Origin: Bacillota bacterium
GTDB taxonomy: Bacteria; Bacillota; Clostridia; Christensenellales; CAG-917
DNA length: 64,000 nt
Reading direction: 5' to 3'
Assembly (NCBI GenBank): GCA_023665365.1
Contig: JAMPEA010000006.1
Location: forward strand, 1 to 64,000
Every line of letters begins with the position of its first letter. The stretch's first letter is position 1. Position numbers and translations under genes: made by a program. Below the pieces are notes generated by a model. The model was not told the DNA's origin, made no database searches, and worked only from the letters and a program-made list of their open reading frames with translations. This document shows, piece after piece, positions 1 through 64,000 of this stretch.

Positions 1-113
1 ATTTGTCTCTTTACTTAAAATTATTGTACTATTATAATAATATGTACATAGAACAATATATTCTATGTATATTTATCTGCCAATTCTTTCATATTTTTTT
101 TATATTTATTACA

Positions 114-147
114 GCAAAACCGCCCTTTGTTGCTCGGGCGGTTTTGC
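114..147 (-). terminator. Intrinsic terminator after the 208-aa membrane protein
   Basis: A perfect 12-bp stem (GCAAAACCGCCC against GGGCGGTTTTGC) encloses a 10-nt loop, about 30 nt beyond the stop codon of the minus-strand gene. The stem carries its own A/T-rich flanks, so it could work in both directions. The 113 bases to its left are AT-rich and hold nothing I recognise. Confidence 0.75.
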
Positions 148-177
148 TTCAATATTCCGTCTTATCACTTTATACTT

Positions 178-804
178 TTACATTTCGTCAAACGGACTGT
201 CTCCCTCGGGAGGAGCGTCCTCGTCGTCATCGTCACTGCTACGCTCGGGAGCTTTTTCGCGCGGGCGCAATACCTTTTCCACAAGCGGTATCAGACGCGA
301 GTATACAAACTGCAATACATAGTCTATCAGCACAAGCGCGATTGTCCCAACAAGCGCGATAATCGGATAACTGAGCTTGTCCATAATGGACGCGTCTATC
401 ATTATCGTGTGGCATACGAAATACAGCAGGGCGAGCGCGCCGTTGATATACACCACCTTCACGGGAAGCGCAATATACCACTTGACCTTTTTGTTGTACA
501 TTATGCCCGTGATGAGCGCCATAGGACCGAAGTACGCAACAAAGCCCGCAACCGTGTATATGTCCCCCGCTATCACAAAGCCCAGCGCCGCCGCCACCGC
601 ATACGCGAAAAACCCCGCAAGATAATAGCGCTTCGCCAGCGGAACCATAATCGCCACCGACGCCGCAACGTAAAACGCAACCGTGCTGAACCGCACCAGT
701 ACGCTCAACCCCACAAACAGCAACGCTATCGCCGCCGAAATGCCCGCCAATGCGAGCTGATATATGGCTTCTTGCCTGCCTATCCTGTTGCGCTTTCTCG
801 CCAT
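178..804 (-). CDS. Small polytopic membrane protein, function unknown
   Basis: This 208-residue protein has a short basic N-terminus (MARKRNRIGRQ) and about five hydrophobic segments between residues 15 and 170, so it is an integral membrane protein. The segment order and small glycine/alanine-rich helices recall the membrane components of small-molecule transporters, but I see no diagnostic motif and do not assign a family. The C-terminus after residue 175 is soluble and strongly charged, first Arg/Lys-rich, then a run of Asp/Glu (SSDDDDEDAPPEGD), probably on the cytoplasmic side. It stands alone, with a terminator just downstream. The Shine-Dalgarno sequence is weak (a GAG a few bases before ATG). 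Confident as a real gene; function unknown. Confidence 0.7.
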   Translation of the reverse strand: MARKRNRIGRQEAIYQLALAGISAAIALLFVGLSVLVRFSTVAFYVAASVAIMVPLAKRYYLAGFFAYAVAAALGFVIAGDIYTVAGFVAYFGPMALITGIMYNKKVKWYIALPVKVVYINGALALLYFVCHTIMIDASIMDKLSYPIIALVGTIALVLIDYVLQFVYSRLIPLVEKVLRPREKAPERSSDDDDEDAPPEGDSPFDEM

Positions 805-977
805 ACTATCTCGTCATATCTCCGTTTTTTGTCATATCCGCTTCGCCGCTTTTTATTGTTATATTATAATACTAAATTATATACGTTATATATAAGAAAG
901 TCTTTATTCTTGCCTTATTTTGATAAATTTAATTATTAGTATTCCCCTCGCTATCTATTTTGCATGACGCGCTAGCC

Positions 978-1322
978 TTACTTTTTAATCTGATAATCAA
1001 TGCCCACCTTTGTATCTAATGCATAATCAAAATAAATACTCGACAGATATTCAAAATCCACATCGTCCAATAAAGTATAATTTATGCTTTCATCATACTC
1101 AAACGACGGGACAATCATATAATTTACCTTTTTTGCATCCACATCCACTATGCAAACATTATATAAACTCTCCGCACCGTCGTTTAGCGAGTTTCTAAAA
1201 GATACATAAGTGATTACTCCGTTTTTTATAAAAGGTTTATCCGTTTTGTTTTTAATATTTTCTATCAGATGATTATAATATTTTAACGTCGCTATCAGCT
1301 TTATCGCATACGGCACAAACAC
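978..1322 (-). CDS. Hypothetical protein, probably 5'-truncated, next to the CRISPR trailer end
   Basis: The 114-codon frame has the composition of a real protein (for example YVSFRNSLNDGAESLYN and a Tyr/Asp-rich C-terminal half), but I recognise no family. Its only available start is a GTG eight bases beyond the last, oldest repeat of the CRISPR array. The frame is closed by a TGA inside that repeat, and there is no Shine-Dalgarno sequence. The simplest reading is the 3' part of a gene whose 5' end was lost when the array or a deletion came up against it. If expressed at all, it would sit at the distal end of the pre-crRNA transcript. An intact small protein using the GTG is possible but less likely. 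Confidence 0.4.
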   Translation of the reverse strand: MFVPYAIKLIATLKYYNHLIENIKNKTDKPFIKNGVITYVSFRNSLNDGAESLYNVCIVDVDAKKVNYMIVPSFEYDESINYTLLDDVDFEYLSSIYFDYALDTKVGIDYQIKK

Positions 1323-1330
1323 GGGATAAC

Positions 1331-4300
1331 GTTTTCATTCCTTATTAGACTACATTGCTCTCAAACTCCCCGAAGTTGGGGGATTTATTACGTCTTGTTT
1401 TCATTCCTTATTAGACTACATTGCTCTCAAACATATCCTGCGTTATAACCTGTGTTATAACCGTTTTCATTCCTTATTAGACTACATTGCTCTCAAACAA
1501 GACAAGCGAGGGCAACAAGCGGCTATCTGTTTTCATTCCTTATTAGACTACATTGCTCTCAAACAACTCAAACGGATTTACAAATCGCGCCGATGTTTTC
1601 ATTCCTTATTAGACTACATTGCTCTCAAACATATGCGGTTGTGTTTGAATATTAACACGTGTTTTCATTCCTTATTAGACTACATTGCTCTCAAACTCAT
1701 GTGCGCAAAGGTTAGGGAAGAACGTTGTTTTCATTCCTTATTAAACTACATTGCTCTCAAACAGGTGATTTATTTTCCTCATCATCTTCTTTGTTTTCAT
1801 TCCTTATTAAACTACATTGCTCTCAAACAAGTAGCAAGTCACGCAATGCCTATACCGAGTTTTCATTCCTTATTAAACTACATTGCTCTCAAACACGGAT
1901 TTGACGTTATTCACTGTGTATTTGGTTTTCATTCCTTATTAAACTACATTGCTCTCAAACGCCAGGAGGATTGATGATGAAAAATATCGAGTTTTCATTC
2001 CTTATTAAACTACATTGCTCTCAAACTATCGTAATACGATATTTGACGATTGGTTGGTTTTCATTCCTTATTAAACTACATTGCTCTCAAACCGTGAAGA
2101 AGAACAAACGCAATATCGGGGTGTTTTCATTCCTTATTAAACTACATTGCTCTCAAACATATCGTCTACGAAAATCATTTAACATACGGTTTTCATTCCT
2201 TATTAAACTACATTGCTCTCAAACATAAAAGGGGGCTAATATGTATAAAAAAACGTTTTCATTCCTTATTAAACTACATTGCTCTCAAACATAGACGTCC
2301 CTTGTGGCAAGTGTACTGAGGTTTTCATTCCTTATTAAACTACATTGCTCTCAAACTTAGTGTCCTCGTTGTATACATACTTATCTGTTTTCATTCCTTA
2401 TTAAACTACATTGCTCTCAAACCAATGTTACACGGCAACGACACAAATCATAGTTTTCATTCCTTATTAAACTACATTGCTCTCAAACGCTCTTGATTAC
2501 ATATACATATTACCACTTGTTTTCATTCCTTATTAAACTACATTGCTCTCAAACAATAATTCTTCTTCTGTTAAATCTGTTCTTGTTTTCATTCCTTATT
2601 AAACTACATTGCTCTCAAACCAAAGCGGAACAATATGACGCGGTTTCCTTGTTTTCATTCCTTATTAAACTACATTGCTCTCAAACATATCGTCTGCGAA
2701 AATCATTTAACATACGGTTTTCATTCCTTATTAAACTACATTGCTCTCAAACTATTTCTCGCGTCCTCTCCAAAAAATCCTTGTTTTCATTCCTTATTAA
2801 ACTACATTGCTCTCAAACGTGCCGGGCATAAGTAAAGACAAAAATTTTGTTTTCATTCCTTATTAAACTACATTGCTCTCAAACAACAGATTTTAACGAG
2901 AAAAAACAACCAGTGTTTTCATTCCTTATTAAACTACATTGCTCTCAAACATCGCGGGCGGGTTCTCTTTGGGTACCGATGTTTTCATTCCTTATTAAAC
3001 TACATTGCTCTCAAACGCAATATCTCGAATTCTCGATACATTTTTAGTTTTCATTCCTTATTAAACTACATTGCTCTCAAACGACAGATTTTAACGAAAA
3101 AAAACAACCAATGTTTTCATTCCTTATTAAACTACATTGCTCTCAAACATCTCTGCGGCAAATACAAGGTTAACGCAAGTTTTCATTCCTTATTAAACTA
3201 CATTGCTCTCAAACAACAGATTTTAACGAAAAACAACCAATCGTGTTTTCATTCCTTATTAAACTACATTGCTCTCAAACTTAAACCTATCCGACAAAGT
3301 AAAAGTATCCGTTTTCATTCCTTATTAAACTACATTGCTCTCAAACGTGGATGAACTGAGAATTAAGGGTGGGAGCGTTTTCATTCCTTATTAAACTACA
3401 TTGCTCTCAAACTTTCCTAATAACCTTTGGGCTATCCAACCTGTTTTCATTCCTTATTAAACTACATTGCTCTCAAACAATGGTTATGCGGTATTTAACG
3501 ATTGGTTCGTTTTCATTCCTTATTAAACTACATTGCTCTCAAACTGCAAAACAATAGGTTATCTATGATTTGCGGTTTTCATTCCTTATTAAACTACATT
3601 GCTCTCAAACCATTATGCAAATCCTCAGAAAAAATTTTTGGTTTTCATTCCTTATTAAACTACATTGCTCTCAAACTACTAATGCGGTAGGATATAGCAA
3701 GGCGGGGTTTTCATTCCTTATTAAACTACATTGCTCTCAAACTGGTTCGTGCATTATTAGTGAATTAACTGTGTTTTCATTCCTTATTAAACTACATTGC
3801 TCTCAAACGTGCGTTCTGCTTGCTAATTCCGTTTGCGTGTTTTCATTCCTTATTAAACTACATTGCTCTCAAACTGTGAAACAACAGGTTATCTATGATT
3901 TGCGGTTTTCATTCCTTATTAAACTACATTGCTCTCAAACTATCGTGATATGATATCTGACGACTGATTGGTTTTCATTCCTTATTAAACTACATTGCTC
4001 TCAAACTATGACCTATTAAATAATTTTTATCATCGTGTTTTCATTCCTTATTAAACTACATTGCTCTCAAACTAAACTTTTTACAGTTGCGTCAAGTGCG
4101 TCGTTTTCATTCCTTATTAAACTACATTGCTCTCAAACGGTTTTTCATACGACTTTTTCGTATGACTAGTTTTCATTCCTTATTAAACTACATTGCTCTC
4201 AAACGGACGGAACGTTTTTAATGCCATATAGCGAGTTTTCATTCCTTATTAAACTACATTGCTCTCAAACATACCTATTGATTATCAGGTAGTATTTGCA

Positions 4301-4534
4301 GTTTTCATTCCTTATTAAACTACATTGCTCTCAAACACACGTTGACAACGCAAATCATAGATAACCGTTTTCATTCCTTATTAAACTACATTGCTCTCAA
4401 ACACGTGGAACACGAATTAACTTCGGCGTTTAGTTTTCATTCCTTATTAAACTACATTGCTCTCAAACAAACGCTTGTGCAAAACACAAGCTACGAAGGT
4501 TTTCATTCCTTATTAAACTACATTGCTCTCAAAC
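1331..4534 (-). CRISPR. Type II-A CRISPR array, 49 repeats and 48 spacers
   Basis: A 36-bp repeat recurs with an exact 66-bp period. Forty-nine repeats and forty-eight 30-nt spacers account for the 3204 bp exactly. Read on the minus strand the repeat begins GTTTGAGAGCAATGTAG and ends GGAATGAAAAC, the usual start and end of type II-A repeats. Transcription is on the minus strand, away from the cas genes and the leader. The six repeats furthest from the leader (starting at 1331, 1397, 1463, 1529, 1595 and 1661) carry ATTAGAC in plus-strand reading, whereas the other 43 carry ATTAAAC. Several spacers form families of near-identical sequence (see findings). Open frames across this region are translations of the repeat and not genes. 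Confidence 0.99.
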
Positions 4535-4684
4535 CTCAAATTATTTGAGAAAACGCCATTACTCGTCATGCGTTTAACAAGGAATTTAGATAATTATAAA
4601 TCACAATTAAACAGATTGCAACGATTATCTTTTATATCTTGATTTAATATACCATAACACGCGAATGGCATGATATTAAAGCAG
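4535..4684 (-). promoter_or_regulatory. CRISPR leader with pre-crRNA promoter
   Basis: These 150 AT-rich bases separate the csn2 stop codon from the first leader-proximal repeat. On the minus strand they contain TTGCAA (4616-4621), a 17-bp spacer and a perfect TATAAT (4593-4598). That places the transcription start near 4586, about 50 nt before the first repeat. The last bases before the repeat (CAAATAATTTGAG, minus strand) are the expected site for integration of new spacers. Confidence 0.85.
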
Positions 4685-5353
4685 TCAAAGTTCACACAAA
4701 TCTTCGTCAATGGTTTTACGTTTTTCACAAGCCAGATTTTTATGATTAGCGCACTCTATCGAAAGCAAGTTGATTTTACGATAAACCAGACTATTATAGA
4801 AACTTTCGGCGTCCTCATCGGATAAGCAAGCTCTTAAATTTATAGTTATAAACAATCGTTTTTTTGCGTATTTTTGGCATATTTCCATATATGAAATCAA
4901 TCGTTCAGCAAACGAAAGCTGTTCAATATCTGGACGCAGATGATACGCTTTTAGCAATAAAGTTATATCGTTGATTTCGTCAAAAGTTAATTCGCTCGCG
5001 GATTCGAAACATATGTCGGACAGCACTTGATTTATATGCTTATACATATCCGCAAGTTCCGAAGAAAACCTATTCGCCGCACATTCGGCAGCTTCCTTTA
5101 TTATTGCATTTATAACTGTTTTATTTGAGCATATATCGACGTCGAATAAATTACCGATAATCTCGGAATTTTTATCGAATTCGATGATTTTATTCTCATC
5201 CGACAGCACGAATTCGCCCTCTCCGATTTGCGATTGTTCAAATAACTCGGCAACAATCTCGCGATAGAATTTAGGGTTTTCTATCACCAACGAGCACACG
5301 TTATGCCCTGTCCATTCAAAGGGAGTATCAAAATTATAATGCGCGAGTTTCAT
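4685..5353 (-). CDS. csn2: CRISPR-associated protein Csn2
   Basis: This 222-residue protein matches Csn2 of type II-A systems in length and in its conserved C-terminal half: LTFDEINDITLLLKAY followed by KRLFITINLRACLSDED, compare the KKLLIFVN...FLT segment of the Streptococcus protein. Csn2 forms a calcium-bound tetrameric ring that slides on linear double-stranded DNA ends and takes part with Cas1, Cas2 and Cas9 in spacer acquisition. Its ATG overlaps the cas2 stop codon (ATGA), so the two are translationally coupled. It is the last cas gene before the leader, the standard II-A position, and its presence fixes the subtype as II-A and not II-C. Confidence 0.93.
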   Translation of the reverse strand: MKLAHYNFDTPFEWTGHNVCSLVIENPKFYREIVAELFEQSQIGEGEFVLSDENKIIEFDKNSEIIGNLFDVDICSNKTVINAIIKEAAECAANRFSSELADMYKHINQVLSDICFESASELTFDEINDITLLLKAYHLRPDIEQLSFAERLISYMEICQKYAKKRLFITINLRACLSDEDAESFYNSLVYRKINLLSIECANHKNLACEKRKTIDEDLCEL

Positions 5354-5670
5354 AGGACCACCAGTCTGCTATCGGAGTTTAAAATGTCGCCGTCATATTG
5401 CCCTACGATAAACTCCATTCGAGCGAATTGTTTTTCTGTAACCGTCAAAACTTGTACTAATCCCTTGACAGGTTTATTTTTGCGAATAGCCGCTATCGTA
5501 CTTCCTACCGCAGTCGCATTTAAAGACAGGTGACAATAAACAGATTTTTGCATCATAGCAAACCCGTTCTTGATTAAGAACTTATGGAATTTCGTATACT
5601 CTCGAACTTCCGAGCTTGTCTCGGTAGGCAAATCGAAAAATAGTATTGTACGCATAAATCTATAACTCAT
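5350..5670 (-). CDS. cas2: CRISPR-associated endoribonuclease-fold protein Cas2
   Basis: The product has 106 residues with the ferredoxin-like Cas2 start MRTILFFDLPTET and the conserved ending LTVTEKQFARM. The first ATG is kept because MSYRFMR before the core is the same N-terminus seen in streptococcal type II-A Cas2. This start overlaps the end of cas1 by 11 nt. Cas2 bridges two Cas1 dimers in the integration complex that inserts new spacers at the leader end. No Shine-Dalgarno sequence precedes it, so translation is probably coupled to cas1. Confidence 0.95.
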   Translation of the reverse strand: MSYRFMRTILFFDLPTETSSEVREYTKFHKFLIKNGFAMMQKSVYCHLSLNATAVGSTIAAIRKNKPVKGLVQVLTVTEKQFARMEFIVGQYDGDILNSDSRLVVL

Positions 5671-6535
5671 ATTTAGGAAAAGTCAACTTGGACACATCGT
5701 TTTCAGCCAATGCCTCAAAAACACTGTGAATAAAAATACTTATTGCATTTATAAGATGATGCTCCTTATCTTTTATTTTTACCGTGCTATTTAAAACGTC
5801 CACCAGTTTCATTTTTTCTTCGTGCTCAAACTTTACTCCGTTAAGCGTCAAAACTTCCCTATCTACAAAGGGTCTGAACGGCTCTATCAAATCCGAGGAC
5901 AGGTTGAAATGATTGAACACGTTATCGTGGAAAATACCGAGTTGCGTCACGTAACCGCAAGCGACCACCTCGCGGTTAATCGCCGACAACAAAATCCCGT
6001 AACCATAATTTAATGCCGTATTGATAAGGTTATCTTCGGAGCGAGAAAAATCCAAGCCGAATAGCGCATTAAAATATACCTTAGCGGCATGCGCCTCTCT
6101 ATTCGTACTGTCATGCGGTTGTACTTCCTGCGCGTATGAATGTAACAACTCTATTTCTCTATCGTTACTCTCCTTTAAATTTGACATTTGCCCAAGAATT
6201 TTAGCTCGTACGATTTCCGCCCAAACAATTCCTTTTATATCGCTTTGCCACCTTATCTGTTCACGCAACTTCCGCGACGTATCGTGAGCGCCGTATAGAC
6301 TGCAAAGCTCGGCTGTCGGATTGTATTTCTCGTCGCAGAAAATAACTTTGATTTTCTTTCGCGAGAGTTCGGCAATCAGATATGCAGTCAGCGCAACGGC
6401 AGTAGTTTCTATTATAAGCACGGCTATCTCATCTAAATGAACTCTGGTGGTCTTTTCATCGGTGCGGACCACCATATAGTTCATCTTATAATCGAGCTTG
6501 GCTCTGCTGCTAATCACAACGATGCGAAAACCCAT
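5660..6535 (-). CDS. cas1: CRISPR-associated integrase Cas1 (type II)
   Basis: The 291-residue protein has the Cas1 layout: an N-terminal beta domain to about residue 75 and an alpha-helical catalytic domain. The metal-binding residues can be placed as Glu147 (NREAHAAKVYF), His203 (LGIFHDNVFNHF) and Glu218 (SDLIEPFRP), each two positions before the E149/H205/E220 set as I recall it for the streptococcal protein. Together with Cas2 it catalyses integration of protospacers next to the leader. It begins six bases after the cas9 stop codon and overlaps cas2. All catalytic residues are present, which fits an adaptation module still in use. Confidence 0.97.
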   Translation of the reverse strand: MGFRIVVISSRAKLDYKMNYMVVRTDEKTTRVHLDEIAVLIIETTAVALTAYLIAELSRKKIKVIFCDEKYNPTAELCSLYGAHDTSRKLREQIRWQSDIKGIVWAEIVRAKILGQMSNLKESNDREIELLHSYAQEVQPHDSTNREAHAAKVYFNALFGLDFSRSEDNLINTALNYGYGILLSAINREVVACGYVTQLGIFHDNVFNHFNLSSDLIEPFRPFVDREVLTLNGVKFEHEEKMKLVDVLNSTVKIKDKEHHLINAISIFIHSVFEALAENDVSKLTFPKYEL

Positions 6536-6541
6536 AATGCG

Positions 6542-9500
6542 TCACTCAATAACGATTTTCTTTTCATATAACCCCGTTATGGATTGATAGATAATGCTTA
6601 TTTTGCCACCAAACGTTTTGTTAAGGCGTATCAGCCCTACTTGATCGGTACTGCCACCGAATTCTTTGAGTTTGGCATAAATAGCTTTGCACTCAAACGC
6701 CTTAATCACTTCACTCAACATTTTACACTGCTCCGCTATACTAATCGAAACGAACCTTTCTCGGCAATTTATTAAATTCGTGTACACTTTGCCAAACGCT
6801 TTCGCATATACATTTGACTTGCACTTTTGTATAAATAAGTCGTAAAGATTTATATTATCCTCGGAATTTACGTCGGACAACTCATATTCGCTTATTTCCT
6901 TTTTACGTTCTCTGTATATTTCTGCAATTTTCAAAACTTTACGCAAATACTTAGTCGTTTCGTAATTGAAAAGCAACTGATTGGCGATTACAAATATAAT
7001 TTGATTGCCCGTTCTTCCCGATATAAGCAGCCGTGCGCCGTCGATTTCAAACAGAGTTTTATAGAGTATCTTATTTACTCTTATCTTTGCGATCTCACCA
7101 TCTTTTGCCCAATATGTTTGAGCGTACGCAAGCGGGTCCTTTTCATACTCTGTCTTTTGATAAATCAGTACGGCTTCGATAGCAATACGCTTTTCCACAC
7201 CGCGCTTCGTTTGCTTTTGGTATTCGACAATCGCCCAATATGCGCCCTTTGCACTATTATAGCCGCCATAAATTGCTGTTTTCCTATCTTTTTTCAACGG
7301 AATCAGTTCGTCGTCTTTTTTGACAGGATTGAGATTGAATAACTGTCCCTTTTCTTCAAGCGGCATTTGAGTATATAAAACGCTGTTTTTAGACATAGTT
7401 TTACGCACGACGTTTATAGTTTCGTCGTCTTTGGCGTTCCAAGCGCCTCTGACGTAGTATTTATACAGCGCTTCGGGTTTTAGCGAATATTCTTTGTCTT
7501 TGAGATGGCGCATAAAATCCGACGTGAACCGCGTATCGAAATAATTGCCGACAACGATATTGAGATACGCGTCATGAGCGTGATGGAAATCATTTATGTC
7601 TCTGCACTTCAACATATCGAAATGTTGTCTGAATTCGCTTACGTTTGCGGCTTTGGAATATACTATCTTACTCCCGTTGCCGCTTTCTCCATATATGGTA
7701 TTGAGAATTTCGGCAACCGCTTTTGTGGATTGCCCCGTTTCCACCAGCTGACGGTTGATAAATGCGGACAACTCGTCATCTGTGAGTTCAGACGACCTTG
7801 TAAGGCGTTCAAACTTGGTTTTAGATATGCAACCCGCATTCAGTAAAAATTTCCAATACGAGTACATATTGTTTCTAATACCGTCGCCGATAGGATATGT
7901 ATTGGACTTCTCACGATTGAGTTCCGCCTTGACCAATACGAGATTATCCAAACTATCGTCCTTTATTTTGGAACGCGGATAAATGTGATCCAAATCCCAA
8001 CGGTTTTGGTCGTATAATTCGTTCAAGTCTATACTTTCGCCCGAATACATACACTTTCCGAATTGGCGATAGTATAAATACAGTTTTTTAGCGCGCAATT
8101 TATCATCGCTCATACTATCGACCGATGCTTGCAGTTTTTTGAATTCGTCCCCGTCGATAAATTTCAGAAGTTCTTTGCTTTGCTTCTTGCAATTTTGATA
8201 CAAATCCAATAATTGCTGTTTGCGAGAAGTTGTGCGTTTATTCTTTTTACTTGGGTCGTTTTCTCGCGGAACTTCAACAAAAATTTTACGAGGTTTACTC
8301 TTCATCACGTCAACTATCTCGTCAACAATACGCAATGCCTGCCATATAGAACGTCTTATTTTGGGCGAAACGTATAGCTCGTCAATCATTTTTAACGGAT
8401 TTGAAGCTACGCCCGATTTTTTTAGCTTGTATTCGCGCGCCTTCTTGGCATACTCATAGTTGCCACTAAGCAACTGCATGAGATTGACGTTATGGTTGCG
8501 CATCATATCAATAATAGATACGAGTTCGCCCGTGCCGTCAATTCTGTCAACGTCATAGATTTCGGTCAAAAATCTTTTTGAAAGATTTCCCCAATTTTTG
8601 AATTTAAGTGACAGCACGTATTTAACGTCGTCCTCGCAAAGTTGCGGAACGTTCTCTTTTAGCCATGACCTTAAAATATTTTTCGCGTCGCCGAAAAGCA
8701 CGACGTGCTCTATTATTGCCTCGACTGTCGCGGGCGATGTCTTTGCAAGTATGCGCTTCATCTTATGATATGACGATAGCGTGGCATTGAGGGTTTCATC
8801 AGTTCCGCTTATCTCGTCGCCTTTTTGCGCATATCCCTCTGAGATAAGCAAATCTTTAATATCTTTCAATCTAACCTTTCTATTCTTCTCAATGTACAGT
8901 CTTTGATATATAAGTTTTTTCGCGTCCACGTCAATAGGGTTGCCGTTGAGTTTCAGATTGTTTATTTCATTGAGCACGGCAAATTCGCTATACAACAGCG
9001 AATCTCTCGCGATCACGTTGTCGCCAGTATAAGTACAAAGCGACTTCATTCTTTCTATAAACTTTCTCGACGATTCTCGCTCGTCTATAATTGACGACCA
9101 ATTCCACGGATATATCTTTTCATCTTCCATTCCTTTGTTGCGCACAGCCCAACCATACTGCGAATTTTTGCCGATAGGACCGACGTAATAAGGCAATTTG
9201 TAATCGAATATCGAAATGATTTTATTGACTACGCTAAGTCCGTTCTCATCTTTATCGTTTAAAAACGGCAAATAAGAGGAGGCGTTTTCGAGTATCTTTA
9301 TAAGCTCCTTTTTGTGCATAGAGTTTGGAATACAACCGTTTTCGCTCGTGCGCAACTTAGGCGCAAACGTCCCGTCCTCTATGTGTTGCCACATAACAAA
9401 ATATTTTTCGTCCGCACCCTCTTTGATTTTGCCGAGCTTCTCCTTCAAAAACGCACAAAATTCTTCGCTTGTCGTTTTTCCTGTCTTTTCGTCTCCCTTT

Positions 9501-10654
9501 TTATAGCGGGAATATGCGGCATAATTTTTCAAGCCGACCTCTTTTTCCTTGCCGTTCTTGTCTGCTACTTTGACAGCCTTGTATACGAATATCTCTTTGT
9601 ACAACTCTGCGTCGCATAAAACGTTTCTTACGTATTCTTTCAACAGCCTTATATCGTCAGCGTGTTGCTTATATTGCGAAACCTTATATTCGCATAAATA
9701 GTCATTTCCCTTTAATATCCTTTCGCAAACTGCTTTGTCATAGACCGCCTTACCTTTCAAAAGCACTTCGCTTATATCTTCATATTTGTCTAAGCACTCC
9801 TGAATTTTATCCTCTGCGTCAGTTACACAAAAGCTATCCTTTTCACACTCGCCGAATACGTATATATCTTTGATATTTACGGTCATTCCGACTATCAGCT
9901 TTATAAGTGCAGTTATCAAATTCTTTTGAACTGTCTTGTCCAATTCGCTCTCGCCGTTCGACTTAAAAAGAGATTTCAACCTTTCGGACTTTTCCTTTTT
10001 GCCGAGTTTATCATCGCACAGAATTTCTTTTACGCTATCTATATCTGATATTTCAATAGCCAAACCCAAATCGGATTCTACCGTTTCTTTAAATTGCGTC
10101 AACACCTGTTCAAACGTCTGCTCTTCTCCGTCATCGTCAAGCGAGTACAAAAAATGTCCTCTGCTTTTGATGATATGATACAACGCAAGATACACAAGAC
10201 GAATGTCATGCGGGCTTGGATTATGTATGAGTTCTTTTCGCAAATGATAAGCGGTTTTAGTGATTTCGTCCGTGAAATAATTTTTATCCGTATAATTGCT
10301 GTCCGCAAAAAGGATAAACTTTGTATCCATATTCTTGTCAGAACCTATCAACGCGCTGTTTTTCATACGCATAAAAAAGTTCTTATCTATTTTACATATT
10401 TCCTCGTCGAAAAGTTCGCGCAAAAGTTGCAATCTCCACTTTTGCCTTGCCAAACGCCGCCTATTAGTCCTGTTTAATCTTCGAGCTTGCTTCGTCTCTG
10501 CCTCGTCAAACAGACGTACGCCCCACATATCCTTACCCTTAGCTCGTAAAAGATTGTAGTTCATGTCGCTTACTGCCCATCCCACAGATTCCGTGCCCAA
10601 GTCCAGCCCGATATAATAATCCGACATTACGTTATTGTTTCCGTTCTTTTTCAT
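6542..10654 (-). CDS. cas9: Cas9 RNA-guided DNA endonuclease, type II-A
   Basis: This is a full-length 1370-residue Cas9. RuvC-I is YYIGLDLGTESVGWAV with Asp18, the arginine-rich bridge helix lies at about residues 57-80, RuvC-II is KIFVEVPREN with Glu794, HNH is WDLDHIYPRSK with His890, and RuvC-III is HHAHDAYLN with Asp1028. These correspond to D10, E762, H840 and D986 of the S. pyogenes enzyme, so both nuclease sites are intact. The C-terminal 340 residues should hold the PAM-reading domain; its specificity cannot be read from the sequence. I start at the ATG preceded by AGAGGTCAAATT, a good Shine-Dalgarno sequence at proper spacing. An upstream in-frame ATG would add 22 residues with no homology and overlap the tracrRNA promoter. 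It is the first gene of the cas9-cas1-cas2-csn2 operon. Confidence 0.97.
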   Translation of the reverse strand: MKKNGNNNVMSDYYIGLDLGTESVGWAVSDMNYNLLRAKGKDMWGVRLFDEAETKQARRLNRTNRRRLARQKWRLQLLRELFDEEICKIDKNFFMRMKNSALIGSDKNMDTKFILFADSNYTDKNYFTDEITKTAYHLRKELIHNPSPHDIRLVYLALYHIIKSRGHFLYSLDDDGEEQTFEQVLTQFKETVESDLGLAIEISDIDSVKEILCDDKLGKKEKSERLKSLFKSNGESELDKTVQKNLITALIKLIVGMTVNIKDIYVFGECEKDSFCVTDAEDKIQECLDKYEDISEVLLKGKAVYDKAVCERILKGNDYLCEYKVSQYKQHADDIRLLKEYVRNVLCDAELYKEIFVYKAVKVADKNGKEKEVGLKNYAAYSRYKKGDEKTGKTTSEEFCAFLKEKLGKIKEGADEKYFVMWQHIEDGTFAPKLRTSENGCIPNSMHKKELIKILENASSYLPFLNDKDENGLSVVNKIISIFDYKLPYYVGPIGKNSQYGWAVRNKGMEDEKIYPWNWSSIIDERESSRKFIERMKSLCTYTGDNVIARDSLLYSEFAVLNEINNLKLNGNPIDVDAKKLIYQRLYIEKNRKVRLKDIKDLLISEGYAQKGDEISGTDETLNATLSSYHKMKRILAKTSPATVEAIIEHVVLFGDAKNILRSWLKENVPQLCEDDVKYVLSLKFKNWGNLSKRFLTEIYDVDRIDGTGELVSIIDMMRNHNVNLMQLLSGNYEYAKKAREYKLKKSGVASNPLKMIDELYVSPKIRRSIWQALRIVDEIVDVMKSKPRKIFVEVPRENDPSKKNKRTTSRKQQLLDLYQNCKKQSKELLKFIDGDEFKKLQASVDSMSDDKLRAKKLYLYYRQFGKCMYSGESIDLNELYDQNRWDLDHIYPRSKIKDDSLDNLVLVKAELNREKSNTYPIGDGIRNNMYSYWKFLLNAGCISKTKFERLTRSSELTDDELSAFINRQLVETGQSTKAVAEILNTIYGESGNGSKIVYSKAANVSEFRQHFDMLKCRDINDFHHAHDAYLNIVVGNYFDTRFTSDFMRHLKDKEYSLKPEALYKYYVRGAWNAKDDETINVVRKTMSKNSVLYTQMPLEEKGQLFNLNPVKKDDELIPLKKDRKTAIYGGYNSAKGAYWAIVEYQKQTKRGVEKRIAIEAVLIYQKTEYEKDPLAYAQTYWAKDGEIAKIRVNKILYKTLFEIDGARLLISGRTGNQIIFVIANQLLFNYETTKYLRKVLKIAEIYRERKKEISEYELSDVNSEDNINLYDLFIQKCKSNVYAKAFGKVYTNLINCRERFVSISIAEQCKMLSEVIKAFECKAIYAKLKEFGGSTDQVGLIRLNKTFGGKISIIYQSITGLYEKKIVIE

Positions 10655-10703
10655 AATTTGACCTCTGCCTTTTGTATTTTGTTTTTCTATTGAAAAATTT
10701 TTG

Positions 10704-10732
10704 TTGACATATTTTCGCAAATGTGTTTCAAT
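10704..10732 (+). promoter_or_regulatory. Probable tracrRNA promoter
   Basis: TTGACA (10704-10709) is followed after 17 bp by TTCAAT (10727-10732), a perfect -35 box with a four-of-six -10 box. Transcription would start near 10739, just before the anti-repeat. The promoter lies in the cas9 upstream region and faces away from cas9. Confidence 0.6.
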
Positions 10733-10738
10733 ATACTC

Positions 10739-10852
10739 ATCTCAGTTCCTTATGAGACTACATTACAAGTTCAAATAAGCATTATGCGAACTCGTCGTTT
10801 AACGAACCACATTGTGTGGATTATCCGCTGATAACTCGGCGGATATTTTATA
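10739..10852 (+). ncRNA. tracrRNA for the type II-A Cas9
   Basis: Bases 10746-10776 form an anti-repeat to the minus-strand CRISPR repeat. Nine of ten upper-stem bases pair (ACUACAUUAC in the tracrRNA), then comes an AAGU bulge facing GA in the crRNA, then a lower stem of UCAAAU with GUUUGA. This bulge layout is the same as in S. pyogenes. Downstream are four small hairpins: GCAUUAUGC at 10779-10787 in the nexus position, UCGUU/AACGA at 10795-10805, CCACA/UGUGG at 10807-10819, and a terminator AUCCGC/GCGGAU at 10823-10844 followed by AUUUUAU. Location upstream of cas9 on the opposite strand is usual for type II-A. The exact 5' end is inferred from the promoter. Confidence 0.88.
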
Positions 10853-10854
10853 TT

Positions 10855-11212
10855 ATTTAAATATTATCATATATGGCGTACCGTTTTCGGTACATCATTT
10901 GTGATATATGGAGGCACCTAAATCAGCATCTAAACGTCTCTATAAATATAGTACATTTAATTCTAAATTAGTCAATGCCAAATTGAAAACTTTTCACAGT
11001 TTTTCCATAAAATATAACTCAATCGAGAAATCAAATTATTATCTTCGCTTATCATTATAATAAAACTGCTTGACACAAAACAAGTTAAACACAAACTGCA
11101 CTTTTTATTATTTGAAATGAAAGAGAAACTCGGCGCACTCAAAAGCATGTACGAGTGCGATAATCCGCTAAAACTCGCAATTTAGACGCGATACGCAAAA
11201 ACTAAAAAGTAG
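10855..11212. other. Intergenic AT-rich stretch with no supported gene
   Basis: This DNA between the tracrRNA terminator and the first palindromic element holds no convincing gene. A plus-strand frame of 22 codons (11117-11185, ending YECDNPLKLAI) has protein-like composition and ends within an element half-copy (AAACTCGCAATTTAG). It has no Shine-Dalgarno sequence and may be the 3' relic of a lost gene. A near-palindrome GTACCGTTTTCGGTAC sits around 10878. Confidence 0.4.
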
Positions 11213-11330
11213 CCAAAACTCGTGATTTAGATGAGAGGCGCGAAAGTGACGCTTGAATGACAAGCCTAACGTACAAAACGTACGTGACGAATAAAAAATT
11301 TCGGGGTCCCCATAAAATGCCCCAAGGGGT

Positions 11331-11358
11331 CCCCATAAAATGTCCCTATTTTATGGGG
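11331..11358. repeat. GTCCCC hairpin repeat
   Basis: CCCCATAAAAT and ATTTTATGGGG form a perfect 11-bp stem around GTCCCT, preceded by GGGGT. A truncated copy lies directly upstream at 11303-11319. The same hairpin occurs at 20826-20853 with a compensated base pair (CCCCACAAAAT with ATTTTGTGGGG) and at 32351-32375 with a G-T pair, so the stem is conserved as a structure. Confidence 0.7.
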
Positions 11359-11373
11359 TAATTTTTGTGGGGG

Positions 11374-11498
11374 CAAAACACCAAGCAAAAGATTTTTGGG
11401 TAATATTTTGAAAAATCTTAGCAAAAATGTTTTGCGCGGTAGTAACGAAAAAATTTTACTGAAAGGAAAGCACTCACATTTTATATGTGGGAGCTTTC
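11374..11498 (+). ncRNA. Hairpin-rich insert inside the ntpD palindrome, possible structured RNA
   Basis: Three nested or consecutive stems can be drawn. CAAAACA (11374-11380) pairs with TGTTTTG (11428-11434). Inside it AAGATTTTT (11389-11397) pairs with AAAAATCTT (11411-11419). Then GAAAGC (11466-11471) pairs with GCTTTC (11493-11498) and continues inward with CTCACAT against ATGTGGG. No coding frame runs through it. The strand is a guess, since stems look alike on both strands; it could equally be a decayed mobile element. Confidence 0.3.
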
Positions 11499-11541
11499 AA
11501 AACAGTACATATTTTTTCGTTTGACAAAGCATATCGCTAAA

Positions 11542-12171
11542 TCAAGAGTTTTGGAGCATGGATTTGACTTTCATCAGGCGCGTAGTAGCCCCGCGCTCGT
11601 TCTCGTCCAATTTCATCGTGATATACTTTATAGTCTCTTCAAGCTGAGGTATCATGACGTATTCGAGGGCGTTGACGCGACGGCGATTGCGCTCGATTTC
11701 GTCGGCGAGCATATTGCAGGTTTTTTCCACTTCGGCGAGCTTTAAGAGTTTTGGCAGCAGAGTGGACAGCGACGCGACAGCGCTGTCGAGCTCGCTCGTG
11801 ACCGACGCAAAGGAATAGGGATAAAGCTCCTGCGTGCCATTGTTGATGATTTCAAATACGGGGACTTCGACGCTCATCACGTTTTGCGAGGATACGTTGA
11901 GTTCCACCTTAGTGCCGGGCAAGGCAATCGCTTCCTCGATAACCGCGTCTGACGACACTGCGCGCGCAAGCATAAAGGATTTGAGGGATTCTTGAAGTTC
12001 GCCCTCGACCTCCTCTCTGAGGCGCTTGTTTTCGCGCACGTAAAGCATAAATCTGCGAATCATCTCGTCGGATTTATCTTTTAGCAATTTATGTCCGCGA
12101 GTGGCGGTTTTGAGGCGCGTTTTGAGGCGTCTCAACTCCATTCGCGTGGGATTGACGTTGAGTTTTGCCAT
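11542..12171 (-). CDS. ntpD: V-type ATPase subunit D (central rotor shaft)
   Basis: The 209-residue protein begins [20 protein letters not shown], the characteristic start of V/A-ATPase subunit D, and consists of two long coiled-coil helices at its ends. Subunit D forms the axle inside the A3B3 head and transmits rotation to the membrane ring. It is the last gene of the operon and its ATG shares bases with the ntpB stop codon. The extreme C-terminus (QNS) and the TGA stop are encoded inside the arm of the palindromic element, so the native end of the gene may have been replaced when the element arrived. Confidence 0.95.
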
Positions 12172-13556
12172 TACTCGTTCCTCGTTTTATTGTCGAGATA
12201 CTTTTCGAGATACTCGTCTCTGATACGTTTCAGTTCGCTTCTCGGGAGCAGTCTAAGCAAGTCCCAGCCGAGGTTTAGGGTCTCCTTGATGGGACGATTT
12301 GTATTGAAGCCCTGCGAGATATACTGTTTTTCAAACTCGTCGGCGAACTTTGCGAATTTTTTATCCGTTTCGGTGAGCGCGGAGTCGCCCAAGATAGAGC
12401 TAAGCTCCTTAGCCTCTTTGCCCTGCGCGTACGCGCTGAAAAGCTGGTTCATCGTATCGGCGTGGTCCTCTCTCGTCTTGCCCTTGCCGATGCCCTTGTC
12501 TTTTAGACGCGACAGCGACGGCATAACGTCGATAGGCGGAACTATGCCCTTTTTATACAACTCGCGCGAGATGATAATCTGCCCCTCGGTGATATATCCC
12601 GTGAGGTCGGGGATTGGGTGGGTCTTGTCGTCCTCGGGCATAGTGAGGATAGGGATTTGCGTAATCGAGCCTTTTTTGCCCACGATTCTGCCTGCGCGCT
12701 CGTACATACTGGCGAGGTCGGTGTACATATATCCAGGATAGCCGCGACGACCGGGGACTTCCTTACGCGCGGCGGACACCTCGCGCAGCGCCTCTGCGTA
12801 GTTGGTTATATCGGTGGTGATGACGAGCACGTGCATATCCTTTTCAAACGCGAGATATTCCGCGGCGGTTAGCGCCATACGCGGAGTGGAAATACGCTCG
12901 ACGGCGGGGTCGTTTGCGAGGTTGATAAACATGACCGCGCGCTCGATTGCGCCCGTCTTTCTGAAATCGTTGATAAAGAAATCCGCTTCCTCAAACGTGA
13001 TGCCGACAGCCGCGAACACGACCGCGAACTTTTCGTTTTTGCCGAGGACCTTTGCCTGTCTCGCAATCTGAGCGGCAAGCTCGGCGTGCGGCATACCCGA
13101 CATAGAAAACACGGGGAGTTTCTGTCCGCGCACGAGCGTATTGAGCCCGTCTATCGCGCTGATGCCCGTTTGAATGAACTCGTCGGGATAGTCGCGCGCG
13201 ACGGGATTGATGGGCTGACCGTTTATGTCCATCTTCTTTTCGGGGATAATGGGCGCGCCGCCGTCGCGCGGTCTGCCCATGCCGTCGAAAACCCTGCCGA
13301 GCATATCCTCGCTGACGCCGAGTTCGATGCAGTGTCCCAAAAATCTCGCCTTGGACGTGGACATTTTTATACCCTGCGACGGCTCGAACAGCTGAACGAG
13401 CGCTTTGTCCTTGTTGATTTCGAGCACTTTGCCGCTGCGGATTTCGCCGTTTTCCTGACGGATTTCGACGAGTTCGTTATACTTAACGCCCTCTACGCCC
13501 TCGACGAGCATAAGCGGTCCGACAATTTCTCTAATGGTGTTGTATTCTTTAAGCAT
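12171..13556 (-). CDS. ntpB: V-type ATPase non-catalytic subunit B
   Basis: This 461-residue protein is a subunit B: it starts with the beta-barrel segment ([20 protein letters not shown]) and has [20 protein letters not shown] followed by [10 protein letters not shown] where subunit A has a Walker A motif, so it binds nucleotide without catalysing hydrolysis. The [19 protein letters not shown] and [20 protein letters not shown] segments are typical of the family. Length is standard. It overlaps both neighbours by one base (ntpA stop, ntpD start), indicating tight translational coupling within the operon. Confidence 0.97.
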
Positions 13557-15322
13557 CAGAATTCCTCCCTATCGCCGACTAACTCGGACATCTCTTTTTT
13601 GATTTCGCCGAGGATTTCGTCGAATTTGGATATTTCCGCCTCCGGGATATACTTCGCCCTGCCGATTTGTTCTCTGACGGGCAATTCGAGAATGTCCTCG
13701 ATGTCCACGTTTTCGTCGAGGGCTTCGCTTGCGAGGCGGTCGAATTCGAGTATCAAGCGCATCATAAGCTGCTGCTTTTGAAGCGAAGTGTACGTATCCA
13801 CCTCGTGGAACGCGTTTTGGTGCAAGTAGTCCTCTCTTATGGACTTTGCGGTTTCCATAGTAAGTCTGTTTGCGGGAGACAGCGCGTCCATGCCGACGAG
13901 TCGCACGATTTCGTCGAGCTGAGCCTCCTCCTGCAAGATGCGCATACACGCGGCGCGTAAAGACATCCACTCGTCGCCGACGTGTTCGCCGTACCAATCG
14001 CCGAGCCTGTCCGCGTAGAGCGAATAGCTTTGTATCCAGTCCACCGCAGGGAAGTGACGCTTGTAGGCGAGCGATGCGCTAAGCCCCCAGAACACCTTGA
14101 CAATCCTCAAAGTGGCTTGCGCGACGGGTTCGGACAAGTCGCCGCCGGGAGGCGACACCGCGCCGATAGCCGTGATAGAGCCGGTCACGTCCTCGCTTCC
14201 GAGCACCTTGACCATGCCTGCGCGCTCGTAAAACTCGGCAAGACGGGAGCTGAGGTATGCCGGATAGCCTTCCTCGCCGGGCATCTCTTCGAGACGACCC
14301 GACATCTCGCGGAGCGCTTCCGCCCAGCGCGAGGTGGAGTCCGCCATAATTGCGACCGAGTAGCCCATATCTCTGAAATATTCCGCAATGGTTATGCCCG
14401 TATAGATGGAAGCCTCGCGCGCCGCGACGGGCATATCCGAAGTGTTTGCGATAAGCACCGTGCGCTTCATAAGCGGCTGACCGCTACGCGGGTCGATAAG
14501 CGCGGGGAACTCGTTTAAAACGTCCGTCATCTCGTTGCCGCGCTCGCCGCAGCCCACGTACACGATAATATCCGCGTCCGCCCATTTTGCGAGCTGATGC
14601 TGTACGACGGTCTTTCCGCTTCCGAAAGGTCCCGGGACTGCCGCAACGCCGCCCTTTGCTATTGGGAACAGCGTATCTATAACCCTCTGCCCCGTGACAA
14701 GCGGGGTGAGCGGCGATAATTTTTCTTTATAAGGTCTGCCCTTGCGCACGGGCCACTTTTGGAGCATCGTGACGTTTTTATCGCCCGCTTCGGTTTCGAC
14801 GACGGCGACGGTATCGTCAACGGTGAACTCGCCCTCTTTGATTTCCTTGATAATGCCGCTTACGCCGTAGGGAACCATAATCTTGTGCGTGATGAGCACG
14901 TTCTCCTGCACGGTGCCGACCACCGAGCCGCACTCCACTCTGTCGCCGACGGCAACCGCGGGCTTAAACGCCCACAGCTTTTCGTGGTCCACCGCGGGGA
15001 GATAAACTCCGCGTTCTATTCTGTCGCCCGCCATCTCTTTGAGCTTTGCAAGCGGACGCTGTATTCCGTCGTAAATGCCCTCGATGAGTCCCGGAGCAAG
15101 CTCGACAGAAAGCGGTTCGCCCGTGGAAACCACGTCCTCGTCCGGACCTAAGCCGCTCGTCTCCTCGTACACTTGAATGGAGGCTTTGTCGCCTCTGAGC
15201 TCGATAATCTCGCCGATGAGCTTTTTGTCGCTCACCTGCACGACGTCGAACATCTTGCACTCCGCCATACCCTCCGCGATGATGAGCGGACCTGATACTT
15301 TTACGATTTTTCCTGTTTTCAT
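13556..15322 (-). CDS. ntpA: V-type ATPase catalytic subunit A
   Basis: The 588-residue protein is the catalytic subunit. The P-loop GPFGSGKT is at residues 231-238, preceded by the bulge domain (about 115-185) that distinguishes subunit A from F-type beta. [12 protein letters not shown] and [32 protein letters not shown] are hallmark segments. It hydrolyses ATP at the A/B interfaces (or makes it when run in reverse). One base separates its reading frame from ntpF, and it overlaps ntpB by one base. Confidence 0.98.
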
Positions 15323-15323
15323 A

Positions 15324-15662
15324 TTAGTCCTCTTTGTTGTCTGCGAGCACGTTTGTCCCGATAGCCTTTTCGACGTTTGCGTCGATGCCTTTAAGTCCGA
15401 GGTTCAAGCTGCCCTCTGCCGACGGTATCGGCACTATGACCGGATAAGCGCGCGCCTTATATCTCTTTATATACATTTCCGCTTGAAGCGCGACTTTTTC
15501 CGTCACGAAAATGACAGAGTAATTGCGCGCCAAACTATGCACGGTTTCCCTTGCTTGAATTTCCCCCTCGACGGGGAACACGTCAACCCCAATCGCCTTG
15601 AACGCCAACACGGAGTCCTTATCGCCTACAACCGCAATCGCACCCTCACGCATATAACTCAC
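15324..15662 (-). CDS. ntpF: V-type ATPase subunit F
   Basis: A 112-residue Rossmann-like protein with [23 protein letters not shown] at the N-terminus and a conserved [11 protein letters not shown] near the C-terminus, both features of V/A-ATPase subunit F. This subunit binds the D shaft in the central stalk. The frame starts inside the end of ntpC (17-nt overlap). An internal ATG three codons on (MREGAIAVV) could be the true start. Subunit naming follows the A-type convention; Enterococcus papers call this NtpG, so symbols vary. Confidence 0.93.
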
Positions 15663-16611
15663 GTATCCTTTCTTTTATTTTGGCTTGGTCAACGCCGTTT
15701 TTGATGCCCGCGACCGCGAGCTTTGCCACGCGTATCTGCGTGACTTTGGTAAGATAGTACGCCACGATGGGCGCGACGCCGAAAAGGTCGTCCTTTTCGT
15801 CCTTCCACATTTTGAGCAAGGCGTTATCGACAGTCACTTCGAACGCGACAAGATTGTTTTCGTCAACGGCTTTATTCACCCAATCGCCGTAGTAGGTGCG
15901 GCGGCACTTTTCTTTGAGCGCGTCGAGCGACTGCTCGTATATGGACGGCAAAAAGTCAAGCTCGCCGCCCTCTATAAAGCCCTCGGCAAAATACGCCTTG
16001 GACAGTCCCAAACGCTTGCACCTCAAAAACGCGTTGATATTTGCGGCGTCCGCCTTGACGGTGAAATACTTCCTTTGGATTTTTTCGCTCTTTTTGAAAG
16101 TGGAAAAAACGTATTCGTATAACGCCTTATCCGCAATGCAATCTACCTTATGCGGAGATACGCTATCTGTCGTAGCAAGTTTTTTAAGCTCGGCGACAGC
16201 GTTTGAAAAATGCGCGGGAACGTCGTGTTTGCCGTCCTGCTCCACCCAGCTTTTCACCTCGTCGAACTCGTATTTGCCGCTCGGAGCTTTGACGGCGGGT
16301 TTGCCCGTGACGCTGCTTTTAAACGCGGATTTGAGATTTAAAAAGTCATATTCCGCCAAGAACGCGTCGAGCGCTCCGTCCACGTTGAACTCCTTTAAAA
16401 ACTCTGCGGCGCGCGTCTCCTCCACGCAAAACAGCGCGTCGAAATCGCCGTCCGCAACGGACGCGCCCGAGCCGAAGCCCATATCCGCAAGCGCCTTAAA
16501 CGCGGCTTCCGCCGAGGTACAGTCAAGCAGTCTCCCCACCGATTGCGAGGAGAACAGCGAAGTTTCCATACTCTTGACTCTTGCGTTTTGGTATACGAAC
16601 TTGTCAGACAT
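15646..16611 (-). CDS. ntpC: V-type ATPase subunit C (d), rotor collar
   Basis: The 321-residue helical protein begins KFVYQNARVKSMETSLFSSQ and has repeated segments of the V/A-ATPase subunit C family (LLDCTSAEAAFKALADMGFG; FLRCKRLGLSKAYFAEGFIEGG). It caps the membrane ring and carries the central stalk. It lies between ntpE, one base upstream, and ntpF, which it overlaps. The sequence is divergent and lysine/alanine-rich, but position and length leave little doubt. Confidence 0.92.
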   Translation of the reverse strand: MSDKFVYQNARVKSMETSLFSSQSVGRLLDCTSAEAAFKALADMGFGSGASVADGDFDALFCVEETRAAEFLKEFNVDGALDAFLAEYDFLNLKSAFKSSVTGKPAVKAPSGKYEFDEVKSWVEQDGKHDVPAHFSNAVAELKKLATTDSVSPHKVDCIADKALYEYVFSTFKKSEKIQRKYFTVKADAANINAFLRCKRLGLSKAYFAEGFIEGGELDFLPSIYEQSLDALKEKCRRTYYGDWVNKAVDENNLVAFEVTVDNALLKMWKDEKDDLFGVAPIVAYYLTKVTQIRVAKLAVAGIKNGVDQAKIKERIRELYA

Positions 16612-16612
16612 A

Positions 16613-17188
16613 TCAGCCGAATAATTCCTTTGCTATCTGCATTTCGGTTTCCTCGCGCAGAAGCGCGATTTCCACGTCGAAAGTTAGATTTTTATCTACG
16701 CCCTTGCCGCGCAAAATCATTCCGTCGAAGTCGCCGTACTCGTCGGACAGCGTAAGCGAAATGCCCTTGACCGCGCCTACGCCCGCAACGTCGCTTGCGC
16801 TTATAAGGTCTTTTTGCCCTTTGCCCAAGGTAACTGCGTCGCCGTCCTCGGCGACCGCGCCGAGCATAGACAGAAGCAGACGGCGAAGCGTATCGCCGTT
16901 AAGCGCGGCGAGTTTTTCGGTCGCGCGCGAATACACGCCGTCGAGCAGTTTTGTCTTAGCCGCAAGCATAATCTTTTTCGCGTCAAGTTCGGCAACGGTT
17001 TTCGAGCGCGCCTCTATATCGGCGACCATCTTGTCCGTTTCCGCCTTGTATCTGAAAATGTACGACTTGCAGTACTGCGCCGCCTCTGCGAGTATGTCGT
17101 CGGCTTTCGCTTTCTGTTCCTGAACAAAGGAATTCGCGCGGGTTTTGGCGTCGGATATGATTTTTTGTACGATGCTTTCTTTGCTCAT
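16613..17188 (-). CDS. ntpE: V-type ATPase subunit E (peripheral stalk)
   Basis: The 191-residue protein starts with an alanine/lysine-rich coiled coil (IISDAKTRANSFVQEQKAKADDILAE) followed by a globular domain ending in EIALLREETEMQIAKELFG, which is typical of subunit E. Paired with subunit G it forms the peripheral stalks that hold the A3B3 head still. It begins two bases after the ntpK stop codon. Confidence 0.92.
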   Translation of the reverse strand: MSKESIVQKIISDAKTRANSFVQEQKAKADDILAEAAQYCKSYIFRYKAETDKMVADIEARSKTVAELDAKKIMLAAKTKLLDGVYSRATEKLAALNGDTLRRLLLSMLGAVAEDGDAVTLGKGQKDLISASDVAGVGAVKGISLTLSDEYGDFDGMILRGKGVDKNLTFDVEIALLREETEMQIAKELFG

Positions 17189-17190
17189 AC

Positions 17191-19708
<2,518 letters not shown>

Positions 19709-19710
19709 TG

Positions 19711-20055
19711 TCAGTCTTGAACGGTTTGTTCGTCAATAATATATTTGGCAAGTAGAATTTCTACGACCTTATCCGCACATTCCTCGACGGCGGGCTTTTT
19801 TTCCTCGATGAAATACTCGGCGTCCTCGGCGCCTTTTTTCAAAATTTCGTCGGTCTTTTCGGCGGCGCGTTCGCGTGCGCTTTGCAGGATATTTGCCCTA
19901 TCCTGCTTACATTCGCCGATAGTGGCTTTCTTCTCCGCCTCGGCGTCCGCCTCGGCTTTGAGCACGATGTTTTTGCCGCGTTGATAGGCGTTCTTTTGCA
20001 TCTTTTCCGCCTTTTCCTCGGCTTCTCTCACGTCTTTAAGCACGTCGTCTATCAT
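19711..20055 (-). CDS. V-type ATPase subunit G/H (peripheral stalk coiled coil)
   Basis: The 114-residue, charged, almost wholly alpha-helical protein (MIDDVLKDVREAEEKAEKMQ, then a run rich in Ala, Glu and Lys) fits the small coiled-coil stalk subunit found directly before subunit I in V/A-ATPase operons, where it pairs with subunit E. There is no catalytic motif; the assignment rests on composition, size and position. Its ATG overlaps the rpiB stop codon (ATGA), which ties the ATPase operon to rpiB. Confidence 0.85.
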   Translation of the reverse strand: MIDDVLKDVREAEEKAEKMQKNAYQRGKNIVLKAEADAEAEKKATIGECKQDRANILQSARERAAEKTDEILKKGAEDAEYFIEEKKPAVEECADKVVEILLAKYIIDEQTVQD

Positions 20056-20501
20056 AGATTACCCTCTTCGATGTCGCTTATCATATCCAATCGCCTCTGA
20101 TGCCTGCCGCCCTCGTATTCGGCGGTGAACCAAGCCTCAACGATTTTCTCCGCCTCGGCGGGAGTGACAACTCTGCCCCCGAGCGCGATTATATTTGCGT
20201 TGTTGTGATTTTTGGTGAGCTTAGCCATATAGGTATTCGTCACGACAGCCGCCCTTATCCCTTTGACCTTGTTTGCGGCAATGGAAATGCCAATGCCCGT
20301 GCCGCACATAACTACGCCGAGGTCGCACTCGCCCGAGGCGACCGCCTTTGCAACCTTCTCGCCGTACAGCGGATAATCGACCGAACTTTCGTCAAAACAA
20401 CCGAAGTCCTTCACTTCCGCCCCCAAGCGTTCGAGCGTACTTACAACGCTGTCTTTCAGCACAAAACCGCCGTGGTCGCACCCGATAGCAACTTTAACCA
20501 T
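20052..20501 (-). CDS. rpiB: Ribose-5-phosphate isomerase B
   Basis: The 149-residue protein has the RpiB/LacAB fold start VAIGCDHGGFVLKD (Asp9, His10), the catalytic Cys66 in VVMCGTGIGISI, and the conserved NTYMAKLTKNHNNANIIALG. Cys66 fits RpiB, which interconverts ribose-5-phosphate and ribulose-5-phosphate, better than the galactose-6-phosphate isomerase subunits. It is the first gene of the V-ATPase transcript and overlaps the next gene by four bases. I see no functional reason for that pairing beyond a shared promoter. Confidence 0.93.
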   Translation of the reverse strand: MVKVAIGCDHGGFVLKDSVVSTLERLGAEVKDFGCFDESSVDYPLYGEKVAKAVASGECDLGVVMCGTGIGISIAANKVKGIRAAVVTNTYMAKLTKNHNNANIIALGGRVVTPAEAEKIVEAWFTAEYEGGRHQRRLDMISDIEEGNL

Positions 20502-20527
20502 AACAAAGCTCCCTAATAATTTAGTTT

Positions 20528-20556
20528 ATTATACTACGATAGTTTTTAAAAATCAA
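20528..20556 (-). promoter_or_regulatory. Promoter of the rpiB-V-ATPase operon
   Basis: On the minus strand TTGATT (20551-20556), a 17-bp spacer and a perfect TATAAT (20528-20533) lie about 27 bases before the rpiB ATG. A GGGAGC Shine-Dalgarno sequence follows. Confidence 0.8.
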
Positions 20557-20657
20557 CTTAAATCGGTTTTCATAGGCTTGATTAAATAAAAATTAAATGT
20601 ATTATTATGTAATTATATATATAAAAAATATAAGTGATATAGATAACTATATAAGCT

Positions 20658-21030
20658 GTGCGTCGTGTACTCTAAAATATATAGCCCACCCCTTCCGACT
20701 TCGCGGTTTGCAAGGCAATCCCGCTCGTTCGCTTTGGCTACAAACAATCCACTGGATTGTTTGCTTAACGCGTCGCGCCCTTTGGGCTTTCCATTTCACT
20801 TTTTATAGCGCGCGCGTTTCGGGGTCCCCACAAAATGTCCCTATTTTGTGGGGTATAGTATCGTCCACTCGACGCTTACAGCGCGAGATTATGCCACTCG
20901 TTCGCGGAAATTAAAACAACAATTTTCCGCTCACTTGTACTCATTCTGGCACTTGGCACTCCCTTCCTCCGCGCCCTGCGCGTCGCGTTCTAAACGTCGT
21001 AACAACTTTGCGTCGTGCTCACCCTCACTC
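20658..21030. repeat. Dispersed intergenic repeat, copy A
   Basis: This DNA shares its left end (GTACTCTAAA, then CCCACCCCTTCC) and its right half with 37387-37805. Shared blocks include CTCGACGCTTACAGCGCGAG, ATTATGCCACTCGTTCGC, TGGCACTTGGCACTCCCTTC and CTCCGCGCCCTGCGCGTCGC. There is no long reading frame. A GTCCCC hairpin (20826-20853) and an imperfect CAATCCACTGGATTG palindrome lie inside. Both copies are followed by half-copies of the palindromic element. Confidence 0.7.
20826..20853. repeat. GTCCCC hairpin repeat
   Basis: CCCCACAAAAT and ATTTTGTGGGG form a perfect 11-bp stem with the loop GTCCCT. It differs from the copy at 11331 by one base pair changed on both sides. Confidence 0.7.
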
Positions 21031-21044
21031 AAACTTTAAACCTC

Positions 21045-21231
21045 AAAAGCTCGCGTAAAACTCTGCAATTTAGATACAGTACGCGAAAGGAGCGATTTTA
21101 TCTTTTTTCAAACCTATAAAAAACTTGCATAAGCGCGATAAATTATAAATATAAAAGCTCGCGTAAGCGCGATATTTAGATGAAGAACGCGAAAGAGGCG
21201 TTTGTTAGCTGTCTCAAATCGCAAAAATTAT
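21045..21231. repeat. Half-copies of the palindromic 3'-end element
   Basis: Two left-half units lie in the same orientation: one with TAAAACTCTGCAATTTAG then TACAGTACGCGAAAGG (from about 21055), and one with GTAAGCGCGATATTTAG then ATGAAGAACGCGAAAG (from about 21165). Each lacks a matching right arm nearby. They look like older insertions left after a newer, complete copy arrived beside them. Confidence 0.6.
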
Positions 21232-21378
21232 AAAAAGCTCGCGTAAACCCTGTAATTTAGATGAGATGCGCGAAAAAGCCCCGTTTCAAGTCGCCTAGTG
21301 TACTAACGTACACGACGACGAAGAAACGGGGCTTTGACAAAGCATATCGCTAAATTACAGGGTTTACGCGAGCTTTTT
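21232..21378. repeat. Long palindromic 3'-end element at the giant surface gene
   Basis: This is the best preserved copy. The outer arms (21232-21259 and 21351-21378) are perfectly complementary over 28 bp. Inside are the family signatures GATGAGATGCGCGAAA and GACAAAGCATATCGC, then a perfect 13-bp inner stem (21275-21287 with 21323-21335, AAAGCCCCGTTTC), then an apical GTGTAC-TAAC-GTACAC hairpin. The last four codons and the TAA stop of the surface protein gene lie inside the right arm. It could also act as its transcription terminator. Confidence 0.9.
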
Positions 21379-24300
21379 GAGTTTCGACTTGCGCAACACA
21401 AACGCCACCACCGTCCACACAACCGCGATTGCAACCAAACTTGCGCCGACGGCAATCAAGATGATTTGCCATAGCGGCATAACGTTTGCTGTGAACTCGA
21501 CGAATACGAGCGCGCCGAGGTAGTCGGTGGTATAGGTAATCTTTCCGTCGGCCACGGTGTAGCCTTCAAGGAGTTTGAGCCCGCCGTCTGCGGTGACGGT
21601 GTAGATTGCCTTGTCTTTCAAATCGCCGACGGTCTCGGGGACGGCGACGCTTACTTCAACACTTCCGCCGTTGAGCGTGACGGGCGTATCGTCGCAGTAG
21701 ATTTCAAGTTTGACGATGGATGAGAGTTTGGCTTGGTTGTTGATATGCGGCATATACTCGTTGACGTCGCTCCAAAGCCCCAAATCCGTGCCGCTGCCCT
21801 TATCCTGCGTAATCTCTTTTGCGACGAGCCTATTTGCGACGATATTCGAGCCGACGTTGATGCTCGCGTCGGAGGCTTCGACGTTCTTGGTGGTGAGCAC
21901 GAGTACGCCCTGTGCGCCCACGAGCTTATAGTTGTTTTCGTCGAGGTCGCCCTTTACAATCTTGATTGAGAAGGGGTATCTGCCTGCGGATGTGATTTCC
22001 TTATCGAAGGAAAGCACGGTCTGAGATTTGGGCAGTTGCAACGCCGCGTCCAATCCCGACATATTTATGATGTCATATGCGATTTCATAGCTCGTCTTAG
22101 CGCTGTCGTACTCGGCGGTCAAGGTCTTGACGGAGGTATTTGGGACTTCCGTATAGCCGACGTTTGAAATAATCACGTCCACAGTAGCCGTCAAAATCTT
22201 GTAGGTCACGGCGACCGTATCCGTCGCATAGTTGGGATAATCGTCCGCGAAGCTACTGTTAAGCTCGATTGTCACGCGATAAGTGCCGGCGTTGCGCATC
22301 TCGTCAACGGCTTCGTAGTCTTTGCCGCGCAGGACGGCGTAAGAGATATTCACGTGATTTGCGGACAAATCGCAGACGGAGCTAATCATCTTGTTTACGC
22401 CCTCGCCGCCGACTTCGTAGGCATAGGGCTTGCCATCGTAGTATTTGGAAGTCGTCACAGCCGAGAGTTGCGCGTTCGCTCTTGCAACGAAGATAGAAAC
22501 TTCGTCGCCGCTAATCCAGAGATTGCAGTATCCGCGCGGGTCGCCCTCGTCGATTTTGATTGCTCTCCTGACGACGACGTGTCCGACGTACGCGCTGTCG
22601 GAAGCGTTTATGACTTCGACGGCTTCGTCGGCGTTGCCCAAGCCTATTTCGTCGCCCGCGGCGAGCGCGCCGAGAATGAGATTTTTCACTTGGTTGCTGC
22701 CGTCGTAGGTGAAGTTGAACGCATTGTTTTCAGCGCCGCGCAAGGTCAAGCCCGCCATGTCGGGGAGTTTGATTTCAAGCGTGGACGCGGCGGATTTGAA
22801 CGGATACATTGCGCCGCTTTCGTCGCCCGCGACAGCGTAGGTCGTCATGACGTTGCCGTCTGCGACCTCGAAGCCCGTGCCGAGAATGACGTTGTAGTTT
22901 GAAGATGCATAGTCCGCGTTTTCGGGAGCGAACACGCGAGCCGCGTAGATTTCGTCATCGCCGAGCCCGACGTTGATGCCGTCGCCTTTGCTTATAAGCG
23001 CGTATTTGTAGGCGGATTGATAGGTGTTGAGGTCAACGATTTCGTCGGCATTTTCCGCGCCGAGCATAATCCACTCGCCCGTTGTGAGATTGAGTACGCC
23101 CCATCTGACTTCGGGCAGTACGCCTACGAAAGTATTGTGCGCGTTTTCGCCTGCCGCGAAGCCCTCGCCGCCGTCCTTATTGAGGTAGAACAGTTCCACG
23201 GTCGGGTCGATGTCGCCGTAGGTCTTGGAGTAGTTTTTGCCTATCGTCAAAGTGCCCGTAGTCGTGACGTAGAGGTCCTTTTGAGCGACGGTGAGAACGC
23301 TGTTGCCCTCGGTATTCGTCTCGCTGTACTTGGGCTGGAACACGAAGTTATCAATCGCGGTGACGGCGAGGTTGTACGTCAGCGAACTTTCGCCCGCTTT
23401 GGGGACGGGGTTTTCAAAGGTGACGTTCACTGTGGGCAACGAGGATACGGACAGTCTTATATAGTATTTATCCAAATCGTTTTGGTTCACTTCGCCGTCG
23501 TACTTGTTAAAGCCGTTGAGCGTTTCGCCGTCCTTGACGATGACGTACATGCTTGCCGCAAAGTCCTTTTTATAATCGGCGAATTTAAAGCCCATCATAT
23601 CTTCGAACTGTTCGAGCGCCAAGTAGAGTTGTCCCTCCCACTCGGTCAACAGATACAAGCCGTCGGAATTGGCTTCACTTGTGTTGTTGCCGTGCGCCAA
23701 GTAGGTGACGTCGCCGACAATTTTGTTGAGCGCCGTGCCGTACTCGACGTTGCCGTCGTTGAGGATAGCGTCGATAGGACGTCTTATAATTTCGCCCTTG
23801 TGCCTTGCCGGAGTGATATTGTCGTCTATGCTGTAATTGAGATAGTCTTTGCTGGTTTCATTGTTTTCGTCGGCAGGACCGATTCCGCCGGGAGTAAACT
23901 CAACGTAGTTTGCATAAGTGGAGGAGTTTTCGTATTTTGCAACGACTCTGACTACGCTTACGTCGTCGCCGGGGATTACGCCTACGACTCCGCCCTCTAT
24001 ATAGCTGTAATCAACGTCCTCTACGCCGTAGAAGTACGTCGTTCCGTCGTACATTTTGGTAAACGCGTCTTCGTTTATCACGTCGATAGCGTCCGAGGAA
24101 ATGGACAACCCTTTCTGGTTGATTTTGCCGTAGCCGTTGACGTAGGTCATAGCCGCGGGGAGCGATTTGATGACCTCGGCATCGCTATCGTCATAACCGT
24201 CGTATGCGGAATATATCGCGTAGACCTCGCCCACGTCTTCGAGCGCGTATCTGCCTGCGACCGCGCCCGCCGCGAACGCATTAGCTATTGCGACCTTGTT

Positions 24301-27300
24301 GTTGTCGTTGATTGCGATATATTTGTCCGCCGTCGGGAGCGCGTAGTAGCAATAATCCACGTTATAGTAATTTCCCTCATCGTCCTGCGGCGGGACTTCG
24401 CCGTAGTGAAGCACGCCCTCAAAATCGACGTATGCCAGATAGTCGCCCAAGCCCAAATAGTTGCCGTCGGCATCCTTATATTTTCCGTTATCGTCGGGGG
24501 CAATATATTTATCGGTTGTGATAGCAAGCACGTAGTTGACGATGCGGCTGCTCGTATATGTGCCGAGCTCGGGGTTGAACACAGTGCCCTCTTTGCCGAC
24601 GACCTGCTCGCCGTCGATGGCGACGTTTTTATCGATATAGTAGGCGGTTTTGTCGTAAACCACTACGTCGTATCCGCCGCGCGAGTCCATGCCGATCATC
24701 GTTTCTGTTTTCAGCTCGAACTTGACATTGTTGCTTGCGCCCTCTATCAACGCTTTGCCGTTGTACTCTTTTTCGCCCAAATCGACGGTGAAGCCGATAG
24801 GTCTTGGGAGAATGTTTGCGATGCGTGTTCTTTCTGTCGCGGACAGGAAGTAGTTGTTGAGCAAGTGCTCGTGACCGACCTCTGCGACAAGCTCGAACTT
24901 ATCGATTGTGACGCGCAGATTCGTACCCACGTTTGACCCATTAAACGTGCCGATGGCTTTGATAGAGAGGTACTTTGCCTGCTCCTGCCCATCGTCCTCG
25001 ATGATGCCGGAGTTTTTAAGGGTAATCTTGACGTCGGCGGTGTTGTAGCCGTCGTAGACCTTATCCTTGATGACTATATTGTTGTCAAGGACTTTGACTT
25101 CCTTGCGGCTGATTGTAAGAACGTCGAACAGCTCGTAGTCATTTACTTTGTTTTCCTCGCCGATTTCGACGGTGACGTAGCTTCCGTCAACGGTCATACT
25201 GTACATGACGTAGTTTCCAAGGTCCACGCCCTCCGCGAGGAGCTTGACCCCGCGCACGATGACGTCGCGCTTGATGAGATTGCCGTTGTTCTCGTCGATG
25301 AGGACGTTTGCATTTTCAACGCCGTCCTTGGAGAGGAAATATTCGATATCGCCTTCGTTTGTGATTTTTTCAAGCTCGTCCATGAGGTCGAACGTATAGT
25401 TTTCGGCGATGAACTCGTAGGTATATTCGTGCCCGCGGGACGGTTCGACTTTCGCCTTGCCGTTGTACTCTCTGTCCTTAAAGACGACGTTGGGGATGAG
25501 TTTCGCCTTGTTTACGGTGACTTTTAACGCGTTGTCGCCCGAGTAGTAGGCGTTGAGCGCCTCTAAGTCGAGCTTGTAGTTGTCGCTGCTGACGTAAGAC
25601 TCGTCGGTGATTTCGACGGAATGGTCAATGCCCGCGTTGACGTTGCCGTCGTTGATTTTAGTGAAGATATTGACGCTTACGATATTGACGTCCTCGTCGG
25701 CGAGCGCGCCGTGAGCGAGGGTGATTTCGGTACGTTTCACGTCCGCTTTCGAGGTGTAATCTTGCGCGACGGGTTTAATTGACACGAAGTCGTCCGCGCC
25801 GAGTATCTTTTGCGTGATAGAGGCGGCGAGGTCCTTGATATTGATGCGCACGCCCTCGTTTTCGATGATGGTGATTTGGATAGTCTCGTCGTAGTACGCG
25901 TCGGTATCCTTAATTTCGATACTGCCCTCCTCCTTGATGCCGGGGAAGTCGAAGAAAAGCGTAATCTCGACGTAGTAGCTATTCACGTCGGCTTTCGGGA
26001 ATGTCGTGCCGCTGATGAGGTGCGAGGCTGACGTACCCCAGAGGCGATACAGCATAGTAGAGCCGCCGTTCGCGTCGGAGCGGTTTTTGATTTGGATATT
26101 TTGCGCGTAGATGCCCGTGCCGCCGTCGTAGACCTTGGACACTGAGAAGTCCGACTTATAAATTGCGATTGCGCCCATGGAAATCGTGATGCGAGCGGAT
26201 TTTTCGTAGGGCTTGTTGTTGAGGTAGTAGATGACGACCTTGACGTTAACGTTTTGGCTGTTGAAGTCGAGTTTAGTAGAGTCGGTGATGAGCGTATCGC
26301 CGTTCCACAGCTCGTTTTGGGGGTCGTCGCTCGGGAGGTTGCTGTCGTTGACGATAGTGCCGAGGCGGTAGTTGTTTGCCGACGAACCTTCGAGGCGGAG
26401 ATTTGTGAAGATAATGCCTACGTTGGTAGGTTCGCTCATCGAGCCTACGCCGGTATACACCGCGTCGAAAGCGAGGCGGAGGTCGTCGATAGCCCTTACG
26501 AGCTCGCTCGAAAGGTTATAAGCGAGGGTCGCGCCAAAGTCCACCGTATTTGTGTTGTCGAACGCCCTATTGACGCCGACGAAGTTTTGGACGCGGAGGT
26601 TGACGGCTTTCTGCTCGATGACGAATTTCTTTGCGGTATCGAGCAAAGCTCTGACGGTGAAGCCGCTGTTGGAGCTTGTAAACGCCGATCCGACCGCGAA
26701 GCTGTAATAGTCGCCGTTGCCGCCGATGATGAAGCCGTTGTTGTAAGTTGCGGGGTCGTACTGCTCGCCGAACGCGCGGAAAGCGCCGTTATTTGCGTAG
26801 CGACCTCTGACGTAAGCGCCGGAGATGGTGCTTCTTATATCCGTCCTGCTAATGCCTGCGTAGCTTTCGCCAATGGGGAAGTCCTTGCCGTTGATAGACA
26901 CGATAACGTAGTCGAAATTAAATCCGCTATCGGAGTTGCCGTAGATTTTGCTATCGTCTCTATTCGTAGGTCTGATGACAATCTCGACGGGGTTTACTCT
27001 TATGGTAAACGTGCCGACGACGACTCTATTTTCGAGTTCCTCGTTGCCGTTGAGGAGTTTCGCGTCCGAGACGACGACGTTATAGCTGCCCGCGCCGAGG
27101 TATCCGTCGGCGAGGTTGACAGTCCACGAAACGTCTGTGAAATCGGGCATTGTGGGAAGCTCTGTACTCTCGACCAAATAGCCGTTGTCGTGCAGGTATT
27201 TATAGGTCAATTCTTTGCCTTGGATTTGTCCGTAGAGGAAGTCGAGGCTGACGCCGTCCCTTATATTGATGATGACAGCGTCGGGATTGCCGATATAGAT

Positions 27301-30300
27301 ATAGTAGATTGCGCCCTCGGCGAGGGTGATAATCATCTCGTTTGTTTCGACGACGTTATTATTGCCGAGGACTATATCGTAGGCATATCCGCCGAAGTAG
27401 CCATCGTAGCCCGTGCTCCAAACGCCGTCGCCGCTTAGCATAAGCAGACCCGCGACCGCGGTTTTAATAGCGTCGGCAAAGGTCACGTCCTTGCTTTCGA
27501 GCGCGTAGTCGAGCGTAATGCCGCTTGTATCGGGAGCGTTATCGGGGTCATACTCGCTATTCAGTTTGACGAGGAACTGCCCGCTTGCGTCGATGCTGAC
27601 CTGCCTCTTTTGGATTGTAAAGGTCTTGCCCTCGACGGAGAGGACGATTTCGTAGTTATTGTTGTTTGTGGTAATGGCGCTTGACGCGTCGTAGGTATAC
27701 GAGCCGACCGCCTCGCCCGCTGCGCGCGTAATTCTTCCGCCCGACGAGAAGATGAGGAGTTTATCTTTTTGCTCGATAAAATCATAGCCGTTGAGCAACA
27801 CCTCTTTTTTGATGAGGTTTTCGATACTGCCTGTGCCGCCTACGGCGGTAAACCAACCGAACTGCTCCGTGCTTACCGAGAAGTAGATAGCGGGGTCGGA
27901 GTTGCCGAACTGTTTAGACTGATCTACTGCCGAGACGTTGACCGTCCTTTGCTTGACAGTGTGCTTTATGCCCTCTTTGAACTCAACAGCGTAGTTTTCG
28001 CTTACACTCTGATCCTCGTGGCGCACGATAAAGAGCCTCTCTTGGATTATCTCGTAGATGGCGGCGTCTATTTCGAGAGAATTGCCCCAGTAGGCGGCGT
28101 CGAGTTTGAGACTGCCGTCAAGATATTCGCCCGTAAGCGGCGCTTCGTACTTGCCGTCCGCGTTCAATTCGCCGACAAATCCCGAGATTTCGAATTTGAG
28201 CTCGATTTCGTCGCCGTACACGCTTTCGGTTGCGACAGGCGTGATTACCACAAGCCCTTGGAGAATTGAGAACTGTATCGGGACGTTGAAGCCTAATTTG
28301 TTATCCGTCTCAGACGGCGCAAGGACGAACGCCTCGTTATATTGTTTATTATTTTCATCAGTATATATATCATCTAAATATATACGAATATAATAAGTGC
28401 CGACGTCGATGGGAATTCCGTCAAACTTTACGCCGCTTTGCGAAGCGTTGTCGAAAGAGGAGTAGAACTCGAATTTGAGATATTCCTTTGCGGCTTCGTC
28501 GCTTAAATCCACGTAGTTAAGCATATTGAGCTTGGTCGCGTCGTAGAATTTGTTTGCGCTCGGAGTTTTTGAAACGATCTTTCTTACGGACGCGGTGAAA
28601 TTGACGTTGTTTTTCGAGCCGTTCGCGTCAACAGGAAGCATGTCAAACTTATCGTTGTCGTCGAGCTTGTAAGTGATAGTATACTCGTTGCTGTTCTCGT
28701 CGTGCGTGACGGTGATTAGCGATGCGAAGCTGTCATCCGCGATTGTAAACGTATTGCCGGACGTGTAATTGTAAAGCAAATTGGTCTCGCCTACGTTGAA
28801 GCGGAAAGGCGCGTAGCCGCTGTTGGGCGCGAAAGTGAGCGTGACGGTGTCGCCGCGCTTAGCCGCATCTATATCGGCAGAAAGAGTGCCGTTTTTGCCG
28901 AAGTTATTATCGCCTATAACCGCGTCGAGCATGGATGCGCTTACTGTATACTCCGTCACGTCAATGAGCACGTAGTACGAATTGAGCTTTGACACGCGTC
29001 CCGACTGGTCCACCGACCAAACGTAGATGACGCGCATACCCGCGCCGAGGCTCTGCTTAAACTCGACGTTGAGGTCTACGCTGGATTCCGTGAGTTCGTC
29101 GAGCGTGTAAATTTTGAGCGTATCGAGGTTAGTGCTGCTCAAAATCGAGTTTATATATTCCTCTGATTTATCGATCGCAAGCCCTTTATACGCCTTCTCC
29201 ATATCAAAGACTGTGCCGAATTTTTCAAACGCCTCGACGGTATTAAGATATTTAACCGCTATGAAAACGCCCATTTTCGTATTAAAGGAGCTGTTTGCAA
29301 CTACTGAATCATAGAACGAAGAAAGCGTGGCGCTTAGCGCATAATTATCAGTTTTCCACTTTTTGTTTGCCGCGTCGAACTTATAAAGCAGAGTATGCGT
29401 TTCCTCGTTGCTATTTGCCGCGAGGTAGCCGTCCGAGCCGTCGCTCAGCGTCGGAGTGTCGGGGTCAATGCGGTCGATGAAGATGCTTGCCTTTCCCTTG
29501 GATGCCGCTTTTTTTAAAGAGGGGTCGCCTTCCATATCCGCCACGCTCGCGTATGCGACCGTCGATATATCGAAAGCCGTCCTCCAAGCGACCGTCGGAA
29601 ACGCGCCGCTTTCGTTGCCCTCGAATGTCACTACGATAGTGCCGACGTAATTTTTGGCTGCGGCATAATACTCTACGCTATATGTGAAGTAAACGTCTGT
29701 TATATCAAGCTCTGTCACAACGTCCGACAAGGTAATTTGCCCTGTTTCGTCATCTTTATTAGTGCCAATCAACCCGTTCCCTTGGTCGCTTTGGGTATAA
29801 AGTTTAAGATTGCCCTCTCTGTCGAAGCAAAGTATATATACCTTTTCGTTTTTATCCGTAAATTTGATTGTATTTCCCGAGAAGTTGATTGCCGAGACAG
29901 TGAACGTCAACGTAGTGTCGCCCATTGCCCAAACGCCGTCGGTATCCTTGGTTTGGAATATATTTTCCTGCGATATTGTTTCCGTATTGTCGGTTGTTTT
30001 GACCGTTGCATTGACCGAATAATCCGAGCAGTCGTCGTAGTCAACCTTGACGTAGTACGTGCTTGACGTTGAATTAAATCTGCCCGACGCGTCTATCATA
30101 TAAAAGTCGAAACGATAGTAGCCTGCGCCTGTCGCGCTGACCCCCTGCGGACTGCTTACGTTATAATCGGTTGATTTATAACCCTTTGCCTTGCCTGTTT
30201 CAAAGTCGTATTCAAATTTCGAAAAAGAACCGTAGCCTAACGGCAACATTGTAGATTGACTCTTTATTGAGCTATACTTTGTATATCTGGAATTGGTCAA

Positions 30301-32184
30301 GCCGCTTATTGTGTCGGCGCGTTTAACGGTGTAGAACCACACGTACGGCGCGTCGTCGTCGGCTTCGGGCACAGTGACGGTAGCAGAAAACTTCTTTTGC
30401 TTATACCATTTCGTATCTGTCCTTTGAAGCGCGGTAGTAGTGGTTGCCACGTATGAGTAATCGCCCGCAAGCGCTTCGAGCGTGGTGTCTCCTTTGACTT
30501 CTGACAAATCGATGCCGCTGAACGTTACGTTAGACTCGCACGTGCCGTTGCCGTAGTCTTTGACCGTAATTTTCAATTCGACGTTTTGCAACGCGTATAG
30601 GTACACTCTCACACGCGCCCTGTTAAACTTGGCGACCACAAGATATCCGACAACAGTATTCGCCACTCCGTTTACTTTTCCCTTAATTTCAACCCGATCG
30701 CACATATTGGTTGAATCCACCGAGTTTGTGTTAGACGCAGTAATCTTTGTATCGTACATATACTGCGTAGTCGCAGATACAGTATCGCTTCCGATTGTGC
30801 CGGAAACCGCAATGGATTTTATGCCGGAAGCCACTTTTGTCGCAGTCTTAACGTCGGTATCCGCCGACCAGCCGTTAGTGGCGTCGTACGTATATCCGCC
30901 GATACCCATATACTTCCTTACGTCGGCGGTTGACGTGTACGTAGACGTGTTGAATGCGCCGCTTGACGCCGTGCCTGCCGAGTAGTTATAAGTATCGGCA
31001 AAATCTATCTCGGCGCTCTTGTAATACTTTGTAGATACGCTATCTTTTCCGATAGTCTTTGTTAGCTCTTCCGACGTATATGAATTCAAAGTCCAGCCGG
31101 CAGACGGATTGCCCTTATCAGCAGCCTTTTCAAGGTCGCTTTGGAGGATTTGATAATAAACGGGCCAATTACTGTTGGGAGTCGGACGATATGGCGTATA
31201 AAGCTCGCACGCCTTCTTGGCGTCTACGTCGGTAGCATTGCCCGTAAGCTCGTGCGTCGTCTTGTCCTCGCCAAACACCGTGCTCATTTTGACAGGATGT
31301 CCGCCGTCCTTGATTGAAGTTGAAGCACTGTCTGCGGCATTGGATAATGAGAGCGTAAAGGTCAGACTGATGGATTCTATGTATATGTATCTATCATATC
31401 CTACACCCAAAGTAGACTTTTTCGGCCAATCCATGCCTATACATATCCCCAAAAACTTGTTTCCTGTGCTGAGCGTTGCGTCGCTTGCAGTATATGTCGT
31501 ATTAGAAGTTTCCTTTTTAGTTGCGTCAGTTGTATAGCCCCTAAGGGTAGTCTCTAATCCGCTTGACGCCGGCATTTTGTTAATGCCAAACGCTTTGTAC
31601 CACACATTATTTGTATATCTATTTTCTACTACCTTAAATGAAAATTTTGCCTTGACAGTAATATTGCTATTGTCAATCATTTGGCACAAAAAGTCGCTTA
31701 ACTCGTAAAACAAGAATAACTGAGCATCATATGGATCGACAGCCTTTTCAACGCGAACCTGCCATTTGCCCTTTTGATTTTCTCTGCCTGTTAATTTTGG
31801 ATTTCCGCCAGATTTAATAAGGACTTGGTTTGTTTGAGTCGGCGTAACTTCATTAAAATTGTCCGTAGCCGTCCAAGACGTTTTCGTAGTCGTCGTGCCG
31901 GGGAAGGTGCTTGTGAAATCTGTATATTTCAACGCGCCTTTTGCACCCGTGATGGTTTCGGGCACGCCGCCGAGAATAGTACCTTTATCTCCCGACGAAT
32001 AGTTGCCGTCATTATTTTCCGCCGACGCAACGTTGTCTAAGCCGTTATTCGCAAAATCACCGTTATTCGTATTAGGCGCAAACGCCAACGTGAGACTGAA
32101 TGCCAGCGCAAAACACATTGCTACGGCAACAAGCGCCATCACCTTGATTGCGCCCTTTTTCTTCCACGTCTTGCTTTCTCTCAT
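21364..32184 (-). CDS. Giant cell-surface protein with MBG/YDG-type repeats
   Basis: This 3606-residue protein has a basic N-terminus, a hydrophobic export segment (VMALVAVAMCFALAFS) and a likely cleavage site near AFA-PN. Residues about 60-1200 are Thr/Ser/Tyr-rich beta-type sequence without a family I can name. From about 1210 to 3380 it is an array of beta domains of the MBG/YDG type, recognisable by recurring motifs such as FYDATK (1213), VYGDEI (1318), VYDGGT (2018), VYDGYN (2378), EYNGKA (2240, 2471), MYDGTT (2716), TYGDID (2988) and YYDGKP (3248). The C-terminus has one membrane helix (LIAVGASLVAIAVVWTVVAF) and a basic tail RKSKLKKLA, with no LPXTG. The likely role is adhesion or glycan binding; this is an inference. 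The ATG follows a strong GGAGGGAAGATT. No frameshift is evident. Confidence 0.88.
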   Translation of the reverse strand: MRESKTWKKKGAIKVMALVAVAMCFALAFSLTLAFAPNTNNGDFANNGLDNVASAENNDGNYSSGDKGTILGGVPETITGAKGALKYTDFTSTFPGTTTTKTSWTATDNFNEVTPTQTNQVLIKSGGNPKLTGRENQKGKWQVRVEKAVDPYDAQLFLFYELSDFLCQMIDNSNITVKAKFSFKVVENRYTNNVWYKAFGINKMPASSGLETTLRGYTTDATKKETSNTTYTASDATLSTGNKFLGICIGMDWPKKSTLGVGYDRYIYIESISLTFTLSLSNAADSASTSIKDGGHPVKMSTVFGEDKTTHELTGNATDVDAKKACELYTPYRPTPNSNWPVYYQILQSDLEKAADKGNPSAGWTLNSYTSEELTKTIGKDSVSTKYYKSAEIDFADTYNYSAGTASSGAFNTSTYTSTADVRKYMGIGGYTYDATNGWSADTDVKTATKVASGIKSIAVSGTIGSDTVSATTQYMYDTKITASNTNSVDSTNMCDRVEIKGKVNGVANTVVGYLVVAKFNRARVRVYLYALQNVELKITVKDYGNGTCESNVTFSGIDLSEVKGDTTLEALAGDYSYVATTTTALQRTDTKWYKQKKFSATVTVPEADDDAPYVWFYTVKRADTISGLTNSRYTKYSSIKSQSTMLPLGYGSFSKFEYDFETGKAKGYKSTDYNVSSPQGVSATGAGYYRFDFYMIDASGRFNSTSSTYYVKVDYDDCSDYSVNATVKTTDNTETISQENIFQTKDTDGVWAMGDTTLTFTVSAINFSGNTIKFTDKNEKVYILCFDREGNLKLYTQSDQGNGLIGTNKDDETGQITLSDVVTELDITDVYFTYSVEYYAAAKNYVGTIVVTFEGNESGAFPTVAWRTAFDISTVAYASVADMEGDPSLKKAASKGKASIFIDRIDPDTPTLSDGSDGYLAANSNEETHTLLYKFDAANKKWKTDNYALSATLSSFYDSVVANSSFNTKMGVFIAVKYLNTVEAFEKFGTVFDMEKAYKGLAIDKSEEYINSILSSTNLDTLKIYTLDELTESSVDLNVEFKQSLGAGMRVIYVWSVDQSGRVSKLNSYYVLIDVTEYTVSASMLDAVIGDNNFGKNGTLSADIDAAKRGDTVTLTFAPNSGYAPFRFNVGETNLLYNYTSGNTFTIADDSFASLITVTHDENSNEYTITYKLDDNDKFDMLPVDANGSKNNVNFTASVRKIVSKTPSANKFYDATKLNMLNYVDLSDEAAKEYLKFEFYSSFDNASQSGVKFDGIPIDVGTYYIRIYLDDIYTDENNKQYNEAFVLAPSETDNKLGFNVPIQFSILQGLVVITPVATESVYGDEIELKFEISGFVGELNADGKYEAPLTGEYLDGSLKLDAAYWGNSLEIDAAIYEIIQERLFIVRHEDQSVSENYAVEFKEGIKHTVKQRTVNVSAVDQSKQFGNSDPAIYFSVSTEQFGWFTAVGGTGSIENLIKKEVLLNGYDFIEQKDKLLIFSSGGRITRAAGEAVGSYTYDASSAITTNNNNYEIVLSVEGKTFTIQKRQVSIDASGQFLVKLNSEYDPDNAPDTSGITLDYALESKDVTFADAIKTAVAGLLMLSGDGVWSTGYDGYFGGYAYDIVLGNNNVVETNEMIITLAEGAIYYIYIGNPDAVIINIRDGVSLDFLYGQIQGKELTYKYLHDNGYLVESTELPTMPDFTDVSWTVNLADGYLGAGSYNVVVSDAKLLNGNEELENRVVVGTFTIRVNPVEIVIRPTNRDDSKIYGNSDSGFNFDYVIVSINGKDFPIGESYAGISRTDIRSTISGAYVRGRYANNGAFRAFGEQYDPATYNNGFIIGGNGDYYSFAVGSAFTSSNSGFTVRALLDTAKKFVIEQKAVNLRVQNFVGVNRAFDNTNTVDFGATLAYNLSSELVRAIDDLRLAFDAVYTGVGSMSEPTNVGIIFTNLRLEGSSANNYRLGTIVNDSNLPSDDPQNELWNGDTLITDSTKLDFNSQNVNVKVVIYYLNNKPYEKSARITISMGAIAIYKSDFSVSKVYDGGTGIYAQNIQIKNRSDANGGSTMLYRLWGTSASHLISGTTFPKADVNSYYVEITLFFDFPGIKEEGSIEIKDTDAYYDETIQITIIENEGVRINIKDLAASITQKILGADDFVSIKPVAQDYTSKADVKRTEITLAHGALADEDVNIVSVNIFTKINDGNVNAGIDHSVEITDESYVSSDNYKLDLEALNAYYSGDNALKVTVNKAKLIPNVVFKDREYNGKAKVEPSRGHEYTYEFIAENYTFDLMDELEKITNEGDIEYFLSKDGVENANVLIDENNGNLIKRDVIVRGVKLLAEGVDLGNYVMYSMTVDGSYVTVEIGEENKVNDYELFDVLTISRKEVKVLDNNIVIKDKVYDGYNTADVKITLKNSGIIEDDGQEQAKYLSIKAIGTFNGSNVGTNLRVTIDKFELVAEVGHEHLLNNYFLSATERTRIANILPRPIGFTVDLGEKEYNGKALIEGASNNVKFELKTETMIGMDSRGGYDVVVYDKTAYYIDKNVAIDGEQVVGKEGTVFNPELGTYTSSRIVNYVLAITTDKYIAPDDNGKYKDADGNYLGLGDYLAYVDFEGVLHYGEVPPQDDEGNYYNVDYCYYALPTADKYIAINDNNKVAIANAFAAGAVAGRYALEDVGEVYAIYSAYDGYDDSDAEVIKSLPAAMTYVNGYGKINQKGLSISSDAIDVINEDAFTKMYDGTTYFYGVEDVDYSYIEGGVVGVIPGDDVSVVRVVAKYENSSTYANYVEFTPGGIGPADENNETSKDYLNYSIDDNITPARHKGEIIRRPIDAILNDGNVEYGTALNKIVGDVTYLAHGNNTSEANSDGLYLLTEWEGQLYLALEQFEDMMGFKFADYKKDFAASMYVIVKDGETLNGFNKYDGEVNQNDLDKYYIRLSVSSLPTVNVTFENPVPKAGESSLTYNLAVTAIDNFVFQPKYSETNTEGNSVLTVAQKDLYVTTTGTLTIGKNYSKTYGDIDPTVELFYLNKDGGEGFAAGENAHNTFVGVLPEVRWGVLNLTTGEWIMLGAENADEIVDLNTYQSAYKYALISKGDGINVGLGDDEIYAARVFAPENADYASSNYNVILGTGFEVADGNVMTTYAVAGDESGAMYPFKSAASTLEIKLPDMAGLTLRGAENNAFNFTYDGSNQVKNLILGALAAGDEIGLGNADEAVEVINASDSAYVGHVVVRRAIKIDEGDPRGYCNLWISGDEVSIFVARANAQLSAVTTSKYYDGKPYAYEVGGEGVNKMISSVCDLSANHVNISYAVLRGKDYEAVDEMRNAGTYRVTIELNSSFADDYPNYATDTVAVTYKILTATVDVIISNVGYTEVPNTSVKTLTAEYDSAKTSYEIAYDIINMSGLDAALQLPKSQTVLSFDKEITSAGRYPFSIKIVKGDLDENNYKLVGAQGVLVLTTKNVEASDASINVGSNIVANRLVAKEITQDKGSGTDLGLWSDVNEYMPHINNQAKLSSIVKLEIYCDDTPVTLNGGSVEVSVAVPETVGDLKDKAIYTVTADGGLKLLEGYTVADGKITYTTDYLGALVFVEFTANVMPLWQIILIAVGASLVAIAVVWTVVAFVLRKSKLKKLA

Positions 32185-32504
32185 AATCTTCCCTCCAACA
32201 AAATCTCCCCAGATTTTATTTGGCTTTTGCCCTCATTGAGGTCGTCCCAAAACCCCTTAAAATTCGTCACCCAAAGGAGCGAAGCGACGCGGCAATCCAG
32301 AGAATTTGCAAGTAAATGATTAACATTCTGGATTGCTTCACCATCGGAGTCCCCGCAAAATGTCATTTTGTGGGGTGAATTCCTCGCAAAGGCGGCGATT
32401 GATTGAGTTTTGAAACAACTCTATTGCGGGCTGAATTTCCCTTATCTTATATAATATATACGCCCGTACACGCACGCGTGCCTCACGCATTATATATCAT
32501 ATGC
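32185..32504 (-). promoter_or_regulatory. Long 5' leader of the giant surface gene
   Basis: If the promoter below is used, the mRNA has an untranslated leader of about 320 nt. It holds a GTCCCC hairpin (32351-32375), a palindrome GCACGCGTGC (32472-32481), and an inverted repeat GCAATCCAGA/TCTGGATTGC (about 32291-32338) whose 10-bp motif recurs elsewhere in the window. I cannot tell whether this is a regulatory RNA or accumulated repeat DNA. No reading frame in it is convincing. Confidence 0.5.
32351..32375. repeat. GTCCCC hairpin repeat
   Basis: CCCCGCAAAAT and ATTTTGTGGGG pair over 11 positions (one G-T) around a three-base loop, preceded by GGAGT. It is the third copy of this hairpin in the window. 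Confidence 0.6.
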
Positions 32505-32539
32505 TATTATATGATAAACCTATAACTTTCCAATGTCAA
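32495..32539 (-). promoter_or_regulatory. Promoter and overlapping operator of the giant surface gene
   Basis: TTGACA (32534-32539, minus strand), a 17-bp spacer and TATCAT (32511-32516) make a strong housekeeping promoter. A perfect inverted repeat TATCATAT-N6-ATATGATA (32495-32516) covers the -10 box and the start site, where a bound repressor would block transcription. The regulator is unknown. Confidence 0.7.
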
Positions 32540-32557
32540 TAGTAAATTTTTTACAAT

Positions 32558-32810
32558 GATCCACCTCATCACCGCTCCGCTTGCGCTCTGCGGAGCTTCC
32601 CCTCATAGGTGAAGCCATAGTATGGATATTGTGTCCCTCTGTCCGTTAGCCCTCCCCTTCGGGGTCCCCGATGACGAAGCAATCCAGAAAAGCCCTCCCA
32701 TTGAGGGGAGGGTGTCACGCAGTGACGGGTGAGGTGTCAATTTAATCCACCTCATCACCGCTCCGCTTGCGCTCTGCGGAGCTTCCCCTCGTAGGTGAAG
32801 CCATATTATT
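32558..32810. repeat. Direct repeat pair, CTCATCACCGCTCCGC family
   Basis: About 55 bases starting ATCCACCTCATCACCGCTCC and including GCTCTGCGGAGCTTCCCCTC are present twice (from 32558 and from 32751). The DNA between contains CCCTCCCATTGAGGGGAGGG and a GTCACGCAGTGACGG palindrome. I recall similar sequences as high-copy intergenic repeats in gut Clostridia. There is no gene here. Confidence 0.65.
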
Positions 32811-32849
32811 GATAGGGTCTATCGGCTACCGTTAAAATCAGACAAAGTC

Positions 32850-32960
32850 TGCGACTTAAAAATGCGTATTTACGCAACTTTGCGACATAAAGTCTTGACA
32901 ATGCCACTAAACAGTAGTAAACTGTGTACGACTTAAAAATGCGTATTTACGCAATTTTAA
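32850..32960. repeat. Direct repeat with TGCGTA-TT-TACGCA hairpin
   Basis: GACTTAAAAATGCGTATTTA is present from about 32851 and again from about 32930, each with the hairpin TGCGTATTTACGCA. Between them ACTAAACAGTAGTAAACTG resembles the apex of the palindromic elements. This may be a decayed member of that family in front of the ATPase gene. Confidence 0.5.
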
Positions 32961-32977
32961 AACATAGGTGTTTTATG

Positions 32978-34264
32978 GTTATTGAAAGAGAACGCTATTT
33001 AAACAAGCTGATAAAGAAAAAGGAAAACGGGCTTATCAAGATAATTACGGGCATACGCAGGTGCGGCAAATCGTATCTGCTGTTTGAGCTTTACAGAAAG
33101 TATTTGCTTGAAAGCGGCGTTGATGAAAATCATATCATATCGCTTACGCTTGACGACGACGAAAATATAAAATACAGAAATCCGTTTGAGCTTGGCAAGT
33201 ATATCCGAGGCGAAATCAAAGACGAAAAAACCTATTACGTTTTTATAGACGAAATACAAAAGGTAGTGAACGTGCAAAACCCGTATATCGAAAACGCCGA
33301 GGACAAGGTGGGGTTTGTCGACGTGCTTTTGGGACTTATGAAAATAAAGAACGTCGATTTGTACGTGACGGGCAGCAACTCGAAAATGCTTTCGTCGGAC
33401 ATATTGACGGAATTCCGTGGCAGAGGGGACGAGATAAGGATAAATCCATTGAGCTACGCGGAGTTTTATTCGGCGACGGAGGATAAGCGGCACGCTTGGC
33501 GCGATTATTATACCTATGGCGGAATGCCGCTTGTGCTGTCTAAGGATACGCACGAGGAGAAAAGCAAGTATCTGAAAGACCTGTTTGCAAACACGTATTT
33601 TGCAGACGTGTTGGAGCGCCATAAGATAAACGACCCCACCGCGCTTGACGACCTGCTCAATATAGTTGCGTCGTCGATAGGGTCGCTCACGAACGCAACA
33701 AAGCTGTCCAAAACGTTTAAGAGCGTGAAAAACGTCAACATATCCCCCAAGACGATAGACGGCTATCTAAACGACTTTATAGACGCGTTTTTGCTTTATA
33801 AATCTTTCAAGTATGATATTAAAGGCAAAAAATATATAGAAACTCCGCTCAAATACTATTTTTCGGACGTGGGATTGCGCAACGCGTGGCTGAATTTCAG
33901 ACAGCTTGAAGAAAATCATATTATGGAAAACGTCATATACAACGAGCTCCGCGTGAGAGAGTTTGACGTTGACATCGGCGTTGTCGAATACAATTATAAG
34001 GAAAACGGCGCAAGTAAACGCAAGCAGTTGGAAGTGGATTTTGTCGCCAACAAGGGAAGCAAAAGATACTATATACAATCTGCACTGACGGTTGCAGACG
34101 AAAGCAAGCGTGCGCAGGAAACTAATTCGTTGAAACGGATTGCCGATTCTTTCAAAAAAATAATAGTCGTAAAGGACGATATAGTGCCTTGGCACGACGA
34201 AAACGGCGTACTCTATATCGGCATTGAGGAATTTTTGCTTGATGAGAATGCAATGGATTTTTAG
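32978..34264 (+). CDS. AAA ATPase with C-terminal DUF4143 domain
   Basis: The 428-residue protein has an AAA_14-type P-loop GIRRCGKS at residues 26-33, Walker B YVFIDEIQ at about 88-94, and a sensor segment LYVTGSNSKMLSSD. The C-terminal half (YFSDVGLRNAWLNFR, ending in QLEVDFVANKG) is the DUF4143 domain, which has a restriction-nuclease-like fold in the family; the ExD residues here are visible in EVDFV. The cellular role of these proteins is unknown; they are numerous in anaerobes and often lie in variable DNA. I start at the ATG after AGGTG; an upstream in-frame ATG adds 18 residues from the repeat region. It is surrounded by repeats on both sides, which suggests an accessory gene. Confidence 0.88.
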   Translation, partial: VIERERYLNKLIKKKENGLIKIITGIRRCGKSYLLFELYRKYLLESGVDENHIISLTLDDDENIKYRNPFELGKYIRGEIKDEKTYYVFIDEIQKVVNVQNPYIENAEDKVGFVDVLLGLMKIKNVDLYVTGSNSKMLSSDILTEFRGRGDEIRINPLSYAEFYSATEDKRHAWRDYYTYGGMPLVLSKDTHEEKSKYLKDLFANTYFADVLERHKINDPTALDDLLNIVASSIGSLTNATKLSKTFKSVKNVNISPKTIDGYLNDFIDAFLLYKSFKYDIKGKKYIETPLKYYFSDVGLRNAWLNFRQLEENHIMENVIYNELRVREFDVDIGVVEYNYKENGASKRKQLEVDFVANKGSKRYYIQSALTVADESKRAQETNSLKRIADSFKKIIVVKDDIVPWHDENGVLYIGIEEFLLDENAMDF

Positions 34265-34289
34265 GCAGTTTTCGTATATCTAAACAAGT

Positions 34290-34588
34290 AAAAATGCGCT
34301 ATTTGGCGCACTGCTTCGTTAGACGAGCACGCGAGCAACCCAACGTACAAACCAAACGCAACTTAAAAACACGATATTTTGCGTCAGACAAAACAGTTAG
34401 TTTGTAAAAACGCGATATTGAGATGAGTGACGCGAAAGTGCCGCCTGAATTACAAGCCTAACGCACACACTTTACATAAGTAAAAACGCGATATTTACGT
34501 TAAACAAAGTAATTAGCTAGTAAAAACGCCACTCTTTCACGCCAATTCTCTGGATTGCTTCGCCAATAAATTAGCTCGCAATGACGAC
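34290..34588. repeat. Cluster of palindromic-element halves and fragments
   Basis: The DNA after the ATPase gene consists almost wholly of partial elements. One starts GTAAAAATGCGCTATTTGG at about 34289 in the orientation of the upstream gene. Others include AAAAACACGATATTTTGCG, AAAAACGCGATATTGAG with GATGAGTGACGCGAAAG (from about 34405), and AAAAACGCGATATTTACG (from about 34483). CTCTGGATTGCTTCGCC and CTCGCAATGACGAC, parts of another common intergenic repeat, interrupt them. No gene is present. Confidence 0.65.
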
Positions 34589-34716
34589 GTAAAAACGCGA
34601 TATTTGGATGCAGTACGCGAAAGGGGCGATTTTTTATCTCGCCTAACGTACAAGTCGTACGTGACGAGTAAAAAATCGCCCCTGACAAAGTAATGCGCCA
34701 AATAGCGCGTTTTTAC
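34589..34716. repeat. Long palindromic 3'-end element at pckG
   Basis: The outer arms 34589-34607 and 34698-34716 (GTAAAAACGCGATATTTGG) pair over 19 bp with one mismatch. The signatures ATGCAGTACGCGAAA and TGACAAAGTAATGCG flank an inner stem (34623-34641 with 34665-34682, GGGGCGATTTTTTA core) and an apex with CGTAC. The pckG TAA stop is the start of the right arm (TAAAAACGCG on the minus strand). Confidence 0.85.
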
Positions 34717-36482
34717 TTTAAGTTGGATTTTAGCGTATCCAGTTCTGCGCGAAGCTCCTTCGGCAAATCATCGCCGAATTTGGCATAGAACTCCTCAATA
34801 CCCTCGGCGTCTTGCAACCAAAGCTCCTTGTCAACGCTGAGCAGGTTCGCAATATCGGCTTCGGTCATATCCAAGCCTTCGAGATTGATATCCGCGGGGT
34901 TGGGGACGTATCCGATAGGCGTTTCGACCGCTTCCGCAGTGCCTTCCGTGCGGCGGATAATCCAATCGAGCACGCGCAGGTTGTCGCCGAAGCCCGGCCA
35001 CAGGAAGTGACCCTCGTCGTCCGTCCTAAACCAGTTGACGTTGAATATCTTCGGGCGTTTCTCAGCCTTTGTGCCCATCTCAACCCAGTGCGCGAAGTAC
35101 TCCGCCATATTGTAGCCGCAGAAAGGCAACATTGCCATCGGGTCGCGCCTTACTACGCCGACTGCGCCGCTTGCCGCCGCCGTCGTCTCGGATGCCATAA
35201 TCGAGCCTACGAAAACGCCGTGGTTCCAATCTCTCGCCTCGTACACGAGCGGAGCAGTCTTTGCGCGACGACCGCCGAACACGATTGCATCGAGCGGAAC
35301 TCCCTGCGGGTTTTCAAACTCGTCGGACAGGCACGGGCAGTTGACCGCAGGCGCTGTAAAGCGGGAGTTCGGATGCGCGCCCTTTACGCCCTCGGCTTGC
35401 TCCTTTTCTCCCCAAGGATTGCCCTGCCAGTCAATGGCTTTCTTGGGCGGATTTTTGTCAAGCCCTTCCCACCAAACCGTATTGTTTTCAAGATTGTGGC
35501 ATACATTAGTGAAAATCGCGTTCTTCCTCGTGGAAGCGAGCGCGTTGGGGTTGGATTTCACGTTCGTGCCGGGTGCAACGCCGAAGAAGCCGTTTTCGGG
35601 GTTGATGGCGTACATTCTGCCGTCCGCGCCCACTCTTATCCAAGCAATGTCGTCGCCGACGGTGTGGACCTTATATCCCTTCTTCGCAAAGACCTCGGGC
35701 GGAATGAGCATAGCAAGGTTTGTCTTGCCGCACGCCGACGGGAACGCCGCCGCGATATATTTCGTCTCTCCGTTGGGCTTTTCAAGACCCAAAATGAGCA
35801 TATGCTCCGCCATCCAGCCCTCGTGCCAGCCTTGATAGGACGCTATGCGCAGCGCGAAGCACTTTTTGCCGAGCAGTACGTTTCCGCCGTACGCAGAGTT
35901 GACCGACATAATCGTATTGTCCTCGGGGAACTGGCAGATATATCTTTTTTCCGCGTCAACGTCCGCCTTGGAGTGCAAGCCGCGCACGAAATCGTCGCTT
36001 GCGCCGAGCTGGTCGAGCACCTTTTGCCCTACCCTCGTCATAATCGCCATGTTGAGCACGACGTAAATCGAATCGGTAAGCTCGATGCCGATCTTCGAGA
36101 ACGGCGAGCCGACCGCGCCCATCGAGTAGGGGATGACGTACATCGTCCTACCCTTCATCGCGCCTCTGTAAATCTCTTTGAGCATCGCGTAAGCCTCGTC
36201 TTTTTGCATCCAGTTGTTGGTTGGACCTGCGGTCTCCTTCTTCTCTGTGCAGATAAACGTACGACCCTCTACGCGGGCAACGTCGTTGGGCAGAGTGCGG
36301 TGCAAATAGCACCCCGGCAACAGCTCTTGATTGAGCTTTATCATCTCGCCCGTCGCAACCGCTTCCGCGCGCAACGCTTCGAGTTGCGCCTCGCTGCCGT
36401 CGATAAGCACAACCTTATCCGGCTGACAAAGCGCGACGCTTTCGTCTACAAATTTTTCAACGCCTTTGCTGAGAAATTGCAT
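34713..36482 (-). CDS. pckG: Phosphoenolpyruvate carboxykinase (GTP)
   Basis: The 589-residue protein is a GTP-type PEPCK. The P-loop FPSACGKTN near residue 250 contains the hyper-reactive cysteine of this class. Other signatures are YVIPYSMGAVGSPFSKIG, GDDIAWIR for metal binding, NPENGFFGVAPGTN, and FGGRRAKTAPLVYEARDW. It interconverts oxaloacetate and PEP. In fermentative anaerobes the PEP-carboxylating direction is common, which would suit the fumarase and malic enzyme 12 kb away; direction here is inference. The ATG follows AGGAGG at ideal spacing. The gene is monocistronic with its own promoter, and its stop codon lies in a palindromic element. Confidence 0.97.
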   Translation of the reverse strand: MQFLSKGVEKFVDESVALCQPDKVVLIDGSEAQLEALRAEAVATGEMIKLNQELLPGCYLHRTLPNDVARVEGRTFICTEKKETAGPTNNWMQKDEAYAMLKEIYRGAMKGRTMYVIPYSMGAVGSPFSKIGIELTDSIYVVLNMAIMTRVGQKVLDQLGASDDFVRGLHSKADVDAEKRYICQFPEDNTIMSVNSAYGGNVLLGKKCFALRIASYQGWHEGWMAEHMLILGLEKPNGETKYIAAAFPSACGKTNLAMLIPPEVFAKKGYKVHTVGDDIAWIRVGADGRMYAINPENGFFGVAPGTNVKSNPNALASTRKNAIFTNVCHNLENNTVWWEGLDKNPPKKAIDWQGNPWGEKEQAEGVKGAHPNSRFTAPAVNCPCLSDEFENPQGVPLDAIVFGGRRAKTAPLVYEARDWNHGVFVGSIMASETTAAASGAVGVVRRDPMAMLPFCGYNMAEYFAHWVEMGTKAEKRPKIFNVNWFRTDDEGHFLWPGFGDNLRVLDWIIRRTEGTAEAVETPIGYVPNPADINLEGLDMTEADIANLLSVDKELWLQDAEGIEEFYAKFGDDLPKELRAELDTLKSNLK

Positions 36483-36536
36483 AATACCTCCTGTGCCTTA
36501 GCACGAAAATTATTTTCTTTATTTCTTTTGTTATGA

Positions 36537-36608
36537 GATAAATAAACTTTATATATACTTTATTTATCGCACGTCTAAAATGATACAATATTTTCCATTT
36601 AATGTCAA
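36537..36608 (-). promoter_or_regulatory. pckG promoter with downstream inverted repeat
   Basis: TTGACA (36603-36608, minus strand), a 17-bp spacer and TATCAT (36580-36585) form a near-consensus promoter. Just downstream of the start site a perfect 10-bp inverted repeat GATAAATAAA/TTTATTTATC (36537-36546 and 36559-36568) could be a repressor site or an AU-rich mRNA hairpin. About 55 nt of leader remain before the ATG. Confidence 0.75.
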
Positions 36609-36697
36609 TATAAAATTGCATTTCACCACTGCAACTTGTGGCTCGAAATCGCAACGTACACAACTAATTGATTTTCTCAAAATTCGCGTTTTTTCGC

Positions 36698-36726
36698 TTG
36701 TGTTTATTTCCGCCCGAGTTTAATAT
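36698..36726 (+). promoter_or_regulatory. Promoter of the DUF4364 gene
   Basis: TTGTGT (36698-36703), a 17-bp spacer and TAATAT (36721-36726) lie about 50 bases before the start codon, diverging from pckG. Confidence 0.55.
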
Positions 36727-36774
36727 AAATATTCGCCGACACTTTGCGGTTTATTTTTCGGAATGCGGGGTTTT

Positions 36775-37317
36775 ATGTCAAACGATTTGATGTTAGCTAA
36801 AACGAATAAGCTCGACAGCAAGGAACAAAAACTTGTCATTCTTTTCGTGTTCGACAAAATGTCCATTCCGCTATCCGAGGCGACCGTGCTCGATATGTGC
36901 ACCTCAGACAACAACTGGCTCACCTACATGGAGTGCAAGCAGTACCTCGCCGAGCTTCTCGACACAAACCTCATCTACCGCGTGCCAAAGGCGAATACGC
37001 TCAATCTAACGCAGGACGGCGTTTCCTGCCTAAGTCTGTTTTATATGCGCATCCCCACGTCCATACGCGACGAAATCGCCGCCTACGTGCGCGAAAACCG
37101 CATGCGTTTCAGAAAAAAACAGGAGTATTTTTGCGACTACTCCAAAAACGCCGACGGCACCTATACAGTAGTCATGCGCATCGACAACAATACGGGCGCG
37201 CTCATGGAGCTTAAAATGGTAGTCTCAAACCGCCAGCGCGCTATGTATATATACAAAAATTGGCTGGATAAGGCGGCTGGGGTTTATACGATGCTCCAAG
37301 AAAACCTCGTAGAGTAA
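36775..37317 (+). CDS. DUF4364 family protein
   Basis: This soluble protein of 180 residues matches the DUF4364 family of Clostridia: an N-terminal winged-helix-like half (LDSKEQKLVILFVFDKMSIPLSE, LTYMECKQYLAELLDTNLIYRV, LTQDGVSCLSLFYMRIP) and a C-terminal beta half with DGTYTVVMRIDNNTGALMEL. The N-terminal part resembles a small DNA-binding or protein-binding domain, so a regulatory role is plausible but unproven. I prefer the ATG after GCGGGGTTTT; another in-frame ATG is four codons upstream at 36763. It stands alone between two repeat-rich intergenic regions. Confidence 0.8.
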   Translation: MSNDLMLAKTNKLDSKEQKLVILFVFDKMSIPLSEATVLDMCTSDNNWLTYMECKQYLAELLDTNLIYRVPKANTLNLTQDGVSCLSLFYMRIPTSIRDEIAAYVRENRMRFRKKQEYFCDYSKNADGTYTVVMRIDNNTGALMELKMVVSNRQRAMYIYKNWLDKAAGVYTMLQENLVE

Positions 37318-37386
37318 AACGTTATAATTTGCGTTGATACTGCGTTAGGAGCGCTCATATTGAGCGCTCCTAAATTATTTTTTCGT

Positions 37387-37805
37387 CGTACACTCTAAAT
37401 AAAAAACCCACCCCTTCCCTGCGGGCTTTCCCCTCCCACTCAAACTTAGACGGGTGCAGTAGCTCCCTCTTTGCTTATTTAAGTGTTCGTCGTTCGCGGG
37501 ATGGGAAGTCGGCGCGCGCACGCCTGTTATCGTCCGCTCGACGCTTACAGCGCGAGATTATGCCACTCGTTCGCAGACCAAAAACAACACGGTCTGCTCA
37601 CTTGTACTCGCAGTAGAGGTGCGACGCGATTGAGCCTTTGGCTAACAATCGCTACACCCCAACTGCGTCTGGTGCTTGGCACTCCCTTCCTCCGCGCCCT
37701 GCGCGTCGCACTCCGAACACAGTGTGCGTCGCGTAACACTCTATCAAACCGACGTTATTCTAAACTGCGTAACAGCTGTGCGTCGTGTATGCCAGCTCTC
37801 AAACT
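37387..37805. repeat. Dispersed intergenic repeat, copy B
   Basis: This is the partner of the repeat at 20658-21030. It shares the left end, the block starting TATCGTCCGCTCGACGCTTA (37528) and the TGGCACTTGGCACTCCCTTC block, but has about 50 extra bases (GTAGAGGTGCGACGCGATTG onward) where copy A has few. It has no coding frame. Confidence 0.7.
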
Positions 37806-37868
37806 CTCAGTCTCAAAACCTTGTAATTTAGATGATAGGCGCGAAAAAGCGCTCAAACTTAAAGCTCG
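37806..37868. repeat. Half-copy of the palindromic element
   Basis: AAAACCTTGTAATTTAGATG followed by ATAGGCGCGAAAAAGCGC has the left arm and signature of the family but no right arm of its own. It abuts the complete copy at the nitroreductase gene. Confidence 0.55.
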
Positions 37869-37995
37869 TAAAACCTCGCAATTTGCGTTCAGACAAGGAA
37901 AAGCCCTGTTGCAGACAAGCCAAGTGTACTAAACTGTACACGACTTGTCGGCAACAGGGTTTTGACGCAGTATCAACACAAATTGCGAGGTTTTA
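37869..37995. repeat. Long palindromic 3'-end element at the nitroreductase gene
   Basis: The outer arms 37869-37885 and 37979-37995 (TAAAACCTCGCAATTTG) are perfect over 17 bp. The inner stem AAGCCCTGTTGC (37901-37912) pairs with GCAACAGGGTTT (37951 on). The apex is GACAAG...GTGTAC-TAAACT-GTACAC...CTTGTC. The outermost three bases of the right arm are the TAA stop of the minus-strand gene. The linkers between outer and inner stems (GCGTTCAGACAAGGAA and TGACGCAGTATCAACA) differ more from the other three copies. Confidence 0.85.
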
Positions 37996-38664
37996 ACAGA
38001 ATTGCCAGGAGAAATTGTCCCTCCCCGCGCCCAACTCAAAGTGATACTTGACTATGCCGAGGTCAACCTTGACGAAAAACCCCTTGCCTGCTTTTGCGAA
38101 TACGTTTCTGCCGTTCACGGAAAATTTGAATTTCTGCTGATTTAGCGCAGTGGGCGCAAGCAGGGCGCACTTGACCCCGTTTACAAACCATTCGGGGACG
38201 TTTTGCACGTCACTTGTGACGTCGTCGAATTTTTTGCTTTTATGCGGCTTGCCCTGCGTTTCGCCGTAGCCTATCGCAATCACAAGCGCGAGCTTTTCCT
38301 CCTTGCTGATTTCAAACGCGCCCTTCACCTTTGAAAACGTCGCGCCAACCCAACAGGTGTTAAGCCCGAGCGTCTGCGCCAGCAGTACGATTTTCTCGCC
38401 GTAGTAGCCGCATTTTTCATATAGGTCGCGAGTATTCTTGCCGACGAGCGCGATATAGTTTTTCACTCCGCTAAACTTGCCGTAGCGCGCCTTGATACTG
38501 TCAAACGCCTTAGGCTCGTCAAGCACGAGCTGTATGTTCAATCCGCTTCGCTTATTGCACTCGTCGATACACTCCAAAAGGCGCGACTTTACTTCGCCGT
38601 CTATGGGTTTATCCAAGTATCTGCGCACGGAGTGACGCGCGCTTACAGCCTCTAAAATATCCAT
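37993..38664 (-). CDS. Nitroreductase-like flavoprotein
   Basis: The 223-residue protein begins MDILEAVSARHSVRRYLDKPI, the FMN-binding arginine/serine motif of the nitroreductase family, and has LAQTLGLNTCWVGATF and LVIAIGYGETQGKPHKSKK. The C-terminal part (LAPTALNQQKFKFSVNG and the end GIVKYHFELGAG) follows the subfamily often called putative TM nitroreductase. It would reduce an unknown substrate with NAD(P)H. It lies 67 bases after aroQ on the same strand and may be the last gene of the aromatic operon, but nothing in the sequence ties it to that pathway. Its stop codon lies in a palindromic element. Confidence 0.85.
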   Translation of the reverse strand: MDILEAVSARHSVRRYLDKPIDGEVKSRLLECIDECNKRSGLNIQLVLDEPKAFDSIKARYGKFSGVKNYIALVGKNTRDLYEKCGYYGEKIVLLAQTLGLNTCWVGATFSKVKGAFEISKEEKLALVIAIGYGETQGKPHKSKKFDDVTSDVQNVPEWFVNGVKCALLAPTALNQQKFKFSVNGRNVFAKAGKGFFVKVDLGIVKYHFELGAGRDNFSWQFC

Positions 38665-38731
38665 ATTTACCCTCTCTTTAATTACAACTATATTTTGCCC
38701 GTATCGGCACTTTATCTTTCAATTTGCGCGC

Positions 38732-39163
38732 TTAAACTCTCGATTTGAAAAATTCGAGCGCTTCCTTATATCCCTCGAAGCCCTTGCCGCAAATTGTCTT
38801 TTTAGCCGCCATAGACACGTATGAAACGTGCCTGAACTCCTCGCGTGCGTAGATGTCGGTTAGGTGCACCTCGACGGTCGGAATATCAACGGCTTTAAGC
38901 GCGTCGAGTATGGCAATCGACGTATGCGTATATGCTCCCGCATTTATTATGATGCCGTCGTATTTTTTATACGCCTGCTGTATAAGATAGACTATCCTGC
39001 CCTCGTGATTGGATTGTTCGACGGTGACTTTAAGCCCCGCGTCTTTGGCGCAGGCTTTGATATACTTCACCAAATCCGCGTAGCTTTTTTTGCCGTACTT
39101 GTCCGGCTCGCGTATCCCGAGCATATTCAGATTTACGCCGTTAATCACCAAAATCTTTTTCAT
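38732..39163 (-). CDS. aroQ: 3-Dehydroquinate dehydratase, type II
   Basis: The 143-residue protein starts MKKILVINGVNLNMLGIREP, the type II dehydroquinase signature, with the catalytic Tyr in DKYGKKSYAD, the NHEG segment, and the catalytic His in NAGAYTHTS. VEVHLTDIYAREEFRHVSY follows. It performs the third step of the shikimate pathway. The ATG overlaps the stop codon of aroEK (ATGA) with AGAGGAAAG upstream; an earlier in-frame start would add seven residues read from the aroEK end and is not used. Confidence 0.96.
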   Translation of the reverse strand: MKKILVINGVNLNMLGIREPDKYGKKSYADLVKYIKACAKDAGLKVTVEQSNHEGRIVYLIQQAYKKYDGIIINAGAYTHTSIAILDALKAVDIPTVEVHLTDIYAREEFRHVSYVSMAAKKTICGKGFEGYKEALEFFKSRV

Positions 39164-40416
39164 ACTTTCCTCTCTTTCCCGCAAAAATCCGAGACTATTT
39201 GCTCGACCGTTTTTTCAATATCGCCGTTGTTGTCAACCGCCGCGTCCGCCGCGGCAAGGTATAAAGGCTTGCGCTTTTCGTAAAGCCGCTTTGCGCTTTC
39301 TTTATCGGGAGACAGCGGACGACCGTTCGTCGCAAGTTTATCCGCGTCGCGCTCGATAAGATAGCAGACCCCGTTAGACTTCATAAAAAACACGTTTTTA
39401 TCGTCGAGTATCACTCCGCCGCCCGTGGAAATCACAAGCCCTTGGCGCGCGCATATTCTCTCGACTACCTGTCTTTCAATCTCTCTGAAATACGCCTCTC
39501 CGTTCTCCTTGAAAATCTCGGGAATACTCTTCCCCGCTACGCTTACGATTTCCCCGTCGGTATCGACAAACTGCCGTCCCAGCCTGTCTGCGACGAGCTT
39601 TCCTATGGCGCTTTTTCCGCTTCCAGCCATCCCTACGAGCACGATGTTGAGGCGCGACTTCGCAAGCTCGCTTATGACGCGTGCCGTCATATCCTCGCCG
39701 ACTGTCGGCAGATTTCGCGCTTCTTGAAAGAGATTATGCGCAACTCGTGCCTGCTCTATCAGCATAGCAAGCCCGTTTGCCGCGTTGACGTTCAGCGCGC
39801 GAGCGTCGCGTATCAGCATCGTTTCGAGCGGATTATATATACAGTCGAACACTCCTTCGAGTTTTGAGTATCTATTTAGGTCAATCGGCTTATTTAGGGA
39901 GTTCGGCATCATTCCTACGGGCGTGGTGTTGATGACGACCTGCACGTCTTTTAAATCGTAGCAGTTACCGTAATTTATTTCGCCGCTGCGCGAAACCACG
40001 TCTACGCGCGCCGCGCCCTGCGACTTACAAACGTATTTTGCAGTCTGACACGTCCCGCCGCTTCCGAGTATCAACACGTTTTTCCCTTTTAGGCGGATAT
40101 TGCCGCGGCGAAGCGCGTAGCTCATTCCTGCTACGTCCGTATTGTAGCCGACGAGTTTCCCGCCCTCCGTCACAACCGTATTGACCGCGCCGACCTCTTT
40201 CGCGCTATGCGAAACTTCGTCTATTAGAGGCATAATCGCCCGCTTATAAGGTATAGTCACGTTGTAGCCGTCGTATTCGCGCGACCTTACGAACTCTGCA
40301 AGCGCGTTTTCGTCGGGGAGTTCCGTCACGCCGTAGTTTTCGCGCCCGAAAGCCTCGTGTATCTCGGGCGAGAGAGAATGCGGCAAGCTCTTGCCGATGA
40401 CGCAGTATTTTGACAT
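39160..40416 (-). CDS. aroEK: Shikimate dehydrogenase-shikimate kinase fusion
   Basis: This 418-residue protein joins two enzymes. Residues 1 to about 255 are AroE: LPHSLSPEIHEAF for shikimate binding, catalytic Lys in NVTIPYKRAI, GYNTDVAG, and nucleotide motif LILGSGGTCQTAKY. Residues about 260-418 are AroK: P-loop GMAGSGKSAIGK, the DTD in FVDTDGEIV, FREIERQVV, and STGGGVIL. It carries out two consecutive steps (dehydroshikimate to shikimate to shikimate-3-phosphate). No stop or frameshift separates the halves. The ATG overlaps the pheA stop (TGATG), with GAGGAG upstream; a GTG one codon earlier is the alternative. Confidence 0.95.
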   Translation of the reverse strand: MSKYCVIGKSLPHSLSPEIHEAFGRENYGVTELPDENALAEFVRSREYDGYNVTIPYKRAIMPLIDEVSHSAKEVGAVNTVVTEGGKLVGYNTDVAGMSYALRRGNIRLKGKNVLILGSGGTCQTAKYVCKSQGAARVDVVSRSGEINYGNCYDLKDVQVVINTTPVGMMPNSLNKPIDLNRYSKLEGVFDCIYNPLETMLIRDARALNVNAANGLAMLIEQARVAHNLFQEARNLPTVGEDMTARVISELAKSRLNIVLVGMAGSGKSAIGKLVADRLGRQFVDTDGEIVSVAGKSIPEIFKENGEAYFREIERQVVERICARQGLVISTGGGVILDDKNVFFMKSNGVCYLIERDADKLATNGRPLSPDKESAKRLYEKRKPLYLAAADAAVDNNGDIEKTVEQIVSDFCGKERKV

Positions 40417-41555
40417 CACATCTCCTCGTATGCGCCGAGGAAATTGAAGTTTTCCGCTTTGAGCGCGATATTGGCAAGCAAATTCTGCACCGCTACGTTG
40501 CGCACGTCCGCCTCGAAGTCGAAGTAGAAAGTAAACTCAAACGGGCTGTTTGGGATTGGTCTTGATTCGAGCTTTGTAAGGTTGAGCCCGAGCGCGCAGA
40601 ACTTGTTTAGCAACTTATTCAGACTGCCCGCCTCGTGCGCGAGGTTCAACGTGATGCTTATCCTGTTTGAGCCGTCGTAAATGCGTAGCTTATTTGAAAT
40701 CGCAATAAACCTCGTGTAGTTGTTATCGCTGTTGCTTATCTCGGATTTGAGCGTTTGCAAGCCGTATAGCTCGGCGCACTCTCTCGACGAAATGCAGGCT
40801 ATGTCCTTACGTCCGCTCTCGGCTACGATTTTCGCCGCGACGGCGGTGTTGTCGCATCCCGTGATTTTTATATCGCCCAAGCCCGCGAGAAACTCACTGC
40901 ACTGCGAAATCGCTTGATTGTGCGAGACAATCTCTCTTATGTCCTCCATCTTCACGCCGGGAGCGGCAAGCAGATAGTGCTTAATGCGTAGCTTTATGCT
41001 CTTGACAATGAAAAACCTATGCTTGCGCATGAGATCGTAAACGTCGATAACGCTCCCCACAGTGCTGTTTTCAACAGGCAAAACGCCGAACTCGCAAAAG
41101 CCCTTCTCGACTGCGGAAAACACTCCGTCCCAGTTTTTGAAGCAGGATATGGAGGAAATAGGGAAAATCTTTTCGGCGGCGATACAGCTGTACGCGCCCT
41201 TCACCCCTTGACACGCCACGCTCGCCTGCACGGGAAACGGTTTGAGTCCGTCTGCAATCGCCAGCTTTATTTCGTCCTTGATTGGGGACGACGCGTCCAC
41301 TACGCCGTATTGATAAGCCTTGCTTGTCTCGAACATAGTTTCAAAAACCTGCTTGCAATACAGCTTCAAATTGTCCGGCAAGCCGACGGTCACGCGGTTT
41401 ATGATTTCCTTTTCGCGCTCCACGTTGTCTACGGGCAAGCCCTCTTTGATTTTGTTCTGCGCGATGTCAACAGCGAGGTTCATACGCTCGGCGTACAGCC
41501 CTGCGATTTGGTCGTCGATTGCGTCAATCTTTGCACGTACTTCTTGTAAATTCAT
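40416..41555 (-). CDS. pheA: Chorismate mutase-prephenate dehydratase (P-protein)
   Basis: The 379-residue protein has three parts: an AroQ-type chorismate mutase (LQEVRAKIDAIDDQIAGLYAE, residues 1 to about 85), a prephenate dehydratase (VACQGVKGAYSCIAAEKIF, LPVENSTVGSVIDVYDLM, and TRFIAIS at its end), and a C-terminal ACT domain (ISITLNLAHEAGSLNKLLNK, LTKLESRPIPNSPFEFTFYFD), which includes the ESRP motif that binds phenylalanine. It makes phenylpyruvate from chorismate and is probably inhibited by phenylalanine. I start at the ATG with GGAG seven bases upstream; a GTG four codons earlier overlaps this ribosome site. Confidence 0.95.
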   Translation of the reverse strand: MNLQEVRAKIDAIDDQIAGLYAERMNLAVDIAQNKIKEGLPVDNVEREKEIINRVTVGLPDNLKLYCKQVFETMFETSKAYQYGVVDASSPIKDEIKLAIADGLKPFPVQASVACQGVKGAYSCIAAEKIFPISSISCFKNWDGVFSAVEKGFCEFGVLPVENSTVGSVIDVYDLMRKHRFFIVKSIKLRIKHYLLAAPGVKMEDIREIVSHNQAISQCSEFLAGLGDIKITGCDNTAVAAKIVAESGRKDIACISSRECAELYGLQTLKSEISNSDNNYTRFIAISNKLRIYDGSNRISITLNLAHEAGSLNKLLNKFCALGLNLTKLESRPIPNSPFEFTFYFDFEADVRNVAVQNLLANIALKAENFNFLGAYEEM

Positions 41556-41690
41556 ATATGTCTCCACTTAAAATTATTTCGTTTTTTATTTATAAGGTTT
41601 ATTTTAACCGTTATCCTTTATATGTGTCTTTGTGTATTGTTTTTTTGCACAAAAGGCACTTAAAAGTACGATTTTGCATAGTTAAACCGC

Positions 41691-42818
41691 CTATTTTATG
41701 CTATACAACTCTATTCCGTCGCGCAGTTTAAGCAGTTCGTCAAGCAGCGCAAGCGACACCGCGCTCTCCACGCAGGGCACTGCGCGAGGCACTATGCAAG
41801 CGTCGTGTCTGCCCTTTATTTTCAGCTCCCGCTCGGTCATAGTTTCAAGCTCGACCGACCTCTGCGCTTTTGAAATCGACGGCGTAGGTTTGATTGCTAC
41901 TCGCAAAAGCAAGGGCATTCCGTTTGAAATCCCGCCGTTTATCCCTCCGCTGTGATTGGTGAGAGTTTTCACGTTTCCGCCGCGCACTTCGTATTCGTCG
42001 TTCGCTTCGCTTCCGAGCAGTCTCGAAAGCTCGAAACCGCTTCCGAACTCCACGCCTTTGACCGCGGGGATTGCATAGACCGCGTATGCGATTTTACTCT
42101 CCAAGCCCTCGAACAGCGCGTCCCCGAGCTGTCCCGTTTCAAGCCCCGTCACAACGCATTCGATAACTCCGCCGACGCTGTCGCCCTCGGACGACGCACG
42201 CGAGATAGCCTCAATCATTTTGTCCTTTGCACCCTCGTCCAATAGGGGGAACGACGAGGATTTTATTCGATTTTCATCGTCGAGGTTGATGCCGTCAAGC
42301 GCAACGCGACCGTCTTTATAGCTCTCGCCCTTTACGCCTGCAATCTCCGATATATAGGCGCAAACGCGTATGCCCGCGCTTTCAAAGAGTTCCTGCGCAA
42401 TGCCGCCCGCTATGCACAAAGGCGCGGTCATTCTGCCTGAAAATCTTCCGCCTCCGCTTGAAATTTTGCCGTCCTTGGCGTACGCCGCATAGTCCGCGTG
42501 CGACGGGCGCGGCACGCTTGAAATATTTGCGTAATCGCCCTGTCTAACGTTTGCGTTTTTTATGCGCATCTCGATTGTGCCGTCCACGACGTAGCGGTCC
42601 GCGCGCTTTGTCAAGCCGCCGACTATTTCGGGCATATCGTCCTCTTTACGCGCAGTAGCCCACGCGTCGCCGTGGCTTCTTCTGCGTTCGAGCAAGCTGT
42701 CCACGCATTTAAGCGTAAGCTCGCATCCATATGGAATTCCGCCGATTTTCACGCCGATTTCCGGAGCGTGCGATTCGCCGTATATTTCAATTTGAAGTTT
42801 TTCAAAATTCGCCTTCAT
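41691..42818 (-). CDS. aroC: Chorismate synthase
   Basis: The 375-residue enzyme carries the family signatures YGESHAPEIGVKIGGIPYG, NVRQGDYANISSVPRPSHADY and SSGGGRFSGRMTAPLCIAGG, and the C-terminal KGRHDACIVPRAVPCVES. It converts EPSP to chorismate with reduced FMN. The N-terminus (MKANFEKLQIEIYGESHAP) is shifted compared with the enterobacterial enzyme, as in Clostridia. About 135 bases separate its stop codon from pheA; I see no terminator there, so one transcript is assumed. Confidence 0.96.
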   Translation of the reverse strand: MKANFEKLQIEIYGESHAPEIGVKIGGIPYGCELTLKCVDSLLERRRSHGDAWATARKEDDMPEIVGGLTKRADRYVVDGTIEMRIKNANVRQGDYANISSVPRPSHADYAAYAKDGKISSGGGRFSGRMTAPLCIAGGIAQELFESAGIRVCAYISEIAGVKGESYKDGRVALDGINLDDENRIKSSSFPLLDEGAKDKMIEAISRASSEGDSVGGVIECVVTGLETGQLGDALFEGLESKIAYAVYAIPAVKGVEFGSGFELSRLLGSEANDEYEVRGGNVKTLTNHSGGINGGISNGMPLLLRVAIKPTPSISKAQRSVELETMTERELKIKGRHDACIVPRAVPCVESAVSLALLDELLKLRDGIELYSIK

Positions 42819-42906
42819 TGCAAGCTCCTATTAAAACGTGCACGAGTATTGTTTTGATATTTCTATCGTTATGTTTTGCGTTGAAAATAGCACAATCGGC
42901 GTTTTA

Positions 42907-44178
42907 TCATTGCAAAATCGACATATTAACCCCGATTTGTGCTAAATCCGCAAGGAAGCTCGGATAGGATTTATCTATACATTCCACCCCTCGTATCCTG
43001 CTTTCGCCGTTTGAAGCAAGTGCGCAGACAATCGCGCTCATCGCCATTCTATGGTCGTTGAAACCGTCAATCTCGCAGGGCTTATGCTCCCCTCCTCGCA
43101 CCGTCAATACGTCGTTTTCATACTCCGTTTCAATCCCGAACGAGTTTAGCATCTTGCGCACGGCGGCGAGCCTATCGCTCTCCTTGACGCGCAGTCTATC
43201 TACGTGATATATGTGCGAGTCGCCCTCTGCAAACGACAGCGCGGTTGCCATAATCGGCACTGCGTCCGGACAGTCCTTAGCGTCGAAGTCTATCGCGTGC
43301 AGGGTTGATTTTTTTGCGATATAAACGCCGTCACGCTCCGCTACATCCGCCCCCGCTTGCCTCAATAAGTCAACGACGACCTTATCCCCCTGCAAGGATT
43401 TTCCGTCTAAGCCTTTGAGCCTCGTCTCGCCCGCAAGCGTTCCGAGCGCAAGCATAAAGCCCGCCGACGACCAGTCGCCCTCCACACTCAAATCCGAGGG
43501 CATTTTGTAGCTTTGATTGCCTCCTACAAAATATCCCGTCTCGGTGACGGCTATCTCTATGCCGAACTCTTTAAGCACGCCGAGCGTTATATCCACGTAG
43601 CTCTTTGAAACGAAATCGCCCTCGACGACAATTTTACTGTCGCCGTCAAGCAGAGGCAAGGCGAAAAGCAACCCCGTTACGTACTGCGAACTGACGCTTC
43701 CGTCTATCCTAAACTCGCCCGCGCGCAATGCTCCGCTTACCCTCAAAGGCAGTTGCGAAACTCCCATTTTTTCGACGACCGCGCCGTGGGCTATAAGCGC
43801 GTCAATCAATCCGTCAAGCGGTCTTTCTTTCAGCCTTCCCTCGCCGTCGAATACGACGTTCGCGCCCAATGCGCAAGCAATGGGCAGTAAAAATCTCAAA
43901 GTCGAGCCGCTCTCCCCGGCGTTCAAAACAGGCGGCAAATCGCAAAACTCCGCTCGGGCGTTTGCATATTCCCGCCCGTCCGATTTAAGCCGCGACGCGA
44001 TATAGGGCGCTAAACCTTTCAAGCATCTCTCGGTCGCAAGCATATCCTTTCCGCCGCCGCTTATATCAAGCGTACAGCCCGCAAGCGCCGCGCCTATCAT
44101 CTTTCTGTGCGCAACTGATTTAGACGGCGGGATTTGCACTTCGCCGCATACTCGGGATTGGGATATTTTTACGTCCAT
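42907..44178 (-). CDS. aroA: EPSP synthase (3-phosphoshikimate 1-carboxyvinyltransferase)
   Basis: The 423-residue protein has the two-domain EPSP synthase motifs: QIPPSKSVAHRKMIGAALAG near the N-terminus, LNAGESGSTLRFLLP, DGSVSSQYVTGLLFALPLL, VEGDWSSAGFMLALG, the catalytic DCPDAVPIMATAL, and LRVKESDRLAAV followed by FNDHRMAMS. It condenses shikimate-3-phosphate with PEP. The LNAGESGSTLRF form differs from the enterobacterial GNAGTAMRPL; this variant is common in Clostridia. It lies between aroB and aroC in the operon, with gaps of 60 and 88 bases. Confidence 0.96.
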   Translation of the reverse strand: MDVKISQSRVCGEVQIPPSKSVAHRKMIGAALAGCTLDISGGGKDMLATERCLKGLAPYIASRLKSDGREYANARAEFCDLPPVLNAGESGSTLRFLLPIACALGANVVFDGEGRLKERPLDGLIDALIAHGAVVEKMGVSQLPLRVSGALRAGEFRIDGSVSSQYVTGLLFALPLLDGDSKIVVEGDFVSKSYVDITLGVLKEFGIEIAVTETGYFVGGNQSYKMPSDLSVEGDWSSAGFMLALGTLAGETRLKGLDGKSLQGDKVVVDLLRQAGADVAERDGVYIAKKSTLHAIDFDAKDCPDAVPIMATALSFAEGDSHIYHVDRLRVKESDRLAAVRKMLNSFGIETEYENDVLTVRGGEHKPCEIDGFNDHRMAMSAIVCALASNGESRIRGVECIDKSYPSFLADLAQIGVNMSILQ

Positions 44179-44238
44179 ATGCCTAAATCTACACTTTATC
44201 CGCCAAAAAACGCACTGTTAAACTGCGTTTTTGCGATT

Positions 44239-45282
44239 TTATATTATTCCTATATAACTTTCAAAGCTATCGAACGTCAGTTTTTTGACGGCGGGATTTC
44301 CCATTCCCCTCAAAGTGACGACCGATATTTCGTTTGACCCCTCCGCCTTTTTATCGACGGCGACCAAACTCATAACGCTTTTATCTATCCGCGGCATCTC
44401 GCCGAACCCGTATTTCAAAAGCAATCCGTCAATGCGGTCGCAATCGTCTTTTGAAAGTTCCCCGTATCTTAAAGCCGCGTGCGCCATAACCGCTATGCCC
44501 TTTGCAACCGCAACGCCGTGAGAAACCTCAAAATCGCTTTGCTTTTCTATCGCGTGCCCGAGCGTGTGCCCGAGGTTTAACAGCTTGCGCAGACCGCTTT
44601 CTTTTTCGTCCTCGGCTACTATGTCGGCTTTATACTTTGCGCACAGCCGCACGAATTCTTCGAGGTTGCCGTTATCAAGCCCGTCTTTCAATATGTCGTA
44701 TATTTTTCCGCCAGCAAGACACGCGTACTTTATGCCCTCGCCGATGCCGTTCTCCCACTCCTTTTCAGGCAGAGTATCAAGCGCGGCAATATCCGCAAGC
44801 ACGAGCTTGGGCTGATAAAACGCGCCGAGCAAGTTCTTTCCGAAAGGCAAATCCACGCCGGTCTTTCCGCCAATCGAGCTGTCTATCATCGCAAGCAGAG
44901 TGGTAGGCACTTGCACAACGTCTATGCCTCGCATATAGGTAGCGGCGGCAAATCCCGCAACGTCGCCGACGACCCCGCCGCCGAGCGCGACGACCGCGTC
45001 CGTCCGTTTAAAGCCGCTTTCGCCGAGCGCGGATATTATGCCGAGATAGGTTTCGGCTGTCTTGGAACGCTCGCCCGCCTCGAATACGAACGAATGGACT
45101 TCGTATCCCGCAAGCGACCGCTTTGCGCTTTCGAGATACAGCTTTTGCACGTTAGTATCGGTGACTACGAGAATTTTGTTTGCGCGCGTAACCTTTTTAA
45201 GCTCCTCGCCGAGCCTTGCGAGCGCGCCTCTTTCTATCAAAATACTATAAGGAGAATTTACTTTGACTTCTATACTACTCAT
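44239..45282 (-). CDS. aroB: 3-Dehydroquinate synthase
   Basis: The 347-residue protein has the NAD-binding DAVVALGGGVVGDVAGFAAA, VQVPTTLLAMIDSSIGGKTG, NLLGAFYQPKLVLAD and the zinc-ligand segment LNLGHTLGHAIEKQSDFEVSHG. It cyclises DAHP to 3-dehydroquinate. Its start overlaps the end of tyrA by eight bases, so the two are translationally coupled. Confidence 0.97.
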   Translation of the reverse strand: MSSIEVKVNSPYSILIERGALARLGEELKKVTRANKILVVTDTNVQKLYLESAKRSLAGYEVHSFVFEAGERSKTAETYLGIISALGESGFKRTDAVVALGGGVVGDVAGFAAATYMRGIDVVQVPTTLLAMIDSSIGGKTGVDLPFGKNLLGAFYQPKLVLADIAALDTLPEKEWENGIGEGIKYACLAGGKIYDILKDGLDNGNLEEFVRLCAKYKADIVAEDEKESGLRKLLNLGHTLGHAIEKQSDFEVSHGVAVAKGIAVMAHAALRYGELSKDDCDRIDGLLLKYGFGEMPRIDKSVMSLVAVDKKAEGSNEISVVTLRGMGNPAVKKLTFDSFESYIGII

Positions 45283-46132
45283 TGTTTTTCTCCTTTAACG
45301 CGCTATCGGCGATTTCCTTACAAGCGCTCCCTTGCGCCAAAATCTGTTTGAGTTTTGCTTCGTCGCCGTCTTTTAGCGCGTCGCTCATCTCTTTTAGTCT
45401 GCCCGCAATATCGTCGATGCAGTTTATAAGATTGTCCTTATTTTGCAAAAACAGCTCTGTCCACATATCGGGATTTAGCCTTGCAACCCTCGTGAGGTCG
45501 GCAAAACTGCCCGCCGAATAACCCGCGTGCTCCTTGGAGTGCGGATTTTGTACGTAACAACTCGAAACCGCGTGCGCGAGTTGTGAGGTGTATGCAATCA
45601 TCTCGTCGTGGCGTTCCGCCGAGCAGACCTCAACGCCCTTAAACCCTATTTCGAGCGCCAGCCTATTGAGCAAAGCCACGGGATAAGCGTCGCCGTCTAT
45701 CGGCGCGAGTATCAGATACGCGCCGTTAAAGAGGTTGGGCTCAGAGTAATCTATCCCGCTATACTCCCTGCCTGCCATCGGGTGTGTGCCGACGAAATGC
45801 AGGGTCGGATACTTCTTTCTAAGCTCGGTCATCTCGCCGCAAATTATACGTTTAATCCCGCAAGTATCGGCGACGGTCGCGCCGTTTTTCAAAAGCGGAC
45901 AAATCCGCTTCATCTCGCTTATCGCAATATCGGGATTGAGCGCGAATACGACCAAATCGAGATTTTTAAAGTCGCTATCGGCAAGCGCGCGCGTATGCGC
46001 GCTAAGCTCATCCGCCCTTTTCAGCACCTCGGTGCTAACGTCGTATCCGTACACCTCGTGCGAGGTGTATTTCAATATCGCTTCTGCAAGCGACGCGCCG
46101 ATGAGTCCCATTCCGATTATCGCAATTTTCAT
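45275..46132 (-). CDS. tyrA: Prephenate dehydrogenase
   Basis: This 285-residue protein begins with a Rossmann motif (IAIIGMGLIGASLAEAI) and has GTHPMAGREYSGIDYS with the active-site His, ERHDEMIAYTSQLAHAVSS and SFADLTRVARLNPDMW with the prephenate-binding Arg. It is a stand-alone dehydrogenase without chorismate mutase or a C-terminal ACT domain. It makes 4-hydroxyphenylpyruvate for tyrosine. It starts five bases after aroF. Confidence 0.95.
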   Translation of the reverse strand: MKIAIIGMGLIGASLAEAILKYTSHEVYGYDVSTEVLKRADELSAHTRALADSDFKNLDLVVFALNPDIAISEMKRICPLLKNGATVADTCGIKRIICGEMTELRKKYPTLHFVGTHPMAGREYSGIDYSEPNLFNGAYLILAPIDGDAYPVALLNRLALEIGFKGVEVCSAERHDEMIAYTSQLAHAVSSCYVQNPHSKEHAGYSAGSFADLTRVARLNPDMWTELFLQNKDNLINCIDDIAGRLKEMSDALKDGDEAKLKQILAQGSACKEIADSALKEKNNE

Positions 46133-46137
46133 ATTTA

Positions 46138-47151
46138 TCAGTCGAGCTCTTTGCCCACGACGGGTAGCATCGGGCTAATCGAATCCACAACGTCCTTAAA
46201 CTGCTCGGGGCGTATGGACTGCGCGCCGTCGCAGAGAGCGTGCGCGGGGTCGTTGTGCACCTCTATCATAAGTCCGTCCGCGCCTGCGCCGACGGCGGCA
46301 AGGCTCATCGGCTTTACAAATCTCGATATGCCGAGCGCGTGCGACGGGTCAACGATAATCGGCAAATGCGTGCGCTCTTTGAGCACGGGGATTGCAGACA
46401 AATCAAGAGTATTGCGGGTGTAGGTTTCATAAGTCCTTATCCCGCGCTCGCAGAGAATGACGTTCGGATTGCCCTCGGACATAATGTACTCTGCGCTCAT
46501 AAGCCACTCCTCTATGGTGGCGGCGATGCCGCGCTTTAAGAGGATTGGGGTTTTGAGTTTGCCGAGCCTTTTGAGCAAATCGAAATTCTGCATATTGCGC
46601 GCGCCTACTTGAATGAGGTCAACGTCGATAAAATCGTCGATATGCTCCTCGCTCATAATCTCGGTGACGATGGGCATACCCGTTTCCGCCTTGGCTTTTT
46701 TGAGGAGCGCCAAGCCGTTTACGCCCATGCCTTGAAAGGAATAAGGCGAGGTGCGAGGTTTAAACGCGCCGCCGCGCAGCAACGTCGCGCCCGCGTTTTT
46801 GACTGCGGTCGCCACCTCTATAATCTGATTTTCGCTCTCGACCGAGCACGGACCGGCGATTATCTGAAAATGCTCCCCTCCGAATTTTTGACCGCCCACG
46901 TCTATGACGGAATCCGCAGGGTGAAACTTGCGGTTGGCGTTTTTATACGGCTCTTGCACGCGGGTGACGCTTTCGACAATATCGAGAGTGCGGATAAGCT
47001 CAATATCGACCTTCGTCGTATCGCCGACAAGCCCGATGACCGTCGAGTTTGCGCCCTCGCTCATATGTACTTTAAGTCCCAATCCCTCAACCCAGTTGAC
47101 GAGGTTTTGAATCTGTTTTTGTTCCTGATCTTTTTTTATAACGACTATCAT
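46138..47151 (-). CDS. aroF: DAHP synthase, type I-beta with N-terminal regulatory domain
   Basis: The 337-residue protein has a ferredoxin-like N-terminal domain (residues 1 to about 70, MIVVIKKDQEQKQIQNLVNW) and a TIM barrel with IIAGPCSVESENQI, LRGGAFKPRTSPYSFQG, ILLKRGIAATIEEWL, LCERGIRTYE and IVDPSHALG. This matches the Thermotoga-type enzyme, where the N-terminal domain mediates inhibition by tyrosine or phenylalanine. It condenses PEP with erythrose-4-phosphate, the committed step. It is first in the operon with its own promoter, as expected for the control point. Confidence 0.96.
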   Translation of the reverse strand: MIVVIKKDQEQKQIQNLVNWVEGLGLKVHMSEGANSTVIGLVGDTTKVDIELIRTLDIVESVTRVQEPYKNANRKFHPADSVIDVGGQKFGGEHFQIIAGPCSVESENQIIEVATAVKNAGATLLRGGAFKPRTSPYSFQGMGVNGLALLKKAKAETGMPIVTEIMSEEHIDDFIDVDLIQVGARNMQNFDLLKRLGKLKTPILLKRGIAATIEEWLMSAEYIMSEGNPNVILCERGIRTYETYTRNTLDLSAIPVLKERTHLPIIVDPSHALGISRFVKPMSLAAVGAGADGLMIEVHNDPAHALCDGAQSIRPEQFKDVVDSISPMLPVVGKELD

Positions 47152-47218
47152 AAATCCTCTTAACGTCGCGTTTAACGGCTTAGCGAATGTTTATATAATA
47201 ATATAATACATATAAAGT

Positions 47219-47247
47219 ATTATAGCAAGATAATTATTTTAATTGAA
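47219..47247 (-). promoter_or_regulatory. Promoter of the aromatic amino acid operon
   Basis: On the minus strand TTCAAT (47242-47247), a 17-bp spacer ending TTGC, and TATAAT (47219-47224) make an extended -10 promoter (TGCTATAAT). The mRNA leader would be about 60 nt. I find no T-box or terminator-antiterminator in it. Confidence 0.7.
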
Positions 47248-47360
47248 GCTAAAAAATTGCAAAAAGGCTTGAAAAGTCCCTGATTTGTAAAAAATAAAGC
47301 TGTTTTTAAACGTTCTCGCTGCTATTTTCAAAATTTGCAAATCATCCGCGTAAAAACTAA

Positions 47361-47383
47361 AAACGCACTTTATCGTGCGTTTT
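47361..47383 (-). terminator. Intrinsic terminator after the fumarase genes
   Basis: ACGCAC and GTGCGT pair around ATAAAG-type loop sequence with A- and T-runs on both sides, 35 bases beyond the beta-subunit stop codon. It separates this unit from the aro promoter. Confidence 0.75.
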
Positions 47384-47416
47384 CGTCTTATAAAGCCGTT
47401 GTTTTGGCAGCTTCGA

Positions 47417-47950
47417 TTATAGTTTGTTTTTGAAAATACTGTTTCCGCAAGCGTCAATTCCCACGATAAGAGGAAAGTTTTCGACCTCGAATCTATACAT
47501 AGCTTCCGTGCCGAGCTCGCCGTAGGCTATAAGCGTGGAGCTCTTTATACAGTCCGCATAAGTCGCGCCCGCGCCGCCGATTGCGCAAAGATACACTGCC
47601 TTATTTCGTACGATTGCATCGTACACGGCTTGCCCTCTGTCCCCCTTGCCTATGCTTGCGCCGACGCCGTTATCGTACAAGGTAGGCGCGTATTTATCCA
47701 TGCGCATAGAGGTGGTAGGTCCTGCCGAAAGCGGCTTGCCGTTTTTGTCGAAGCACGCCCCGACGTAGTATATCGCCTGCCCATCGAGATTGATAGGCAA
47801 CGCCCCGTCCGACAGTATCGCGTCGTACATTCTCTTATGCCCCGCGTCGCGCGCGGTGTAGATTGCTCCGTCGAGAAGCACCCTGTCGCCTACGCGCAGT
47901 TTTGCAAGCTCCGCCTTATCGAATGGAGCGGTCAAACGTATATATCCCAT
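47417..47950 (-). CDS. Class I fumarate hydratase beta subunit
   Basis: The 177-residue protein has the C-terminal domain motifs of iron-sulphur fumarases and L-tartrate dehydratases: VGDRVLLDGAIYTARDAGHKR, YYVGACFDKNGKPLSAGPTTS, YDNGVGASIGKGDRG and VIDA-like LIVGIDACGNSIF. With the alpha subunit, 10 bases upstream, it interconverts fumarate and malate. Sequence alone cannot exclude tartrate dehydratase; the divergent malic enzyme gene favours fumarase. Confidence 0.9.
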   Translation of the reverse strand: MGYIRLTAPFDKAELAKLRVGDRVLLDGAIYTARDAGHKRMYDAILSDGALPINLDGQAIYYVGACFDKNGKPLSAGPTTSMRMDKYAPTLYDNGVGASIGKGDRGQAVYDAIVRNKAVYLCAIGGAGATYADCIKSSTLIAYGELGTEAMYRFEVENFPLIVGIDACGNSIFKNKL

Positions 47951-47960
47951 ATTTCACCTC

Positions 47961-48797
47961 TCAAAGCGCGACGCTCGATAAGCGCTCCGCATTGCACTGG
48001 ATATTTACAGCGACGGGAAGCGCCGCTATATGCGTCGGATACTTGCCTATATGCACCGCGAGCGCGGTCGTATCTCCTCCGAAGCCCTGCGCGCCTATGC
48101 CGAGGGCGTTAATATCTTTAAGCAGTTCGCGCTCTAACTCCGCAAGGGTTTCGTCCTCGCTCGGCGCGCCGATTTCGCGCAAAAGCTGTTCCTTTGCAAC
48201 AAGCATCGCTTTTTCAGCCGTGCCGCCTATCCCTACGCCGACGACTATGGGCGGACATGGCTTTGACCCCGCTTGTTTTACAGCATCTAACACGCTGTTT
48301 TTCACGCCCTCGATGCCCGCGGACGGAGTAAGCATATATAGACGGGACATATTTTCGCTTCCGAAGCCCTTTGGCAAAAACGTGATTTTGAGGCTGTCGC
48401 CCTCAACAAGCGTGACGTGCGTGACGGCGGGAGTGTTGTCGCGCGTATTTATGCGGGTGATGGGGTCGAGCACGCTTGCGCGGTAGCCGTTTTCAACGTA
48501 GCCCCTGCGCACGCCCTCGTTCACTGCGTCTTGAAGCAATCCGCCCGAGATATGCACCTCTTGTCCAAGCCTTATAAACACGACCGCCATGCCGGTATCC
48601 TGACATACGGGGAGTTTGCGCTCCTTTGCGACCTTTGCGTTTTCGATGAGCATTTCGAGCGCGAATTTTGCGTTTTTGTCGTTCTCTTTGTCATATGCCT
48701 CCTGCATCGCGCGCGAGCAAGACGGAGTGAGCCGCGTGCACGCCTCGGTGAGCCCGTACACCGCATCGACTATTTGATTGTAAGTTATTTCTCTCAT
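47961..48797 (-). CDS. Class I fumarate hydratase alpha subunit
   Basis: The 278-residue protein has LPVCQDTGMAVVFI, SKPCPPIVVGVGIGGTAEKA and a third cysteine in NIQCNAER, together the ligands of the oxygen-sensitive 4Fe-4S cluster. DPITRINTRDNTPAVTH is also typical. It carries the catalytic cluster of the two-subunit fumarase. It diverges from malic enzyme, so malate production from fumarate and its oxidation to pyruvate may be controlled together. Confidence 0.92.
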   Translation of the reverse strand: MREITYNQIVDAVYGLTEACTRLTPSCSRAMQEAYDKENDKNAKFALEMLIENAKVAKERKLPVCQDTGMAVVFIRLGQEVHISGGLLQDAVNEGVRRGYVENGYRASVLDPITRINTRDNTPAVTHVTLVEGDSLKITFLPKGFGSENMSRLYMLTPSAGIEGVKNSVLDAVKQAGSKPCPPIVVGVGIGGTAEKAMLVAKEQLLREIGAPSEDETLAELERELLKDINALGIGAQGFGGDTTALAVHIGKYPTHIAALPVAVNIQCNAERLSSVAL

Positions 48798-48804
48798 ATC
48801 GAAA

Positions 48805-48833
48805 ATTATAAACTAAAAAACTTATATTTTCAA
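48805..48833 (-). promoter_or_regulatory. Fumarase promoter
   Basis: TTGAAA (48828-48833, minus strand), a 17-bp spacer and TATAAT (48805-48810). The -10 box is only about 10 bases from the ATG, so the leader would be very short or nearly absent. Confidence 0.7.
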
Positions 48834-48849
48834 CACATTTCGATAATGG

Positions 48850-48878
48850 TTGTTTTATTTTGCGGATTGTAGTAAAAT
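48850..48878 (+). promoter_or_regulatory. Malic enzyme promoter
   Basis: TTGTTT (48850-48855), a 17-bp spacer and TAAAAT (48873-48878), about 30 bases before the ATG. It is back to back with the fumarase promoter. Confidence 0.65.
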
Positions 48879-48908
48879 CTATCTCGGAAAACAAAATCGG
48901 AGAAAGCT

Positions 48909-50078
48909 ATGGATTATCAAAAACTCTCGCTTGAAAAGCACTTTGAATGGAAAGGCAAACTCGAAATGACATCGCGCGTCAAGGTGGACGGCAAGGACGC
49001 GCTTTCGCTTGCGTACACCCCCGGGGTCGCCGCGCCCTGCCTTGCGATAAAGGACAATCCCGATTTGTCCTACTCGCTGACCCGCCGCTGGAACACCGTA
49101 GCGGTGGTGACGGACGGCTCGGCTGTGCTCGGGCTTGGCAATATCGGACCGCTTGCGGGAATGCCCGTCATGGAGGGGAAATGCGTGCTGTTTAAGGAGT
49201 TTGCAAATATCGACGCAATCCCGATTTGCCTCGACACGCAAAACGTAGATGAGATTGTTGCGACCGTCAAGGCAATATCGCCGAGCTTCGGCGGCATAAA
49301 CTTGGAGGACATCTCCGCGCCCCGTTGCTTCGAGGTGGAGCGCAGGCTAAAAGAAATCTGCAACGTTCCCGTCTTTCACGACGACCAGCACGGCACGGCA
49401 ATCGTACTTGCCGCCGCACTCAAAAACGCACTTAAACTACTCAAAAAGGATATATCAACTGCCCGTTTGGTCATAAACGGCGCAGGAAGCGCAGGTATCG
49501 CCATTGCGGAATTTTTGCTTCTTTTAGGCGCAAAAGACCTCGTTGTGTGCGACAGGCTCGGCATAATAGACGAGACGGATAAATTCAACTGCGCGCAGAA
49601 TGCGCTTGCAACGCGTACAAATCCGCGCGGAGTAAAAGGCACTCTTGCAGACGCTGTAAAGGGCGCGGACGCGTTTATCGGCGTAAGCACCAAAGACGTA
49701 CTCTCACAAGATATGGTTCGCTCTATGGCAAACGAGCCAATCGTATTCGCAATGGCAAATCCCTCGCCCGAAATCATGCCCGAGCTCGCGCTCGAAGCGG
49801 GCGCACGCGTAGTCGCGACGGGGCGTAGCGACCTGCCAAATCAGATAAACAACGTGCTTGCGTTCCCGGGGATATTCAGAGGCGCACTCGACACGAGGGC
49901 AAGCAGTATAAACGAGCAGATGAAAATCGCCGCATCCCAAGCACTTGCCGAACTGGTCGGCGACGAGGAGCTTTGCGACACGTACATTTTGCCAAAAGCG
50001 TTTGACCCGCGCGTAGCTCCCGCAGTTGCAAACGCGGTCGCCGCCGCCGCAAAAGCGAGCGGAGTAGCAAGAATATAA
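48909..50078 (+). CDS. Malic enzyme, NAD(P)-dependent
   Basis: The 389-residue protein is a short prokaryotic malic enzyme: LSLAYTPGVAAPCLAI with the catalytic Tyr, VVTDGSAVLGLGNIGPLAG, PVFHDDQHGTAIVLAAAL with metal ligands, and the dinucleotide fold RLVINGAGSAGIAIAEF. It decarboxylates malate to pyruvate; cofactor preference is not readable with confidence. Length lacks the phosphotransacetylase-like extension of the longer class. A GGAGAAAG ribosome site precedes the ATG, and a clear terminator follows. Confidence 0.96.
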   Translation: MDYQKLSLEKHFEWKGKLEMTSRVKVDGKDALSLAYTPGVAAPCLAIKDNPDLSYSLTRRWNTVAVVTDGSAVLGLGNIGPLAGMPVMEGKCVLFKEFANIDAIPICLDTQNVDEIVATVKAISPSFGGINLEDISAPRCFEVERRLKEICNVPVFHDDQHGTAIVLAAALKNALKLLKKDISTARLVINGAGSAGIAIAEFLLLLGAKDLVVCDRLGIIDETDKFNCAQNALATRTNPRGVKGTLADAVKGADAFIGVSTKDVLSQDMVRSMANEPIVFAMANPSPEIMPELALEAGARVVATGRSDLPNQINNVLAFPGIFRGALDTRASSINEQMKIAASQALAELVGDEELCDTYILPKAFDPRVAPAVANAVAAAAKASGVARI

Positions 50079-50100
50079 AAATATATTTTGATTTAAAAGT

Positions 50101-50132
50101 AAAAACACAGCCGATTGCGACTGTGTTTTTTT
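50101..50132 (+). terminator. Terminator after malic enzyme, probably bidirectional
   Basis: AAAACACAG and CTGTGTTTT pair around a 10-nt loop, followed by more T residues on the plus strand. The convergent PH-domain gene ends 18 bases further on and may share it. Confidence 0.85.
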
Positions 50133-50149
50133 GTTATCTCATATCTTTA

Positions 50150-50686
50150 TTATCCGTTCATTGCCTTGGCAAGTTTTTCAGCCTGTCTTTGAATTTGATT
50201 CTCGTTATAATTTTCAATTGCGCTGTTTATCATATTTTTAACTTTGGCGCCGTTTTTAATCCCATCAAAATTGTGAACGTTTTTATCTCCGCTACCCGAT
50301 ATATGTATGCTGTTATAGTTTAAAAGTCTGCCCCAGAACGTAGCGTTTATGGTGACGGTATCAATCTTATCTAAGCGCAAATCCACGACGTGTATTGCCA
50401 CTACACCCGACTTACCTATTATTCGCCTGTCCGTAATTGCAAGTTCATTGCACTTAATACGTATGACTGCAACCAAAACGGGCAAAATTGACAGTATGAG
50501 CAAAACCACGCCGAAAACCGTGGCAATAGTATGGATTTCCCCATTATTAGCCACTACAAAGCAACTAATAGCAAATATCAGTATCAGCACCGACCAAATG
50601 ATTTTAGGCACCGCTTTAAGTAAACTGAATTTTACTGTTCCGAGAATTTTTTCATCGGGCATAAGATTGTTTTTTGCATAACTCAT
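50150..50686 (-). CDS. Membrane protein with bacterial PH domain
   Basis: The 178-residue protein has two hydrophobic helices at about residues 27-47 and 53-75, then a PH-like domain recognised by IKCNELAITDRRIIGKSGVV and VDLRLDKIDTVTINATFWGRLLNYNSIHI, typical of the YdbS/YdbT-like bPH family, and a charged C-terminal helix. Function of these proteins is mostly unknown. The gene lies opposite a small XRE regulator with a perfect palindrome in the shared promoter region, so it is probably the regulator's target. GAGGT lies before the ATG. Confidence 0.82.
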   Translation of the reverse strand: MSYAKNNLMPDEKILGTVKFSLLKAVPKIIWSVLILIFAISCFVVANNGEIHTIATVFGVVLLILSILPVLVAVIRIKCNELAITDRRIIGKSGVVAIHVVDLRLDKIDTVTINATFWGRLLNYNSIHISGSGDKNVHNFDGIKNGAKVKNMINSAIENYNENQIQRQAEKLAKAMNG

Positions 50687-50712
50687 AAAAAGACCTCGCT
50701 TGTTTTTTTATA

Positions 50713-50756
50713 ATTATATTAGGTCATTTGACCTATGTCAAGACTTTTGACCTAAT
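50713..50756. promoter_or_regulatory. Divergent promoters with palindromic operator
   Basis: On the minus strand TTGACA (50736-50741), 17 bp, TATAAT (50713-50718) is a perfect consensus promoter for the PH gene. On the plus strand TTGACC (50728-50733), 17 bp, CCTAAT (50751-50756) serves the XRE gene. A perfect palindrome AGGTCA-TT-TGACCT (50721-50734) fills the minus-strand spacer and overlaps the plus-strand -35 box. A half-site TTGACCT recurs at 50747-50753. One repressor could silence both genes. Confidence 0.85.
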
Positions 50757-50774
50757 CGCTAATATAATTCGATT

Positions 50775-50972
50775 ATGCCGTATATTGAAATAATAAAGCA
50801 GTTTATGATTGAAAACGATATGAGTCAGCAAAAATTTGCGGACGCTATCGGTGTTAATCAAACGACCGTCGGTCAGTGGTTGCTCGGCAAAAAGAAGCCG
50901 GGATATGACAGCATTATGATGATGTATGAGAAATTTAAAATCGAACCTAACAGTTTATTCGGAATAGAATAG
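50775..50972 (+). CDS. XRE-family helix-turn-helix regulator
   Basis: The 65-residue protein is a single Cro/CI-type DNA-binding domain: IKQFMIENDMSQQKFADAIG (helices 1-2), VNQTTVGQWLLGKKKPG (recognition helix) and a short C-terminal helix with no sensor domain. It most likely binds the AGGTCA palindrome between itself and the PH-domain gene and represses both. A strong terminator follows immediately. Confidence 0.92.
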   Translation: MPYIEIIKQFMIENDMSQQKFADAIGVNQTTVGQWLLGKKKPGYDSIMMMYEKFKIEPNSLFGIE

Positions 50973-50973
50973 T

Positions 50974-51003
50974 AAAAAGCCTCGCGTTTTGCGAGGCTTT
51001 AAT
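50974..51003. terminator. Bidirectional terminator between XRE and HAD genes
   Basis: AAAGCCTCGC and GCGAGGCTTT form a perfect 10-bp stem with a five-base loop, flanked by A- and T-runs on either side. It serves the two convergent genes. Confidence 0.92.
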
Positions 51004-51702
51004 TTATAGATTTACATTCAGGAGCTTTGCAAGTTCGCCTACGTCGCGGGCGAATATCTTTCCGCCGTGGGCGCGCAAAAAATCCTCGTCGCGATAGCCG
51101 TAGCAGACGCTTATGCACTTCAACCCCGCTCTGCTTGCGGCAAGTATATCCGCGTCGCCGTCGCCCACGTACACGGCTTCGCTTTTGTCAACCGACAGCT
51201 TTGCAAGCGCGTCGAGGAGCATATCGGGCGCGGGCTTTAATCTGACGCCCTCCCTATCGCCTTCTTGCGCATCAAAAATACCCGAAAACAGCCTGTCGTT
51301 GAGCCTCTCGACCGCCTCTTGCACCTTGTTGGATACGACGGCGGTCTTGATACCGCGCTCTTTCAACGCGTTCAGCAGTGGTACTATTCCGTCGTAGGGA
51401 TAGGTATTGTCCTCGCCGTGTTCGATATAAAAGTTTCTGAATTCCTCGCCGACGGCTTTGCACGCACTTGAAAATTTCTCTTGTCTGTCGGGACTGTCGT
51501 CGTCATTGGCTTTTAGGCTATCGGGAATTGCGCGAGCAATGAGCAATCCCACCCCGTCGCCGATAAAAGACTGCACTTCCTCGCGCGTGCGTTCGCCGTA
51601 GCCGCAAGCCCTAAGCGAATGATTTAGCGCGATATGCAAGTCTTTTAGCGTATCGAGCAAAGTCCCGTCCATATCGAAAATAACCGCTTTAAAGTCCATC
51701 AT
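51004..51702 (-). CDS. HAD-family phosphatase, phosphoglycolate-phosphatase-like
   Basis: The 232-residue protein has the four HAD motifs: AVIFDMDGTLLDT with the nucleophile Asp, VVSNK for motif II, LKPAPDM with the motif III Lys, and VYVGDGDADILAA for motif IV. A helical cap lies at about residues 20-90 (subclass C1, Gph/PGMB group). The substrate cannot be read from the sequence. Two ATGs in a row are available after GGTGA. It diverges from the YkvI-like transporter. Confidence 0.9.
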   Translation of the reverse strand: MMDFKAVIFDMDGTLLDTLKDLHIALNHSLRACGYGERTREEVQSFIGDGVGLLIARAIPDSLKANDDDSPDRQEKFSSACKAVGEEFRNFYIEHGEDNTYPYDGIVPLLNALKERGIKTAVVSNKVQEAVERLNDRLFSGIFDAQEGDREGVRLKPAPDMLLDALAKLSVDKSEAVYVGDGDADILAASRAGLKCISVCYGYRDEDFLRAHGGKIFARDVGELAKLLNVNL

Positions 51703-51793
51703 AGTTCACCGTCCGCACTTAATATACATTTGTACAATAACTTATTATAGCATTTTCTTCATAATCGTCAACAGGCGGGCATAATTTTTGTAG

Positions 51794-52960
51794 ATGAAAA
51801 AGTCCTTAAAGACAACCTTTTTATATATAGGGACGGCGATAGGCGCGGGATTTTCGTCGGGCAAGGAGATAGCGCTGTTTTTCGGAGACGCGTCGCCTTT
51901 CAACGTAGCGATTTCGTCGGTGTTTATGGCGCTCCTATGCGGGCTTTTTCTGATTGTAGGCAAGCTGGGGCTTATGCCCAAAAACAGACTTATGGGGCTA
52001 TGTATATTTTTCTCGGCAGGCATATCGCTATGCTCCATGTGCGCGGGCGGAGAGTTTGTGATGCGCTCGATGACGGGCTTGCCGATGCTGGGGCTTGCTA
52101 TGGCGATACTCGGCGCGATAATCGTAATCCTCGGCATAGAAAAGATAAAGTTTGTAAACACGATTATAGTCCCCCTCATCGTCGTATGCGTGGCTATGAT
52201 ATTTTTCAAGCTCGACCCGCAAAATCACACGTTGCCCTTCAATATCGCAAAGCCGATTTTGTATAGCGGACTCGACGTGCTGCTTGGCGGAGTGATAATC
52301 TCCGAGGAAGGCAAAAAGATGAGCTATAAGGAGATATTTCTCACCTGCGGATTTATCTCCGTTTGTCTGTTCGCCCTGCTGTTTATGCTCCAAACGGTGG
52401 TTTTAGCTGACGAAATAGGCACTTCAATGCCCGTTTTAGCGGTTTCGGAAAAATTCGGACTTAAAGCCGCGTGCGGAGTTTTGATTGCGGGCGCGATATT
52501 TACGACGCTTGTATCCTCCCTAAAAATCGCGTCCGACCGCATATCGGGCGCGCTTGCGAGCACGAAAAAACTCGCCAGATTCGGCGAGCGAGATTATCGC
52601 GCGATAATAGTATTCGGCTGTCTTGTTATCGCCTATCCAATAAGTTTCGTAGGCTTCGACAATATTGTAGACACTATGTATCCGTTTATAAGCTGGTGCG
52701 GAATAGCGCTGACCGCGATAGTGTTTTTGCGTCTGCTTGCAAGGTGTATCAGGCGCGCGCTGTCAGTGATTGTAGTCAAAAGAAACGTCAGTCGTGACAG
52801 TCGCACCCGTCATGATGCGAATGGTCGTGATGACAATCACACTCGTCGTAGTTGTGGTGGCAGTCGCAATCGTCATCGTCGCAGTCGTCTTGACGCTCGT
52901 CGTCTGCCCAAAGCCCCTCGAAGGGCGATTTGCGGTCGTCCTCCTCGTCCAAACCTTTGA
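51794..52960 (+). CDS. YkvI-like membrane transporter, C-terminus uncertain
   Basis: The first 330 residues form about ten transmembrane helices, beginning TTFLYIGTAIGAGFSSGKEI, a glycine-rich first helix found in YkvI and other APC-fold transporters. No substrate is known. After residue 330 (LRLLARCIRRALS) the sequence becomes a polar Arg/Asn/His stretch of about 55 residues encoded opposite the Asp/His-rich tail of the next gene, unlike anything expected in a transporter. The original stop codon may have been lost; a frame change near 52765 would stop at once (TGA). The gene thus overlaps its convergent neighbour by 173 bases. Confidence 0.75.
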   Translation: MKKSLKTTFLYIGTAIGAGFSSGKEIALFFGDASPFNVAISSVFMALLCGLFLIVGKLGLMPKNRLMGLCIFFSAGISLCSMCAGGEFVMRSMTGLPMLGLAMAILGAIIVILGIEKIKFVNTIIVPLIVVCVAMIFFKLDPQNHTLPFNIAKPILYSGLDVLLGGVIISEEGKKMSYKEIFLTCGFISVCLFALLFMLQTVVLADEIGTSMPVLAVSEKFGLKAACGVLIAGAIFTTLVSSLKIASDRISGALASTKKLARFGERDYRAIIVFGCLVIAYPISFVGFDNIVDTMYPFISWCGIALTAIVFLRLLARCIRRALSVIVVKRNVSRDSRTRHDANGRDDNHTRRSCGGSRNRHRRSRLDARRLPKAPRRAICGRPPRPNL

Positions 52961-53402
52961 GGTAGCGATAAAGCGGGTCGTCGGAAAAATCCTCTTTTAA
53001 GTCGAAATCTCCGCCGAGCTCCTCAACGGCGTTGCGCAGTTCCATATACTCGTTGTAGTTGGGCTCGTACTCGTCGCAGAACGTCTTTAAAACCTGTATG
53101 CCCTGTTCGTCGCCGTAGCTCCCGATGAGCTTTGCAAACAGCGCGACGTCCTCGCCCTTATAGAGGTAGCTTACAAGCCCCATAAAAATCGCCTTGTTGC
53201 CCTTGTACTGCGCAAGCACTTCCATGAGCATCTTGCCCGTGTCGCCGTCGAGCGAATAGGATTTTTTAAGCATCTCGTCCACGATTTCGTCGCAGTCTTC
53301 GAGCAGATATTCGTACGCTTCGAGGCGCACGTTATAAGGAATACTCTCGTCGAGCATAGTATCGAGCATTTCAAGCATTTGTTCTCTATTCTTTTCCGTC
53401 AT
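52788..53402 (-). CDS. Acidic protein with His/Asp/Cys-rich tail
   Basis: The 204-residue protein is helical and acidic to about residue 165 (repeating patterns such as LEAYEYLLEDCDEIVDEMLK resemble HEAT/TPR-type helices). It then ends in a tail made almost only of Asp, His and Cys (CDDDDCDCHHNYDECDCHHD and more). Such a tail should bind divalent metals; this is inference from composition. The start overlaps the end of the TPR gene by 17 bases. The tail-coding region is antisense to the 3' end of the YkvI-like gene. I do not recognise the family. Confidence 0.75.
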   Translation of the reverse strand: MTEKNREQMLEMLDTMLDESIPYNVRLEAYEYLLEDCDEIVDEMLKKSYSLDGDTGKMLMEVLAQYKGNKAIFMGLVSYLYKGEDVALFAKLIGSYGDEQGIQVLKTFCDEYEPNYNEYMELRNAVEELGGDFDLKEDFSDDPLYRYLKGLDEEDDRKSPFEGLWADDERQDDCDDDDCDCHHNYDECDCHHDHSHHDGCDCHD

Positions 53403-55089
53403 CGTCGTCTCCGAAAACTATTTTATAATATTTGTCATAGAGTTTTTCGTTAAGGTGGTATCTTTCGATAACGCTTTCGCGGGTCTCGTCCTCCTCGTAG
53501 ACGTAGGCGAGGAACACCCCTACGAGCGTATCCGCACTGCGCACTGAGCTTAGCTTTTCTCTGGATTTATTGGAGTAGACAGCCTTGCCGTCGGCGTTTT
53601 TATCCACTATGCCGTTGATGAGCCTGACGAGCCGTCTGAGATAAAAGTTGGGGTCCTCGTCGGTGAAAATAATATCCGCTATGCTCAAAAGCGTTGCCGA
53701 TTGCACGGTGGACGGCATATAATGCATCGCCCTTGGCAACATAAACTCGATATGCTTAAATCTATCCTGCGCAACTATATCGAATTCCACAGGATGAATC
53801 CCGTCGTTGAGCATTGTAAACGCGTCGATTATCGCGTTCATCACGCCGTAGGGCAACTCGCCTAAGACAAGGCAGTTTTGCAAAATCTCGCTCGCCCGCT
53901 TATAGAAAACGAGGCGCGCGAGCAATGCGTTTTGCAGGGATTTATTTGCGTTTTCAAACGCCCACAGCACGTAGTAGTCGAGGTTGTCGCCGACCGCGGT
54001 ATGCGTCTTATCGAACCTTGCGAGTTCGTCGTCGCTCATAAGCATTATTTCGCGCAACACGCTAATATTGCGCATACAGCCGCTTTGAGGGAGGATTAGG
54101 CTATAATCCACCTTGTCGGGATTTTTGGCGAACTCTTGAAGATAGTAAAATGCGGGAGCGTCCTCGCCGTAAATCTCGTTCAGGTCGCTCATGACAGCCC
54201 TTGCCGCGTCGCGCTGACCGATATTGTAAAGCGCCTGCGCGTACCAAATCATAAGCCGCCTCGAACTGTGAAATTTTGGGCGTTCGTTGAGGGTCTTGAT
54301 GATTTTGACGATGTCGCCGTGCATATTGAGGCTCACCGCCACGGGAAGAACCATAAACATACTTTCAATGTCGTCGTCGGCGATTTTTTCGAGGACAGGG
54401 CGCACGACTTCGAGCGCCTCTTTCTCACGATTTTTCATAATATATGCGCTTGCGAGAGTGCATCTGATTGCCGTACTGTCCCGTCCCTCGTCAATCTTGC
54501 GCTCCGAAAACGCTATAAGCGCGTCCACATCGTTAGCCATAGAAAACAGCACGAGCTTGGATTTTGCCGACAAGTCGCCGTACTCCTCGGGAATTCCGTC
54601 TATGATATTCATAGCCGCCGCCACATCGCCGCCGCTTCCGAGCTCGTACGCCTTGGAAATCAGACGGTCGTAATACTCCTCTGTCGGAGGATAGGAAAGA
54701 TATAGGTCGGGGACGGTCTCCATATCCTCGTCGAGAATACGGTCGAGGGTGTCGATAATGTCAATCTCTTTGTCGTCGGTGTAGTACATTGCGACCTCGG
54801 GCAAATCGAGGTGCAAAAAATTGAGCGCGAGCTGACGGCGCAGATGAGTATTTTCATAATCCCTGCTTTCGTGCAAACCTTTAAAGATGGTTTTGTTTGC
54901 GAGCTCGAATTCGCTATCGTCGCTAAACAAACAACCCAGCACGCCATATGCGATCACCGAGCGCTTATTTTCTTTAAGCGCGCTTCTCGCGTAACGTGCC
55001 GAGCCGATAATATCGCCCTTCTTGTACTTTTCAAGCGCAAGGTCAACGAACTGTTTCGAGCTTAGATTGAAGTCGAGGATTTTTGCCAT
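53386..55089 (-). CDS. Tetratricopeptide-type helical-repeat protein
   Basis: The 567-residue protein is soluble and made of helix pairs throughout; TPR-like units are clearest near the N-terminus (ALEKYKKGDIIGSARYARSA, SVIAYGVLGCLFSDDSEFEL) and around residues 190-300 (TLASAYIMKNREKEALEVV, LMIWYAQALYNIGQRDAARA). No enzyme motif is visible. It probably serves as a scaffold for its neighbours. The ATG follows the upstream stop codon by three bases within an A-rich stretch and has no Shine-Dalgarno sequence, implying translational coupling. Confidence 0.8.
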   Translation of the reverse strand: MAKILDFNLSSKQFVDLALEKYKKGDIIGSARYARSALKENKRSVIAYGVLGCLFSDDSEFELANKTIFKGLHESRDYENTHLRRQLALNFLHLDLPEVAMYYTDDKEIDIIDTLDRILDEDMETVPDLYLSYPPTEEYYDRLISKAYELGSGGDVAAAMNIIDGIPEEYGDLSAKSKLVLFSMANDVDALIAFSERKIDEGRDSTAIRCTLASAYIMKNREKEALEVVRPVLEKIADDDIESMFMVLPVAVSLNMHGDIVKIIKTLNERPKFHSSRRLMIWYAQALYNIGQRDAARAVMSDLNEIYGEDAPAFYYLQEFAKNPDKVDYSLILPQSGCMRNISVLREIMLMSDDELARFDKTHTAVGDNLDYYVLWAFENANKSLQNALLARLVFYKRASEILQNCLVLGELPYGVMNAIIDAFTMLNDGIHPVEFDIVAQDRFKHIEFMLPRAMHYMPSTVQSATLLSIADIIFTDEDPNFYLRRLVRLINGIVDKNADGKAVYSNKSREKLSSVRSADTLVGVFLAYVYEEDETRESVIERYHLNEKLYDKYYKIVFGDDDDGKE

Positions 55090-55092
55090 TTG

Positions 55093-56223
55093 TTATTTTT
55101 TCTTTTTCTTTTTTGGGTTTTGATAACGTACCTGCTGCTTTTTTTGCTTTTTCTTTGCAGTGCCGCCCGCGCCGACGTAATCGCTGTGACCGCTTTTCTT
55201 TGCGAGCTGACGCTGTTTTTGAAGCTCCGCCCTATCGGTCGTCTCCTTGCGGATATGGCACTTTGTCATTCCGCGATTTGCCATTGCGACAAACACCTGC
55301 GCGTAGAGATTGCAACCTATAAGCGCCATAACGACGTATACGACTATGCCTACGACCGTGCCGCTGACGCCCATTATCAAAAATGGGATTGCCGAGGCGA
55401 TGCCTACGATAGCCACCATTATGGGATTGTTGACAATGAGCACTATCGCGTTTTTAATCGCGCCGAAAAAGGACAGCTCGTACGTGCAGATGAGAGACAG
55501 CGTCACCATAGGCAAAAGCATAAGCGGCGCGCCGAATATCCAGCTGAAAACGACCGCGCAGTACGCGCCCGCGTCCGCAACGCCCAAGGTCTGCTGAGCA
55601 AGCAGATACATAAGCGCGGTTATCATCGCGCAACCCACGAGCACCATCACTGTGACGGTGATTAAAAACTGCCACCAATACTTTGCCACGCCGTACCAAA
55701 ACGTCTTTACGGTCTTTGAATAGTAGTTTTGAAAATAACTGCGTTTTGCGCAATAGAAATTGCCCGCAAGCCCTATCGACCCTAATATCAACGCCGCGCC
55801 GAGCATAAGTATAATCGGCTCTTTGACCTCCCAAATGAGGCGGGCTATGCTGTTATCGAGGCTGTCGCCGCCGCCGGGGAAGCCTATGCCCACGTTGCCC
55901 ATAAAGTTGAACGAGCCGCCGAGCACCAAATCCTCGAAATAGGACGCAAACCAAGCGAACAGCACTATGAACGGAAGCGTAAAAAGTATGAAAAACAGCG
56001 AGCTCTTAAACAGAGTGGAAAGCTCCCCTCTTAACACCTTAAACGCTCTGCCGAAGAAGGTATCGGGATATTCCTTGACGGGACGCGCCTCCGCAAGCCC
56101 CGCGACGAGTATCTTTTGCGGCTCCTCGGGCTCGGTGCGCACGGGTGCGTCGGTATATAATTTTGCGAGCAACAGCTTTTTTGGCGCTCGCGCCTGTGTA
56201 GGTGCGGTGTTTTGGTTTGCCAT
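55093..56223 (-). CDS. Polytopic membrane protein with poly-lysine tail
   Basis: The 376-residue protein has a soluble N-terminal 70 residues, then about six transmembrane helices with FWYGVAKYWWQFLITVTVMV and AIKNAIVLIVNNPIMVAIVG. The layout is like DUF624/YesL-type proteins, but I am not sure of the family. The C-terminus is strongly basic and ends in six lysines. The basic tail contrasts with the acidic C-termini of the next two proteins in the operon, which suggests they could interact electrostatically; that is speculation. AAGGAG precedes the ATG. It is first of the three-gene set. Confidence 0.75.
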   Translation of the reverse strand: MANQNTAPTQARAPKKLLLAKLYTDAPVRTEPEEPQKILVAGLAEARPVKEYPDTFFGRAFKVLRGELSTLFKSSLFFILFTLPFIVLFAWFASYFEDLVLGGSFNFMGNVGIGFPGGGDSLDNSIARLIWEVKEPIILMLGAALILGSIGLAGNFYCAKRSYFQNYYSKTVKTFWYGVAKYWWQFLITVTVMVLVGCAMITALMYLLAQQTLGVADAGAYCAVVFSWIFGAPLMLLPMVTLSLICTYELSFFGAIKNAIVLIVNNPIMVAIVGIASAIPFLIMGVSGTVVGIVVYVVMALIGCNLYAQVFVAMANRGMTKCHIRKETTDRAELQKQRQLAKKSGHSDYVGAGGTAKKKQKKQQVRYQNPKKKKKK

Positions 56224-56429
56224 AGCAACTCCTTTATACAGTAATAACTATATATAGATAGATTATACAATAAAAAGAGACGCTTGGCAAATCAAATAAT
56301 CATTATATTTGCAAACGCGCCAAGCACCTTAAAAGATTGCGAGGAATAGTATACATTGATATATGAAAAAGCAAACGCGACGTAAACGCGATGTTACGCT
56401 GAATACATAAATAATCGACAGGAGTGAAT

Positions 56430-57440
56430 ATGAAAAAATTTAACATCGCAGTCGTAGGCGCTACCGGAATGGTAGGCGGCAAGTTTCTCGAAGTATTGAC
56501 GGAGCGTAAGCTCCCCGTTGAAAATTATTATCTGTTTGCGTCCTCAAAAAGCGCGGGCAGGCAGATAGACTTTATGGGCTCGCCCCACACGGTAATCGAA
56601 CTGAACGAAGAAAACGTCCTTGCGCTTAGCGGAAAGATAGATTTCGCGCTATTCTCTGCGGGCGCGGCGGTGAGCCGCGACTATGCTCCGCTATTCGTAA
56701 AGGCGGGCGCGACGGTCGTGGACAACAGCTCGCAGTGGCGTATGTATAACGACGTGCCGCTCGTAGTGCCCGAGGTCAACCCCGAGGACGTATTGTGGAA
56801 TAGAGGCATCATTGCAAATCCGAACTGCTCGACGATACAGGCGGTCGTCGCGCTAAAACCCTTGCAGGACGCGTTCGGGATAAAGCGAGTGGTGTATTCC
56901 ACCTATCAAGCGGTTTCGGGCGCGGGAGTCGCGGGATATAACGACCTAAAAGAGGGCGTAAACGGCGTCCCGCCAAAAAAATTTCCTCAACCCATAGCGT
57001 ACAATATGCTCCCGCATATCGACGTGTTTATGGAGGACGGCTACACCAAAGAGGAGTGGAAAATGATTGCCGAAACCCGAAAAATCCTCCACGACGACGC
57101 GATGAAAGTCACCGCTACGGCAGTGCGAGTGCCCGTGTATTTCGGACACAGCGAGTCGATAAACGTCGAGTTTGAAAGACCTTGCGCGAGAGAGGATATT
57201 TTGAACGCGCTAAACGCCGCGGCGGGCTTAATCGTATTGGACGACCCCGCGAATAGCGTATATCCCACGCCCCTGCTCGCAGAAAATCGTGACGAAGTAT
57301 TTGTGGGGCGTATCCGCATAGACGACAGCTTGGACAGCGGCGCAAATATTTGGGTCGTCGCAGACAATATCCGCAAGGGCGCGGCGACTAACGCCGTGCA
57401 GATTGTGGAACTTCTCATCAAAAACGCATTGGAGGGTTAA
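56430..57440 (+). CDS. asd: Aspartate-semialdehyde dehydrogenase
   Basis: The 336-residue enzyme starts MKKFNIAVVGATGMVGGKFL (NADP fold) and has the catalytic Cys133 in IIANPNCSTIQ, VSGAGVAGYNDL, and RVPVYFGHSESINVEFE with the active-site His. It reduces aspartyl phosphate to the semialdehyde, the branch point for lysine/diaminopimelate, threonine and methionine. The ATG follows AGGAG by five bases; a GTG two codons earlier overlaps that site. dapA follows one base after the stop. Confidence 0.97.
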   Translation: MKKFNIAVVGATGMVGGKFLEVLTERKLPVENYYLFASSKSAGRQIDFMGSPHTVIELNEENVLALSGKIDFALFSAGAAVSRDYAPLFVKAGATVVDNSSQWRMYNDVPLVVPEVNPEDVLWNRGIIANPNCSTIQAVVALKPLQDAFGIKRVVYSTYQAVSGAGVAGYNDLKEGVNGVPPKKFPQPIAYNMLPHIDVFMEDGYTKEEWKMIAETRKILHDDAMKVTATAVRVPVYFGHSESINVEFERPCAREDILNALNAAAGLIVLDDPANSVYPTPLLAENRDEVFVGRIRIDDSLDSGANIWVVADNIRKGAATNAVQIVELLIKNALEG

Positions 57441-57441
57441 A

Positions 57442-58290
57442 ATGTTTAAAGGCGTGGCAACCGCACTGATAACACCTTTTACAAACGATAATAAAGTGGA
57501 CGCAGACAGCCTGAAAAGGTTGCTTGAATATCAGCTTTACGGCGGCGTAAACGCGGTCGTTGTCCTCGGCACTACGGGCGAGCCCGCGACGATGACGCAA
57601 AGCGAAAAGGCGCAAGTCGTCGAGTGCGCGCTAAAAACCGTGGGCGGAAAGATACCCGTAATCGTAGGCGCAGGGTCAAACGGCACGCAGTCGGCTAAGG
57701 ACGCGTGTAAGTTTTTTGAGGGACTTGGCGCGGACGCACTGTTGGTCGTAACGCCCTACTACAACAAATGTACGCAGGACGGGCTAATCTGCCACTATAC
57801 GGAGATTGCAAACGCTACGAATCTGCCTATAATCTGCTACAACGTTCCGGGGCGCACGGGCGTGAATATGTTGCCCGCCACGTTTAGCAGAATTGCGGAT
57901 ATAGACAACGTTTGCGCGATAAAGGAAGCGAGCGGAAATATGGAGCAGATTTGCGAATGTCTGCGGCTTGCCGAGGGCAAAGCGGAGGTATATAGCGGAG
58001 ACGACGCGCTGACAGTGCCCGTAATGGCGATGGGCGGCGCGGGCGTGATAAGCGTAGCGAGCAACGCCTATCCGAAATACGTATCCGAAATGACGAAAGC
58101 GTTTTTTGAGGGAGACTTGAAAAAGGCGAGCGCGATGCAAAAGGAGATGCTTCCCTTTGTACGCGCCCTGTTTGCAGAGGTCAACCCTATCCCTATAAAG
58201 CGCACGCTTAGCGCGCTCGGATTTTGCGAAAACGTACTGCGCCTGCCGCTTACGCCCTCGAAAAGCGATAAAGCGGCGCTTATGAATTAA
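57442..58290 (+). CDS. dapA: 4-Hydroxy-tetrahydrodipicolinate synthase
   Basis: The 282-residue TIM-barrel protein has the Schiff-base Lys161 in CAIKEASGN, Tyr133 and Arg138 in CYNVPGRTG, and Thr44-Thr45 in GTTGE, the complete DapA active site. It condenses aspartate semialdehyde with pyruvate in the lysine and cell-wall diaminopimelate pathway. I start at the ATG after GGAGGG, located in the asd 3' end; the longer frame would add 13 residues from within asd. Confidence 0.96.
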   Translation: MFKGVATALITPFTNDNKVDADSLKRLLEYQLYGGVNAVVVLGTTGEPATMTQSEKAQVVECALKTVGGKIPVIVGAGSNGTQSAKDACKFFEGLGADALLVVTPYYNKCTQDGLICHYTEIANATNLPIICYNVPGRTGVNMLPATFSRIADIDNVCAIKEASGNMEQICECLRLAEGKAEVYSGDDALTVPVMAMGGAGVISVASNAYPKYVSEMTKAFFEGDLKKASAMQKEMLPFVRALFAEVNPIPIKRTLSALGFCENVLRLPLTPSKSDKAALMN

Positions 58291-58318
58291 GTGAAATGAC
58301 GGAATGCCGACATTAAAA

Positions 58319-58346
58319 CACCCCCTTAAAGATTAAGGGGGGTTGG
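58319..58346 (+). terminator. Terminator after asd-dapA
   Basis: CCCCCTTAA (58321-58329) pairs with TTAAGGGGG (58333-58341) over 9 bp with a three-base loop, followed by a G-rich and then T-containing stretch. The U-tract is weak. Confidence 0.6.
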
Positions 58347-58379
58347 GGGTTTTGAGGAGTTTTCGGGTAAAGGGGTTGT

Positions 58380-58424
58380 TAAGGGGGTTAAGGGCGGACT
58401 CGGAAAACAGCCCTTACCCCCTTA
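58380..58424 (-). terminator. Hairpin after the BspA-like gene
   Basis: TAAGGGGGTAAGGGC (minus strand) pairs with GCCCTTAACCCCCTTA with one bulged base, just beyond the stop codon of the minus-strand gene. There is no T-run after it, so terminator function is probable but not certain. Confidence 0.55.
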
Positions 58425-58429
58425 GTAAT

Positions 58430-61400
58430 CTAGTCTTGATTTGTCGCCGCGCCCGAGATTTGCGGTTTTTGGGCGAGCGAGGTGCATCCGTCAAACGCCG
58501 TCGATACGATTTTATCAAGTCCGTTAGAGTCGCTGAAACCGAATATCGCAAGCCCCGAGCATCCGCTGAACGCACTTGCGCCAATCGATTTGAGCGAGGA
58601 CGACACAATCACCGACGTGATATTTGCATTGTCGATAAACGCCTGTCCGTCAATCGAAGTGATGGTATACTCAACTTCATCGTCACCCTCGCCGAGCGTA
58701 ATTGACGCGGGTATCACAACGTCGCCGCTGAACGAGGACGCTTGTCTTGCGACAGCCGCGGTATTGTTTGAAGCGTCAAGCACGTAGCGAATTCCGCTTT
58801 CATTGTCGATATAATATATCCTGCCGTCGTCGGCGACTTCATTCGTATCGCAATTCCAAACGATAGGACACTTATAGCCGTTCCAGCTGTCCCAATTTTC
58901 GGAGGGCTTATCGAAGTGGCAGTAAATCGTAAGCGCTCTGCACACTGCGAACGCGGCAAGCTCTACTTTCAAACTACCCTTATCGTCGTTATAGAGGTCG
59001 AAGCGCGTGAGGCTTGTGGCTTTATTAAACGCCCATTGCGCTATATATTTCACATTTTTGAGCTCGCCCTTTACGGTTTTCAAAGCGTAGCACTCCTTAA
59101 ACGCATATGATTCAATCTCGATTATGCCGCTATGCAAAGTGACCTCTTCAAGCACGTTACAGCCGTCGAACAATCCGCTTTGGATTATTGTGACTTTCGT
59201 ATTTTTGCTGAGGTTTATCTCTTTCAGTCCCGTGTTTTGGAATGCCATAGCGCCAATGTTTTCAAGCGAACTCGCCTCGGAAAGGTTTATCCTTTCGAGG
59301 GAGATACAGCCGCTGAACGCCTGCTTGCCGATAGTAACGAGGCTTGACGGCACGCGGCTTCGCGCCTTTATCATAAAGTTGTTCTCACTCTTGTAGAAGT
59401 GCGGCGTGACGCTATCTTTTGCGTCCTTGACTGTGACGGGATAATAAATCGTATCGGGCAGATAGATATCGAGATCTTTTACGACTATGGCTTCAAATGT
59501 GAGGTCAACGGCAACAATCCTATAAATCAAGTTGTTGACGTTTTCGCCGTCGCTTTGCGCGTCGACATCCGACTCGTCGGGCGTATCGACCTTGAAATCG
59601 GCAACCTTATAGTCGCTTGCGATAATCAGCTCTTTTACGTCGGCATTGTCATACTTGCCTATCGAGGTGAGCTTGACGGGTTGGATTGTCCGAGTGACGA
59701 CGTTTCCATTATCGTCGGTGATATTCTCTTGATATCTGTCGCCGAAAGGAGTGAAGTATTCCTCCCTATCGAGGGTCACTGCGGTTGAATCCGCTTGGAC
59801 GGCGGTATATACGTTTTTAAGATTTTTACAGCCGTTAAACGTGTTTACGCCTATACATTTGAGGGTTTCGGGCAGATACACTGCGGTGAGCGATTCCATG
59901 CCCTCGAAGATGCCGTCGGCGGTATTCATATCGCCGATTTGGGTGATGATATACTCTGCTGTCTCGTCCTTATTCGTAAGCAGGTTTTTAGAGGTGATAT
60001 TGCACTTGCTCGGCAAAACGAGGGTGAGTATTTCCCTCTTTTCCTCAGCGCTGACGCCTTTTGAGAAGCCCGTGATACAAGCCTCGCCCGGAGCGCCGTT
60101 GAAAGGATCTTTCTTAATCTCGTAGTTGAACATAGTTTCGTCCGCTTCGAGCACGACCGTATAGTAAACCGTGAGCGAAAGCGGCTCGACCGCGTCTATA
60201 TCCGTATACTTGACCTCAGCGGTGTGCATGCCGAGCGTCGTAGTGTTGAACGGCGACACGCTGCTGAATACGCTCGACTCGATTTTGACGGCTTTTTCGT
60301 TGCCATCCTGCCCAACGAGGTTGAGCGGATAGTCGAGCAGATATGCCGAAGCGTTTGCGTTGACGGGGATATTTATCGTCTTTGTCTGCCTAATCGCTTT
60401 ATAAAGCGGCTTATATACTGAATAGGTGTAGTTGAACTTAAACGTGCCTATGCCGTAGAAATTCACCTCGATTTGCGCGGTGAACCCTTCGCCCTCCGCG
60501 GTGGTGATAAGCCCGCTCACTTTCGAAACGGGAAGCGTCCTTTCCTCGCCGATTATGTCGATATAGTGGAAAGATATACTGCTGTAATTGTTGTTTTTAA
60601 ACGCGGGATAGGAGGTGTAGTACGACGGCAATCCGTCTTGTTTGAGCTGTCCGTCAAGCCCCGTAAACCAACACTTGATATCCTTCTTGTTTTCCACCGT
60701 TTCTCTGTCGAGATTTATAAAGTCGTTGGCGTTTTTATCCTCCACGCCGTCAACAAAATTTTCGTAATTGGTATCTTGATAGCCGTCCTTCAAACTTGTG
60801 AATTTGAATTTCGCCAGATTTTGGATAGCATTGTAAACTGTCACGATAAACACGTCGTCTTTGGCGGGGTCAATCTTGCACTTGTCGGGCGCGGCTTCGT
60901 AATAGTAGTACACGGCGTAGTGCTTTGCGTCGGAGTTTTTCCACTCGGGTTTCCACAAATTCGAATAGTCGTATACGACATCCTTATTGTTTTTATCCTT
61001 TACGACGTAGCGGTTTGCGTCCTCGGGAGTTGCCTCGTCGTCGGGGTCTTGAAGCAGAATGAACGCGAGCTTATTGATGCTTACGTCAAGCGCGTCGTAT
61101 CTCGTAACGCCCGTCTTGCTCGTGATGACGAGCGCGTCATTGACGCAACCGACGGGCTTGGGCTTGTCCTTGTTGCTGTTGTCCACGTTTCCGTACGCGT
61201 CGGTGAACGGAAGCGTAAACGCCCCTTCCGACACGTCTGTTTCCTCAGTCGTCTGCATAAGGACTTTTGAAATCTTGTTTGTGTCGATAACTACGGACTC
61301 TATGCCCTCTTCTTCAAAGACTTCCTCGTGGAGCGTAAACAGATTGACCCACTCCGCCGTAACGCTGTCGCTCGGCGTTAGGTTGGCGTTCGACTTATAA

Positions 61401-64000
61401 AACCTCAAAGCGCTCATAACGTTTTCGTTGAAGTAGATTTTCATGCCGCTTCTGAGCGTGCCGTTTGCGTCGGCAAACGCGTACTCGCCTATCGAGGGAG
61501 CGTTTCTGAGCTGGGGACGTTGCGTGTTTCCGTCGGTGGTTACGCCCGTAAGGATGACCTTGCTTAGCATATTCGCGCCGCTAAATGCATAGTCCTCAAC
61601 GCGCTTCACGCTCGCGCCGATTTGCACCGTCTCGAAGTATCTTCCGTACTGCCCGAACGCGCCCGAGGCGATAGTCTTTACGTTGTCGGGGACAATCAAA
61701 TTGACTGCGTTTGCGTCCTGCAAATTGCCGTAGTAGTCCGTAAGAATGTGGTTGAACACAGTATAAAGCGTCGGATTTTCGGGATTTTCCTTATTTTTTC
61801 TCAAAATCGCGGTTTCGGTAAACGCGTTTTTGCCTATGCTTTTTATATTTTCCTCGTTGCCGAAAGTGACTTTTTCAAGCAGCGTGCAACCCTTAAACGC
61901 CTGCGGAGCGATATGCGTGATTGCGTAGCCCCCGTTGTCGGCGGGAATATCCGCCGTTGTCGCGGTCTTGTCGATAAATCTGTAATACACGTTGCCGATG
62001 ACGACCGCTTTTGCAGTCGTGTTATAGAGGCTTCCGCTCTCGCTTAGGAATGGCGTATCGTCGAAAGCGCTCTCGCCTATATTCAAAAGATTGCTCTGCT
62101 TTTGCGCGGAATCCGCCGAGCCGCTTATGACGAGCGTTTTGAAATGCTCCAATCCCGAAAGCGCATTGTTGCGGATTGTCGTGATAGTTGACGGCAATTT
62201 GAGCGTAGTCAACGCCGTGCATCGCTCAAACGCGCCGCTTTCTATGCTCGTCACGGCTGCCAGCGCGTCGTTATAATCATCCATGCCCTCGCCCTTGTAG
62301 TAATGCGCGAGGTCGGATAGGTCGATTTCGGTTTTCTCGGCGTCGCCGACGTATTTATAAATCATTCTGCCGATGACGATAAACTCCGCGCCGTCGTGGT
62401 TGTCGGAATATTTATCCTCGTATGCCGTGCCGTAAAACGCCCTGTCGCCGATATTCTTTATGGCGTTATCTCTGAGGGGCGGCATCACAATCTCAGTGAG
62501 ATACGCGTCGCGCGCAAACGCCTCTACGCCTATCGTCGTGAGGTATTTCGCCGCGCTCAAATCGAGCTTTGTAAGCCCTCTCGCGTTGGAGAGTGCGCGC
62601 TCGCCGATTTCGATAATCGGAAGCACTTCGTAGGAGTCGCCGCTCTTGTTGTAGACCTTTATCTCCTTGGGGATAACGAGGTCGTTGACCGTCCAGTCGC
62701 TGATTTGGTCGAGGCGTATGCCGCCCGCAACGCGAGTGTATCCGTCTTTAAATACTACGTCTATATAGTCGCTTATTTTGTCGAGATATATATCGTCGTA
62801 ACCGGTTATGCCATTGGCGGGTGCGTCGAACAACCACTTTATGTAAGTCACGGGTTGGTCGTCGTTGACCTTGCCGTCCTTGCGGTCGACCTTCTGCGTG
62901 CACTGAAAATCCGAGTACAGCTCGTCAATCTTAAACGAGTATAACTCGTCATCATCACCGTCAATCTTAAAGTAGTCGCCCTTGACCAATAGCTTTTCTG
63001 CGGTCTCGGCGGTGGGATTATAGAGGTCGCTGACTTTCATCATCACCTGTTTGCCATTGCTGTTGACGGTGACAAGCGCAACGCAGTCGTTGTAGTCCAT
63101 ATCGTACTTGAAGCCCGTAAACGTAATGCGGTTGAGCTTATGGTCGGACTGCGAAAAGCGCGACGTGCTCTCGACGAGATGCATATTTATCCCCTCCGCA
63201 GACACATTGTCCACGTTTACCACGTTGTTGTTTACTTTGAGCACATAGTCCTCTATGCCCTCTCTAAACTCGCCGCCCATCGTGTAGACCGTAAGCGAAT
63301 ATTCCTTCAACAGCCAGTGCGCTTCGAGGTTTATATCCTCAGTGCCGACCGTGCTCGAAAACCTCCAAAGCATTCCGTTTGCCTTATTATACCAGCCTGC
63401 GAAAGTGTATCCGTGATAGAGGTCGATTTGCTCGTTAGACGGTTGAGGGATAAAGCCCACGCTGCGTTGCACGGCGACGTTGCTATATTTGCCCGTTCCT
63501 CCGATAGCAAACACCTTTTCGGGGTCGTCCTCGGGGTCTACGTCATCTCTGAGTTTCAGATCTTCTTGGGGGAGTTTTATGTCGTAGGTGACTGTAATCA
63601 CGTCGTCGGTGAACCCTACGCTGAAAGTCTTGTCGCCGTCCACCGTAAAGGGGAAGCCGCTGCTATTGGCGTTGTACTTCTTCTGCGCAGTATCGTCGTT
63701 TATGTACTCGATTGCCTTTTTGTCAACGCGCATTTGGAAAGCGCGCGTAAACTCCTCCCAACTGTCGAACGTCACGCCCTTTTCGACGTTGACGACAACT
63801 TCATCCTGCGCCTTGTTGAGCGTGCCGAAATAGGGATAGGCAAGCCCGCCCCCGTTTTTGTCTTGAAGTTTAAAGGTGTATTTTGCAAGCGAAAGCGCGC
63901 CGCGGTTTTTGAGGTGGAGGTCAAAAGCGCCCGACGCCGTCGTATTGTCGTTTAACTCTGCCGTAACGTGAATTTTGTGATGCCCCGCAACGGATAAATA
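58430..64000 (-). CDS. BspA-like leucine-rich-repeat surface protein, N-terminus outside the window
   Basis: The frame stays open to the last base of the window, giving at least 1856 codons. The GTG at 63775 is internal, since 75 further codons of ordinary protein sequence precede it (for example TFKLQDKNGGGLAYPYFGTL). An InlB/Flg_new-type repeat lies at about 63400 (GYTFAGWYNKANGMLWRFSS). From there on are many LRR_5/BspA units of the form IGEYAFADANG, SIGASAFSGCSGLAIF, IPEE-less FDGCTSLAQ, in at least two blocks separated by beta-type domains near 60.2-61.3 kb. The C-terminus (AATNQD) has no membrane anchor or sorting motif. The family is extracellular and binds host or bacterial surfaces; the role here is inferred. 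Confidence 0.9.
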   Translation of the reverse strand, partial: YLSVAGHHKIHVTAELNDNTTASGAFDLHLKNRGALSLAKYTFKLQDKNGGGLAYPYFGTLNKAQDEVVVNVEKGVTFDSWEEFTRAFQMRVDKKAIEYINDDTAQKKYNANSSGFPFTVDGDKTFSVGFTDDVITVTYDIKLPQEDLKLRDDVDPEDDPEKVFAIGGTGKYSNVAVQRSVGFIPQPSNEQIDLYHGYTFAGWYNKANGMLWRFSSTVGTEDINLEAHWLLKEYSLTVYTMGGEFREGIEDYVLKVNNNVVNVDNVSAEGINMHLVESTSRFSQSDHKLNRITFTGFKYDMDYNDCVALVTVNSNGKQVMMKVSDLYNPTAETAEKLLVKGDYFKIDGDDDELYSFKIDELYSDFQCTQKVDRKDGKVNDDQPVTYIKWLFDAPANGITGYDDIYLDKISDYIDVVFKDGYTRVAGGIRLDQISDWTVNDLVIPKEIKVYNKSGDSYEVLPIIEIGERALSNARGLTKLDLSAAKYLTTIGVEAFARDAYLTEIVMPPLRDNAIKNIGDRAFYGTAYEDKYSDNHDGAEFIVIGRMIYKYVGDAEKTEIDLSDLAHYYKGEGMDDYNDALAAVTSIESGAFERCTALTTLKLPSTITTIRNNALSGLEHFKTLVISGSADSAQKQSNLLNIGESAFDDTPFLSESGSLYNTTAKAVVIGNVYYRFIDKTATTADIPADNGGYAITHIAPQAFKGCTLLEKVTFGNEENIKSIGKNAFTETAILRKNKENPENPTLYTVFNHILTDYYGNLQDANAVNLIVPDNVKTIASGAFGQYGRYFETVQIGASVKRVEDYAFSGANMLSKVILTGVTTDGNTQRPQLRNAPSIGEYAFADANGTLRSGMKIYFNENVMSALRFYKSNANLTPSDSVTAEWVNLFTLHEEVFEEEGIESVVIDTNKISKVLMQTTEETDVSEGAFTLPFTDAYGNVDNSNKDKPKPVGCVNDALVITSKTGVTRYDALDVSINKLAFILLQDPDDEATPEDANRYVVKDKNNKDVVYDYSNLWKPEWKNSDAKHYAVYYYYEAAPDKCKIDPAKDDVFIVTVYNAIQNLAKFKFTSLKDGYQDTNYENFVDGVEDKNANDFINLDRETVENKKDIKCWFTGLDGQLKQDGLPSYYTSYPAFKNNNYSSISFHYIDIIGEERTLPVSKVSGLITTAEGEGFTAQIEVNFYGIGTFKFNYTYSVYKPLYKAIRQTKTINIPVNANASAYLLDYPLNLVGQDGNEKAVKIESSVFSSVSPFNTTTLGMHTAEVKYTDIDAVEPLSLTVYYTVVLEADETMFNYEIKKDPFNGAPGEACITGFSKGVSAEEKREILTLVLPSKCNITSKNLLTNKDETAEYIITQIGDMNTADGIFEGMESLTAVYLPETLKCIGVNTFNGCKNLKNVYTAVQADSTAVTLDREEYFTPFGDRYQENITDDNGNVVTRTIQPVKLTSIGKYDNADVKELIIASDYKVADFKVDTPDESDVDAQSDGENVNNLIYRIVAVDLTFEAIVVKDLDIYLPDTIYYPVTVKDAKDSVTPHFYKSENNFMIKARSRVPSSLVTIGKQAFSGCISLERINLSEASSLENIGAMAFQNTGLKEINLSKNTKVTIIQSGLFDGCNVLEEVTLHSGIIEIESYAFKECYALKTVKGELKNVKYIAQWAFNKATSLTRFDLYNDDKGSLKVELAAFAVCRALTIYCHFDKPSENWDSWNGYKCPIVWNCDTNEVADDGRIYYIDNESGIRYVLDASNNTAAVARQASSFSGDVVIPASITLGEGDDEVEYTITSIDGQAFIDNANITSVIVSSSLKSIGASAFSGCSGLAIFGFSDSNGLDKIVSTAFDGCTSLAQKPQISGAATNQD

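Follow-up and report, generated by a model that had tools for sequence, protein, structure and literature searches.

The window (the whole stretch of 64,000 nucleotides that was analysed) opens with a CRISPR array in which a number of spacers resemble one another without being identical. This raises the questions (i) what kind of system the array belongs to; (ii) whether the resemblances exceed chance, and how many target sites lie behind them; and (iii) how diverged versions of one spacer came to stand in the same array.

The locus and its orientation

The array (1331–4534, minus strand) comprises 49 repeats of 36 nt and 48 spacers, all of which are 30 nt long. The 43 younger repeats are identical to each other, which indicates that the array itself hardly mutates, and the six repeats at the trailer, or old, end (1331–1696, minus strand) have an A>G change in common. 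A repeat search of 43 genomes of the family found no close copy of the array repeat. The source is a single assembly of 58 contigs, and the order of the spacers may be partly artefactual.

Adjoining the array on the minus strand are csn2 (4685–5353; TIGR01866, 155 bits against a cut-off of 35, and PF09711), cas2 (5350–5670; TIGR01573), a type II cas1 (5660–6535; TIGR03639, 308.6 bits) and cas9 (6542–10720; TIGR01865, 840 bits), the last with RuvC, bridge helix, REC, HNH and PI domains (domain matches PF13395, PF22702, PF16592 and PF16595); all four exceed the curated cut-offs. As csn2 defines type II-A, its presence together with cas1, cas2 and cas9 makes this a complete and apparently intact type II-A system (Cas9, Cas1, Cas2 and Csn2). 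Several features expected of such a system were found: HNH and RuvC domains in cas9, a type II cas1 in an operon with cas2, csn2, and an array of 36-nt repeats and 30-nt spacers with an ATTTGAG/GTTT leader junction. A probable tracrRNA lies upstream of cas9 on the plus strand (10740–10860), having an anti-repeat (TTCCTTATGAGACTACATTACAAGTTCAAAT), a strong hairpin and a T-rich end; the region folds at -29.9 kcal/mol (z -2.9) and has no match in Rfam.

In the leader (4535–4684, minus strand), the sequence ATTTGAG (4535–4541) directly abuts the first repeat. This is the leader-anchoring motif of group-1 II-A loci (PMC5382924). The junction is kept in a Clostridia MAG of the same genus (L219/L228), which has a conserved leader, a II-A system with the same gene order and a Cas9 that is 67% identical, and which shares no spacers with the array described here. 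The array polarity, as read from the sequence, places the newest spacers at the 4534 end, and the leader motif, the tracrRNA-like anti-repeat and the order of the cas operon together indicate that the minus strand gives the crRNAs. On the model of other II-A systems, each printed spacer would have its PAM at the left edge; a PAM call for this array was abandoned, the protospacers being too few.

Spacer families and their target sites

In an ungapped comparison scored as matches minus mismatches, nine pairs of spacers score at least 16, while in 60 sets of 48 spacers drawn from a first-order Markov model the highest score ranged from 7 to 15 and pairs scoring at least 14 averaged 0.017 per set; a gapped comparison against shuffled spacers agrees. 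The families are real, and the nine pairs lie far beyond chance, as a preliminary description of this DNA had asserted. The differences that it listed between individual members (2027/3941, 2159/2687, 2885/3083, 3545/3875, 3215 and 4337) also proved correct on recount. Its division into at least four families needs revision, since two of them, A and C, represent a single site: 11, perhaps 12, of the 48 spacers appear to trace to three short target sites rather than four.

Spacers are named here by their first position, and all are given on the minus strand. Family A consists of 2027 (2027–2056; the strand encoding QPIVKYRITI), 3479 (3479–3508; EPIVKYRITI) and 3941 (3941–3970; QSVVRYHITI). The last differs from 2027 at five positions, all of them transitions. 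Spacers 2027 and 3479 differ at seven of 30 positions (23%), three of which are transitions and six of which fall at third codon positions (P = 0.007 for a given position). Family C, on the opposite strand of the A site, includes 2885 (2885–2914) and 3083 (3083–3112), which both correspond to TDFNEKKQP and differ by three transitions. Its third member, 3215 (3215–3244), has an in-frame deletion of 3 nt and is still 30 nt long; it keeps the left, PAM-side edge, equals 3083 minus 3 nt with one mismatch in the other 27 nt, and has an extra CGT at its end, which are the bases that family A shows there.

In our reading, the A and C protospacers come from a single coding segment, TDFNEK[K]QPIVKYRITI, where they overlap but lie on opposite strands. 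Spacer 3215 ends with the 11 nt with which the reverse complement of 2027 begins (CAACCAATCGT), an end overlap reached by about 1 in 100 shuffled sets; the maximum for opposite-strand overlaps was 8–11 nt in the top ten of 100 shuffles, compared with the 18 nt (family D, below) and 11 nt observed. When 3215 and the reverse-complemented 2027 are chained, the result (TDFNEKQPIVKYRITI) has one reading frame, and the only minus-strand frame open in all members of A is the same as that of C. The link is further supported by this common frame and by a common A/G (Ile/Val) polymorphism, a site that varies among members of both families. The composite segment for this site is AACAGATTTTAACGAAAAACAACCAATCGTCAAATATCGTATTACGATA.

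Family D covers a second site, also on both strands (composite segment ACACGTTGACAACGCAAATCATAGATAACCTATTGTTTTGCA). Its members 3545 (3545–3574) and 3875 (3875–3904) differ by three transitions, and 4337 (4337–4366), from the other strand, overlaps both at their PAM-distal ends by 18 nt of identical bases. While these three belong together as the preliminary description proposed, its inclusion of 2423 (2423–2452) is suggestive only: 18 of 23 aligned bases are common to 2423 and 4337, giving a score of 13, which 4 of 60 random sets reach. Both cross-strand pairs, in A/C and in D, meet at PAM-distal ends, an observation that covers two cases. The third site is that of family B, whose two members, 2159 (2159–2188) and 2687 (2687–2716), differ by one transition at position 10 from the PAM end. 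The 12 differences within the near pairs are all transitions (P = 0.008 assuming that transitions make up two thirds of changes, 0.07 assuming 80%), which is mildly unusual and fits recent divergence. Counted from the trailer, the members of A occupy array positions 11, 33 and 40, and those of D positions 34, 39 and 46.

Some other spacers deserve mention. Spacer 2555 was rejected as a member of C on account of low complexity. The PAM-distal ends of 2819–2848 and 3611–3640 overlap by 10 nt on opposite strands (CAAAAATTTT), possibly a further shared site, of low complexity and with no single open frame. Among 4139–4168, 4469–4498 and 1433–1462, two contain 7-bp inverted repeats like those of terminator hairpins and one contains a direct repeat (GTTATAACC), which suggests captures from intergenic DNA.

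How the family members were acquired

Relatedness, a common register, codon-level divergence, representation of both strands and a constant length of 30 nt after the loss of a codon can all be read from the spacers. We consider the best explanation, with a probability of about 80%, to be that the members were captured separately, by an ordinary II-A system, from mobile elements that are diverged relatives of one another. Separate capture leads one to expect spacers in a common register whose differences are constrained by the encoded protein, and these are seen in 2027/3479 and in the in-frame deletion of 3215. The third-position divergence, the codon deletion with refilled length and the use of both strands likewise bear out the view put forward earlier that homologous loci of related invaders were sampled repeatedly.

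The system would have taken spacers on separate occasions, measuring a fixed 30 nt from the PAM side at those sites only where a PAM is present. With length fixed and sites limited by the PAM, captures made independently within a conserved coding segment would share a register, and the opposite-strand members would stem from sites that overlap these on that strand. The invaders behind the spacers are probably few and recurrent. Here, as in every conclusion on the mechanism of recurrence, we infer: that related elements invaded on separate occasions, that the target genomes are small, and that recurrence stems from hot sites or from sites limited by the PAM. An even draw from about 140 sites would give the eight same-site pairs observed; two triples with only two doubles are unexpected under such a draw (P ~0.01), which points to uneven sampling in which some sites or invaders were favoured.

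Among the alternatives, primed acquisition fares best, although we regard it as a rather unlikely origin of the families. Under this explanation, Cas9 cuts at a known target provide DNA ends, and later spacers adjoin old protospacers, generating the A/C and D clusters. The earlier remark that priming is not well established for type II-A is out of date, as primed (cleavage-stimulated) acquisition has been reported for S. mutans P42S (PMC8265633) and for II-A loci in S. aureus and S. thermophilus (PMC7105378), with an excess of second spacers from within 500 bp of the first target (PMC7105378, PMC8265633). As in those systems, several spacers here derive from one target region and from both strands, and the members of A/C and of D lie within ~50 nt of each other; moreover, the opposite-strand pairs meet PAM-distally, so that a Cas9 cut ~3 nt from one PAM would leave the neighbouring protospacer intact. 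In contrast to those systems, however, the spacers here are diverged variants, often in the very same register, and same-register re-capture, seen in A, B, C and D, is not a specific prediction of flanking acquisition, in which the cut falls inside that very protospacer. Furthermore, the family members are spread over ~35 array positions. Priming could nevertheless add to ordinary PAM-anchored acquisition. A stronger proposition, that PAM-out opposite-strand pairs and same-site re-capture are the natural footprint of a II-A bias towards known targets, including diverged targets only partly cut by the old spacer, strikes us as unlikely.

We find it similarly improbable that the families reflect renewal after escape, with point-mutant phages evading an older spacer and being sampled again at the same site, a possibility raised in the preliminary description. 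It is true that in each closest pair the 10 PAM-proximal bases include one difference or more, and that family B differs at position 10 only, but the seed is not enriched, containing five of the 12 near-pair differences where four are expected (P = 0.37). Nor do 2027 and 3479, at 23% divergence and mostly at silent sites, look like parent and escape mutant; they look like different lineages, and this pair and the codon deletion in 3215, neither of which renewal by escape can account for, alike speak for lineage divergence rather than a single step. That one element carries several diverged internal copies of the target segment is very unlikely, requiring about five diverged copies for A/C in addition to copies for B and D, while ordinary relatives are the simpler source.

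Finally, spacer-repeat units can be duplicated or deleted by recombination between repeats, but an origin of the families by such copying followed by mutation inside the array can be dismissed with near certainty, since 43 repeats are without a difference beside family spacers that differ at 1–7 of 30 positions (3–23%), the neighbours of family members are not duplicated, members occur on opposite strands, and the differences are not random changes with length kept or lost accordingly but are codon-structured, as only selection in the target could produce, while 3215, which a deletion within the array would have left at 27 nt, contradicts this origin outright by lacking a codon and still measuring 30 nt with new target sequence (CGT) at its end, marking it as a new and separate capture.

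Candidate targets and comparison with other II-A systems

That members of a family hit the same protospacers is an inference from their own sequences; searches of phages, plasmids, IMG/VR and ~740 related whole genomes turned up no protospacer for any family. IMG/VR contained nothing credible for families A, B, C and D or for spacer 2291, with exact as with codon-degenerate patterns; the only match there, 18 nt of D in a gene for a long protein on a 52-kb viral contig (L012), looks like chance. The A pattern, the only one run against GTDB representatives, gave nothing credible either. Two weak matches came from composite queries, which were run on phages, plasmids and 391 genomes of the class: one in an ABC-transporter-like gene (L209), which was rejected, and one with E = 0.005 (L208); tblastn with one 16-residue composite padded to 20 gave no match. 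Two further candidates were dropped. One, resembling family B (L048 in G363, 25/30), falls at the margin of a tRNA-synthetase-like gene; the other, a peptide match in L196 that resembles family A, coincides with a small ORF read in another frame. A small ORF at L196 5152–5232 (MSLYEILSLMIGVTQLIVTVFANRHK), near an L066-type element (see below), resembles holin-like small toxins.

When all spacers were compared with phages, plasmids and 396 genomes of the order, only two, neither of them a family member, gave in-frame, motif-level matches. Spacer 2291 (2291–2320, minus strand) matches the replication-initiator (Rep) gene of a microvirus from rodent faeces (L013, PQ006806.1, 3711–3740) at 25 of 30 positions, in frame and at a VPCGKC motif that is present in other microviruses too. 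As the match alone has E = 9, we credit this target on the reading frame and the known motif, and it hints that a related microvirus infects the host group. Spacer 2621 (2621–2650, minus strand) matches a small integrated element at 27 of 30 positions, in frame and at a conserved VxLFRF motif; the match (GNRV[I/F]LFRF), on a 6.3-kb contig, is in a protein encoded beside a membrane P-loop ATPase, and most of 28 homologues from related genomes have LFRF at the end of this motif. These two cases show that conserved protein motifs of small mobile genomes are among the sequences that the array samples, and this makes it plausible that a site already used should be captured again.

The element L066 (G226:C98, 1–6320) is a widespread small integrated element with a membrane P-loop ATPase of ~740 aa. 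Of 396 genomes of the order, 57 encode homologues of this ATPase, the host's among them (L097 6859–9075, G000:C22), and no relative was found in IMG/VR. The protein has no convincing match in Pfam, PHROGs or NCBIfam; its AlphaFold2 model (pLDDT 83) has weak Foldseek similarity to inovirus Zot domains, and the element is possibly an undescribed filamentous-phage-like or conjugative element. A screen of ~70 loci with an ATPase of this type gave no family match. None of the 48 spacers matches the host's own copy within seven mismatches, and no clear self-target was seen in the host genome.

With respect to II-A adaptation in systems with the ATTTGAG leader (group 1), the gene set, the 36/30-nt array, the leader motif and the polarity are the same, and no tested feature differs, in a host clade that has been little studied. 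Many spacers against few related targets are also a feature of chronic phage infection in S. thermophilus, where multiple spacers against one viral group are described in work cited in PMC9419375; compared with what that citation conveys, recurrence here is to three sites of ~30–50 nt and with visible codon-level divergence. In three II-A arrays from the same family (G026, G027 and G007, the last being the L219 genome), from which 63, 17 and 9 spacers were read, there is one overlapping diverged pair among 89 spacers (L231, G026:C2, spacers at 11840 and 12828; score 14, 18 of 20 bases), compared with nine strong pairs, and 11–12 of 48 spacers in families, here. Same-site capture of diverged targets thus occurs elsewhere, and the present array is rich in it.

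We therefore regard the array as ordinary II-A biology, unusually well recorded, in a host with repeated encounters with related invaders. Three internal tests (codon structure, opposite-strand overlap and constant length after an indel) separate re-capture from mutation within an array, and they need no phage genome. Since the array records, in temporal order, several variants of one target segment, it could date the repeated exposure of the host lineage to related invaders. Once its targets have been identified, it could also be used to measure whether II-A acquisition in nature prefers targets already known to the system.
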